64,000 nt of DNA from Scilla litardierei (lineage: Eukaryota; Streptophyta; Magnoliopsida; Asparagales; Asparagaceae): contig CM061142.1 of the NCBI GenBank assembly GCA_030789695.1, forward strand, positions 605,997,659 through 606,061,658, given 5' to 3'. The position numbers and the translations under genes were made by a program. Below are positions 1 to 64,000 of the stretch, piece after piece. The stretch's first letter is position 1. Each line of letters opens with the position of its first letter. Under the pieces are notes generated by a model, which saw only the letters and a list, made by a program, of their open reading frames with translations, did no database searches and was not told the origin of the DNA.

Positions 1-2412
1 GAGGGGCTAGTGTGAAAAGGGATGGGATTAGTGGCATACTTGTAAATATTTAGAAGGGCGAGGGGCAAAATGGTCTTTTGGTCTAAATGAGGTGAGTGTG
101 TAGAAAGAATTGTGTGCATAAAGTAATAGCAAACTTGTAAATACATGAAAGCTGAGGGGTAGTTTTGGGAGGGCACTATAGTCATTTCACCATGATGCAT
201 GCTGATCCTAAGGTGGTTCTAGAGAGATATTTTCTATGAACACTCTCTCCTTCTTTTCATTTCTTCTTCTTTCATTTTTCTTCTCCTCCCATCCTCCCAC
301 CTTGGCCGAACGCCCCCTCCCCCTCCCCCTTTTCATTTAATCAAGACTCTAAAAACCTAATTTCAACTCAAAAATCCAAGAAACCCTAGGTTACTTCAAG
401 GAGAAAGAAAGGTGGAAGGAAGAGAGAGAAGAAAGGAAGAAAGGGGGTTTCTTGAGGTATGATTCTAACTTTGATTAGGGAATTTTTATTTTGGGTTATG
501 ATGGTGTTATGATGTTATTTAGATTGCTCATGATCTTGAATTCATGTGATATGTGTACAACAGATCAAAAAGATCAAAATTTTCCTTGTTTTTCTTAGCA
601 AATCACCCTCTCCTAAAATTCAGAAATTATGTTGTGAGTTTCTACCTGAATTCTGGTCACTGTGGTTTGAATTACTTTCTGGAAAAAAATATATAATTGT
701 AGCTATTGAAGTTCTACCCAGAATTATATAAAACTTGACATATGTTGAGTTCAATACGTACTAGTAAAAATTCAATCTTTACAACATGTCTGAATTTCTT
801 TCAGACTGGACACAGTTTAGTAAAATGGAGCTCAGTCCCTGTACACTCTATAGAATTCTCTGTTCTTGGTCATGTTGTACAGTTAACAAGTTTTTCTACA
901 ACTTCATCTCAGTGCATGTTTTTCGAAATTCTGACTGCAAGATGCCCTAAATTAGCAATTATTACAGACCCTGAAATCTGTCTGAAAAATAGTCTGAACA
1001 GGTTACACCAAACAATTCACCATAAATCATCTAGTCCACATTTCTGCATGAAATTTTATAGGTGAATCCAGTACTACTATATCTTCAATTTTCATTTGGA
1101 GAGTTTTGTCAAATTCACAAAGAAAATGGATGAAATGTCTGATCTTTATAGCTGTTCCAGCAAGTTCCAGCAAGCTGGACTGTTTGGATGAAGTTGAAAC
1201 TTGTGGTGATGTCAATTTTCCATTCCATTATGCATGGATGTTGTGTTAATTGAAAGAATGCTTAGTTATGCTATTTGTTACGAAATTTGATGATGTGACA
1301 ATATGCAATTCTATGGCGTCTGTCACGTGTTTATTGAAATGCCCAAATGAATCTGAAGTTAAAGAAACTTGGGAAATAGCCATGAAAATACTTGTGCCAT
1401 GTACTATACTTATGAAATTGCATAAATCTATTGAAGATTATGACGCGTGATATGTCAACTGGGATGTATCGATCTGCCCTAAGACGGGTGACCATCCTAG
1501 TATGGGGATAGGAGAAGATTGGGTATTACTTAACCATAAGGGACTGGACTGAGAAGATAGGGGAAAAGAGATGTGATGTGCGATATTTATCCCCACTCGC
1601 CTTTACCGGGAGTGGAGGGGACTTGGTGCTTGTGTTACTATGGAATTCCTCACTCCTGCCAGGGACGGAGGAGCTGAGAGGCCCGACGTACAACGTCCGT
1701 ATCCACTGCGTCGTGTGCTATATTCACCCCAAATTTAAGGTGAGGTCCAGGCCCTTATCTTTAAGTGATACACAGGCTTCCAAAGAGTCACTAATATCTG
1801 TTAATTAAAGAACTTCATATATGTTGTTGTTACACAATTTTGTGTTGTACTCTTCACTTTGGTTACCTGTACTCCTATTGTATCCATACTCATAACCCCT
1901 AAATGATTCCCCTACCATAGTTAGTTTCATACTGTGCACGTTTTGACATGCTTATTTTACTTTTCAGGTCTTGAGCAGTTGACGCAAGAGCATGATCTCC
2001 CTAAGGAGATTACTCAGACGTGAGTCGTGACTTGGGGACACTACTCTTTTGGGGCTGTGCCTTGTAGTGTGGGTTGGGTAGAGTAGTGAGTGAGTTGTCT
2101 TTTGTAGTTGTGGAATGTGTTGGTAGCTTGTAGTACTACGCATGTATACTTGAGTTAGTTTCACTTTTTACTTGATGCTGTTGTGTAGTTACACTCTTTA
2201 GTCATGTAATCTGTGGTTTTGTACTTTCTGTGATGGCAGTATGTGTCTCTCTTTTATATGTGTGTGATGTATGATCCCAGCATTCGTAGTGGCCTGCTTA
2301 ATGTGTGTTGTCTATTCACGCTTGGAGTAATACCGCGGCTTGTCAAGCTCCATCATCCTTTTCCAACGGTGTGGATTGCCCTATAAGGTATTTGTGAGAA
2401 TGTGGCGTGACA
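1..2412 (+). repeat. Gypsy-type LTR, 3' portion, cut by window edge
   Basis: This is non-coding sequence read as the downstream part of a long LTR. It ends in GGCGTGACA, the same terminal motif as the LTRs ending at 5910, 24381 and 49984. Before the end it carries the TAGTGGCCTGC and ACCGCGGCTTGTC boxes that also close those LTRs. A hairpin-rich block at 1595-1700, with ACTCC...GGAG stems followed by GAGAGGCCC, matches blocks in LTRs B and E. The AAACCCTAG near 380 and the purine-rich tract at 400-450 look like transcribed leader. Whether it is a solo LTR or the 3' LTR of a full element cannot be told, because its start lies outside the window. Small ORFs here have no recognisable domain. Confidence 0.7.
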
Positions 2413-3034
2413 GGTCGGGCTCAAGCCCGGTACGTTTAACCAGGCCACAGGCCAAACCCGGCCCGTATCCAGGGCCAGGCTGGCGGGGGTGCCCAGATTG
2501 TCAGGTCAGCCCGGTTTTTTCGCTATGATGAATGGTCATATGATCGACGAATGGAAATATTGCGGGGCGGGGCAGGTATTAAACTACCCAAGCTTGCCTC
2601 GACTCATCTATAGGCCGGGGCGGGTCGGGTCGCGAGCCGGGTCGGGGCGGGTTCTTTCTTACCAAAACCAGGTCGGGCCGGTCGGGTCAGGTCATTAGTG
2701 CCATCCATATGAATCCCAAATAAAAATTTTATTTGTGAATTGGGAGAATTTTGATTTATTTGGTAATTTGGAATTGGGAATTGGCCCAATTAGGAAAACC
2801 GTGGAATAGAGTATGAGTTATGGGTTATTCGCTGACTGCATGGTCCACATCACAATAGTAAGATTTTTTAGAACCTCTATATCTTACCGGGGTAGGCCGG
2901 GTGGGCCGGGGCGGGCCGGGGCACATACAAAGCCCAAGCTTGCCCCGACCCGGCTGCGGGCCGAGTCGGGCCGGGTCAAAACTGGGTCGGGCCAGGTCGG
3001 GGTCGGGCGGGTCAGGCCATTACTGCCATCCCTA
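2413..3034. repeat. GC-rich GGGTCGGGC repeat segments, possibly hAT-like non-autonomous DNA element
   Basis: Two very GC-rich stretches (about 2413-2700 and 2890-3034) are made of degenerate GGGTCGGGC/GGCCGGGGC words and are separated by ordinary AT-rich DNA. Both end in similar text, GTCAGGTCATTAGTGCCATCC and GTCAGGCCATTACTGCCATCCCTA. The reverse complement of the second end starts TAGGGATGGCA, a start typical of plant hAT-type short elements. I see no matching left terminus and no clear target duplication, so the class is an inference. No coding content is recognised. Confidence 0.45.
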
Positions 3035-3036
3035 AT

Positions 3037-3103
3037 GATCGTTCCAGCAGGAACTGTCATATGACCGTTCCTGCAGGAACTGTCATATGACCGTTCCAGA
3101 CCC
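3037..3103. repeat. 26-bp tandem repeat, about 2.5 copies
   Basis: The unit at 3037-3062 is repeated at 3063-3088 with two substitutions, and a third partial copy follows. Each unit contains the near-palindromes TGCAGGAACTG and GTCATATGAC. It sits directly left of solo LTR A. Confidence 0.85.
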
Positions 3104-3112
3104 CCTTTAGGG

Positions 3113-4122
3113 TGTCACTCCCCGCTCCCTAGGATACATAGGGGGTTGTGGGTGAAGACGAGAGCGTAGCTGAGCAGGTCCACTGCACACTGCTGGGATA
3201 GTACATGTACGGTTCCTAACCAACCAAACAACCACAAAAGCACAAAGAATCACAAACAACGACACAGAGAGTCCACAAAACAAAGAAACACAAACTTTAA
3301 ATAAATATACCAATAATGTCCATTATACATCAACTTTATGTACAACATCATATGCAAGAAAACCCCAACTACAATATCACGCTTGGGTACATATCAACAC
3401 TCCCACTCCCACTCTCACTACCCACACCTAAACTCCAAAACATACTCCAGCTCCCTGCCACCAACACCTCAGGAGCAACCTGGAAAGCCACAGGTGGGAC
3501 ACGTCAATGCGTGACATAGTAGGAATTGCCAACTCCAACTAGTAGGCTATTATGAAAATGCAACTAATTTACATGCAACCATGGCAATGTGAAAATGAAG
3601 CATGGAATGAGCTAAAGAAATATGCTAAAGGAAACTTGAGCATTACACAAAGTAACAAGAGCTAATGTGCCATGGCATTAGGAAACTAGAGCACTACACA
3701 AACTATAAGGAACAAGTGTAAGGATAGCAAGTAGACATGTGTAGCATGTGGGTAAGTGAAGCATGTAATTGAGTAAGGTAAACAAGCAAGTAATAATTAA
3801 GTAAGGTGTACAACTAATCAAGTAAACAACTAGTAAGTAAATTAACAATTAAGTAAGGGATTAACTGGAAGTAACATCAACTGAAATAGCAAACAACCGA
3901 TGAATCACATGTCGTGTGTCACTGTGCTCATAGCACCATCATATCATCTCCGTGCATCATTTGTCTCATGGCCCCATATCAATTTGTCTCATATCCACAC
4001 GTTAAATGGCGCATTGCCATACATCCATCATCTGATGTTTCATTCTTTCCAGAAAATTCATACAAGTTGTACTTATCAAAGAAAAGCATACCCGCAATCA
4101 CACAACACACTTATATCACAAG
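3113..4122 (-). repeat. Solo LTR A (gypsy-type), left segment
   Basis: This is the left part of a reverse-strand LTR whose right part is at 24382-26629. The left end reads TGTCACTCC and the right end at 26629 reads CCATTACA. In sense orientation this gives TGTAATGGCC...GTGACA, the same ends as LTR B. The flanks are TAGGG (3108-3112) and TAGGA (26630-26634), a 4/5 match to a 5-bp target duplication. Joined length is about 3.25 kb and no internal coding region is present, so it is read as a solo LTR. The gap holds element B, with TSD ACAAG at 4118-4122 and 24382-24386. Nothing coding is seen here. Confidence 0.75.
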
Positions 4123-5910
4123 TGTAATGGCCCCAATCTTTATATACACGTATTTTTGGAATGACTACATGCATATAAAATTTGGGGGTATTTCCATCAT
4201 TTTTCCTTTTAATTTTGGTTATAGGCATTATTTTTATAAATTTTTGCAAAGCCCAATTGAATATTTAAACAAAGTATTAGATAGAAATACTTGTATTAGT
4301 AAGTGTATGTGGTATTTTGTGGAGTATTCTTAATTAACAAAAGAAAGAAAAGAAAAGTACAATCAGCCACCTGCTACTTAGGAGGTGGCTGCACCACATA
4401 ATTCCCCACCTAACCTCAATTAGGTGGCGGGCTTAGCTTGCTTTGGGGAAGCTTGAGCTAGCTAGAAGAGAGATTAAAAGTATATTGCTTTGGGAAAGCT
4501 TTGGGGAAGCTAATTACTTCATACATGTAAGTTTGCCAAATTGGGAACTAATTATATTGCTAACTATGATTCAGTACACTTGTAAAATAGCTATGGTGAA
4601 TTGTAGAAGAGGAATTACTTGTTTTTATTCACATTGCAAGTATGTTTTCATTATGCAAGTTTCCAAATGAATCTGAAATAGAGAAGTGAAGTAAATGACA
4701 ATGTGAGATGTAAATGCAATATGAAAATTGTGAAGTAAGACTGATGATGAATATGAGTTTGATATGCATAACTAAAGAGTTGTATAACACTTGAAAACAG
4801 AGTGAGAAGAGAGAACGGATCTGGAGTCTTCAATCCATTCAGAAATGGGTGAAGCTCTAGATTTGGGGTTGGGGGGAACGTGTAAATAGTAGGCTTTTAA
4901 GAAGTGGACCCTTATGATGATTTCTCACCCACACTTCCGGCAGCCGGCAGGGGGAGTAGACAGGGTTAGAGAGGCCGGTGGTGTACTCGTGATGCACCAT
5001 GACGATAAATGATGTTTTGCTCCGTTTTTCACAGAAAAACCGAGATATTCCACTCCCGACAGAGGAGTTACGAGAGGCCCCTTCAGTGCTCGTGTTACTG
5101 GTTGAGGTACCACATGTCACTCACCCTCGGTGAAGTCTAGCTTCTTAAAAGTGTCCTACTAGTTATACGGATTCCCAAACATGTGAATTGATAATTTAAT
5201 ATAATTGTTGTTAATTTACATTGTTGCCGTCATGTTGACATGTCTCATTTCCTTTTAATAATGCATGTTTTAATATGAACACCTTGTATGCTCTGTTAAC
5301 CCTTTACTCTTAGACCACCCTTAGATAGGTAGTCCGGTTCTAAAATGGGTCCTACCTAGCTTAGTTAGGATTCCTACTAGGGTCACACATTGATGTGTCC
5401 TATTAATATTTTCAGGTCTCGAGGTAGTGACACCAGAGTCGGGAGGTGTATAGCCTGCTACTTCTTCCTCTCCTCAGGTAAAGCTGGAGCCATCAAATGG
5501 AGAGTTGGTCCAACTGGACTTCCCTGGGTTAGACTAGGAAGAGTGTGGTACCGGTGTGGACACTTTTTTGGGTTTCTTGAGGGTGGGTTTTCCTTTTTGT
5601 ACTACCCCCTTTTTGTTGTACTTTTGGTACCCTTTGGTACTTGTACATATATGTATAATGTATATTGTACAATGATGTTCCGTACAGTTTACTTTTCAGC
5701 ACTACGGTTTTAAATTTTGTTGGAGCATTGTATTTATTACTCTTGTGTACTTTTCCAGTGTATCGCAGTGGCCTGCTCAGATAATTTTTAGTCTAACCAA
5801 AATCAAAGCCTTGTAGTATTTGGACGTTAAATGCTCAAAGCACGTGTCTAGATACTACGGTGGCCTAGTCCACCATGTATCTCCCGTATTTGGGAGAGCA
5901 GGGCATGACA
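4123..5910 (+). repeat. 5' LTR of gypsy element B
   Basis: Starts TGTAATGGCC and ends GGGCATGACA. It aligns along its length with 21741-24381 but lacks about 911 bp present there (22088-22998), replaced by about 31 bp at 4481-4511 that copies the local GCTTTGGGGAAGCT text. The missing piece carries the CGGCCG palindrome array. A hairpin block lies at 4925-5085 and a terminal stem-loop at 5813-5858. Confidence 0.9.
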
Positions 5911-6035
5911 TGTTTCTGTGGTGGCCCATGCAGGTTCTCTCACATTACGATATGCGTAAGAATAGTACGAGTAACGCTCCAATATTATAATCCTTATTTT
6001 GTACTGAACATTGTTTTCCATGTTCAGTTTGCAGA
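5911..6035 (+). other. Leader of gypsy element B
   Basis: Short untranslated stretch between LTR and gag ATG. The usual TGGTATCAGAGC primer site is not seen directly after the LTR, so the priming tRNA is unknown. The stretch GCAGGTTCTC...TGTTCAG just before the ATG could be intron-like, but this is weak. Confidence 0.5.
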
Positions 6036-7106
6036 ATGGATAACATGAATGGATCACCCATGAACAGGACTCCCACTTCTGATGCAGCATCATCTGAGGC
6101 ATCCATGATGTGGAAGATTCTGATATGCATTCTAGAGCATATAAGTCAGCTGGAGGATAGGGTGGCTAGTGGCATGGCACAGAAGCCAGGAGGTATCAGG
6201 CAGTTTAGAGCCTTGCACCCGAAGTCTTTTTCGGGTAAAGAGAGTCCACTGGAGGTGGACGAATGGATCAGGCATACAGAGGATGATTTGTCAGTTGTAG
6301 GGTATCCGAAGGATGGATGGGTGGATGCGGCAAAGAGGCAGCTGACACATCAGGCACGAGATTAATGGGATGTATATGAGCTAAACTTGACTAGACCGAT
6401 CTCGTGGGAGAAGTTCAGAAAGCTATTTGAGGCACAGTTCCTTCCAGAGACGAAGAAGGATGAGTTATGTCTGAGGTTAAAGCACTTGACTCAAGGACGA
6501 CGGAGCGTAGATGCTTATGATGTGGAGTTTTCATTGTTGAGCAATTTCGTTCTGGAGTTAGTGAAGTCGGAGACTACTAGAGCCAGACGATTCAAGATGG
6601 GGCTGGACCCAGAGTATAGAGTATCAATGTCGACTATGGTTTTGACACATGGGGATGTATTGGAGGCGGTCAGGATGTCTGAGACTCACCTGAAGAGTGT
6701 GGGCAGGGCACCAGCAGCAGCAGAGAGACGCCCTGTAGGTCAGCAGAGGAGTTTTCCTAGCCTACCCAGACCACTCAGTTCAGGAGGCATGGAGCTCCAC
6801 CAGCATCACAGCGGCGAGTGTCCTGCAGATTTTGTGGGTAGCCGGGATATGAGCAGAAGGATTTCAAGTTTATTTCCCGGAGGTGTTTTACATGTAGTTA
6901 GCCAGGACACATCCGAAAGTAGTGTCCTCAGTAGGGGTAGACTTCAGCCTCGATGACATAAGTGGCAGCTATGTTGATGCAGCAGAGGACCCTTCCGCCG
7001 GATCCACAGAGACTTCCATTGCCAGCACCACCAGCACCTGGTACTATGACTCTGAGAGGACCACCCAGACCTCCCCATCAGTACAGACCACCAGGAGGGT
7101 GGCTCC
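6036..7106 (+). pseudogene. gag: Gag of gypsy element B (broken)
   Basis: The start ATG at 6036 follows the leader. The capsid-type retrotransposon gag domain runs from about 6200 to 6700 (FRALHPKSFSGKESPLEVDEW, later WEKFRKLFEAQFLPE and LTQGRRSVDAYDVEF), as in plant gypsy Gag. One stop (TAA) at about 6363 splits the domain. At 6818-6945 two zinc-knuckle-like segments follow in another reading frame; the second reads CFTC-S-TAG-PGHIRK with TAG where Gln is expected. The capsid ORF therefore shifts frame before the knuckles. The C-terminal end was cut by insertion of element C at 7107 and continues at 18063. The role would be virus-like particle assembly and RNA binding in the cytoplasm; here it is inactive. 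Confidence 0.9.
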
Positions 7107-8778
7107 TGTTGGATCCTGTTGATGGCAAACAGCACTAGAAGGGGGGTTGAATAGTGTTGTATAGATTATAAAACCATTTCGTTGATTAGCATAACACAAT
7201 AATTCCCTTCCAATGTTGCCTAAGAAACCAAGTAGAGTGATCTACGCTTGGTTCTTAATCAGCAAAGTAATCTTTTAATTACAAACAGATCAGAATTACA
7301 ATCAGAGAGATATTTATACAGCGGAATAAAAAGATCAACTTTGCAATATATTAATAAAGAATTACAAAGATGATATACTGACAATAAAGAAATATCTTGC
7401 ACAATTAAATAAAAACACGCAGAAAGCACGCATAGACAAGAGATTTTTATCCTGGTTCCCCACAACCTAGGTATGTTCAGGCCCCGACCAATCCGGTACA
7501 AGATTCAATCCACTATTGCCTTAGCAATACAATTACCTAGTTTCACTCGCTAGGATTTCCAACGACCTAGTATCCCTACCAGGATTTCCAACCACCTAGA
7601 CTTGTCTAGGATTTTCACAACCCTTATCACAAAGGGAATCACAAATAAAAACAAGATCCAATTCTCCATAATATTTGATGGAGATTGGTTTACACCCAAC
7701 AAGAATTCTATAGCCAAGATAATATTGCAATTTGTGCTTATGTGGCTAAAAGAATTCAAAGTGATCTTAGATCACACAAAGAATATAGTTTGATTCAATG
7801 TGAAGATCCTTTCTGTTTTTCAAAACTCCTTCAAATAATATTAAAATAAGAGTGAGATATTTAGAAAAACAACTTTAAATAGTCAAAAATAAAATAGATA
7901 TCAGAAAAGAATTTCAGATATTAAAAACTATAGATCAGAAATTTAGAATCAGAGTTTCGGCTACGAAGACGAGAGCTATTTAGAACTTTTAAGAATATAG
8001 CTTTAGCTCAAAATGACAGAGAATTGGTGTTTAGAAATGTTCTCAAGAAGCTCTATTTATAGAGTTTCAAAGGCGTTTTTGAATTTCAAAAACGTTTGAC
8101 TTCTGCCCATAAATCAAGGAAATGAAATCGAAACCAGGAAGTCAAACGCAGCAAAAACACAGCTGATAGTCGACTCCCAAGGGAGTTAGTCGACTCCCAA
8201 AGATTTTTCACTGAAAACTTTGCTCACAGCTGGTAGTCGACTCCCTCCTTTGGTAGTTGACTCCCAGAGCATGTTTTCACTGAAACTGAGTTGAAAAGAC
8301 ATGTAATCAACTCCTGGGTGTCCGGAGATTGACTACGAAGAATTAAGTGAGTAGCTTATGCTCTCAAAGAGTTTTAAAAACGAGTTTAAAAACTTTTGTT
8401 TCGTAGATCATTTTGTGTGTGTGTGTGCAATAAGACTTGGCTTTAACATATTCCTAGAAAGACCAACTCACACACTAGACTTAAATGAAGACTACTTGAA
8501 GCCGATCAGATGTTGATGTAGATGCGCGATTCACTTTGAATTTGAGCTCCTCTTTCATTTGGCTTGAGCACGTTCTATGAGCTAGCTTCACTTGTGCTAG
8601 ACTTGGAGCTATCAAATTCGTCTCCATCCTCTGAGGGCGGTTGAGTTTCTTCGGAGTATGCATAAAGCTATTGATCGCACAACCTGCACACTTTAGATAG
8701 TGTTTATAAGTACACTAACATCATTTGGTGTGCTCATCATCAAAAAACTACTTAGGGGTGGGATTCGATTTCCCATCA
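7107..8778 (-). repeat. 3' LTR of element C
   Basis: Plus-strand ends are TGTTGGATCC and CCCATCA. It aligns throughout with 16346-18062. A TATA box (CTATTTATA on the plus strand) is at 8053-8061. Repeats of the AGTCGACT core sit upstream in sense direction at about 8165-8280. A TG microsatellite is near 8413-8426. Confidence 0.92.
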
Positions 8779-8792
8779 CTCTCCCCTTTTTT
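8779..8792 (-). other. Polypurine tract of element C
   Basis: The reverse strand reads AAAAAAGGGGAGAG directly before the LTR start TGATGG. It primes plus-strand synthesis in this class. Element F has nearly the same tract (62182-62195). Confidence 0.85.
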
Positions 8793-9317
8793 GATGATGG
8801 CACTCAAATGAAAAATAAAATGAATAATAGCATAATAGAATGAAAAGTAAGATAACTTACTCCCCCTTCTTAGATGAGGTATGACGTACTCATACTCCCC
8901 TTACATCAAAGCAGGTTAGCATATATCACTTATTCATTTTCATGTTTTGCATGTACCAATTTTTTCCCCCTTGTCATCAATCAAAAAAGATGACAACCAT
9001 AATAACATCAAAGTATGTTGAATAAAAATTTAACAATCAAGCAAAGTTCAACAATCAATCAAGCATTTTATCACGTAGAAAAAAATTCAACCAAATGTAT
9101 ATATCTGCAAAAAAGGTTAGTAGTTCAAGATATATATAGGATGCCATGAATGATATATCAATGGTTTAAACCATGTCATAGCATAATCATAAGCACTGTT
9201 CCAACTACTAGAGTTGATACCATAAGTCCAAGTCCACCACACCATAGTAAAAATTATTATAAAACCAAAGTGCATTGTTTCAAAAGAGCATTGTTTTTAA
9301 ACTTAAGCCAAAAGAGT
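8793..9317 (-). other. 3' untranslated spacer of element C
   Basis: AT-rich sequence between ORF3 and the polypurine tract, with no coding signal. It contains the TTTGATGATGGCAC / TTGTCATCAATC text also seen before the polypurine tract of F (TTTGTCATCATC). Confidence 0.6.
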
Positions 9318-10479
9318 TTAAGAAGATCCACCATTCTTCTTCTCATTCTTTAGCTCCTTGATCTCATCAAGGATCATATCAAGGGTCTTGTCGGTCATTT
9401 CGTTGCATTTAGCCTTCAAGTTAGCTACCTTTTGGTTGAGCTTTTTAAAGCCTTTCTCTTGAGAAATCTTTAGATTCTCAATTTTCATCAAGAGCATGTC
9501 TTGAAGCTCAATGATATAATCGGGCACATCCTCCAGTGGTGCTTCTTCTTCTTCTTCCCTTTCATCCTCTTCTTCATCTGAATCAACAGCAACATGTTTC
9601 TTACCTTTCCTCCTCGAGGTTGAGCTAGCTTCACCGACTAGCTTCTCTTCTAGAACATTTTGATCGAGGTCTCTGTGAAGACCCATTCGGCCGAGTGCAC
9701 GAGCATCAAACACAAGGCCGGGTTCCAAAACCTCAGTTTCATTATCCAAAGGAATGTCATAGGCATTGAAGAGGATGGTGAGAAAGTGACCAAGAGCTAG
9801 AGGGGATGAAAGTCTATTGGAAGCAGCAGATGAAAGAATTAAGGCCATAATAACTCAGTACCAATTGACTCGAATATTGCCAAGCATAGCATAGATGCAC
9901 TTAGCTTGCTTCTCAGACAGAATAGAGTGACTGCCAGACTTTTGGGTAATATTGTATAATAGAATATTTGCCAGAATTCTGCCTGGATAGCGAAGATCCC
10001 CACACGGTAATTTAGTTAGGAAAATTTTTCCAGGCACGTACATTTTATCCAATGTATCCCCATCGGTCATTTCGATCTCATCTAGCAGTTTTCCTGTAAA
10101 AGGAATCCCTAAAGCATGACCTAATGATTTAACTGTAATAGCAAGCTTGGTGTCAAGAACTTTGGTGATGAAACAAAATTTAGCAAGGTCGATGTCCATT
10201 TTAGCATATAATAAGTGGACACGTCTTGGATAGCAGAGATACATGTTATCAAATGAAAACAGGTTAGACGGATTTTGGAACTCCAGGATACTATCAATTC
10301 TGTAGTTTTCAACCTTCTTAAGTTTGACAAATCTCTCATGGAGAATTTGCCTTTTGGTGATATTGATAAACTTATCATAATTAGTAGATTTAAAGAGATA
10401 TGGTTCAATGATCTCTCTTTCACTTAGAGAAGATTCATTGATCTTCCTCCTCTTTCCAATTACTTTCTTAAAAGGCATG
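9318..10479 (-). pseudogene. ORF3 of element C (plant retrotransposon extra ORF)
   Basis: Chosen start is the ATG at 10479 (MPFKKVIGKRRK); upstream codons to 10511 are also open. About 386 codons run to TAA/TAG-side end at 9318 with a single in-frame TGA at 9855-9857 (NWY-stop-VIMAL). The N-terminal half has the LG..LGIPFTG pattern and a following VNW box, shared with ORF3 of element F and resembling the family annotated as putative plant transposon protein. Then come a basic RRKGKK patch, a Glu/Asp-rich run (around 9540-9590) and a C-terminal Lys/Leu heptad region that looks coiled coil. No signal peptide or membrane segment is visible, so an envelope role is not supported. Function is unknown. 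It lies where SIRE-type elements carry their extra ORF. Confidence 0.7.
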
Positions 10480-11191
10480 TTGATAGTAAACTGAAATATG
10501 AAAGATTTCAAAGAGCCAAAATGAAGTATTCAAGAGAGGAAATAACGATTATACCTTGATCTTGAGGTTCTCTTTGAAAGAAAATGAGGGAATAAGAGCT
10601 CCTAGGAAGAGAAAGCAAGAAGCCAAAAAAATTTCAATGGAGATGATCTCAATGGGGTAGTCGGCTAATTAGGGCATGGGTTGAGGGTGATTTAAGTTTT
10701 GAGATGAAGAGAAGTTATGAATGATAGATTTTGGATCTAGAGAGTGAAGGGTTAGGATCAATTTCTCTTAGTGGGTTTAAGTCATTCCTTGGTTATGAAC
10801 CTAATAGGCTCAACAAACCCCAATAGGAGCTAGTCAAAAATCAAGAAATCAAACACAGATTTTCGGCTCCGCACTCTGGTAGTTGACTCCCTAGGGGTGG
10901 TAGTCGACTCCCTGCTGGATTGAGCAGTTTTCTCATCCAGAGGGTTTTGTAATACGATGGTTGGAATGTTTGGCCAAAATCCTTCACGAGCAAATATAAT
11001 CAACATATATACGCATTTATATGAAGCAAAAAAAATTAAACTAACATTTAAACATTCATATAATTAAGTTTTGTGAAGCAATTTTATTTTTCCCGCAAAG
11101 CATTGATATGATTTGAGTTCTTCCTCCTTGGTTTAGAGTACCTGAAAAATATGATCGTTTATGGTACTCTTTATACATTGAGTCCAAAGGG
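10480..11191 (-). other. Spacer between gag and ORF3 of element C, site of missing pol
   Basis: No protease, integrase or RT motif is visible in any frame. At 10870-10912 there are two copies of the LTR motif (TAGTTGACTCCC and TAGTCGACTCCC). Gag ends just above at 11192 and ORF3 starts at 10479, so the whole pol has been lost or was never present. Confidence 0.7.
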
Positions 11192-12301
11192 TTAGCCTTT
11201 AGGAAACCAAACCCAATACGGTTTAGATCCTTCAATAGAAATATACTTATAATTTTTATTTAAATGAACATTCTGAACAAAATCGATTGCGTACCTTTTT
11301 CGCTTTTGATCCGTCAAATTCTTGGGAACCCATATGCTCAAAAAATTTGGGTTAGTATGATGCATCCTAGTATACTTAATCCTTTTCTTGGTATGATTAG
11401 AATCATAACCAAGTCCAGTTTTGCTCGATGATGTTTTTTGACTATTTATTAAACTATCTAACTTTCCTTTCCCTTTATTGAAGTTTTCAACAATTTTCTT
11501 CGTAGAATCATATTTGTCTTTAATAGACACGAGAAGATTATCCAAACCTTCAATTTTCACTTTCATGGATTGTACATCCTTTTCTAATAAATCATTCTTT
11601 TCTTTTAAAACAACATTTTCTTTAAGAACTTCTTTTTCTTTTGCATCCTTTTTAACTAATCTAAGTGTTCTTCTATGTTCTTTAATGAGCTTTTTATGCA
11701 TTGAGCAAAGCTCCTTATATGCTCCTCTATAATCCATGTCTTCATCATCCCTTGATGATGAATCATTTTCACTAAATGATGAATCATGCAATGAACTTAC
11801 CTGTGGCAATGTGGAGGCCAAGAAACACATATGAGCTATTTCTCTTCTCTCTGCTTTGTCATCTGATGATGATTCGTCAGAGGTAGAATCATCGCTTTGA
11901 TCGAAGGCTGCATATACTTCCTTCCTTGGTCATCGAAGCTTATTCCTTCTTTTGTTCTTTCTCTCATTATTCTCTCTACTTTTTCCACGATCTTTGATGT
12001 CTCAGTTTTTCTCTCCAAGGGACAGTCTCTTTTTACATCCTCTGGTTTGTTGCAACCAAAACAAATAATACTATTAGTAGGACGAAATGATCGTTTACCA
12101 TACTTACTTGTCATGAAGTCTTTGAAGTTTTTTGAGACAAAGGCAATATGATCTTCTTTGTCAGTGTAGTCAGAGTCTTCTTATTGTGCTTTGAATGCAA
12201 GGTTCTTTTTCTTCGGGTTTTCTTCTATCTTCTTGTCTTCCTCAAGCTCTATCTCATATGCCATGAGATTTTCCATCAGTTCTTCAATGGTGAGGACTTT
12301 T
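11192..12301 (-). pseudogene. gag: Gag C-terminal part of element C
   Basis: It continues the UBN2 Gag cut at 15752: the first residues read VLTIEELMENLMAYE, which follow directly on the AIREAYYV end of the other piece. A stop follows at about 12182. Then a zinc knuckle CFGCNKPEDVKRDC (about 12030-12075; the usual His is Asp), a frameshift near 11900, a Ser/Asp-rich stretch, a long Lys/Glu coiled coil (about 11390-11700) with the LDSLI..Q box, and an end at WVWFPKG-stop. This layout is that of SIRE-type copia Gag. It would package RNA in particles; here it is non-functional. Confidence 0.85.
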
Positions 12302-13840
12302 TGTCACACCCTGCTTCCCAAAAATATGGAGGCGAAGCGTGAGAAGGTCCGCTCAGACTTGAAGCTACAAAGCTGCAAGTCCGATAAGCGTCAAACTACT
12401 TTAAATGGCAGGTCCTTGCAACGTGAAACGAAACAAAGATAATAATAAGGAAATGAGACAAAAGAGAAATCTCAGAATATCCATAATAATAAACTCCAAC
12501 ATCGCAGAAAAGCCACCAGGCTAAAAGAAAAGAGCCTAAAAAGAAGCCCCAGCATGGCCAACAAAAGTACAAAGTACAAAAGCAAAGTAATGGTGCTACG
12601 CACCGATAACTAAACATCAACCTAAAGTAAAAGCAACTCAAATCATTCTCTAAGACTGGTCACAGGTGTCCACCAACTCCTCGTCAAATGTAGGCTCCGG
12701 CTCAGCGTCAACAAACACCTCGTCTTCAGCTACGGTCTCTAGCTCAGAGTCTAACATGTGACACCCAAAAGATCAAGGGGCACATGTCAGCAAGTCTACA
12801 AGAGACTTGTGCAAGGAAACTGAAACTGAAAGTAGCAACTTAGCAGTTATAGCATGATGCAATGACATGGCAGGTATAGCATGAGTGCAACAAGTAAAGT
12901 AAAGTAAAGTAAAGTACGAGCATGGTATTTGAAACATGTCATGGATGTCAAGTTTTACATGAACAATCACAAGTACAAAGACAAGTCTAGTAAGCACGTC
13001 GTGCACAGAGATTACGCCTTTTGGCTAGAGTGGCTGATCGGGCCAACTCCTAAGCTCAAGTGATCGCTTATCCCTACCCCTCCACGTGTATATGGACTGG
13101 CGCCCATCTTCTGGATCATGAGCCAGGAAGTGTTTTTCATGATGGCATAGGGGTGCACCTAGCCTGAACAAGGAGTACAAGTAATGTAGCGTGTGCTACG
13201 AATGCAACATTCAACTTGGATGACATGTAAGATGCAATGCATGACAGATAACAGTTTAAGTGCGTACAGATAAGGAATTTAAACATGGCAGATATCAATG
13301 CATGAATGACATGACAGGGTGACAAATCTAGCTTCGTTGTCAAGCTAGATCTTAAAGTTGCGTCTAGACAGCTATCATTTCACTGTCTAGTCTCTTTTAC
13401 GCTAAAAGCAAGGAAGTGTCCTAAAACATGGCCTAAAGCAAAGGATGGCAAGTTTCACTTGCCTGAACACCGTTCATAGTCTCAGTTCAACAATGGTCCA
13501 GATCACCCTATGTGCTCCAAATCAAACATCCCAAACATGTTTTGACGATTTCGCTTCCCAAGAGTTATAGGGGAAAGAACAACGTATCTGCGTCAATGGA
13601 TTTAGAATGTTAACTAAGGAATTATTAACCACAGGTTGACTAACATTTATAACTCTACATGCTACCCTATGTAACTAACACGTTCTGACCTCAGAGAGTA
13701 ACCCATATAATTAATATCTCTAACACACCTTACTAACTTAACATTTTAATATAACAAAAATATTGGGTTTATCATTATAAGATACTGTTCAAAGATACAT
13801 ATCCCTTATTAAAGTACTACAAAGACTGTTGTTACATTAT

Positions 13841-13946
13841 TATGGGAGAGTTTGTATAAAGACTTACATTTTTATATTAGTTATCAACTTACATATGGGA
13901 GAGTTTGTATAAAGACTTACATTTTTATATTAGTTATCAACTTACA
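13841..13946. repeat. 53-bp tandem duplication in solo LTR D
   Basis: The text starting TATGGGAGAGTTTGTATAAA at 13841 recurs at 13894 with no visible difference over the unit, which indicates a recent local duplication. Confidence 0.9.
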
Positions 13947-14219
13947 TTTATAAAAGCAATACCCACTGTTATAGACATACATGTAGTAACTAACATATAT
14001 TTTAACCGAACTAACACATATATGATAACAGGGCTAATATAATAACACTAAACTGATATCTTATCAAAATTATAACCCAATTGCCATGAAATATTTTTAA
14101 ACGTATTGCTATGCTATAAGTTCATACGTAGTAAGTTTTAAAGCAAAACTAGTACCCATCAAGACTTAACCCATTACCATTAGCTCGTATAAATATTCAC
14201 GCATGTAGGTAGCAACCCA

Positions 14220-14980
14220 ATATTATAAGCAGTCGCTCGAAACACTCACCACCCGCTGATTCGTTGCCGTTGTCATGCCCGCAAGTGACAACGGCGGACG
14301 GAGGACAAGCAGTCGGAATAGGGGAGGCGGTCGGAAACGGGGAGACGCTGGCGGTGAACTTGTTGAGGAGACCGTCGGTGTTGGGGAGATCAGAGCTCGT
14401 CGACGGTAGGAGCACAGGAGGGGAAACGGTCTGCGGTGCGAAGAAGGCGACCGGCGTGTTGTGCTGGCGGCAGGGTGGGGAGGCGGTCTAGTCGGAGAGG
14501 AGGTCAGGGAGATCAGCGATGGGTCTCTGGGCGGGCTGAGCGGAGTCCAAGGGGAGGAGCTGCGGCCATTTGGTGGGGCAAGGATGGCGGAAGGGACTCT
14601 GTTCCGAGCAGAGTAATTGAGAGAAAACAGGGGAGGTGGTCGGCGTTCAACGGGAGGCTGTCGAGGGGCGGGTGATGGATGAGAGTAATCTTCGGAGAGG
14701 CATCAGCGTTTGGGTTGTCGTGGGGCTCTGCCGTGTGAGGCGGCGCCGCCGCTGTCTCGGGCGACACACGCCGGTGAGGGAGTCGACGGGGAATGGTCGA
14801 GCGGCGCCTGGGGACGTCGGACGTCGCCTGGAGATGCCGAGCTACGCCTGGGGACGCGCGGGGATGGGTCCGGCGATGTGGGTCGCTGCTGCGCTGCGAG
14901 GGGGCCGCGATATGGGCGAAAGTGCGAGGAGAAGAGGCGCTGGAGAATTTCGTGTGAATAACAAATAGAGGGGCGGCGGC
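14220..14980. other. GC-rich island in solo LTR D
   Basis: About 760 bp with many CpG sites inside an otherwise AT-rich LTR. ORFs open on both strands here (for example 14513-15058 reverse), but their proteins are low-complexity Arg/Ala/Gly/Pro text without a domain, as expected of GC-rich DNA with few stops. It may be transcribed leader or a captured piece of host exon; neither can be shown. Confidence 0.5.
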
Positions 14981-15751
14981 CAATTTGATGCTGGGAGAGT
15001 AAATAATAAGCCCTAGGTTTAATGAACTAGGGGAAAGCTCGGTCACGTGGGGGTTCATATAGGATACACCAACTTTACTTATTATTTATCATCATTTAAA
15101 AACCCAAAACTGGGTGGGGGATGGGAAAGTGCAGTACGTGAAGGCCCATGGGGTTTTGTGAGTATGAGTAGCACCTGGATAGCTAGGCTTAGGGTTTATT
15201 TAATCCTTTGTTATTATCTTATAGGAATGCAAAGCCCAAAATAAGAGCAGTATGCGTGGGTCTAAATGAGTTGGGCCAAGATTAAAAAGTGGGCTAGGTT
15301 AACATCAGGAGATATATTATTATTAACTAATTATTAGGAAGATAAAGAACCATGTGATACTTAGGATTAAACGACTAATGGTTGGTGAAATATTGAAAGT
15401 AGATCAAACGAAGCCCAAAAATCATAAGATAAATACTGGGGTGACGGGGATGACGAGAGAAAGAAGACAGAGAAGACGGATCACAATTTCGATGACGAGA
15501 AACGAAACTAAAAATAAAAAGGCCTCACGACAAAAATGAAATTTGTGACGTCTCGCCAAACAAAGTCAAATCGTGGGAGAACGACCCAAGAAATGTCGTT
15601 CCAAGTTAGTGCCAAAATTTAATACTCTCAGAGACGATCACAACGACATATCACACCATAGTGTTCACAAACAAACAGAGTCTAAAATAAATATGTGCAC
15701 GGTCAACAGCACGTGCACGAAGAAGATACGATCGGAAAGCGACCGTTACAC

Positions 15752-16317
15752 TTTTACGTAGTAAGCTTCTCGAATGGCCATTGTCTTCCCTTTCCATTCG
15801 GGTCTAAGAGATCTTAATATCTTCATTACCTGATCATATTTAGATAGCTTTTTGCCTAGACTTGCAAGCTCATTTGTGATGTTAGAAAAGCGAGTATTCA
15901 CCTCGGTAATACTCTCTCCTTCTTCCATTTTAAAAGATTCAAATTTAGAATGTAAAACGTTAATTCGAGATTCTTTTACCTTTTCTATTCCTCGTGACTT
16001 ACCTGAAGAGTATGCCAGATATGATGTGCCGTCTCACATTGAGAGACACGATTGAACTCATTACCTGTTACAGTGTGGAATAGTGCGTTCATGGCTTTGG
16101 CGTTGAGGTTGGCTTTCTTCTTTTCATCGGCAGACCATTTTCCGGTGTCGACTTCAATGGGTATTTTGTATGGATCCTTGGTGACGATCCATGCTTCAAT
16201 TGTCTAGTGACTCTAAATGAGTTTCATGTGTATCTTCCAGCTTGCATAGTTTGTTCCATTGAACAACGGTGGTCGCATGGTGTTGAGTCCTTTAGAGTGG
16301 AAGGATGTTGATGCCAT
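15752..16317 (-). pseudogene. gag: Gag N-terminal part of element C (UBN2 domain)
   Basis: The ATG at 16315-16317 starts MASTSFHSKG, soon after the primer site. The PLFNGTNYASWKIHMK motif is the classic copia Gag entry (P.FNG.NY..W). Then two stops, the NAKAMNALFHTVTGNEFNRV block and ETAHHIWHTL, another frame break near 15950, and NELASLGKKLSKYDQVMKIL..LRPEWKGK, which completes UBN2. Interrupted at 15752 by solo LTR D; the rest is at 11192-12301. Capsid role in the family, inactive here. Confidence 0.87.
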
Positions 16318-16331
16318 CGTCTTTTAAACCC

Positions 16332-16343
16332 GCTCTGATACCA
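16332..16343 (-). other. Primer binding site of element C (tRNA-iMet)
   Basis: The reverse strand reads TGGTATCAGAGC, complementary to the 3' end of plant initiator tRNA-Met, two bases from the LTR edge at 16346. Same 12 bases as element F. Confidence 0.95.
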
Positions 16344-16345
16344 AG

Positions 16346-18062
16346 TGTTGGATCCTGTGGATGACAAACAACACTAGAAGGGGTGGTTGAATAGTGTTGT
16401 ATAGATTATAAAAAAATTTCGTTGATTAGTATAACACAATAATTCCCTTCCAATGTTGCCTAAGAAACCAAGTAGCGTGATCTACGCTTGGTTCTTAATC
16501 AACAAAGTAATCTCGAATTAATTACAAACATATAAGAATTACAATCAGAGAGATATTTATACAGCGGAATAAAAAGATCAAATTTGCAATATATTAATAA
16601 AAAATTACAAAGATGATATATTGACAACAAATAAATATCTTGCACAATTAAATAAACAAACGCAGAAAGCATGCCGAGACAAGAGATTTTTATCATGGTT
16701 TCCCACAACCTGGGTACATCCAGTCCTTGACCAATCCGGTACGAGATTCAATCCACTATTGCCTTAGCAATACAATTACCTAGCTTCACTCGCTAGGATT
16801 TCCAACGACCTAGTACCCCTACCAGGATTTCCAACCACCAAGACTTGTCTAGGATTTTCATAATCCTTATCACAAAGGGAATCCCAAATAAAAACAAGAT
16901 CCACTTCTCCACAATATTTGATGGAGATTGGTTTATACACAACAAGAATTCTATAGCCAAGATAATATTGCAATTTGTGCTTATGTAACTAAAAGAATTC
17001 AAAGTGATCTTAGATCACATAAAGATTATAGTTTGATTCGATGTGATCTAGATCCTTTTTGTTTTTCAAAACTCCTTCAAAGAATATTAAAACAAGAGTT
17101 AGAGATTTAGAAAAACAACTTTCAATAGACAAAAATAAAATAGATCTCAGAAAAGAATTTCAGATATTAAAAACTAGAGATCAGAAATTTAGAATCAGAA
17201 TTTCGGCTACGAAGACGAGAGCAATTGAGAGCGATTGAGAACTTTTAAGAATATAGTTTTAGCTCAAAAATGATAGAGAATTGGTGTTTAGAAATGTTCT
17301 CAAGAAGCTCTATTTATAGAGTTTCCAAAGCGTTTTTGAATTTCAAAAACGTTTGACTTCTGCCCATAAATCAAGGAAATGAAATCGAAATCAGGAAGTC
17401 AAAACGCTGCAAAAACGCAGTTGGTATTCGACTCCCAAGGGAGGTAGTCGACTCCCAAGGGAGGTAGTCGACTCCCAGAGAGGTTTCACTGAAAACTCTG
17501 CTCACAGCTGGTAGTCAACTCACTCCTTTGGTAGTCGACTCCCAAAGCATGTTTTCACTGAAACTCAGCTGAAAGACATGTAATCAACTGCTGGGTATCT
17601 GGAGATTGACTACGAAGAATCAAGCGAATATCTTTTGCTCTCAAAGAGTTTTAAAAATGAGTTTAAAAACTTTTGTTTCGTAAATCATTTTATGTGTGTG
17701 TGTGCAATAAGACTTGGCTTTAACATATTCCTAGAAAGGCCAACTCACACACTAGACTTAAATGAAGACTACTTGAAGCCGATCAGATGTTGATATAGAT
17801 GCGTGCTTCACTTTGAATTTGAGCTCGTCTTTCATTAGGCTTGAGCAAGTTCCATGAGCTTCATCATTGAGCTTCACTTGTGCTAGACTTGGAGCTATCA
17901 AATTCGTCTCCATCCTCTGAGGGCGGTTGAGCTTCTTCGGAATATGCGTAAAGTTATTGATCGAACAACCTACAAACTTTTGATAGTGTTTATAAGTACA
18001 CTTACATCATTTGGTGTGCTCATCATCAAAACTACTTAGGGGTGGGATTTGATTTTCCTTCA
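16346..18062 (-). repeat. 5' LTR of element C
   Basis: The plus-strand left edge TGTTGGATCC abuts the primer site; the right edge is TTTTCCTTCA. It aligns with 7107-8778 with scattered substitutions and small indels. Transcription would run toward lower coordinates from the TATA at 17310-17318. Confidence 0.92.
17310..17560 (-). promoter_or_regulatory. LTR promoter of element C with AGTCGACT repeats
   Basis: The TATA element TATAAATAG (reverse strand, 17310-17318) has, about 100 bp upstream, a cluster at 17424-17545 of GGTAGTCGACTCCC-type words (about five copies, two perfect neighbours 20 bp apart). The core AGTCGACT is self-complementary. The same arrangement is in the other LTR (TATA 8053-8061, cluster 8165-8280). 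A transcription factor site is an inference. Confidence 0.6.
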
Positions 18063-18129
18063 GCGCCGAGGCGTCAGGCCTTCACCATGACGGCTGTGGA
18101 GGTGGAGGATACCTGACGAGTCATCACGG

Positions 18130-18250
18130 GTACCTCTTCACCTTTCTTTAAGAGATGAATATTCTTTCATTTCTATTATAATATGAGATGTTGGTTTGAT
18201 ATGATTAAGATGAATAGACCCTTATATTAGTTTTATGTTTACTCTTTTAG
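18130..18250 (+). other. Intron-like insertion before protease of element B
   Basis: Starts GTACCT and ends CTCTTTTAG. Removal joins ATCACGG to GCATTATT, giving VITGIIRV directly before the protease DSG motif, the continuous arrangement expected for plant gypsy elements. It is 121 bp and AT-rich with in-frame stops. Splicing is inferred only from sequence. Confidence 0.6.
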
Positions 18251-20669
18251 GCATTATTAGAGTTGCTTCTTTCCCTGCATTGTCACTCTTTGATTCAGGA
18301 GCATCTCATAGCTTTCTGTCTCAACAGTTTGTGACTAGGAATTCTTTAGTCATGGATTCATTTGCTTCCAGTTGGAATATCCATACAAGAAGTGGGGGTA
18401 ATTTGCAGTTCTTCGGGATACCGGCGGTGTCATGTAGAGATTTGTGGACAAAGGTTGTATGCAAATTTCTTAGTTATGGAGATACCTCATTTCGAAGCAG
18501 TATTTGGAATGGATTGGTTAGGGATGTTCTACGCCACTATAGATTGTAAACTTAGGAAGATAGTGTTTCAGATTCTCGATCACCCTGAGTTTGAATTCTT
18601 TAGTGGTAGTAATTCCCTTGAAACATTGAAGTTGAAGGCTGACCCAATGGAAGAGATGATTATGGCGATGGAAGCTGAACTAGTGTTGCCAAGGGTAGTC
18701 CATGATTTTCCAGACGTCTTCCCTGACGATATCTATGGACATCCTCCAGATAGATCCTTGGAGTTCACCATTGATTTGATTCCAGGTACTCAACCGATTG
18801 CAAAGGCTCAGTACCGTATGGCTCCTCTAGAGTTAGTAGAGCTTCTTAATCAGTTGAAATAATGGTCGGAGCATGGCCTGATTCAACCTAGTGCATCACC
18901 ATGGGGTGCGCTAGTGCTTTTGGTGAATAAGAAGGATGGATCTCGAAGGATGTGCATCGATTACCGGGAATTGAATAAGGTTATTGTGAAGAACAAGTAT
19001 CCTAGGATTGATGACATCTTCGATCAGCTTGGTGGATCGCGAGTGTATTCAAAGCTGGATTTGAGAAGTATATATCACCAGGTGAAGGTCAGAGGATTAG
19101 ATGTTTTGAAGACTGCATTTCGAACTCGATATGGTCATTACGAGTTCTTAGTAATGCCTTTCGGCGTTACGAATGCACCGGCCATATTCATGAGGTTGTT
19201 GAACTAGGTCTTTTATGAATACTTGGACAAGTTTGTGGTAGTCTTCATTGATGATAACTTGGTGTATTCAAGGACAGATGAGGATCATGCTGAGCACTTG
19301 AAGATAGTCCTGGAGGCTTTGAGGAAACACTAGTTGTATGCTAAGTATAGCAAATGCCAGTTTTGGTTGGCCAAGGTTGCTTTCCTGGGACATATCATAT
19401 CCGGAGATGGAATAGCAGTGGACCCAGAGAAAGTTGTTGCAGTGGAGAAGTGTCCAATTCCTAAGACAGTTACAGAGATCAAAAGCTTCTTGGGATTGGC
19501 TGGGTACTATAGAAAGTTCATCAAAGATTTTTCCAAGATAGCTGCACCATTGACTCAACTAACTAAGAAGAGTGTTGATTACCATTGGTCAGAAGGATGT
19601 CAATGAGCTCTTGATGAACTGAAGCTGAGATTGATCACTGCACATGTCCTGACAATTCCAGACTGTTCAGGTGGATTTGAAATTTTCCGTGACACGTTAG
19701 GCAGAGGATTGGGATGTGTCCTCCATCAGCATGGTAGGGTAGTAGCCTATGTCTCTAGATTGTTGAAGACGCATGAGAGAAAAATATCCTATGCATGATT
19801 TGGAGTTAGCTGTAGTGGTATTTGCATTGAAGTTATGAAGGCATTTTCTTCTGGGTAAACGAGAAAAGATATACACAGATCACAAGAGTTTGAAGTACGT
19901 GTTCACTCAGACAGAGCTGAATATGAGACATCGCAGATGGCTTGAGTTAATGGCTGATTACGATATTGACCTCCAGTATCATCCTGGAAAAGTCAACATC
20001 GTACTTGGTGCTCTTAGTCGTATGCTGACGGTGATGATGATGACAGGACAGAGAGAAATTCGGAAGATATTCGTCAGATGGAGATTGAAGTTGACTTACA
20101 TAGTACTTCGGTGATAATGATGAATCTGTAAGTCCAATCTGATTTAGTCAAATAGATTAAGGAGGCTCAGGTTGGAGATGATAAGTTAAAGAAGATTCGA
20201 GAGAAGACAGAGGCCATACTCCGTAATGGTTTCTGTATTCATGTAGATGTGTCTCTATGTTTGGAAGCAAAATTTGTATGCCATCAGGTGATATACGGGA
20301 TGAACTACTGAGAGAAGCTCATAGCTCACCTTATTCTATTTATCACGGAGGCACCAAAATGTATCGTGATCCGTGACAACATTTTTGGTGGCATGGTATG
20401 AAAAGGAGCGTGGCTAAGAGTGTAGCCTCATGTCTAACCTATAAGCTGGTTAAAGCTGAGCACCAAAGAACGGCAGGACTACTGCAGCCTCTTCCTACAC
20501 CAGAATGGAAGTGGCAGCATGTGACGATGGACTTCATAACTGGGTTACCTCGTACTCCTGAGGATATGATGCTATTTAGGTAATTGTTGATCGATTTACC
20601 AAATCAGCTCTCTTTACACATTTTTGAGTTGGCCAGTCGACCGACCATCTTGCCAAGAAATACATGGAG

Positions 20670-20742
20670 GTAAGATCTTTATTTTCTTGGTCTCTATTAA
20701 GGTTTGTTGTTAGTCTAGATCCTGAATCGAGTTTGTATATAG
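20670..20742 (+). other. Intron-like insertion in integrase of element B
   Basis: Starts GTAAGATC, ends TTTGTATATAG, 73 bp, T-rich. Removal joins AAATACATGGAG to GAAATTGTGAGG in frame, giving KKYMEEIVRLHGVP, a conserved uninterrupted integrase stretch in this family. Both sites match spliceosomal consensus. Confidence 0.7.
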
Positions 20743-21730
20743 GAAATTGTGAGGCTTCACGGAGTACCTATATGCATAGTCTCCGACCGTGACACTAGAT
20801 CCACGTCACATTTCAGGAGAAGTCTGCATGCCAGCTTTGGAACTCAACTGAGTTTCAGCACTGCATATCATCCACACACAAATAGTCAGTTGGAGAGGGC
20901 GATTCATTTCTTAGAAGATAAGTTGAGGGCGTGCATGCTGGACTTTAAAGGCTCTTGGGATGAACATCTATATCTGGTAGAGTTCACTTACAATAACAGT
21001 AATCAGGCAAGTATAGGCATAGTGCCATATGCATCATTATATGGGAGAAAGTATCGATCTCCTCTTAGTTGAGATGATGTCAGAGATCGTGAAGTATTGG
21101 ACCCAGACATGATTGCTAAAACAGTGGATGTGGTGAGGGTCGTCAAAGATAATCTTCGTATAACCCAAGAGCGTTATAAGAATTGGACGGATGCGAAGAG
21201 ACGACACCTAGAGTTTCAGCCAGGAGAACAAGTGTTTCTGCAGATCTCGCCTACTCGAGGACTGATCCGTTTTGGTAGACGAGAAAAGTTGAGCCCGAGA
21301 TATATCGGACCTTTTGAGGTGTTAGCTCGTGTTGGCGAGGTAGCCTACAGGCTTGCATTACCAACATCTCTTGAAGGAGTGCATAACGTGTTTCACGTAT
21401 CACAACTCAGGAGATGTATTTTATATCCTAGTCATGTCATCGACTTCTCGGAGATCGAAGTACACCAGATTTGACTTATGATCAAGAGCCAGTGGCTATT
21501 CTAGACAGGAGGCATAAGATGCTGAGGAAGAAGTCCATTAGTCTTGTGAGGGTTATGTGGCATCGAGAGTCACCAGTAGAATCTACCTGGGAACTCGAAG
21601 ATGAGATGAGAAAGAAGTACCCTCACATATTTGTATGATGTGTGATTTTGTTTTAAAACTATATAAGATGATATGATGTATAGAATGACTCCTCCACTGT
21701 TTATTTTGAAATTTCGAGGACGGAATTTAT

Positions 21731-21740
21731 TTTAAGGGGG
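21731..21740 (+). other. Polypurine tract of element B
   Basis: TTTAAGGGGG directly precedes the 3' LTR. The LTR text resumes at ATATCTTTATATATG, so the first 13 or so bases of the LTR (TGTAATGGCCCCA in the 5' copy) are missing or altered here. Confidence 0.75.
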
Positions 21741-24381
21741 ATATCTTTATATATGCGTATTTTTTTGGAATGAATACATGCGTATAAAATTTAGGGGTAT
21801 TTCCATCAATTTCCCTTTTAATTTTGGGTATTGGCATTATTTTTATAAATTTTTGCAAAGCCCAATTGAATATTTAAACCAAGGATTAGATAGAAATACT
21901 TGTATTAGTAAGTGTATGTGGTATTTTGTGGAGTATTCTTAATTAACAAAAAAGAAAGGAAAACTACAATCAGCCACCTCCTACTTATGAGGTGGCAGCA
22001 CCATATAATTCCCCACCTAACCTCAATTAAGTGGCGGGCTTAGCTTGCTTTGGGGAAGCTTGAGCTGGCTGGAAGAGAGATTAAAAGAGAGAAAAAAGCC
22101 GAGGGAAAAACCAGAAGAAAAAGAAAGAAGAAGAAGAAGAAGAAAGAAGAAGAAGAAGAAGAGAACTCTCTTAATCACTCCCAGCACACGCACCCAAACC
22201 CCCATATTTCCGTTGATCTCTTCTTAAACCACAACCAAAGTTCGAAAACCCTAGTTAGTTAAACTCTTGGAGAGAAGAAGAAGGCGAGAGCTAGCGTCAT
22301 AGGGTCTTCATAGAGAAGAAGGGCCCTAGAACTTTAGGTGGACTGCTAACATAGGAATCTAACTTGGTTAGATATGATTCAATTTGTTTAGCGTAAAAAT
22401 TTAACTCCGTCGATGTCGAATTTGGTAGCAGATGAAAGCACACGGCCGTATGGCCCTATTTTATACGACCGTGTGTGATGGTCGTTAGTTCCTACGGTTA
22501 TAGAATGACCTCGTATTAAAATTTTAGCATTATATGGCCGTATGACTAAAAACCATACGGCCGTATTTTTTCTTGAAGCTTGAACTTTAGACACGACTGT
22601 ATTGTCGCACCCTAGGCCCATACGATCGTACGTCGTCCCTCTCTTTCCCTTGGCCATTTCCCCCTCCACACGACTTTATGGCAACCACCGTATGGCCGTG
22701 TGGGCCTTCCCTTATTGATTGACCCCATATGACCGTCTGAAAGATCATACGGCCATGTAATGTCCCATACCCCTCGCAGCTCCACCAAAAATCCCACACG
22801 ATCGTATGAATAGACCATACAGCCGTGTGCCCCCATAAGCCCCTGAATAGCCTTAATCCATACGGCCGTATGGATTTGGTCATACGGCCGTGTGGATCCC
22901 CCTTAAACATTCCTCACGACCGTATGAAATTTTCATGCGACCGTATGGCTTCCCCTATTTTATTTCTTGAAATTTAGCAATAATTGTATAGTTTTGCTGA
23001 TTACTTCATACATGTAAGTTTGCCAAATTGGGAACTAATTATATTGCTAACTATGATTCAGTACACTTGTAAAATAGCCATGATGAATTGTAGAAGAGAA
23101 ATTACTTGTTTTTATTCACATTGCAAGTATGTTTTCATTATGCAAGTTTCCAAATAAATCTGAAATAGAGAAGTGAAGTAAATGACAACGTGAGATGTAA
23201 ATGAAATATGAAAATTATGAAGTAAGAATGATGATTTTGATATTCATAAATAAAGAGTTGTATAACACTTGAAAACAGAGTGAGAAGAGAGAATGGATCT
23301 GGAGTCTTCAATCCATTCAGATATGGGTGAAGCTCAAGATTTGGGGTTGGGGGGAAACGTGTAAATAGTAGGCTTTTAAGAAGTGGACACTTATGGTGAT
23401 TTCTCACCCACACTCCCAGCAGACAGCAGGGGGAGTAGACTAGAGAGGCCGGTGGTGTACTCGTAATGCACCATGATGGTAAATGATGGTTTGCTCCGTT
23501 TTCCACAGAAAAACAGAGATATCCCACTCCCGACAGAGGATTTACGAGAGGCCCCTCCAGTGCTCGTGTCGCTGGTTAAGGTACCACTTTCACCCACTAT
23601 GGGTGAAGTCCAGCCTTAAAAGTGTCATACTAGTTATACGGATTCCCTAACATGTGAATTGATAATTTAATATAATTGTTGTTAATTTACATTATTGCCA
23701 TCATGTTGATATGTCTCATTTCCTTTCAATAATGCATGTTTTAATATGAACACTTTGTACGCTCTGTTAACCCTTTACTCTTAGACCACCTTTAGATACG
23801 AAGTCAGGTTCTAAACTGGGTCCTACCCAGCTTAGTTAGGATTCCTAATTGGGTCATGCATTAACGTGTCCCATTAATAGCTTTAGGTCCTGATGTAGTG
23901 ACACCAGAGTCAGGACATGTACAAACTACTACTTCTTCCTCTCCTCAGGTAAAGCTGGAGCCATCAGATGGAGAGTTGGTTCACCTGGACTTCGCTGGGT
24001 TAGATTAGGGAGTGTGTGGTACGGGTGTGGATGCTTTTTGGGGTTTCTTGAGGGTGTGTTTTGCTTTTTGTACTATCCCCTTTTTGTTGTACTTTTGGTA
24101 TCCTTTGGTACTTGTACAGAGATGTATAATGTATGTTATATAATGATGTTCAGTACAATTTGCTTTTCAGTACTATGGTTTTAAATTTTGTTGGAGCATT
24201 GCATTTCTTACTTTTTTGTACTTTTCTAGTGTATCGCAGTGGCCTACTCAGATAATTTTTAGTCTAACCACAATCAAAGCCTTGTAGTATTTGGACGTTA
24301 AGGGCTCGAAGCCCATGTCTGAATACTACGTCGGCCTAGTCCACCACGTATCTCCCGTATTTGGGAGAGCGGGGCGTGACA
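21741..24381 (+). repeat. 3' LTR of gypsy element B
   Basis: Ends GGGCGTGACA, followed by the target duplication ACAAG. About 2.64 kb, longer than the 5' LTR because it keeps the segment 22088-22998 with a purine-rich leader (22085-22165), an AAACCCTAG start (22248) and the palindrome array. Hairpin block at 23405-23560 and terminal stem-loop near 24284-24330. Confidence 0.9.
22436..22950 (+). promoter_or_regulatory. Array of CATACGGCCGTATG palindromes in LTR B
   Basis: About fifteen copies of a 10-14 bp self-complementary word (CATACGGCCGTATG and variants such as CACACGATCGTATG, CATACGGCCGTGTG) at irregular spacing of about 20-50 bp. The array lies downstream of sequence that looks like transcribed leader, so it may be in R/U5 rather than in the promoter. 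The role is unknown. Absent from the 5' LTR because of a deletion. Confidence 0.7.
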
Positions 24382-26629
24382 ACAAGGAATGCACATCACA
24401 TATACAGACACATATAAGACACAATCATACATAACACTTATGATGCACGTGATGCACTTGAATGCACTGCACTGCACTGCACTGCAAGGGATCCCATAAT
24501 TATGCTGGTGTGCAAGTGTCGTGATCTACTCCGTTATCAACTGTGGCAATAACTAATGGAGTCAAGAGGTAGCTCCACAGCGAATTCGCCCTCCTCATAC
24601 TGTGTCTCTTGCTCCATGTAGTTTCATCTGTGTCATATATTCGTGTGTGCATCACATATCACATCCACAATTCCACATTAACTACTACTATGGATTCAAG
24701 AGGTGGTCAACAGCGTGTCTGTGCCACTTTGGAACATGTGGTGCCCTCGTTCCATATCTCATATCACTTCTCGTATATCACTTATGCACATTTCAACCAT
24801 TCACATTCATAATGCACAAGTCACGCTTCACATTTCATTCACATTGCCGTGCCCACCAGCACAATTTATTCACATTCATGAAGCAACAATAATTGTTAGT
24901 AATGAAAGTAAGAACAACATCTAGACATGGTCCAAGAACACCATCTAGCAATCCAAATTGCATGAAAATGTAGATAGTCAGGAAACAATGGCTATTATCA
25001 ATAATTTCTAATTAGAATTTGGTAAAAGTCACTAAATGAAAGTTGTAGATAATGAAGTTTTATTCGCAGATATCAAAAATCACAAATTTAGAGCAACTGA
25101 GCTAATTGTTCTAGCCAATATCCCAAAGGGTATAGGATCTGTTTTCAGGCAGATTTACTAAGCCTTACACTTCAATCTTTTACAGTATGTTACAGCCACA
25201 ATTTCAACTAGGTTAAAACATAAAACTTGTAGAAGTGGAGTCAGTTTTCCAAATTGTCCAAGATCACCCTATTTGACCAACTACATGGAAAATATGGCCT
25301 TTTGGTCATGTAGTGCAAAATCTGGCAGACTTAGGTATTCTGGCAACAATGTCAGTTTATGCCTAATTGCAGTTGGATTCAGCACAAGTGAGAAACATGA
25401 AAGTTGTCACAAATTTACTAAGCTTTCCAAATATAATTTTTTTAGAATTTCTAACCATCTACAGTCATAATTATGCACACACGAACAAACTATGAAAATG
25501 CAGGAATTTAAAGGTGGGGTTTTATTATGCAATAAGGATACCTCTTAAAGAATTGACAAAGTAAGTTTACTAATATCATAAAGTTGTGAACTTCATCATA
25601 TCAACATCCTTTATTTAACAAGAGAGCTAACTTTCACATATTAACATCATAAAGGAACCAACTTGGTCATAACAAATACACTTTTACAACAAAAGATGAG
25701 AGCTTTCTTATTTAAAAATGCCATGCAACAACACACTAATAGGAGTTGGATTCCTACCATATAAGAAGCTCCTTTTCCTTTCAAAGATCTCATCTTTACA
25801 TCATCCAAGAATCCTCCAACTTCAACTCCATAAAGCTCCAAGCTTGATCATGAACTCCTCTCTTTTAAAGCTCTAACCAAATTCACTTGCTACCATCTAA
25901 GACTATTGCTAAAAGAGAAAGAGATGATATTTTTCCTTGAAAAGCTTGGGGAAAAGGGAAGGGAGAGGGGAGAACGAAATCGAAAAAAAGAAAAGAAAAA
26001 AAATGAGAGAGAGAGATGAAAGGAAATGGGTTTAAATGAGAGAGGGTTCTCTAGAGAATTCTCCAAAACTCTCTCTTTCTTTCTTCCATCTTTTTACTTT
26101 GTCTTTGGCTTTGGCTTTCTCTTTTAATTCTTTTTCTTTTTTCTTAAGAACGGGATCTTCCTTTGCACACACATCTTTCTCTACACACACCCTCCCTAAT
26201 AATCATATGTGCCATTATTATACACACTCCCCTTTACTAAGCACACACACCTCCTCCCACTTAACTAACTAATCACAAACATGCCATCAAGCATTATTAA
26301 AGAAGCATCCTTAATATAAATCCAATACATGTAACACTAGTATTCGAAATAATACTAATAATAATACTTTACATACTACTGCAATCAAGCAACCATATGT
26401 TCAGCCATAACAACCCTCATGTATGCAACCGTATGCATATAATTATACAACCATATCATACTCATATAGTCACATATCAGCAAATAATACATATTCATCC
26501 ACATAGGCATACACGTAGGCAACCAAATAGGATACATACTCTATACACTACATAGATACACACGTGTATACAAGAATACATGCACACAAATATATACACT
26601 CTACTGTATATGGCACTTAGGCCATTACA
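24382..26629 (-). repeat. Solo LTR A (gypsy-type), right segment
   Basis: Continuation of 3113-4122 after element B. It begins with the ACAAG target copy and ends CCATTACA, so in sense orientation it starts TGTAATGGCC. Contains a GCACT repeat (24464-24485) and, around 25970-26110, a purine-rich then TCTTT-rich stretch with GGTTTAAATGAG, resembling leader text. No protein domain is recognised in its short ORFs. Confidence 0.72.
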
Positions 26630-26983
26630 TAGGAGGTTTTTGGTCTTTTTCTTTTTAAAAATCCCACAGGCGATCATAAATGGGCATTTTGGGAGAGCTT
26701 TTTAGTCTTTTAAGCCCTAAAATTCATATAAATACATCCACACCCACTCTCATTTTCTACGCAATTCTCATACACTCTACTCCTAGCTATTTGGAAAAAT
26801 TATGAATACATGGTTCAAGCTCTCAACTCACTAGCAAGTAATCTCTTTTTACTCTTAATCAAGAAACCCAAGCTCCGTCTACTCTCAATCTCTGTCCGCT
26901 CTCAAGCTTCGTCTACTCTATACTCTACTCGCAATCCTACAATCAGGTTCACGTTAGTTTAATTTTATTTATAAATTAGCATA
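26630..26983 (+). promoter_or_regulatory. Putative promoter and 5' UTR of hAT transposase
   Basis: A TATA box TATAAATA at 26727-26734 is followed by a CT-rich leader and then the ATG at 26984, about 250 bp downstream. AATCAG/GTTCACGTTAG near 26942 could be a splice site in the leader. The terminal inverted repeat of the hAT element was not found. Confidence 0.4.
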
Positions 26984-27253
26984 ATGGCCGGACCATTTGA
27001 CCGTATAAATGTTAATGTAAATTTTAATGATACTACAAATTATGGTTATTTTACGAATATGCTCCACACCCCTATAGAAACATCGGACATCATGGATTTT
27101 TCACAGTATGAAACACATGATTATATTGATAGTAATAATCCTAGCACGGTCTTATTAAGCACTAATACACCTGCTTTTAATGCTGTTTCACACACTTCTG
27201 CTTATGCACATGCATCTACTCATGAAACACACACTTCTGTATAAGCACCCCTG
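26984..27253 (+). pseudogene. N-terminal part of hAT transposase (broken)
   Basis: An 86-codon ORF from ATG 26984 with an Asn/Thr/Ser-rich low-complexity protein (MAGPFDRINVNVNFND). It ends at TAA (27242-27244) just before LTR E. On its own it is not recognisable. Position is the reason for the call: once LTR E and the Helitron inside it are removed, it lies directly before the BED zinc-finger region at 49985, and hAT transposases usually start with such a variable segment. Confidence 0.45.
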
Positions 27254-27267
27254 TAACTCACTGTTTT

Positions 27268-27313
<46 letters not shown>

Positions 27314-27315
27314 TA
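27254..27315 (+). repeat. Left end of LTR E with CA microsatellite
   Basis: TGTAACTCAC at 27254 is a plausible LTR start (compare TGTAATGGCC in B). A (CA)n run of about 20 units at 27272-27308 follows. The Helitron entered at the A/T next to this run. The rest of the LTR is at 46982-49984. The left boundary is uncertain: the flanks (ACCCC left, CCCTA right) do not form a clean 5-bp duplication. Confidence 0.45.
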
Positions 27316-27344
27316 CTAGTCATACCCCGTGCCCGCGGGCACGG
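27316..27344 (-). other. Helitron 3' terminus: hairpin and CTAG
   Basis: CTAG at 27316-27319, a 7-bp spacer, then the perfect palindrome CCGTGCCCGCGGGCACGG at 27327-27344. This is the usual termination signal of rolling-circle Helitrons. Confidence 0.93.
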
Positions 27345-27920
27345 TTCAATTTAGATATTTCCCCCTCAAAATCTTAGTTCTCTAGAAAATGTAGGCACGA
27401 TTCATTTTAGATATTCCGCCCTCAAAATCTTAGTTCTCCTGAAAATGTGGACATGATTCATTTTAGAAATCCCCCCTCAAAATCTTAGTTCCCCCGAAAA
27501 TTTAGCTCATCCCAAGGAATTTTGTTCCCCAAAAATCTTAGTTTCTCCCAAAATTAGTGCACTCCAAATTTAGTTCCACTTCAAAATTTTAGAGTTTTTC
27601 CAGCTAAATTTTCACTTTCCAAAAATATTAGTTTCTTCCAAAATTTAGTTTCCAAAGGGATTTTAGTTCCCCTCAAAAAATTTAGTTTACCCCAAATATT
27701 AATTCCTACCAGATTTAGTTCCCTCAAAATTCCATCCAAAAATTTGATTACCTCCAGATTTAGTTTCCCTTAAAATTTTAGATTTTAGTTTCCCCAAAAA
27801 TTTATTTCCACCAATATTTTATGTTTTAATTACCCGAAAAGTTTAGCTCCTCCCCAAAATGTAATTCCCCATAATTTAATTCCCACAAAATGTAAAATTT
27901 TAGTTCACTGAATTTTTTTA
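27345..27920. repeat. Subterminal repeats next to the Helitron 3' end
   Basis: Three copies of a unit of about 60 bp (CCCTCAAAATCTTAGTTCTC ... GATTCATTTTAGATATTCC) at 27345-27490, then many degenerate AAAATTTAGTTCCCC words to about 27920. No coding potential. Confidence 0.75.
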
Positions 27921-28288
27921 GTTCTATGTATTCTGTGTTCGCATTTCCTGGCATCGAGCAAGGAGTTAAGAGCAGTGCATGATATATGAATGCAACAGAT
28001 ATACATGTTGTTGGCAAAGCAAACATATTCCATAAGATCTCCCGCTGCTTATATTGAGCTTATTATGTGTTAACACATGTTGCCAGCATGTTAATCAAGG
28101 CAGGAGAAGCAATGTGGTGTAAATTATTTTACCTAAGAGCAGTTTTTCTGCCCAATGATTTGTTATGTAATTTTAAATGAAAAATAATAACCAAAGCACA
28201 ATAATTGTTATTCAATTTTTCAAAAAAATTATTCCCCAAAAATCTAACTCTGTTTTTGTGTGAACTAAGAAAAACATCACAGATTCAT

Positions 28289-28565
28289 ATTTCACACAAA
28301 AACATGCAGGTTCAATATAACATCAGGATATAACAATCACATCAGGATTCAAATTTGAAATCAATTTGGAACCCAATAAGTTCAAGATCATATCCTGTTA
28401 TTTGATATTCATAATCATATTCATATTTCACACAAAAGCATTCAGGTTCAATTTAACATCAGGATATAACAATAACATAGGATTCAAATTTGAACTTAAT
28501 ATGGAACCCAATGAGTTCAGGATCATATCATGTTATTTGATATTCATTTTCATATTCAAATAACA
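28289..28565. repeat. Tandem duplication of about 140 bp in the Helitron
   Basis: CATGCAGGTTCAATATAACATCAGGATATAACAATCACATCAGGATTC... at about 28300 recurs at about 28437 with few changes, including ACCCAATRAGTTCARGATCAT. Further copies of short pieces (GTTAAATTTAAC, TATCTATCTAT) continue to about 28800. Nothing coding is seen. Confidence 0.75.
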
Positions 28566-29139
28566 ACAATGAGTTAAATTTAACAGCGCAATGTTTTTGT
28601 GTGAACTAAGAACTCAATTTAACATCGCAATGAACTTGAGTTATTCAAATAACAAGATAAATTTAACTCATTGTTAAATTTATCTATCTATATTCAGTTA
28701 AATTTTCTGAGTTACAATATCTATCTATATGTATTGCGCAATGAGAGCATCACAATATGAATATGAATATGAATAGATAGATAAATTGAACCTAGAAATA
28801 ACCGGTTCAATTTGAGTTAAATTGAACTTGCATATGTGTGAAATACATATAGGGAAATTATATGTGTGAAATACATATGGGGAAATTAGAAATCTGATGA
28901 TACATCAAGGAACTTGAACAATTCCCTCCAACATCATGGAAATCCGCTTTTTTCTTTACTTTTCTATTTTTGTCATTTGACCTTGTGTGGCTTTCTTTTT
29001 TTTCCTGATGCCTGATGAGTTCCATCTTGCTCCAAATTCTTCAACCTGGCATACAAATATCAAACATCATCAAAAATACATCCTTGGAATAACAAAGAAA
29101 TCGCTGATTGAAATTTTGCAAGTAGCTCTACCAGAGCAC

Positions 29140-29573
29140 GGGGTGCTGAGTTGCAAGACCATTGTTATTCTGATTGCTCCAGGTCCAATGCAGTTGACTC
29201 AGATATTGTGTTTTGCCCACTCGCAAGACAAATTCTTTGAAAGTTAAACGTACTCTCCTGATAATTCCAAACACAAGCTTAGTTAGCATCAAACAATCAT
29301 ACGCTGATGTGTATTCAACTTCATCTTGACCAAATTTTATGGGAACGTTGAACTTACCTTTGCTTACTGAATACATGGTTAGGTCTGTCAGTGCTAAGAC
29401 TGCCGTAGTTGAGGAGATAACACGACGCTGCCCGCACCCGAAGCCTTGAGAAGAGGATGGGCTAGTTGGGTCAGATGGAAAACAAATTCGAAGTTTGTAT
29501 TCATTATGAATGAGTAGTCCTCGACGGTCAGATCGACGAATGGCTTCATAAAGGATACGCCTGCATTATTAAT
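29140..29573 (-). pseudogene. Captured fragment of a tropinone-reductase-like short-chain dehydrogenase
   Basis: Two exon-like pieces. Exon a, 29573 to 29358, follows TTTGTAG and ends AAAG/GTAAGT. It encodes [20 protein letters not shown], then [20 protein letters not shown], a one-base deletion, and ISSTTAVL...YSVSKG with the SDR catalytic YxxxK. Exon b, from 29257 after TTATCAG, encodes LSKNLSCEWAKHNI, a TGA where Arg is expected, then VNCIGPGAIRITM. These blocks in this order are those of plant tropinone-reductase-like NADPH-dependent oxidoreductases. The N-terminal Rossmann glycine motif and the C-terminus are missing. The intron between the exons shows that genomic DNA was captured, as is usual for Helitrons. 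Non-functional. Confidence 0.88.
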
Positions 29574-30632
29574 CTACAAATGCATTAAAAAATGGAGAAA
29601 CATCACCAGGGTTCAACCAGCCTGCTTGAGCACTTGTTAGTATGCATCAATTGATCACTCAAAAGTAAAAAAAACCATACCCCCACATAAATTTCAATGA
29701 TTTCGTCGCACTTCAAAGATATGCGTAACTCATCAACATCTTATATATATTGCCACTATCAGATATTCCAACTACTATAACCCATATACTGTAACCCATT
29801 TCACATATCAAATTCTGTAACCCATACTATAAATCATGCATTAGGATCAGGAAGAAATTACTCTTATACACGTACAGATGACAAATCAAATGCCATTACT
29901 TGGAATGTGATGATTGCTGAGTATATGAATTACAGGTTGCAGGTGAAGGTGATGGATGTGTTTGAGGAGAAATGCGCATACCACCGTAAACTCTTATACA
30001 CGTACAGAGAAGAAATGCTCAAACCACTGTAAACTACATCGGTGTAAATTTTCACACAAAATAAAGGGAAAATTTTGCACACAAAATAAATGTATAGTAA
30101 GATGTGGAAATGCAAACCTACATGTAACATGGAGACATGGGGCTTCCCGCAGTCTCTTTGATCCCATAACATGAAGACATCAGTATTCGATACAAAAAAA
30201 ACCCAACTTCATTTGCATCCTGAAATATGAAAAAACTGAAAAGAATCACAAGCCCCAATCTTTGCATTCAGGAATGTCTGTGAACTTCATGTACAACAAT
30301 GTCGTTCTGGAAATGGTAAACATTCTGATATATGTGATATGATTACTACCCATCTCCTAATCAATCCAGTAATTCTTCAATTCTGTCGCTTATTTACACG
30401 ATCTCTTCCAAAAAAAATTGTAAATTCAATCAGCACGAAGCACGACAGATTGAGTCGACCTGGTTCAATAGCTGATAACTCCAGATCTTCTTGATTTTTC
30501 GCTCAAAGGAGTATATGTCTACAGATCATTCTCAAAATAAATGAGGAACACATATAAGTCAATAGTCTTACCTTTCAATTGATAAGCAACCAAGTCAATT
30601 GCTGTACAATTCTTTTAAGTTTTAAAGCTTAC

Positions 30633-30690
30633 ATAGTAAGCGGTGACCGTGCCATCAGAATTTCCAGTGGCCAGTGCATATCGATCTTAC
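30633..30690 (-). pseudogene. Possible captured WD40-like exon fragment
   Basis: On the reverse strand, after TTTGCAG at about 30690, a short open stretch reads RYALATGNSDGTVTAYY and then meets a GTAAGC donor. The ATGNSDGTV text is like one blade of a WD40 repeat. Only about 17 residues support this, so the identity is tentative. Its orientation is the same as the dehydrogenase fragment. Confidence 0.35.
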
Positions 30691-33610
30691 CTGCAAATGG
30701 GAGAACAATGATGAAAGGGAGTTAATGCCAAAGCAAATTAGAGAATTTACCTGCAAATTAGATTCCAGAAGCAAATTAAATTCCAAATCAAATTAATTCC
30801 ATAGAGTCTTGGGACTTTAATAAAATTAATTTGCTTTGTAAATTAATTAGCAAATTAATTAAATTCCAAAGCAAATTAATTATGGGAATTGATTCCAGAA
30901 CAATCATGGAAGCAAATTAGGAATAATGGGAGAACAATGATGAAAATTAATTTAATTAAATTACCTGAAAATTGATTTTCAAGACTATATGGAATTAATT
31001 TACCTCCAAAGCAAATTAACAATCATGGGAATCATTCTAAAGCAAATTAATCATGGGAATCATTCCAAAGCAAATTCACCATTCATAAAAGTTCACAGGT
31101 TTCTATTTTCTTTCAAGTCTTTCAAGAATCAGACATGTACTTTCTCAATTGAAGGACTGAAAGCTTCCGTACACATACTTCCATGAATATGTACGGAGCT
31201 AGCTACACATTATTGCAAATATCAACCTATATGAATATGATAAGAAGTAAGACATGAAAGAACCTATATGAATATGAATATGATATGAATATGATAAAAA
31301 TACAACATTTAAGGCAATACTCACTCACCAAAGAAATCCAGAATTTGGATTTGGATCAACTCATATACATATCAAAGTGCGCACAAAATTTGGATTTGGA
31401 TCTTTGTGATATTCTAGGTATTACATAGTAAATATTAGCCTTATGCAATATATTCATGTATGAACTATGAAGTGCCCATTTTGCTGTTTAGTATTGTGTT
31501 GTCCACTGCCAAAAAAATCAAAATAATCAAATATAGTACTTGAATGTCAAAAAGAGCCCGAGGTATAGCTAACGGTGATAGGGAACATGGAGAGCTTTAT
31601 AAAAAGTTTATAGGTCCAAATCCAGTTTATGATACAGAAAATGGGGAAAAGAAAAGAAGAAGAGAAAAAAGAGTGTCAAAGTTATACAGCCTTTCTTCAA
31701 GAAAGAGATTCAAATTATTAATAGCCTTGTCTTGATTCTATGAAATTTTGCAAGTCCTTATTATTTCATCACTCATTTTTCAATCTCCTACAATATGTTT
31801 ACACTGTCATACTTCATATGCTGACATTGCCCATATCATACAATCACAATCCTATGTCCCCACCCAGTATCCATAATACATTGTTGTGAAAAGCATCAGA
31901 TGCCCTTCCCTTTTTCCATCATCAATGTAATATGAGGTTGTAACACAATGCGTTTAGATTTTATATGCAGATTGACCTTCCTGATAATAGTTCTTTCAGT
32001 AGAAACTCTTTATATTAGAAACTCTATATATTGGATATGTGACATTTATTTTGTTCATCTAGAGCATCTGAAAAAGAAATCAATGAGGAACACCCACCAT
32101 TAAACAACTGAATGAAAATGATTTGAAGCTAGCTTATCAAATTCTAAGCAAGGAGTATCCAAGACAATGATATGTAATATACAGGCTGAAGTAGAGAGTA
32201 GCATGGTTATGGAATATATGATTGCCAATATACTTGTCAACTTGTGGTATTCTCAAACTATATGAATAATTGCATCTGATGACAATGGAAGGATAGACAT
32301 CTGTGCTAATTGTTTTTGTACTTCTAGTTTAGCTTCACTTTCCTTTTCAGTAGCATGATGTAAAACAAAAATTTGAAACATTGGGAATGGATTTAAAGTC
32401 ACTGCCACCCCATCTTCAAATGGCACCTACAAATTTGACCAACTTCTACATACATACATATGATAATTTTTGACCCATGTGTCATAAACCTGAGTGGATT
32501 ATGCTAATTGCATGCAAAATGTATTTTCGTAGTTTGTATCTGCTAATCATTATCAATGGTACTCAGGAAAAAAGAATTGGGTGTATTATGATAATTGCAT
32601 GCAAAATGTATTTTTGGTATTAAGTCACAGAGTTGGGTCTACAACCAGTGACAGATCATTCCATCTATATATATATATATATGCCTCAAGGCCACCCATT
32701 ACACCATTGGCTTAGTTAACATCTTATACATAATCTTAAACATTGAATATCTAACATTTGGTTATACATAAACATTGATTAGTATACATAAATAATGAAT
32801 GGTAATTCAATCTTATGTCCATTGGATTGGTGATGCACATAGTATAAATTAACCTGGAAACATTGTTATATTTCTCAAACATAAAAATATGAAAGGATAA
32901 ATATCCCCATCTTGAGAGGCACTCACAATCTGCATTTAGGAACATGTATAACACAACTTGATATAATCTTTTCAATCAAAACCTAAACAGCTCAACTAAA
33001 AAAAGAAACCAAAAGATTTTAATTTCATTATTCTATTGTCTCTGCATTCAAGTGTCTTTCCTATATTTGACCTGAAAAGGAAATTGAGCATCAGGTCCAT
33101 TGAACATAAGATCAAACATGGGCATGATTTTGACATAAAAATTCATTGAATTGGTGATGCACCTAGGATAAATTACCCTGGAAACATTGAATTTGTGATG
33201 CACCTAGGATAAATTACACATCTTGAGAGGCACTCACAATCTGCATCTTTGCAATCAAAACATAAACAGCTAAACTAAAAAAAGAATCCCAAAAAAATTC
33301 AATTTATAGGGATGTTATCAAGATGGATCAATACTCCATTGAGAAATGGAGTAAAAAATTCAAAATGACAACATATTAAAGCTGGATCAACACTCCATTG
33401 AAATAAATTTACTTTTTGCGGAACCAGAACCGTGGATTCTGAAAGCAATACTCCATTGAAATAAATTAAATGAAACAAAATAAATTGTGGAGAAGAGCTC
33501 CCCGATGTACTCCAGCAGATGAGGGTGATGAGGAAGATGAGGGTGAGGAGTCGAGCCAGCAGATGAGGGGGATGTGGATGATCTGCGCAAGCTCTTCTTA
33601 TCCAATAACC
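30691..33610. other. AT-rich Helitron interior without recognisable genes
   Basis: Contains CAAATTAATTCC-type repeats (about 30720-31080), an AT microsatellite (32660-32682), and a diverged duplication (about 32815-32935 and 33145-33245, sharing TGGTGATGCACNTAGNATAAATTA and CTTGAGAGGCACTCACAATC). Short ORFs show no domain. Confidence 0.6.
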
Positions 33611-33640
33611 CATGATAACATCCCTGTTTTATAATATAGA
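33611..33640 (-). other. Second, internal Helitron 5' terminus
   Basis: The 30 bp at 33611-33640 are identical to the Helitron 5' end at 46952-46981. The base beyond is T on the plus strand, so this copy also has A before TC. It would let a 6.3-kb Helitron (27316-33640) use the same 3' end. Confidence 0.8.
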
Positions 33641-34479
33641 TGGGTTGATGTATCTGTGAATATTTGGAACCAAAAAATTACAAATTGAATAAAATTCACA
33701 AAGTCTCCTTGTAAACCTGCAAATGAAGAAACCCAAGGGCTCGGGGGACCTCGCATGGGAAAACCCAACAACTCAAATAAAATTCACAAAGTCTCCTTGT
33801 AAACCTGCAAATGAACCAACAAAACCAACAAAAAATACGGACACTAAAATCCACAAAAATTAGATCGGCATAACTTCCCAAATGAAACAAAGAAGGAAAT
33901 AAAAATCCAAAAGACAGCACAAACTTTTTGCATGGATATTTTGAAGGGAGGTTTCCCCAAATCATAGTTTCAACCAAAATAGTACTTAAGACAACATATT
34001 TTTACATCGACTTATAATAATATCACACAACCTAAACTATATGCCAAAAGAAAAAACCCTTAACTTTGATCAAATATACACAAAAATACATTTTGGATTG
34101 AACAACCATGCAGTCCAATTTCAAAAACACCATCTCTCACACAGGATTTAAATCCAACAAAATTTACATATGAAGCTAGGGCCTTGTGTCCTGAAAATAA
34201 AAAAATAAAATCATAGCTTAGAATAAAAAAATTAGAAACGAAGATATATCTAATTACTTTGTACAACTCACTGTTATTACCTTCATCATGTTTAAGCAGA
34301 AAACCTTTGCATCATCACATTATAAAAAGATGATGTGTCAAGCTCAATCCAAAGTGGAGAGTTAATGGGATGAGCAATAACCTAGATAAATTAAGAACAT
34401 AAATTTCTTAGAAAAATTAATATATATTTGATAATATGGAAAATTTTAAATTTATACATTTATTTACCTTTTTTCGTTG

Positions 34480-35105
34480 GAGTGGTGGAGGTCGTGCTTT
34501 CTGGAACCAAGCAAGCTCGGCAAGAACCATCTTCCACTTCTATAACAAAAAAGTATTTGGATGGTCAATGAACATGATATTTTGAAAAACAAAATCTAAG
34601 ATTTTTATATTACCTCGGAAAAGAAGATTGCTTTGTCTTCAATGTGACTCGTCGCCATTGCTTGTAAAGTTCTTTTAGCAATTTGCTGGAAATAATAATA
34701 ATAATAAACAGTCACTAATTTTTAATTTCAAAATGGGAATGTTTGTAACGGTATGCATACCTTATCAAACCAAAATCCGATATAACCCCGTAGCCTAACA
34801 TTTATGTGATTGTTTTGAAGTAACAGAACCTGTGAGAAGAAAAATTTTAATGCAAACATAGTAGATTAAAAATATAATGTAGAATTATGATAAGAAACTT
34901 ACAGTTTTTGCCAAATCTTCATCATCATCTATCTATATAAAAATACTAACCAATATTTTATCAAACAATGCATACCGAAAACTATTAAGTCATGCAATGA
35001 AATGTAGTAAAGGAAAAAATTTCTTACCCTGCCATATATGGTAATGTAGGTCCACATTTTAAAGCTTGGTAACGTATGATAATGCTATACCTGCATGTTA
35101 GACAA
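34480..35105 (-). pseudogene. Set of small exon-like pieces downstream of the helicase, unidentified
   Basis: Reading the reverse strand, four pieces have acceptor/donor borders and are open in the same phase: ATAG/IDDDEDLAKT/GTAAGT (about 34935-34905), CACAG/VLLLQNNHINVRLRGYIGFW.../GTATGC (about 34830-34762), TTCCAG/QIAKRTLQAMATSHIEDKAI.../GTAATA (about 34686-34615) and TATAG/KWKMVLAELAWFQKARPPPL.../GTAAAT (about 34540-34470). An upstream piece (35091-35030) does not join in phase. I do not recognise the protein. They lie after the helicase stop at 35215 and may be a captured host gene or an extra Helitron module. Confidence 0.45.
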
Positions 35106-35214
35106 CAATCTATAATAATTTTTTAAAAGATCATTTAAACAAATAATATAAATAAAACAATGTAAAGAAAGAAAGTTAAAAAACTTACATACAATTTTTA
35201 TCATACATTGGAAA

Positions 35215-36685
35215 TCATAGCAGAACTTCTGGGTAAACGATGTTTACTGTGTTATTTATGTTGGGCTGAAGAAGGACACATACACGATCAAAAGATGTGC
35301 ACCTTGAAAGTGCAACATAAAGATGTCCATGACTGAAAACTGGGGTCCGCAAATCAACTCCAACGAATTTTACAGATTGTCCTTGGGCTTTATTAATCGT
35401 CATAGCATATGTCACACGGACAGGAAACTGCCTTCTTGTCATATGAAAAGGTAATTCTGTAGCCGATGGTGACAAAGATATTCTTGGAATAAACACAAAA
35501 CAACCGGCTTTATCCCCATTTAAAATTTGAGCTTCAATGACACGTGATGCACATCTGACAACCATCAATCGAGTGCCATTGCAGAGCCCGTCTTTTGGTG
35601 CAATATTTCGTAATAAAATAATATGACAACCAACCTTAAGCTCAAGTGTAAATTGTGGCAATCCAGGAGGATCCAAAGAGTTTATGTACTCAGTTGGATA
35701 TCTATTCATAATGGTTGGATCGGTTTCATCATTTTCAGAAAAACTGTCTGCAGCTTGATACATAATCTTCTGTCCCAGAAAAATGTTTAATGCAGCAGCA
35801 TTTATAAAAGTAACATCATCATTCCGTGCAGAAAGAATTATTCGTTCAGTAAGGTATGCCGGAGTCACGGCACCCTCAATATCAAGCTGCGGATAAATTC
35901 GAAGTATTAACTCGTTTAAATCCTTGCACCTGAATATGTTAGAAGGAAGTTCTACCACTTCTGTAGGATTTGTCCCAACCTAATACATATAGATATAATT
36001 TTAGTTAAGGAATGGCTAAGATAAAAATAGTAAGTAAAATTAAATTAGGCATGAAATAAAATACCTCCAAAATAAATTTTGCAAAATTTGCATTCTCAAC
36101 AGATGAGTTATATAACCGCATATTTTGATCCAAGATCAAAACTTGTACAGAGCACCATAATACAGATCGTCTCAATGAGGCACCAACAATTTCTTCTCGA
36201 ACCCCCTTTGGTATGACGGGCAAGATTTGTCGGAAATCCCCACCAAGAACAACAGTAATACCACCAAATGCTCTGGGGTTATCACACATATCTTGTAACG
36301 ATCGATCCACTGCCTCAACACAGTGCCGATGTTGCATATGTACTTCATCCCATATTATAAGTTTTGCTTTTCTGAATAATTGAGCTTGCATGGATTGCTT
36401 GCCAAAATTACAAATTGAAGTATCATGCACATTTAACGGGAGACGAAATGTGGAATGTGCAGTCCGACCTCCGCTAAGTAGCAATGATGCAATACCGGAA
36501 GACGCGACGGTGATAACTATATTTCCAAGACTACGCAACATTGTTGCTATTGCATTGTACAAAAAAGTCTTTCCAGTTCCAGCACCGCCGCTCAAGAAGA
36601 ATGTAGTACATTTATTTTCAAATACTGATGAAGTAATTACTGAATAAGCATTGCGTTGTGCATCATTGAGGCAATCAATGTCTTT
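35215..36685 (-). pseudogene. Helitron Pif1-like helicase domain
   Basis: It continues the Rep frame after a single TAA near 36685: [17 protein letters not shown] then the Walker [14 protein letters not shown] (about 36560-36598), Walker B region [31 protein letters not shown], and QNMRL. An 85-bp intron (35980-36064) separates these from the C-terminal part with [33 protein letters not shown] and LYVALSRC, ending at 35215. These are superfamily 1 Pif1 motifs in order, all key residues present. It unwinds DNA during rolling-circle transposition in the nucleus. Apart from the stop, the helicase looks complete. Confidence 0.93.
35980..36064 (-). other. 85-bp intron in the Helitron helicase
   Basis: The reverse strand reads GGAG/GTATTTTATTT ... 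TGTATTAG/GTTGGGACA. Splicing gives [18 protein letters not shown] in frame, with no loss of residues between motifs; unspliced there are stops. Confidence 0.82.
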
Positions 36686-39605
36686 TTATGCATCCAATTG
36701 TTTCACTTTATTTATAAGTTCCTGATGTTCATGCAACAATCTATTGCCAACAATTGCATTCCAATCTCCAGCAGGAAGTGGCATTGGTGGAAAGTCGGAT
36801 AGACACTTACCGTACTCCTCAAGCAATTCATTGATAAGGAATAATCCATAATCTTCAAGTTGGCCTTGAGTTGGGGTAGAAATTGCAAATAAAGTTTGCA
36901 ATTTATATGGAAGATCATCGCAAATGTGCATTGAAAATTCATTCCATAATGCAAGGGGGTCGATCAGCACACATTCGATAAGAATAATACAAAACAGTCT
37001 TCGTAATTGATATCCTGTTTTCATAATTGAAGCCTCGGAAAGACATTGTCTCCACTCGGAATCATCTTCAAGAAGACCTCTTGCAATACATGTTGCTTTG
37101 AATGTAGGGTACTCGATAGAATTGAATGTGCGTAAATTTTCCCACGATGTTGGCCCTTTAACAACTGTTAGTAGCAACCGTAGATAAAATCTCTCACCAG
37201 AATTAGGGGAGGCAAAATACATTCTGCCAATTGCATATCCAGATTGTCTTGGAGTCCAGACCTTTGTTGACGAATGCCACACAAACTTTTGGCGAAATTC
37301 TTGATATGTGAGATCATGTGTAGACTCATGTAAAGCGCAACATGTAAAAAATTCAGTCAAAGTTGTCTTATCATTTTCAGCCCTAGACCTTATTGCATCT
37401 ACATCTTCATCTGGATCAAAAATAACACGGTGTTGCCCTGGTAAATGAAGTATCAATCTTTGAACTGACGGAATCTCTTGATGCAAAGGATGCTCAAATA
37501 TTTGCCATGCAGCCTCAGGTGGTCCAATATATCTTGCATCAAGGTATTGTTGGATCTCATTTACTGCGCCCAATACCATTGTGGTCCGATCATGACCTTT
37601 ATAATTATACTTATGAATGTACTTCACACATCTGACCCCGACACAAACTTCGACATTAATGTGGCAGTTAAAGCGCCTTGAGAGATACCTGTTGTGCGGC
37701 ACAACATCTCGGTTATCAACCTGATGCCCCCTTACAATATATAGATGCCCATTACTACAACGACGGTAAATAGGATATCCATCACGATCCAAGGTTGTTG
37801 CATCTGCATAATTTCGAGGGTATTTCTTAGTACACTTACCATTTTCCATACATGAAGCATTTGGATTCCGAGCACCACATGGTCCATGTACCATACATTT
37901 TGATACAGTATCGAATAATGCAGGATCTTGAGCAGGATCAGGAAATTCAGCACATACAATTCTATCCACTTGATCACATGTATGAATCTTATCGGGTCCA
38001 CGAAGAAAGAAAAGAGCATGCATATGTGGAAGACCCCGTTTCTGAAATTCAATTGTAAATACATGTGCTACTTTCTTTCCAAATACATTATTGCCATCAA
38101 TCTCCTTCATCAAAGCCTTTCTTTTTAACTCAAATACACGTGCGACTAAATCTGGACGGTCGGTAGCCTTTTGATTGGGCAGTAGAGCCGAAGTAATTTC
38201 TGGCCACTTTGGATTTGCGGTCATGGTAAGAAAAATATCTGGGTGCTGGTTATAACGTGTGATAGCCATCGAGTCTTGAAATATTTCAAACATGTGACGT
38301 GCACTGCCAGTGAAAGATGAAGGAAGTATCATGCGCTGTCCAATTTGGTCGCATCTGGCATATGCATCGATATCTGCAAGACCCTGATAGAGCTCTGAGC
38401 GGAGTTTTCGTTGATTAAGTTTGATGAATGTCAAACGATGTTGCTCAATTGCTGCCCAAGCATCAACTATGAACTCCTGGAATAACTTTCCAGCTCTCAA
38501 AATTGAAGAATACTCGTTCTGTCTTTCAAACAGACGGTAGCTATAAAACTCACACATGGTCAGGCGTCTACTTGAGGATATGTTTTGAACTGGATCCCAC
38601 TGCTTCAACTCAGGTTCCCATCCAAGCTGACCATCAGGAAATAATAAGACGTAGTGTAATGGTAAGTATGCAGGATGAGCCTCATTGATTTGCATTAATT
38701 GATGATTTCCTCGAAGATGTAAAACTATATCTCGCATCCCGGAAGGTCGATAGCCATCGCCAGGTAAAATAACCGCAATCTCATCTACGGTTGGGAGGTT
38801 ATAACGGCGACGATCCTTGGTTGAATTGTAATGCAGATATACAGGAAGATCATGACCACATGAATCTGCTTGAGATAAAATAGAATACGCCTGACAATAT
38901 AGTTTGATGAATGGATTTATGCCCGATAAACAATTTTGAATAATTTGTAAGACATCCTTGCTCAAATGTGGATTTCTATTACTTCGGAACTCCATAGCAG
39001 AATCCGGATCATATATGTAAAGTTGACAATAACTTACTGTTTGATCCGGTTGGGGCAGAAGTGATCCTGTTCGATGGCGTAATTCTCCATGAATAGTAAA
39101 TATGTTCGGGCCTCTGCCAGCAATCAATCTTTGATCCATTGTCACACCAAGGCTGGTAAATGCATTAGCTGCATTATACTCCCCAGTATACATTCGAAAT
39201 GATTTTAATGCCTCACTGTCACCATCATATAATTCTCAAAGTGCTGGAGGGGGTTCATTAAGTTTCGGAAATTTTACTTTTCCTTGCAAACAACATGTTC
39301 CAAAAAGATGTGTTCTCAAAGTTGACTTCGACAGCTGTTCATCCAACCAGTGTAATGCTGAATAATGAGGGCATGGAATGTTCATTAATCCAAGATGGTG
39401 CCGACCAAAATCAACCTGAGTTGGTGGACCAGAGCCATGCTGAGTTGACCGACATCGGAGGATCGAGGATGAGCCAGCGTCTTCTTGTTCAACTGGAGAA
39501 GTTGTTAATCCAGGTGTTATTTGAGGTATACAAATAGGAGTCATATATCGAGATATGTTTCGTTGAGCTTTTTCTCGTTCTCTCCTTTGACATTGAGCTA
39601 AACAC
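36686..39605 (-). pseudogene. Helitron Rep (HUH endonuclease) and N-terminal domain
   Basis: The exon starts at 39605 after GGCTAG with one more copy of the array peptide (LAQCQRREREKAQRNIS). Next comes the zinc-like Helitron N-terminal box CPHYSALHW...FGTCCLQGKVKFP, a TGA at 39236-39238, then an 835-residue open stretch: TGEYNAANAFTSLG, the Helitron-like N domain (YNQHPDIFLTMTANPKWPEI), the HUH motif GLPHMHALFFL (about residue 389), and the double-Tyr motif KYIHKYNYKG (about residue 525). It ends QLDA-TAA at about 36685 and then runs in frame into the helicase. Rep nicks and joins single strands at the element ends. Two stops (TGA, TAA) are the only lesions I see. Confidence 0.93.
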
Positions 39606-39680
39606 CTAGCCAAAATAAAACCATAATAATTAAATAAAATTAAGTTACATTAAAGTAGAGGAGCTCTTATGAATAATAAC

Positions 39681-41286
39681 CTGGCAGATGGTTCATCATC
39701 TTCAGCACATATCGTATCGTTGTGCGAGGCTGAGACCTCATCTACATGTTCAACGGGAGAAGTTGGTACTGCATATGTGCTTTGAGGCATGTCGAGTACA
39801 CTGGTAGGAGTCATATATCGAGATGTGTTTGCTTGTATTTGTTCTCGTTCTCTCCTTTTGCGTTGAGCTAAAGCCATATACAAATTTAAACACAAAAATA
39901 AACACAACTAAAATACATTGCTTGGTGAAAAGGTTTTATGTACAGTCGGGTTGATAATGACCTGACAGATGGTCCAGGAACTTGTCCGGAAATCATATCG
40001 TTACGCGAGGCCGAGACAGACTCTTCTTGTTCAAACGGAGAAGTTGTCACGGCTGGTGTTATGTGAGGTATATCAAGTACACCGTCAGAAGTCTGAGCGT
40101 GAGATATGTTTCGTTGTTCCTGTTCTCATTCTCTCCTTTTGCGTTGAGCTAAAGCCCTATACAAATTTAAACACAAAAATAAACACAACTAAAATACATG
40201 GCTTGGTGAAAAGGTTTTATGTACAGTCAGGTTGATAATGACCTGACAGATGATCCAGAAACTTGTCCAGAAATCATATCGTTCCGCGAGGCCGAGACAG
40301 ACTCTTCTTGTTCAACCGGAGAAGTTGTCACGGCTGGTGTTATGTGAGGCATATTAAGTACACCGTCAGAAGTCAGAGCGTGAGATATGTTTCGTTGTTC
40401 CTGTTCTCGTTCTCTCCTTTTTCGTTGAGCTAAAGCCCTATCCAAATTCAAACACAAAAATAAACACAACTAAAATACATGGCTTGGTGAAAAGGTTTTA
40501 TGTACAGTCGGGTTGATAATGACCTGACAGATGGTCCAGGAACTTGTCCAGAAATCATATCGTTACGCAAGGCCGAGGCAACATCTAATTGTTCAACCGG
40601 AGAAGTTGTCACGGCTCGTGTTATTTGAGGCATATCAAATACACCGTCAGAATTCAGAGCGTGAGATATGTTTTGTTGTTCCTGTTCTCGTTCTCTCCTT
40701 TTTCATTGAGCTAAAGACCTATACAAATTTAAACACAAAAATAAACACAACTAAAATACATGGCTTGGTGAAAAGGTTTTATGTACAGTCGTGTTGATAA
40801 TGACCTGACAGATGGTCCAGGAACTTGTCCAGAAATCATATCGTTACGCGAGGCCGAGACATCATCTTCTTGTTCAACCGGAGTAGTTGTAACGGCTGGT
40901 GTTATTTGAGGCATATCAAGTACACCGTCAGAATTCAGAGCGTGAGATATGTTTCGTTGTTCCTGTTCTCTTTCTCTCCTTTTTCATTGAGCTAAAGCCC
41001 TATCCAAATTTAAACACAAAAATAAACACAACTAAAATACATGGCTTGGTGAAAAGGTTTTAGGTACAGTCGGGTTGATAATGACCTGACAGATGGTCCA
41101 GGAACTTGTCCGGAAATCATATCGTTACGCGAGGATGAGACAGCATGTTCTTGTTCAACTGGAGAATTTGTCATGGCTGGTGTTATGTGAGGTATATCAA
41201 GTACACCGTCAGAAGGCAGAGCATGAGATATGTTACGTTGTTCTTGTTCACGTTCTCGTTCTCTCTTACTGCGTCGAGCTAAAGCC
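39681..41286 (-). repeat. Tandem array of six 195-201 bp exon-like units at the Rep 5' side
   Basis: Units on the reverse strand: 41286-41086 (201 bp), 40999-40805, 40718-40524, 40437-40243, 40156-39962 and 39875-39681 (each 195 bp). The five spacers between them are each 86 bp, so the period is 281 bp. Units begin after TATAG and end CTGTCAG/GTCATT; each holds 65 codons with one base before and two after (AG|G), so joining any two keeps the frame. The peptide is about ALAQRKRREREQEQRNISHA then a MPQITPAVTTSPVEQE stretch. A seventh copy starts the Rep exon at 39605. Units at 40156, 40718 and 40999 have CGA-to-TGA stops near the start; the unit at 39875 has ATAT in place of ATAG at its acceptor. 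Confidence 0.85.
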
Positions 41287-44200
41287 CTATCCAAATTAAG
41301 CCCAAACTAATTACAATTAAAATACATTATTAGCGTATATCAGATGTTCATATTGAGAATATGGTAGATGTTCAATTAAAATACTCCCAGTTTGAAATTG
41401 GGTGAATATGTTCATTTTGAGAATGAACACTCCCAGTTTCTAATTGAGAATTTCAGAATTTGAGTAGTTATTGAACTTCAATGTCAAATGCACAAATTCC
41501 ATATCTTCAGAAATTTTAGAATTGCAAATTACATGAGAAATATTCCCAAAGTATACTCTTCTGAAATTTGAGAATTTCAGAATTTGAGTACTCAAATTCC
41601 ATATCAATAACTCAAATTTTAGAAGAGTATACTGCATGAGAAAAATTTGAATACTCAAATTTGAATTTGGGCATTAGAAAAATTCAAGTTCAAAATTAAA
41701 TTCAATTTCAAGTTCAATAACTCAAATTTCATTTGATAATTTAATGTTAAGGTCAACATTTTTCTTATATCATCAAATACCATAGTTCAGTTTAATTTCA
41801 TGTTAAACTCAAATTTCAGAAGAGTTGAGGTGCAACATTTTCTCAAGTCATTCTCAAATTTCATTCTCAAAATTTTGCACCAAGCTCATTAGTTTCAAAA
41901 TGGATATTGACAAATGAAAAATGAAATTGCAGAAGAGCCCTACTGAAAAATGAAATTTCAGAAGAGCTAGCTTATGAGAAATCTGGTTAAAATTTTTGAA
42001 GATGGAATTTGAAGAACCAAATTTTGAGTTATGTGACACAATATATCCAATTTTGAAGGGCATTAAGTATATCCAAGTTTTTAACCAAGAAACAAATTTG
42101 AAGATGGTAATTTGGTATAACAAAAAATGAACACAAAATTTTGGGTTTAATTCTTTTGAACTCAGTATCCAACTAATTCAACATATTTCAGTTCTCACAT
42201 AACTCAAAATTTGGTTCATCTTCAAATTCCATCTTCAAAACATGAAGAACACAAAAAAATTGAACACATAATTTGGTGTTTAATTCTTTGTTTTGGATGC
42301 AATTTCTTTTCTTTGCTGAATCCTGACAATTCAACATTTTCTGAACTTTGTGTTTTGGATGCAAATGTTGAATGAAGACATTTGCTGAACTATGCAGTTC
42401 AGCAATGATATTTGAAGACAAATTTTGTGTTATGTGAGTTGTGAGTAATTGACTGAAGGAAAATGAAAAATGCCTATAAAATAAATGAATATAAAATAAA
42501 TGGATACTATGTCTTGTTAATTAACTTGGTATGAAGCCAAAACAGTTAATTAACTCATTTCAGTGTCCTGTTAATTGTATTTTACAGTGTCAAGTAATTA
42601 CCCTATAACATGCTCAAGCAAATACACATGGAAATAAATTGTTGAATACTTGCAAGTATAGCAATACCCTATAACATGCTCAACTATATTTTTGCAAGTA
42701 TAGCAAATACACATGGAAATAAATTTATTTCATTGTCCTGTTACTTGCATATATTCTCAAACTCAAACTCACCAAGGTTATTATCCATAAATATGATTTA
42801 TAGAAATTGTGTAATGTTAATAATACATTGAATTTGGCATGCAAGATTGATGTATTTTCAATAAATTTTCAAACTATTGAGTAGGACTGATGAGAAATAC
42901 CTTGGCCCACAAGCTTGATGTATTTTCAAAGTAAAGTGTTGAGTTCTTCAGATTTTTGCAAAACTTTCTCAGTTAGTGGAGGGTGATATCCATGATTAAT
43001 TTGTCCTGCAAATATTTAAACCAAAATCATGTAATTGCTATTGAATTGCAATGCAATCATTCAACTTAAAATGAAATCAATATTAAGCATTCAGTCCAAT
43101 GTTCATTCTTCACTGGAATTGATATCAAATGTACATCTAATTAGAGAATCATGTCAAATGGCAAACAAAATAACTCATATACAGTTGAGTCCATGGCTAT
43201 TTCCAATAATAACTTTCAAATGTCCTGTCAAATTAATGTGAACATATACATTGCTAACCAATAGTGTCCTGTCAAAGATTTTGAACAGGACAATTGAATG
43301 TCTAACCATGACAGTCATTTAAGTATGAACATTCATTCATTGAATGTCAATGTGCAAGATTGTTGAATAATAAGCATATACATTTGCAAATTGCTAAACT
43401 ATGTCAAAGATTGTTGAATAAGAAGTTGAGTATCCTGTCTATTCAGTCCAATGACCAAGATTTTGAGTCATGTATATGACAATTTGAGGCCATGAATTAA
43501 GTTGAGTATCATGTCTGTGGAAATTAAGTAAGTATGAGTCCAGGATAATCAACTTTTGACAATTACAACATAAGAACACACAAAAACAAACAATATCATG
43601 TGATTGAGGAAATTTCCAGTTTGCATATGTCCTGGAAATTTCCAGTTGATGCAAACTAACATGTCCAGTATCTCCTCTCCAAGGAAATTTGGTTATGTGT
43701 ATTATTTGAGGATGTTTTTGGATAATATATAATATATAAGCCTAAAATCATAATTGGGGATCCCCAAATTATTATTTGAGGATGTTTTTGGATCCAAGGA
43801 AATTTCCAACTATTATTTGAGGATGTTTTTGGGGATCCCCAAGTATTATCCAAAAACATCCCCAAATTATTATTAATATTAGAAGTGATCCAAGGAAATT
43901 TCCAAGATAATATATAAGCCTAAAATCATCCTCAATCCTGTCATTGCTAACCAAAATTAGTTTCTGTTGCTTTGGACTAAAAATCATCAATCCTGTCATT
44001 GCCATGAATTTGAGGAATTGGGGAAGACAAAATAACTCATATACATACCCAAAGGTAAACAGATCAACAAAATTTCCTGATTGAGGAAATCATCAAATTC
44101 ATACCCAAAAAAACATTTCAGACATGCTCATAGTTTTTTTTGTCCATTGATAATCATTTGAAATGTTTTTTTTGAAATGCATTGCCATCTAATGGTAATG

Positions 44201-46951
44201 TGATTTGTTTGAATCCTGGCAAATTGATTTGAATAGCAGGACAATGCCATTGATAATCCTGGCCAAATGATAATGTGAAGTGTATTCATTTAAAAAAATG
44301 GACTGAAATGTTTTGGCAATGCAGTGTCATGTGAAATGATTTGTTTTTATCACATTGTTTGAAATCCTGGAAATGGCAATGCATTTCTGAAATGAATTTG
44401 CCAAACTATCACATTGTTTGAAATCCTGGCAATGGCAATGCATTTCTCAAGGTTTGAAATCCTGGCAATGGCAAATTCATTGTTTGAAATCATGACAATG
44501 CATTGCCAGGAATGCATTGCCATTGCCAATGCATTGTCATTGCCAGGATTTCTGAAATGAATTTGAAATCCTGGCAATGGCAATGCATTGTCCTGTGAAA
44601 TGACTTGATTGAAATCCTGGCAATGGCAATGCATTTCACAAACTATTAGTAGGACAACTCTAAACATTTGGCATTTTTATCTAAATGAAAATCAGTTGCC
44701 ATTTTTATCTAAATGGATTCAAACTCTTACCCAAATGATAATGTGAGACTAAATTTCAAACTCTTACCCAAAACCAATTGCACCAAATTACACATATTGA
44801 ACCAATTGCACCAAATCATTTTATTGAATGAAAATCATTTCAGGATAGTCAATTTAGTTTAGCATCTATCCTATATTTATTTTAGCAGTTTCAGTATTTA
44901 GCAGGTTTTAGCCATTGGTTTGCAATACATATGAAATAGAATATTGACATTCCTTATATCATTTTTGATAACCCAAAATTCTCTATTTTTGATAACCCAA
45001 AATTCTCTATTTTTGATAAACATAGAGAAGGGATAAACAATTTTGCATATGAAAAAAACAATTTTTTGGGTCCTGTCAATGAGAATTATAACAACAGAAT
45101 AATTGAATACATAATGCAAATCATTGGCATTCCAAGAAAATTGACATTGAACTCAAATTATCAAAGTATCATTTTAAATGCAAATGAACTCATGGGCATT
45201 CAAATTATCAATTTATCAATTTATGCAAATCATTGTCCTTGTTTTTTTGCAAACATCTCTATCCAATTACAAACATCTCTATCCTGTCAAGCTATACACA
45301 GAGAAATGATGCATAACAATAAAAGCAAGCTCATTCTTAAGTAATATAAATGATTCATAACCACCAATTCTCTTATCCAAGCAACTTGCTTTTATGGTTA
45401 TCCATTACATAAGCAATTCATCATGATAGCAATTTCAGGTTATCCATTATATTTATGTAAGAATGATCTATTATCCAATTACACATAACACCCAATTACA
45501 CATAAACATAACACCCAATTATATGTGTAATTACACATAAATTCAGCCCTAAAATGAGTGAAGCAATGACATGATTAGTGTTGTGACAGGATTTTGGAAA
45601 TTTGCATGAAAGTGTCCTGTTAAAAAAATAACCAAAATGAAGCAAATCAGCAAGCTCTCGTCCAACATAAAAATTTTCATGAAAAAATTAAAAAAATCAT
45701 CAAGCTCTGATCAAGCTCTTATCAGCAAGCTCTTATCATTAACAAATTAATAAATTCATATTAAAAAAATTTTCACAGGACACTGTCATGCAAAAATGAA
45801 GAGCGTATCAAAATGAAAATTTTTGAATATTGCATAGAGAATTTTGGGAATATTGCAAAGAGAATTCAGTTATTCAGTTATTTTTGAATATGAAAAAAAC
45901 AATATTGCATAGAGAATTAACATAGAGAATTGATAAACATAGAGAATTGGCATTCCTTATTTTTGATATCATTTTTTATAACCCAATGTTTAGAATTGAT
46001 AAACATAGAGATTAGAATTGTTTTTGGGTCCTATATGTTATTCAGTTTAACATATGAGAAAGTAGAGAATTCAGTTTAACATAATGCTAATCAACAGAAT
46101 ACATAATGCTAATCATCCAAGCTCATCCATTCTCCTATTCCATAATGCAAAACAGCAAACTCACCCAGCGTGGAGGTGGAGAGGAAGTGATGAAGCTCTC
46201 AAGCTCTCAAACTCAAACTCAGCAAACCGTGGAGAAGCTCAAAGCGCTGCAATGGGGGGGCTCTGCTCGATGTGCTTACTCTTCGTGATAATTGAGGTAG
46301 AAGAATAAGAGGGTGATCTACGTGAGGTAGAAGAAGATGGCGTGGGTGATTTGATCTGAAACTCAAAATCAAAATTCTCTATGTTATTCAGAAGAAGCTG
46401 GAGGTAGAAGAAGCTGGAGGTAGAAGAAGCTGAGATTAGATGCGCTCTCAAACTTAAAATCAAAAGCCCAAACCTTTCCCTCACAAATTTTGATCTGATA
46501 TTGGCGTGGGTGATTTGATCAAAAAACCATTCCCGCCCTAAAGTTCCCTCAAAATGTTGATGTGAAGAAGCAAACGAAAAGTTTGAATTCAAATTTTTTT
46601 TAAAAAAAATGAGAGGAATGAGAAGCTGTGTGATAGGAGGTGATGTGATTTGAGGGAAATTAAAAAAAAAATCATCATATCATACCCTTACCCTATATAC
46701 AAACTATCATACCCTATTTAAATTTTTTTTCAAAATTCATTATCTCCTATCTCAATTTCTCATCATACCCTATATACATCTATCTATATAAACATCACAC
46801 CAAATTACACATAAACAAAAACAAATTCTCATATCCATTATCTCTTATCCATTTTCTCTTAACCAAAATCTCTTATACAACAATACACATATCCACATAC
46901 AACAATACACATAACCAATATCTCTTATCCAATTTCTCTTATCCAAAAACA
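41287..46951. other. Long AT-rich 5' region of the Helitron
   Basis: No protein domain is recognised on either strand. It is rich in short repeats: GAATTTCAGAATTTGAGTA words (41440-41660), GAGGATGTTTTTGGAT inverted and direct copies (43700-43870), AATCCTGGCAATGGCAATGCA (44340-44640) and TTTTTGATAACCCAAAATTC (44960-45015). Reverse-strand CT/GA-rich text at 46170-46590 may be the leader of the Rep gene. An exon upstream of 41286 is implied by an acceptor there but was not found. Confidence 0.6.
44340..44640. repeat. CCTGGCAATGGCAATGCATT repeat cluster
   Basis: At least six copies of GAAATCCTGGCAATGGCAATGCATTTC in direct orientation, plus an inverted copy around 44510-44555 (GCATTGCCATTGCC), so the region can fold on itself. 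Confidence 0.8.
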
Positions 46952-46981
46952 CATGATAACATCCCTGTTTTATAATATAGA
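46952..46981 (-). other. Helitron 5' terminus
   Basis: The reverse strand starts TCTATATTATAAAACAGGG and is preceded by A (plus-strand T at 46982). Identical over 30 bp to 33611-33640. Confidence 0.88.
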
Positions 46982-49900
46982 TATATGGGTATAATTACAT
47001 ATTTGATATGTGTATATTTTTCATGTATTTTGGGGCTTTTTCCATAATTTTAAAACCATTATAATAATATTTGTTATAAACATAATATGTACTCTCCTTA
47101 TATATAGTACTTGATATACTATGTGGATACTACATGGTATTACATGTAATAATACTTGTTTTAATATTTTTCTAAAAATAAAATTTTAATTTTTCCTCCA
47201 TTGCCACATCTTAGCCATGTGTCATCTTCCTACTTAACCCCACCACACCCCCAATCACACGGAGAAGGAGGCTAAGATTGGAATAGGAGAGGCTTCATTT
47301 GAGGTAGGAATTTACAACTCAATGAATGGAGAATATTATTCTTAAACTTGTTGTATACATGCCTTAATTCTTAGCAACATGATGATTAGTTGTAATAAAT
47401 GTGATGTTAATTAGAGTTTGTATATTATCCTCAAACATGATGTTAATTTACATGTGGTTTCAAATGCTAAAAATTGTACTTGATTGTTAATTTAAAGCTT
47501 TGTGTAAGTTTACTATGTGTCATTAATCCATGATTGAATGTTTAACTTGAAAAATAATATTTAAAATGAAAATGGAGTTTAGCATGGAAATGGTGTTTAG
47601 CATGAAACAAATAATGATTAGCATATTAACTTGTCCTATTAACTAATTATGTTGCATATTATATTATGATCCCTGCCAAGATATTCTACATGCCCATGAT
47701 GTTAATTACAGCCACATGACAATATATTAATTGTAGCAAAGGCCATGTTCCATAGACCAAGTCCATCATGATATTTTAGTATGTAATATTAATTATATTA
47801 TGTCAAGAATGCCTTGTTTCACCATGCTTCATGTTCTAGCTTCATGCCATGCCATGTTTACACCATGCTTCATGTTCTAGCGTCATGCCATGCTATGTAT
47901 ATGTCATGACATGTTTACACCATGCTTCATGTTCTAGCTTGATGGCATGCTATGTATATGGCATGCCATGTTTACACCATGCTTCATGTTCTAGCTTCAT
48001 GCCATGCCATGTATATGTCATGCCATTTTTTACACCATGCTTCATGTTCTAGCTTCATGCCATGCTACGTATATGCCATACCATGTTTACACCAGGCTTC
48101 ATGTTCTAGCTTCATGCCATGCCATATATATGCCATGCCATGTTTACACCATGCTTCATGTTCTAGCTTCATGCCATGCTATGTATATGTCATGCCATGT
48201 TTACACCAAGATTCATGTTCTAGCTTCATATCAAGCTATGTTTATGCCAGCCATGTTCTAGCTTCATGTTGTGTTCCATTTAATTGTGATCAAGCCTCAT
48301 ACATATGAGATGGCAAGTAGGATATTCATGGGGAGAGTATGAATAGTATTTATAACATTGTGACAACCATGATGCAAGTGGTAGTGCGTTGATGTTTCTT
48401 TATGCAGATGGGTCCCATTATATTACCATGTCGAGGATGCTAGATTTATATGTTAATTTTTGTTATTCTCCTTATGCATGAAATGATGTTATTCTAATAA
48501 TGTTATATTCATACAAGTAATGATGTTCATTAAGCAAGTAATGAAGTTATGTATTCAGTGTTTCATTTCATTATAAGATTTTGATGACATATTACATGTA
48601 ATAGTTGTGATTAAATGCTGGCTATGGAACACTGACATTAATGTGATCGTGGTGGCATACGAATTGATGCTAGGGGTGGTTATGACCACATGAATACTGA
48701 GATGATGGACATGATCAATTTCATTTTGAATGAGGACACGAGAGTATCATAATAACCTAGATATCTCGATCTACCCCAAGGTAGGTGAGTTATTCCAGAA
48801 ACGAGGTTTGGGAAAAACCGAGAAGGGTATGCACATCAAGAACTGGACTAGAATTGATTTGTATCTCACTTGCACTCCCGGCAGCCGGCAGCAGGAGTTG
48901 GGAAGAGTTGGAGAGGCCTATGGGTGTACTCGTGATGCACCATGAGGTATACGCTGTGTATGATATGATATTCTCACTCCCGAAATGGGGGATTTACGAG
49001 AGGCCCCGTCAAAATTGATCAGTGCTTATGTTCCACTGGCGGGGTACCATTTTTCCACCCACCATGGGTGAGGTCCAGAGCCTTATGCATTACATCTTAC
49101 CCAAGATTCCAAAGCGTTATTTTAACTATAACAAGAATAACTATGCAATTACTGCTTGATGACCTATTCATTTAATTGTAATAGTTTGGTTACTTTTATG
49201 CCCGAGTTCATCATATGTTCCATTCTGACTTTATTTACTTTCTTTTATTGCAGTATTTCAATTACCTCCATGCCTAAGAATAGTGCTTGATTCTATTTCT
49301 ATTAGAGCTTCTTTTATGCTACCTTTTATTGTCATATGTTTCCTCCCTGTTCATAACTATTAATTTGTATAGCTTGCCCTTAATTTTCCTAACATAAATG
49401 ATGATGATCTAGTTGTGATATAACAATGTTAAAAATAGTATCCCACTTCTAAAGTTGTGTTTTCTTACTGGGCACACGTTGACGTGTCCGCCCCCTTTTT
49501 CCAAGGTTAAAACCAGAGACCCCGGAGTAGCTTTTTCCCCGGAGATTACACATGGCTGGTCTTCCTCCTTTTTATTTATGAGAGTGAGTTGTACTTATTT
49601 CGGGGTGTAAACTTTTACTTGTGAGAACTAGAACCTCTGATGTATTTTTTCTTGCTTTCAGATTTCTCATGTATCTTCTGTGTAACTTCAAATGTACTTT
49701 TTGAAACAGATAAATATATATGTATATATTTTGCGACTCTGTGATTTTTCTTTAATTTGAAGCATATACATTATTTATTTAATATGTCATCCATATTGTC
49801 ACAGTATACGCAATGACCTGCAGGATTTATATCATCATACCACATTTACGTTGGGTAGTATTTAGAGTCAAAGGATTAAATCATTGAGTCTAAATACTGC

Positions 49901-49984
49901 CGCGGTCTTGTCACTTTCCATTCTTTAGATGGCTTTGGGAAAGCTTCATATTTCCCAAGTATTTTGGAGAATGGGGTGTGACAC
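46982..49984 (+). repeat. LTR E (gypsy-type), main segment
   Basis: Right part of the LTR broken by the Helitron; it ends GGGGTGTGACA at 49984. Shared with LTR B are: GTATTTTGGGGCTTTTTCC near the start (47030), the hairpin block at 48870-49010 with the exact 20-mer GTGTACTCGTGATGCACCAT, the CGCAATGACCTGC box and a terminal stem-loop (49853-49901). No gag or pol is adjacent and hAT transposase sequence resumes directly, so it is a solo LTR. Confidence 0.8.
47823..48265. repeat. Tandem repeat of about 62 bp in LTR E, about seven copies
   Basis: The unit is CATGCTTCATGTTCTAGCTT... followed by CATGCCATGCTATGTATATGYCATGCCATGTTTACAC. The copies differ by a few bases and small indels. The long ORFs across it are translations of the repeat, not genes. 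Confidence 0.9.
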
Positions 49985-51641
49985 CCTAACCTAAGCCAGA
50001 TCACGAAAATCTGTGGTTTGGAAGTGCTTTACTTATGAAACTATTACTGGCAAAACTGGCGAGCTGACGGTTTATAAAATATGTAGATTAGATTTTACTT
50101 ATAGGTCTGTCGACGACACAACACATCTTAAGAAACACATAGAATCACACAATAAAAGAGATGCAAGGCATACTACTTTGAACTAATCTGCTTTTGCTAG
50201 ATATCTAACTAATTTCTCATTCTGTTGATACAAGAAGGAAATAGATGGCTAGATTTGTTTTATGCCAAGAATTACCATTTAGCTGTGTGGAATTAGAGAT
50301 ATTTAACAAAATGGCACTTTACCCTGCATTTAAGAGAGTGGCTAGAAACATTGTTAGGGAGGTGCTATGTTAGCATTTCAAGATGGAAAAACAAAATTGA
50401 TGCAATCTTTTGCCACATTAAAATCTTGATTTGCATTAACATCGAACATTTGGACAACGAAATGGGATGCTTCATATTTATGTGTTACAGCCCATTATAT
50501 AGCAGATGACTACACGCTTAATAAAATGATTATATGATTTAGAATGTTAGAGCAAGCTTATACCGGTGGTGCTATTAGCACTTTGATACTGTCTATTATT
50601 CGTGATTTTGATATATCTTTAAAAGGTTTTACATTTACTTTTGATAATGCTTCTAACAACAATAGTGCAATTGCATATCTAAAAATACTTTTAAACCCTG
50701 AGCTGGATGGCATGTTATTCCATCAACGTTGTGCTTGTCATGTCTTGAACTTAATCAGGATGGACTTAAGACGTTGTCTGATTATCTTAAAAAAGTAAAA
50801 AACCTTATGTTATTAATCTATACTACCGGCCTTAGGAGAGCACATTTCAAACAAATTTATCGTAATAGCCAAAGACCTTACCGAGCCTTTATGTTTAGTG
50901 TTTAACATATGTGGAATTCACCGTATTTAATGATGCATTTCAGATGCGTTGACCAGATTGTGCAACACCTCGACCGTCTCCCCCACGGAAGTTATAGATC
51001 CACCCGATCGATAAACACTCGAACCGAACTGATTAAATATAGAGAGTAGCTTAATGATTTTGTAAGCGCAAACCTTTCACCTAGGCCAGACTATGAAATT
51101 AGTGACTTTGAGTGGAGAACTATAGGACATCTTTAGGAATTTTTGAAATTTTTATACAGCTACAAATAAATTTTTCGATCTGTATTACCCAACAATAATT
51201 TTAGGCTCAGAACAATTAGTTTTTAGTTCAGAATTTTTAGCGAAATAAGAAACCTTGATGACCCTATACCTGCTCTTCTTCATACAATAGAAGCCATGGA
51301 AAAAACTAGAGAAATATTGGAATCTTATTCATATACTTTACTACTTAGCTATGGTTTTTGATCTACGGATGAAGGAGGAAGGTGTCGTTGATTTATTAGA
51401 AACTTATTACGAAAATATGAGATTTGACGTAGATGAACATATCGCTGCGTTTAAAACTAGCTTAAGAACCTTTTTTGCAACATATGAGGCTAAATTTGGT
51501 AGGTCTTCAAATACTTCATCTGCTCATATTAGTATACAGTCAAGTAGGCTTCGCCAGATTTTAGGGAAGAAAAAACAAAAAAACAATAGAGACAGATAGT
51601 TCTTCTGGTGAACTATCTAAGTATTTAGCAAATCCTTTTTT
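49985..51641 (+). pseudogene. hAT-family transposase (Ac-like), broken
   Basis: A BED zinc-finger remnant at about 50075-50155 (KICRLDFTYRSVDDTTHLKKHIESH; the first Cys is lost) is followed by a pre-core segment (LPFSCVELEIFNKM), then TSNIWTTKWDASYLCVTAHY, FTFDNASNNNSAIAYLK and FHQRCACHVLNL (50640-50750), the RNase-H-like hAT core. Later LAMVFDLRMKEEGV and ELSKYLANPF mark the start of the C-terminal dimerisation region at 51600-51640, where element F cuts in. Many stops and frameshifts; the catalytic end lies beyond the window. It would have moved a cut-and-paste DNA transposon in the nucleus. Confidence 0.88.
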
Positions 51642-53435
51642 GTTGAGTATTGGACTTCTCCCTACTTGGTGTTAATGATGAGCAAACATAAATACTTGTG
51701 ACTAATCCCCTATATTGCAGTTAATCCATTGCATAAGATTATTATGAAGATCTACTTGCACTGGATGACACTCAAAGTTGATTGAAGGCAAATGACATGG
51801 ATTGGATGATCGTAGATGATGATTGAAGCTCCATGAAGACTTCAAGCTCATACGATGGATAAAAGAGAGAATTCGTCAAGGTAATTTTCTTTTATCTCTT
51901 CTAATATGTAGCTTAGAAGTAGAACTTTGATGGAGCACTCACACACATCATCATTTCTGTCTTAGGACTTCATTAGATCATTCGTCTTTAGACTCCAATT
52001 CATTTCTTTAGTGATTGTGCTTGGATTGTTTATAACAGCCGACTGCTGAACGTTTTACAGTCGTCTGTCTCAAAAACAGTCGACTGTGTTTTGTTCTACA
52101 GTCGCCTGTTATGCACAAACTTTTAACAATCTAGTTTTGGGCCTCTCTGTTTATTTCGCACGGGCAACTGATGAACGATTCACAGGCGCCTGTCAAGTGA
52201 CAGTCGACTGTGTTTTGTGAATCAATCGACTGTCTATCTTCTGCCCAAACTTTGTTGATCTGCCTTTTACGGCCAATCGAATAATGTTGTATGTAAAGTC
52301 GACTGTCCCTTGGATCAGTCGATTGTCTATGCTGCAACAGTCGTCTGTCTGTGAGGCAATTCATTGACTCAGCTCTCTGGAAATTCTCAGGGTATATGAC
52401 AGTCGGCTGTATAAGGATTTACAGTCGACTGTTTTATTCTCATCAGTCGTCTGTCCTGTTATCTTACAAGATTTCCAGATTTCATTCAACTTACCCATCC
52501 TTCGGCCAGTCGCCTGTAGAAGGATTTACAATCGTCTGTTGGTTTAACAGTCGACTGTATTTGCTTCATCAGTCGATTGTCCATGTGGTAAGTTACCATT
52601 ATGAATTCTCACCTACCCTTGCTGATTGTGTAACAATCGACTGTTGTTTGTTCAACAGTCGAATGTCTCGAGCGCAGATTCTATCCGTTGAGATTTTTCT
52701 CACGGATTTCTAAAGGGTTTTTGCCTAAACTGTTTTGTGGATTTGAAAAACCTATATAAGGGCCTTCTACTGTTCCATTGAAAGGTTACCAAGGCTATTG
52801 CAAAATCTCTCAAGCTTTCATTCTAAAGTTTTAAAGCTCTCAAATCCAAAGCCCTAAGAATTCCAATCTTTGATCTCTTGCTCTCCAACCTAGAACCAAA
52901 GAGTTATCTTCTAGGCATTTGGTGCAGTCAAGAGAAAGGGCTTTCTCTTCTCTTCCAAGAGAGTCTTCAACACACAACACACCACTCCTTCAAGATCCTC
53001 TTCAAGGCATAGGTGATTGTAAGTGTTGCTTTCATAATTTCATAACTTTCGTTATTTGAATTTGCTCTCGGGTTGTGAGAGCGATTTGCTTGCTTCCAAG
53101 TTATGGGAGTCAAGGACATCGATTGTATTCGATTTCACTTGTAGGGTTGCTACAAGTGGGTTTCTAAGGAAACCTCAAGTTAGTGTTCTAACTTGAGTAT
53201 CCGGAGGTATCCGGGTGGAAGGGATGTAGGATTACCGGGAACAAGTCGGGAAGTGACTTGGGTAATCCGAACCCTTGAAACATCTCTGCGTTTGCGTGTG
53301 TTTCTTTTTGGGATTATTTTCTATTCCGCATTATTTTGTTAGATTGCATTTAAATTGGCGTAACTATCTTTTTAAATTGCATAAACACTATTCAACACCC
53401 CTTCTATTGTTTTCCCCATATACATGATCATTACA
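51642..53435 (+). repeat. 5' LTR of element F
   Basis: Starts TGTTGAGTATTGG, ends ATCATTACA, followed by the primer site. It aligns with 62196-64000 throughout. Confidence 0.92.
52036..52759 (+). promoter_or_regulatory. LTR promoter of element F with CAGTCGACTG palindrome array
   Basis: About twenty copies of the 10-bp palindrome CAGTCGACTG or one- to two-base variants (CAGTCGTCTG, CAGTCGCCTG, CAATCGACTG) lie in 52036-52665. A TATA box TATATAA is at 52753-52759, 87 bp after the last copy. The same layout occurs in the 3' LTR (array 62590-63241, TATA 63329-63335). Binding of a host factor is inferred. Confidence 0.7.
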
Positions 53436-53437
53436 AT

Positions 53438-53449
53438 TGGTATCAGAGC
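53438..53449 (+). other. Primer binding site of element F (tRNA-iMet)
   Basis: TGGTATCAGAGC, two bases after the LTR end, complementary to the 3' end of initiator tRNA-Met. Confidence 0.96.
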
Positions 53450-53463
53450 GCAAGGTCATAGTT

Positions 53464-55787
53464 ATGGCATCCAACAACAACAACGTTCCTCCGCCGACTT
53501 CGTATAACAATCACGATCGTGATGGAGCGTCCACACTTTTCGAAGGTCAATCTACGGTACGTCCTCCACGTTTCAATGGCACTAACTTTGGCTATTGGAA
53601 GTGACGTTCCTTAGGAGTACTTCACTTTGGAGAACCCTCCACAAGGAGTACGTCGAGTCCACCGAAGAGGATTTCGAAAAATGGACGTCTTCCGAGAAAT
53701 CCACCGAAGTCAACAATGCACAAGCAATGAACGCTCTTCATTATGCGTTGGACACGAATGAGTTCAATAAGATATGCACATGTAAGAGTGCATATCAAAT
53801 TTGGAACCATCTCATCGTTACCCATGAGGGAACGAATAAGATAAAACTCTCAAAGTTATATGTTGCCGTGCAAAACTTCGATTTGTTTCATATGCAGGAA
53901 AATGAGAGCATTGCATCGATGTACGGATGCTTTACTGACATCACAAATGAATTGGAACCCCTTGGCCAAACATACACCGAACCTGACAAGGTAAGGAAGA
54001 TCATCATGGGAATGACCTCCAAATGGGAAAAGAGAGCAATCGCCATCGAGGAGGTCAATGATTTGAAAAATTACACAGTTGTGAATCTTATCAGGACTCT
54101 CATGTCTTATTAGGTAAGACGAGAGAACCGATTAAAGATTCGAGCTATGATAAATCCTTCGGAGGCCAAGAAGAAGGCTTTAGCATTCAACGCCAATTCA
54201 TCATCCTCCCATAGCGAAGATTCGGAAGATGAGATGGATTTGGGTGAAATGGCCCAAATGGCAAAGAAGTTCCAACGCTTCTTTCGCAAAGGTAAATTTT
54301 ACTTAAAACAAACGATTTGAGTCTACTAATGCTACTTCCTCTCTTTGCTTTAAGTGTAATAAGCCAGTGCACATCAAGAGGGATTGCCCAATGCTAAAGA
54401 ACAAAGAGAAGTGGAAAGCTCCGAAGTACCACAAGTCCGACAAGAACAAGAGAGACAAGAAGAAAGGACTCGTAGGTACATTCGATGACTCAAGTGAAGA
54501 ATCATCAAGTGATTCCGATGATGAGAAGGGTGAGAGCGCTCACATGTGCTTCATGGCCCGAGATGATTCACTCTTCGATGAGAGTGATTCCAACACGGAT
54601 GATACCGAGGTAACAATGGATGAACTTCGTATTGCTAATGATGAATTATTTGCTAAATATCAATCTTTAATGCTTAGATATACTAGCTTAAAGAAATCAA
54701 ATGTGAGCAAGTCATCCATTCCACGCATTATCAACAATGACACCATTGTTGATACTTTAACTCTTGAGAAAGCAAACTTACCTTCTCAAAATTGCACTTT
54801 GAGAGATGAGGTGAATAACCTCAAATCTCAACTAGATCAAACACACCAACGGATAATAGTGATCTAGTCACACGTACACACAATTGGGTTTAGAGAATGA
54901 TTCTCTTAAAACCCAAGTGCACGAGCTCAAAGCACGAGTGTCCACCTTGGATACCAACATTTCTTCTCTAAAGGAGAAATATGAGCTCATGTCCTCCCGT
55001 ATTGTAAGATTCAATAAGGGAAAATGACAACTGGATGATTTGCTTGCAAACCAATTTCCGGCCACACATCGTGTTGGTCTTGGTTTTGTAAAAGCAAATG
55101 CATCCAATGATCGCACCTCTTATAATGGTGTCACTATATATTTTGTGAGGCCTTCCTCCGGTGCATCCACAAGTGGTGTCAAAGACACTATATGTAGCAA
55201 ACCTACCAAGAAAGTCACCACTTCACCTTCTCTTCCTTTTGGCAAGAAACCCACTAAGGGTGGAAACCAAAAGAGAAGTCATGCTTACATGTACACTAAC
55301 ATTCATCCACGTAGGAAATCTCCTACTTCACAAGTGAATAATCATGACACTTTTTATGACCACACACACGGACACGTACAAAACCACACATGAGAAATAC
55401 TCATGTACGTGCTCCTATACACCCGTATGCACATGCGCATCATTCTTACATGTATGCTCATCCTCCACATGTCATGCATGATTCATATGCTTCATTCAAC
55501 ATGCATGTTCCCAAGCATACATATCATTCTCGTATGTCATATGCATATCCGTCACCACATTTCTATGCTAGAAACCATGTTCCTAAGAAGCATGCACCAC
55601 ATAGAAATCTAACAAGTATGCATGAAAGTAGGAAAAGGACTCCCAAAACATACACCATTTGGGTCCTAAGAATACTAGCCTAAATGATAGGAATGCTTAT
55701 GTTGGTTCCTATTTTCATTATGCCATTAATAATGATAATTATGTTGGGAAGCGGAAGTCCACTTGGACTTGGCTTCCAAAGGGCTAA
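53464..55787 (+). pseudogene. gag: Gag of element F
   Basis: The ATG at 53464 starts MASNNNNVPPPTSYNNH and reaches PPRFNGTNFGYWK before a stop; the frame changes near 53610. The UBN2 domain follows (NNAQAMNALHYALDTNEFNK, ICTCKSAYQIWNHL) to 54110, where TAG ends the ORF. Zinc knuckle CFKCNKPVHIKRDC at about 54345-54390, an acidic Ser/Asp stretch, a Leu/Asn coiled coil (54610-54990), the LDDLL box (55035), then a His/Tyr-rich segment (55380-55610) with VPKKHAPH, and the end TWLPKG-TAA at 55787. This matches SIRE-type Gag. At least five stops or shifts. Confidence 0.9.
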
Positions 55788-55889
55788 TCCACTTGGACCC
55801 AACAAACATTGGGTACTATGAGCTTATGGTATACTATATAGGTACCCAAGAGAAAGAAGAAGAGCAATAAAGGTCAAACTAGCTCTAAA

Positions 55890-58800
55890 GGGAAATGATA
55901 GATTCTCGATAGTGGTTGCTCCAAACACATGACGTGAGATCTCTCATTGCTCTCCGAAGTGATTATCATCAAGGATGGTGCAACGGTCACTTTTGGAGGT
56001 AATCAAAAGGGAACTATCATTGGAGTAGGTATTGTTGGTAACCCTTCAAAACCCTTAATTACTAACGTATTTCTTCTTAGTGGTTTGTGTCACAATCTCA
56101 TTTTCATTAGTCAACTTTGTGACAAATGTTACAAGGTTAACTTTGGAGAAGGATTGTGTACTATTGTTGATTATGATTCAAATATTTTATTTTCCGGTAT
56201 TAGGCATAAAAATATTTATTATTTGAGCTTGACTAAAACCGTAGAACATTGCTTAGTTGCTAACACAAGTGAACAACTATTATGGCATCGTCATTTTAGT
56301 CATGTTCACTTCAAGCACTTATATAAGTTAGCTAAGCATGATCTAGTCAAAGGTTTTCCTAAAATCGCTTTTAATAAGAAAAACTTTTGCGATTCATGTC
56401 AAAGAGGTAAACTTAGTAAATCATCCTTTAAGCTTAAAGAAGAGATTACTTCTAAGCGGCCCCTAAAACTTCTTCATCTAGATTTGTTTGGGCCAACTAG
56501 AACTGCTTCTTTAGGTAATGCTCATTATGGATTAGTTGTCGTTGACGACTTTTCTAGATTTACTTGGGTTTCATTCTTAACTAATAAGAATGAAGCTTTT
56601 GAAGAGTTTACCAAATTTGCAAAGAAGATTCAGAATCTCTTAAGATCCACCATTATCACTATCCGTAGTGATCATGGAGGAGAATTTAAGAATGAATCTT
56701 TTATTAAGTTTTGTGATGACACCAGGATAACTCATAATTTTTCCTTCCGTCGGGCACTACCACAAAATGGTGTTGTAGAGAGAAAGAATAGGACTCTTAT
56801 TGAGTGTGCACGCACTATGCTCCATGATAGTCATCTTGGACTATAATTTTGGGCAGAGGCGGTGCACACGACATGTTATATGCTCAATAGCATCCTAGTG
56901 AGACCCCGAACGAACAAAACTTGTTTTGAGTTGTTTTATGACAAAAAGCCTCAAGTAAAATATTTTCGTGTTTTTGGTTCAAAATGTTTTATCAAGAACA
57001 CTTTCGGTAATCTAGATAAATTTGAGCCAAGATCCGATGAAGGAATTTTTGTTGGATATTTCACACGTAGCAAAGCCTACCGGATATACAACAAAACTTC
57101 TTCAATGATTGAGGAATCACTACACGTTTCATTTAATGAAGATTTTGATTTTCCTCGTGTTGATGATGATAGTGTAGATGTTATTTGTGATTCTCTTAGT
57201 AATGTTAAGATTAATGATTCGATTATTGAGACTAACACTACTAACGAAATTGTTGAAGATGTTACTAGTGATGCAGGAATACCCAAAGCTTATCCGACCG
57301 TTCACAACCATCCCCATAACAAATTATTGGAGATATTGGTGTGGGTGTTCGAACGAGGTCGAGGATTGAAGAATTCTCTCATTGCGCATTTGTCTCTACC
57401 ATTGAGCCAAAGAACATCCAAGAAGCTTGTGAGGATAGCTCTTGGATAGTGGCAATGGAAGAAGAACTAATGCAATTCGAGAGAAATGAAGTTTGGGAGC
57501 TCGTTCCTCTTCCAAGTGGTCACCAAGTTATTGGGACCAAATGAATCTTCAAGAACAAGACGGATGAGAACGAGGTAATCACAAGGAACAAATCAAGGTT
57601 AGTAGCTCAAGGCTACCGGCAAGAGGAAGGTATTGATTTCGAAGAATCTTTTGCCCCCGTAGCTAGATTAGAAGCTATTAGATTACTTTTATCTTTTGCA
57701 TCCCATAAGAATTTTAAACTATTTCAAATGGATGTTAAAAGTGCATGTTTAAATGGGATTGTCAATGAAGAAGTATATGTCTCTCAACCTCCCGGTTTTA
57801 TTCATGAAAAATTACCAAATCATGTTTTCAAACTTAAGAAAGCGTTGTATGGGTTGAGACAAGCTCCTAAAGCTTGGTATGATCGACTTAAGACCTTTCT
57901 TTTGAATTTAGGTTTTAAAATGGGAGAAGTTGATTCTACACTCTTCATTAAAGATTATGAAAATGACATTCTCTTGATTCAAGTTTATGTAGACGATATA
58001 CTTTTTGGTTCTACTAACTTTAATCTTTGTCAAGAATTTTCTAAGTCTATGAAGGATGAATTCGAGATGAGCCACATGGGAGAGCTCACTTATTTCCTTG
58101 GACTGCAAATTCGAAAAATGGAGAATGAAACCTTCATACATCAGATAAAGTACACGTGGGAGCTTATAAAGCGATTCGGGATGGAATCGTCGTCCATCAA
58201 AAGGACTCCCATGAGTACTACTACCCACCTACACAAGGATGAAAACGGAAAAGATGTGGACGTTCGTCTATATCGAGGTATTATCGGTAGCTTACTTTAC
58301 TTAACCGCTAGTAGGCCCGATATCATGTTTTTTGTATGCTTGTGTGGTAGATATCAAGCTAGACCTAAGGAGTCACACTTGATTGCGGTTAAACGAATAT
58401 TTCGTTATCTCAATCAATCTCTAGATTATGGGTTACTTTATCCTAAATCTAGCACATTTGAGTTAATCTCATATAGTGATGCCGACTTTGCCGGATGCAA
58501 GTCCGACAGGAAAAGTACTAGTGGCACTTGCCATTTCCTAGGAAATTTCTTAGTTTCTTGGTTTTCTAAGAAACATAATTCGGTATCATTGTCCAAGACT
58601 GAAGCAGAATATATTACCGCGGGTCTTGCATGTGCACAAGTCCTTTGGATGAGACACACTCTTAGTGACTATGGTGTCAATTGTTATACTTGCCCTATCA
58701 TGGTTGATAACCAAAGTGCTATATGTCTTTCCAAGAATCCGGTACATCACTCCTGTACCAAACACATAGATGTGAGGCACCATTTTATAAATGATCATGT

Positions 58801-58936
58801 AGCTAAGAAGGACATCATCTTAGAGTACATTGAAACCCAAAAACAAATTGCCGACATCTTCACAAAACCTCTTAAAGAAGATTCATTTGTGAGGTTGCGT
58901 GGAGAATTAGGAATTATTGGTGAATCTGAAATTTAG
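55890..58936 (+). pseudogene. pol: Pol of element F (PR-IN-RT-RH)
   Basis: Protease active site LDSGCSKHMT (about 55900). Gag-pre-integrase/zinc region LLWHRHFSHVHFKHL ... CDSCQRGK (56277-56410). Integrase core with the D of LHLDLFGP, D of IRSDHGGEF and E of NGVVERKNR (56470-56800). Stop TAA at 56844, then the C-terminal KCFIKN...GIFVGY. A frameshift near 57340; RT from about 57440 with a TGA for Trp (GTK-stop-IF), [27 protein letters not shown], and the catalytic YVDD near 57990. RNase [23 protein letters not shown] and [10 protein letters not shown], ending at 58936. The long open stretch 57728-58936 (402 codons) is intact from RT palm to RNase H. Classical copia order. Confidence 0.95.
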
Positions 58937-59204
58937 GAGCTCATCTTATATGTCTTAACACTCTTTGAGCTCATATCATCATGTTGCCTATCTTGATTTG
59001 ATTTATCATATATATGTGTTTAAGAAAGCAATTGAGATTTATGTGATTTCATGATTTCTTTGAGATTGATCTTAGAGATTTATGTTTCAATTGATTTATC
59101 GTATTACATTGTTTTTATGATGAATTTGTGATTAGAGTATAGGTCCTAGGGTGAGTGTTCTTATTCTCTGGATTTCTATCTCACTGTGCATTTTTGGACC
59201 AGGA
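58937..59204 (+). other. Spacer after pol of element F
   Basis: T-rich non-coding sequence between the RNase H stop and the internal palindrome array. No gene seen. Confidence 0.6.
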
Positions 59205-59643
59205 CAGACGACTGTCTTTCCTTCGACAGTCGACTGCCCTACTCTACTTTTCTCAGTCTGAGAATTTGTATCTTTTGCACAGCCGACTGATGAATGTTTT
59301 CCAGTCGACTGTTATTTTAACAGGCGACTGAATTTTAGTCATCAGGCGACTGTTCTCTCTGTCGAATTTTTTTATAGTACTCTCTGTCTTATTTGATGAA
59401 GTTTATTGATTCTCAGTCAGTCGACTGATGTGTATAGTACAGTCGATAATCCCTCGGACAGACGACTGTATGTTACTCAACAGTCGACTGTCTATCATCC
59501 TAAGCTTATTTCTTATCACTTCATCCAGTCGACTGACTTTTGTTCATCAGTCGACTGTCTACTGTTGTGACGGTTCACTGCTTTGATCTGAGCCGTCGAT
59601 TCTTTGATCCAACGGCCAAGATTATTTCCCCTTTTCTTATATA
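59205..59643 (+). promoter_or_regulatory. Internal palindrome array and TATA upstream of ORF3
   Basis: About thirteen copies of CAGTCGACTG or variants in 59205-59557, followed 80 bp later by TATATA (59638-59643) and then about 230 bp of CT-rich leader to the ORF3 ATG. Motif, copy density and spacing to TATA mirror the LTR promoter (87 bp). It is probably an internal promoter for ORF3; this is inferred from layout. Confidence 0.6.
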
Positions 59644-59873
59644 CTTCGAGACGTTTCATTTTCAACTCGCGTCGTCTCTCTCCTCCGATTGAAACGACTC
59701 GTCTTCCCGCTCTTCTACTCAGCCGTTGCCGTCGTTCTCCTCCTCCCCGCTCGTCGATTGCTTCGTCGTTGTGCGTTCGTGACTTTCGACTAGGTCTGAG
59801 CCTCTCATTCTCTCGTTCGATTATTTTGATTTCATCGCTTGTTGATTTTCTACTCGTTCGTTTGATTGATTCC

Positions 59874-61318
59874 ATGGCTCCCAAGACCAAGGGAAAAGGG
59901 AAGATCATGGGTTCTAAGAAACCTAGGGCTCCTAGGAAACCTACCGTAGCCAAGACCAAGCAGCCCTACAAAGCCCGTACCAGACAAGCAGCTTCTCCCT
60001 CGCATTCTGCTTCGCGGGGATACTCTCCCTCGTCGTCGTCGTCTTCAGACGCTGAGCCCCTGATCAAGCGTCAGCGAAAGCCCATTGGTGGTACCATCAA
60101 TGAGCCTACTACTGACGCTCCCCATCTGTCTGCTTCTGTTTCGAGTTCTGGAGACGAGTCTCCCGTAGTGCCCCCTACTGATCCCCTTGTTCTACTTTGC
60201 CGAGATGACCTTTGCTTGGCAAAATTCCACTCTCTCTTAGGGATCAAACTTCTTAGGGAGCGTTACATCGTTTTCCCACCTTTACTGCTGAGAGACTTTC
60301 AGATATTCTGTCTGCTACCCACTTGGCCGATCTTTTTCGCGTCTCTCAGAGTGAATCTCCTAGAGCTTACCCATTTTTGGTTAAGCTATTCTATGCTAAC
60401 CGCGTTCGCGGTGAGTATTCTACCACCAGAGTTCTTGACACCGTTGTTCAGGGAACCCACATCCAGATTACTCCCACTCTATTAGGGACCATTCTTAGGA
60501 TTCCTTCTACTGGATCTCTTCCCTCTGACATTTCCATTTCTGATATTGACGAGCTTGACCAGTCTGTCCTTCGGGATATGTTTCGTGTGATACCCTTAGC
60601 CCTGGATTTATGTATTAGGTCGTCTATGTTTTCGGCTAGAGGTTGGGCAGTTCACCTAGTGGTGAAGTCCAACATCCTGCCGAAGTATGGACCATCTGAC
60701 CAGCCTTCCCAGGATATTCTGAGGTGTATGTTGCGATTTTCTCTGGGATGTCCGTGAACTGGGCCGGCGTCCTCCTAGACAGGATGGACAAGGTCGAGTT
60801 TACTTCTTCCTCCACTCATATTCCTTATGGTGGTCTTTTGACTCTTGTCTTTCGACATTTTGGTGTCGATTTGTCTCGTTATGAGCCCATGCCTTTTGGT
60901 CCTCTCCTCAATGCATCTGCAAATCGAAGTCTTCTTCAGCTCTGCAGTCTGCCTCGAAGAAGAGGAAATCCACATCAGCTCCGTCTTCCTCCACTGTTCC
61001 TCCAATTGACCAGCCTTCCACCTCTGCTCCACCATCTCGTGATATTCTTTTTAAGATGGTCTCTAGACTTTACGGGTTGCTTTCCCTTTCCTTCCTGCAT
61101 CAGGGAATTCCCTTCCCTGAGGATCTGAGACAGTTTGTTCCCCAGCCTCATGTGCCTCCTCAGCCCATCGTCACTGATGCCGTTGTGCATCCTGGTGTAG
61201 CTTCTACTCAGGATGCTGCTGATGATATTGCTGTTGTTACTTCTGACCCTCCTCCAGAGGATACACCTGCTGTCACAGAGCCTGCTTCTCCTTCTGCAGC
61301 TCCTGGAGACGCTCACTG
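59874..61318 (+). pseudogene. ORF3 of element F
   Basis: The ATG at 59874 gives MAPKTKGKGKIMGSKKPR, a strongly basic N-terminus (nuclear-localisation-like), then a Ser-rich tract (60000-60055). After a frameshift near 60270 the conserved core follows: FPTFTAERLSDIL, then FYANRVRGEYSTTRVLDTVV and TPTLLGTILRIPSTG, as in the family called putative plant transposon protein. Another shift near 60740 leads to VNWAGVLLDRMDKV, and a third near 60925 to a Pro-rich C-terminus ending at TGA 61316-61318. The LG..L.IP.TG and VNW boxes are shared with ORF3 of element C. No membrane segment, so not an evident envelope. Function unknown. Confidence 0.75.
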
Positions 61319-61479
61319 ATAGATGTGTGTTTGAGCTTACATGATGGTTGTAGTTTGATGTGTGATGGATTTCTGTTTCTGATGAACGATGATATCATGA
61401 TGTATTTTTTTGGATCATGATGTATGTATTTTTTGTTGGACATGGTGATGTCCATCTGATGTGTACTCATATCGTCTTT

Positions 61480-61529
<50 letters not shown>

Positions 61530-62181
61530 CTTTGCTGCTTAATCTTATGTGTCTCATCTTGTATAATTGATAATCATATCTGTGTACTGATTGTGATATT
61601 GTCTCCATGAATGATATATTCTCTTCTGATGTGTTTTTGAGACAATATAGGATTTGATATTGGATTATTCATGCTATCTCTGATGTGATGCATTTTTGAA
61701 ACTATTTTTTGTTTCGTATATCTAAAATGTTGATATTGGACTTTAATTCTTCTATTCACATAAGTATATGATGTGCTTTTACGAGTTTTTTTGATTCCAT
61801 ATATCTTTATACTCATTGATTGTTGTTAGTTCGTATTTAGCACGATTATTATTGTTGTTATTTACTCCCACCTTTTTGGATAATGCCATAGGGGGTGAGA
61901 AATAAACATACAAGATTCATAATGAATGTGCTAAGTATGTTCTAACACTTTGAATCTAAGATTGAAGTTGCCTTAGATTCATGGGGAGTAAGATTACAAT
62001 GAATAGGGATTTTAATTCCTAGATTTCTTGAATTAAATTCATGCGTAACTTACTCATTTGCTTCAATTGATATGTAGATGCACTAATATTTGTTAACTAA
62101 CTTGATTGGCATCTATGTAGGGGGAGTAAGTTTTCATTAGCACAATTATTTATATTTTGTTTATGTTTGTTTGTCATCATC
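61319..62181 (+). other. 3' untranslated region of element F
   Basis: T-rich, no coding signal. Contains an AT microsatellite and ends with TTTGTCATCATC before the polypurine tract, the same wording as in element C. Confidence 0.65.
61482..61528. repeat. AT microsatellite
   Basis: Uninterrupted (AT)n of about 23 units. Confidence 0.97.
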
Positions 62182-62195
62182 AAAAAGGGGAAGAA
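62182..62195 (+). other. Polypurine tract of element F
   Basis: AAAAAGGGGAAGAA directly before the 3' LTR start TGTTGAG. Confidence 0.92.
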
Positions 62196-64000
62196 TGTTG
62201 AGTATTGGACTTCTCCCTACTTGGTGTTAATGATGAGAAAACATAAATACTTGGGACTAATCCCCTATTTTGCAGTTAATCCATTGCCTAAGCTTATTAT
62301 GAAGATCTACTTGCAATGGATGACACTCAAAGTTGATTGAAGGCAAATGACATGGATTGGATGATCGTAGATGATGATTGAAGCTCCATGAAGACTTAAA
62401 GCTCATACGATGGATAGAAGAGAGAATTTGTCAATGTAATTTTCTTTTATCTCTTCTAATATGTAGCTTAGAAGTAAAACTTTGATGGAGCACTCACACA
62501 CATCATCATTTCTGTCTTAGGACTTTATTAGATCATTCGTCCTTAGACTCCAATTCATTTCTTTAGTGATTGTGCTTGGATTGTTTATAACAGTCGACTG
62601 CTGAACATTTTATAGTCGTCTGTCTCAAAAACAGTCGACTGTGTTTTGTTCTATAGTCGCCTGTTATGCAGAAATTTTTAACAATCTAGTTTTGGGACTC
62701 TCTGTTTATTTCGCACATGCAACTGATGAACGATTCATAGGCGCCTGTCCAAGTGACAGTTGACTGTGTTTTGTGAATCAGTTGCCTGTCTATCTTCTGC
62801 CCAAACTTTGTTGATCTGCCTTTTACGACCAATCGACTAATGTTGTATATACAGTCGACTATCCCTTGGATCAGTCGACTGTCTATGCTGTAATAGTCGT
62901 CTGTCTGTGAGGCAATTCATTGACTCAGCTCTTTGGAAATTCTCAGGGTATATGATAGTCATCTGTATAAGGATTTACAGTCGCCTGTTCTGATTTACAG
63001 TCGACTATTTTATTCTCATCAGTCGTCTGTCTTGTTATCTTACAAGATTTCCAGATTTCATTCAACTTACCCATCCTTCGGCCAATCGCCTGTAGAAGGA
63101 TTTACAGTCGTCTGTTGGTTTAACAGTCGACTGTCTTTGCTTCGTCAGTCGACTGTACACGTGATAAGTTACCGTTATGAATTCTCACCTACCCTTGCTG
63201 ACTGTGCAACAGTCGACTGTGGTTTCTTCAACAGTCGACTGTCTCGAGTGCAGATTCTATCCGTTGAGATTTTTCTCACGGATTTCTAAAGGGTTTTTGC
63301 CTAAACTGTTTTGTGGATTTGAGAAACCTATATAAGGGCCTTCTACTGTTCCATTGAAAGGTTACCTACGCTATTGCAAAATCTCTCAAGCTTTCGTTCT
63401 AAAGTTTTAAAGCTTTCAAATCCAAAGCCATAAGAATTCCAATCTTTGATCTCTTGCTCTCCAACATAGAACCAAAGAGTTATCTTCTAGGTATTTGGTG
63501 CAGTCAAGAGAAATGGCGTTCTCCTCTCTTCTAAGAGACTCTTCAACACATAACACACCACTCCTTCAAGTTCTACTTCAAGGCATAGGTGATTGTAAGT
63601 GTTGCTTTCATAATTTCATAACTTTCGTTATTTGAATTTTCTCTCAGGTTGTGAGAGCGGTTTGCTTGCTCCTAAGTTGTGGGAGTCAAGGACATCGATT
63701 GTATTCGATTTCACTTGTAGGGTTGCTACAAATGGGTTTCTAAGGAAACCTCAAGTTTGGGTTCTAACTTGAGTATCCGGAGGTATCCGGGTGGAAGGGA
63801 CGTAGGATTACCGGGAACAAGTCGGGAAGTGACTTGGGCAATCCGAACCCTTGAAACATATCTGCATTTGCGTGTGTTTCTTTTTGGGTTTATTTTCTAT
63901 TCCGCATTATTTTGTTGGATTGCATTTAAAATGGTGTAACTATCTTTTTAAATTGCATAAACACTATCCAACCCCCCTTCTAGTGTTTTCCCCATAGACA
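62196..64000 (+). repeat. 3' LTR of element F, end outside window
   Basis: Aligns with 51642-53435 from the first base. It carries the palindrome array (about 62590-63241) and TATA box (63329-63335). By alignment about 12 bp remain beyond the window edge. Confidence 0.92.

Follow-up and report, generated by a model that had tools for sequence, protein, structure and literature searches.

In host genes, tandem exon duplication yields adjoining exons of symmetric phase together with their introns, and the number of such exons can change without a frameshift. In wheat, FENG8 is an experimentally supported autonomous Helitron, and the available part of its description reports seven exons by RNA-seq, HUH and two-tyrosine sites of the kind found here, and a stretch comprising the first 264 residues that is predicted to be disordered except for two helices (PMC13286980). 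A wheat Helitron family is reported to become active when heat stress is combined with reduced DNA methylation (PMC13286980). In the rice Mothra Helitrons, variation in repeat number was attributed to unequal crossing-over or slippage in the available portion of the report (PMC4683698). The titles and abstract openings surveyed, which covered bounded years and constitute a weak negative, contained no description of a tandem exon array in a Helitron Rep gene.

The window analyzed here is a stretch of 64,000 nt from Scilla litardierei (GCA_030789695.1, CM061142.1:605,997,659-606,061,658, forward strand). It contains, at 39605-41286 on the minus strand, six exon-like units (201 bp and five of 195 bp) and a seventh that is fused to a Helitron Rep gene. 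Judging from sequence comparisons, the repeats are likely to be copies of a RepHel coding exon that was duplicated in tandem; they would lengthen the fast-evolving N-terminus and be turned over by unequal recombination.

Anatomy of the array and the surrounding Helitron

The features of the locus, from the 5′ end of the element, were as follows:

46980..46981, minus strand: Helitron 5′ terminal TC (TCTATATTATAAAACAGGGATG, with A before it); the element runs to lower coordinates
41287..41841, minus strand: non-coding core conserved ahead of unit 1, shared to an extent that varies by copy
41086..41286, minus strand: unit 1, exon-like, 201 bp, phase 2 at both ends
41000..41085, minus strand: spacer 1, intron-like, 86 bp, GT...AG
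40805..40999, minus strand: unit 2, 195 bp, with a TGA stop in the window copy that is common to L010
40719..40804, minus strand: spacer 2, intron-like, 86 bp
40524..40718, minus strand: unit 3, 195 bp, with a TGA stop in the window copy
40438..40523, minus strand: spacer 3, intron-like, 86 bp
40243..40437, minus strand: unit 4, 195 bp, open
40157..40242, minus strand: spacer 4, intron-like, 86 bp
39962..40156, minus strand: unit 5, 195 bp, with a TGA stop in the window copy
39876..39961, minus strand: spacer 5, intron-like, 86 bp, ending in AT instead of AG in the window copy, as in L010
39681..39875, minus strand: unit 6, 195 bp, of an older and diverged type, 72%–75% identical to units 1–5
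39606..39680, minus strand: spacer 6, intron-like, 75 bp, unlike the 86-bp type
39411..39605, minus strand: unit 7, diverged copy in in-frame fusion to the Rep exon, without its own donor
36008..39604, minus strand: RepHel main open frame, Helitron_like_N followed by PIF1
39236-39238 and 36686-36688, minus strand: in-frame stops in the RepHel frame of the window
35218..35979, minus strand: second helicase open frame, Pif1_2B_dom

Tandem Repeats Finder returned the array with a score of 2451 and a period of 281. This period of 281 bp is not a multiple of three, yet phase 2 was found at both ends of every unit, with exon starts at 41286, 40999, 40718, 40437, 40156, and 39875 on the minus strand and unit 7 running from 39605. 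Homologous exon-like units adjoin one another with the same phase on either side and each with an intron, as in tandem exon duplication. The original prediction of six units of 195 bp (one of 201 bp) with GT donors and this period was confirmed in coordinates, sizes, and phases, and the predicted seventh copy was indeed seen in frame with the Rep exon (its length was set at 195 bp for comparison). The 86-bp spacers it described were recovered in five cases, while the sixth spacer is 75 bp long and has an identity of 45%–49% with the others. Donors are GT in all units and acceptors are AG except in unit 6 (AT), and TGA occurs in units 2, 3, and 5 where the remaining units have CGA or CGC, which accounts for the three CGA-to-TGA stops and the broken acceptor reported earlier.

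The Rep domain was recognized as Helitron_like_N (E 7.7e-56), with a Pif1-type helicase downstream (PIF1, E 5.3e-74; Pif1_2B_dom, E 1.7e-16). The window Rep contains the strings LPHMHALFF and KYIHKY, which we take to be the HUH-type site and the two-tyrosine site of Rep, respectively. Among 20 relatives, LPHMHALFF was kept in 16 and KYIHKY in 18, with L014 and L020 being frameshifted. Rep is under strong constraint, with a dN/dS of 0.15–0.21 for lineage-fixed differences, indicating that it was a selected coding gene. The Rep and helicase frames were open in five of the 20 long relatives, and the arrays of all five were free of stops.

The position of the 5′ TC next to an A is indicated by the L029–L030 homology, which starts at A|TCTATATTATAAAACAGG with differing flanks, and the 5′ motif was present in six of eight upstream stretches (absent in L034, inexact in L036). 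On the other side, the core in the window stops at 33640, the start of another Helitron 5′ end, and the homology of L018, L022, L025, and L027 to L021 reaches the end of the fetched stretch; a 3′ CTRR end with a subterminal hairpin was not located in the window (core to 33640) or in these four fetched stretches. Upstream homology to the window starts at 42265 in L009, at 41841 in L010, L012, L013, L021, and L028, and at 41662 in L015, and the match of L019 upstream of unit 1 is limited to about 100 bp.

Members of the family have different kinds of sequence in the several kilobases from the 5′ end to the array, and no common upstream start exon was seen in the upstream alignments of the copies. 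Based on these two observations, the array may be a splicing landing pad for any upstream promoter or first exon, such as a captured one, although we consider this rather improbable. Repeated acceptors of the same phase would let an upstream exon join any unit with Rep still in frame, and nearly every unit would also supply an in-frame ATG, which was present in 125 of 126 units from 21 copies. Helitrons are known for gene capture, and a landing pad would make Rep expression robust to it.

Copies, unit numbers, and length classes in the host genome

The array belongs to a high-copy family of Helitrons, which are rolling-circle transposons. The unit donor junction had 2,969 matches in the host genome on many contigs (reversed control 2), and the Rep-fused junction at the unit 7 acceptor had 640 (control 0). 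All 40 scored candidates, which were the best 40 of 1,109 and included the window, matched the (nearly) whole 1,682-bp query with 95%–100% identity, the best-first scoring favoring six-unit copies. These junction and whole-array matches rule out a chance tandem duplication of a single copy or an assembly artifact, the probability of which is negligible. Counting the units in related Helitrons of the same genome, a check proposed with the original prediction, revealed three to eight main units per array (22 countable arrays on one contig).

Among 100 exon matches listed of 1,038 in the range of 180–210 bp, 77 were 195 bp and 19 were 201 bp long, with single exceptions of 184, 188, 193, and 194 bp, while all 10 matches in the range of 216–246 bp had 243 bp. 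The introns, among 100 listed of 1,318 in the range of 70–100 bp, measured 86 bp (83), 85 bp (15), 84 bp (1), and 98 bp (1). The recurrent exon classes of 195, 201, and 243 bp are all multiples of three, whereas the introns shift by one base (85/86), so that the repeats are not free of reading-frame constraint in the manner of a Mothra-like bloc. A 48-bp internal duplication sits within the exon in frame, units 6 and 7 are still in frame after about 25%–33% divergence, and L006 carries a one-base deletion in unit 6. The phases and length classes support the proposal that frame-preserving exon-like units form the start of a Helitron Rep gene, and within the ranges tested the recurrent repeats were neither out of frame nor of lengths other than multiples of three.

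Constraint, splice sites, and decay

Between units 1–5 and unit 6 of the window, the exons are 72%–75% and the introns 45%–49% identical, indicating that the exon part was better kept over the older divergence. The units are homogenized in one lineage, and among units 1–5 of the window the exons are more variable than the introns (40/195 vs. 7/86 columns, P 0.009). The array exons had a dN/dS of 0.55–0.88 on 24–33 fixed differences, which is not clearly below 1. Purifying selection between units was not borne out, since units 1–5 had a dN/dS of 0.61–1.19 against unit 6 (five copies, one of which, L006, has a unit 6 frameshift) and a dN at least equal to dS against the first 26 codons of unit 7 in nearly all comparisons. 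Same-unit differences between lineages had a nonsynonymous/synonymous ratio of 1.6–3.4 (five copy pairs), compared with about 3 expected without selection. Stop-freeness was dropped as proof of coding because a neutral simulation with 40–60 substitutions gave no stop in 21%–31% of trials.

The GC content in L021 is 30%–31% in the introns and 47%–48% in the exons, and plant introns require such a contrast, with the lower value in the introns. Across 21 copies, GT was intact in all 252 cells, against an expectation of about four changes (binomial P 0.014), while AG was lost in 6 of 252 cells, which is background-like compared with 1.7% for intron interiors. The unit donor, CAG|GTCATT, deviates from the consensus typical of plant donors. 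The predicted spliced unit–unit junction consists of ...CTGTCAG joined to GGCTTTAGCTC, and an indirect search for spliced retrocopies yielded 0 matches to this junction with up to three mismatches allowed. Four L021 frames covering the array and early Rep had no convincing match in Pfam (best E 0.064). In the predicted structure of the module, residues 2–21 form a helix and the rest is coil (mean pLDDT 63); each unit probably contains one basic helix and is otherwise disordered.

The array could instead be an untranslated tandem block that both arose and changes by slippage, as in the non-coding blocs of Mothra, and lies upstream of a Rep gene starting inside unit 7, at the in-frame ATG in ...SRYMTP..., in which case unit 7 would merely mark the first exon of the gene as the source of the block. 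The weak codon-level constraint in the array, the higher variability of exons than of spacers among units 1–5, and the empty result of the spliced-copy search agree with such a block, and variable-number tandem blocs are known in non-autonomous Helitrons from the available part of the Mothra report (PMC4683698). The codon-level test by itself would not exclude a Mothra-like non-coding bloc. Nevertheless, we regard this explanation as unlikely in view of the recurrent exon classes in multiples of three next to introns that shift by one base, the in-frame 48-bp duplication, the frame kept by units 6 and 7 despite their divergence, and the invariant GT.

The stops and the broken acceptor had also been read as a regulated switch, in which the inclusion of the affected units would decide whether full Rep is made. 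The symmetric phase would make the skipping of units harmless, and the unit 2 stop and the broken unit 6 acceptor are common to the window and L010, so that a damaged array was passed on at least once. However, the six array exons are free of stops in 17 of 23 relatives, the acceptor losses in L011, L014, L020, and L022 hit different units, and Rep itself is broken by two stops in the window copy. A switch is thus very improbable and was rejected. Since most relatives lack array stops and the Rep and helicase exons are open in five of 20, the array stops and broken acceptor of the window are, as far as the copies indicate, decay.

Proposed mechanism and comparison with known systems

Under the preferred explanation of a duplicated coding exon, each unit would be a 65-codon exon of phase 2/2 accompanied by a short AU-rich intron, a design that would permit any number of units and any skipping without a frameshift into Rep. 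In the encoded module, a basic helix of about 20 residues, rich in Arg and Glu, would precede a flexible Pro/Thr/Ser/Val linker, and successive modules would extend the transposase on the N-terminal side of its HUH nuclease. Unequal recombination or slippage would change the number of units and would also homogenize them within a lineage. Splicing of the introns, translation of the units, and a role of the module are what we infer from these sequence features. Since gains and losses of units leave the reading frame intact, the length of the Rep gene seems to be adjustable at its 5′ side.

Provided that the units undergo splicing and translation, the N-terminal length of the transposase would be an evolvable variable that differs from copy to copy and is set by an exon array. 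Members with three to eight main units in one genome would allow a direct comparison of how module number affects transposition, nuclear import, or DNA binding. The arrangement may, in addition, link the exchange of Helitron 5′ sequences to a gene structure able to accommodate it.

According to the available part of its description, FENG8 resembles the Scilla family in its HUH nuclease, two tyrosines, and helicase (SF1 in FENG8), as well as in its multi-exon gene, long N-terminal part predicted to be disordered, and AT insertion, but a repeated exon array is not mentioned there (PMC13286980). The Mothra Helitrons of rice similarly carry blocs made up of six direct repeats, with repeat numbers that differ from copy to copy, but they are non-autonomous and, in the portion of the report available, their blocs are not described as RepHel exons (PMC4683698). 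The Scilla repeats, by comparison, precede Rep in frame within an element that carries RepHel. Unlike the tandem exons of host genes, this array sits in the replication gene of the transposon itself, with three to eight main copies varying between members.

Structure of the element and its exon-like units

The Helitron in the window lies on the minus strand, and its RepHel frames (the Helitron replication gene, Rep plus a PIF1-type helicase) contain the domains Helitron_like_N, PIF1, and Pif1_2B.

46981, minus strand: Helitron 5′ TC
41286, 40999, 40718, 40437, 40156, and 39875 (starts), minus strand: six exon-like units, ahead of RepHel
39605 (start), minus strand: unit 7, an in-frame fusion with Rep
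39605 to about 36008, minus strand: RepHel main frame
35979 to 35218, minus strand: second helicase frame

The array at 39605–41286 was confirmed. The six units, their phase, and the fused seventh copy were present as originally predicted; the 86-bp spacer length held for five spacers, while the last was 75 bp and unlike the others. The exons measured 201 and 195 bp, and each was entered and left in phase 2. The period, 281 bp, does not divide by three and the continuing frame meets a stop in the spacers, so the units could give one protein only via splicing.

Three further features were seen in the window. A 57-bp tandem repeat (7.3 copies, also with a 172-bp period) occupies 47844–48257, outside the element but close to its 5′ end. 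The open frames at 53586–54867 resemble a Ty1/copia-type gag. At 33640, at a junction between A and T, a second Helitron 5′ end (TCTATATTATAAAACAGGGATGTTATC) was found on the minus strand, heading to lower coordinates. The homology of the RepHel core to another family copy, L021, stops exactly there, and the Helitron starting at 33640 looks like a later insertion; its 3′ end was sought and not found.

Family size, unit number, and length classes in the host genome

The host assembly (3.68 Gb, 7,266 contigs) was searched for relatives. The best 40 of 1,109 candidates for the array query were scored, and all 40, the window among them, matched over full or nearly full length with 95%–100% identity; given the number of candidates, this means at least 40 copies, a lower bound favoring those with six units. 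The donor-junction pattern (≤2 mismatches) had 2,969 matches vs. 2 for the reversed control, and the unit-7 junction pattern (≤3 mismatches) had 640 vs. 0. Their ratio, about 4.6 main-type units to one Rep, is a rough figure, as the two patterns allow different numbers of mismatches and the first one misses unit 6.

On one contig, C1, units were counted from the exact matches listed for both patterns combined, which covered 22 of 29 array clusters, the other seven having no listed exact unit-7 match nearby. The number of main units in these related Helitrons indeed differed, from three to eight: five in 13 arrays (five of them from one tandem block and hence not independent), four in six, three in two, and eight in one. 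These are minima, because counting starts at the first exact donor match. Five same-orientation arrays at C1:73063369–73140379, with spacings alternating between about 18,674 and 18,984 bp, make up a tandem series in which entire Helitron-containing segments repeat; it may be a segmental duplication or a rolling-circle concatemer. One copy has two exact unit-7 junctions (C1:7149946 and C1:7150343) separated by 397 bp, so the Rep-fused unit itself may also have been duplicated.

Lengths were taken from the first matches in contig order, a nonrandom sample including related copies. For exons of 180–210 bp, 96 of the 100 matches listed (of 1,038) were 195 bp (77) or 201 bp (19), with 184, 188, 193, and 194 bp once each; in the other range searched, 216–246 bp, all 10 matches, from nine places, were 243 bp, which in the copy L038 reflects a 48-bp in-frame duplication within the exon. 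Introns of 70–100 bp were 86 (83), 85 (15), 84 (1), or 98 bp (1) among the 100 matches listed of 1,318. The recurrent length classes thus keep the frame in exons and not in introns: related repeats, which the original prediction expected to stay at multiples of three, did so in the classes of 195, 201, and 243 bp. This genome-wide length behavior supports the reading of the array as exons, to which the codon-level comparison below adds weakly.

Lesions, turnover, and constraint among copies

The original prediction also held that array stops and a broken acceptor decide whether full Rep is made. The window copy does carry three array stops and the broken AT acceptor of unit 6, as well as two stops in Rep, so that Rep is itself broken. 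Among 23 relatives, picked from matches to the six-unit query so that their six units are no surprise, the array exons were stop-free in 17; L007, L008, L010, L017, L020, and L026 had one or two stops each, and unit 6 of L006 had a one-base deletion. One or two acceptors were lost in each of L010, L011, L014, L020, and L022, that of unit 1 in L022. In the 20 long relatives (L009–L028), 16 had no array stop, and the Rep and helicase frame was stop-free in five (L015, L016, L022, L023, and L025). As most relatives are stop-free and the lesions differ by copy, a regulatory switch was rejected; the stops and broken acceptor are no feature of the family, which leaves the regulatory part of the prediction unsupported.

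L010 and the window share the unit-2 stop (40986), the unit-6 acceptor lesion (39876), and two further derived sites, in an array intron (40229) and the helicase (35624); despite these four sites, their 5′ contexts differ. Derived sites are also common to the window and L009 (five) and to L010 and L011 (eight), and this cross-sharing indicates that the copies are mosaics. The lesions common to the window and L010 may have spread by transposition or conversion. The near-identity of L029 and L030, at separate chromosomal places (99.96% from the 5′ TC inwards), and of the downstream parts L021 and L023 (99.98%) shows that six-unit-array elements have moved recently.

The several kb that separate the array from the Helitron 5′ end (window 41842–46900; L029–L036) differ in kind among copies. 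L029–L031 and L035 form one class; what L032 and L033 have in common with it is limited to the 5′ end and one block of roughly 450 bp, and there is little sharing in L034 and L036. In L019, the match to other copies reaches no further than about 100 bp upstream of unit 1. It is as if this stretch had been exchanged or captured repeatedly. A common start exon was sought in the upstream stretches and not found.

When the bulk lineage (13 copies, excluding L019 and L020) was compared with the window lineage, fixed differences gave dN/dS of 0.15–0.21 in Rep, with or without two intermediate copies, and 0.55–0.88 in array exons, where differences per base were about four times those in Rep. The synonymous rate was also higher in array exons (0.031) than in Rep (0.014–0.019) or introns 1–5 (0.014). 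In window units 1–5, exons were more variable than introns (40 of 195 vs. 7 of 86 columns), and identity to unit 6 was 72%–75% in exons vs. 45%–49% in introns. The array thus has the look of a coding segment that evolves fast under weak constraint, with exons better kept than introns over the older split to unit 6, and not that of a conserved domain.

Exons of bulk-lineage units 2–5 were 0.02–0.03 apart vs. 0.053–0.064 from the same window-lineage units; within window-lineage copies, unit distances (0.04–0.08) were no smaller than those between lineages. In the unit tree, where 13 of the 62 inner branches had good support, some units grouped by copy (L009 units 2 and 3) and others by position (unit 1, and also window-lineage unit 4). 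We read this as homogenization through units being gained, lost, or converted, which is clear in one of the lineages.

Predicted module and comparison with known Helitrons

Four aligned window units have 17 invariant positions, including RERE and SPVE. AlphaFold2 on this small alignment predicted a helix at residues 2–21 followed by coil (mean pLDDT 63), and the module beyond the helix is probably disordered; a Pfam search for a module domain gave nothing convincing. No Helitron Rep gene with an array of exons was described in the literature surveyed, a small share of the whole and thus a weak negative. Mothra Helitrons have tandem blocs of variable number (PMC4683698); in the available part of that source, they are nonautonomous and the blocs are not presented as exons, whereas the present array precedes Rep in a RepHel element. 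According to the available part of its description (PMC13286980), the active wheat Helitron transposase FENG8 has seven exons by RNA-seq, its first 264 residues are predicted to be disordered but for two helices, and a zinc-finger-like motif lies beyond them. By analogy, the position of the array would correspond to the disordered N-terminal region of FENG8.
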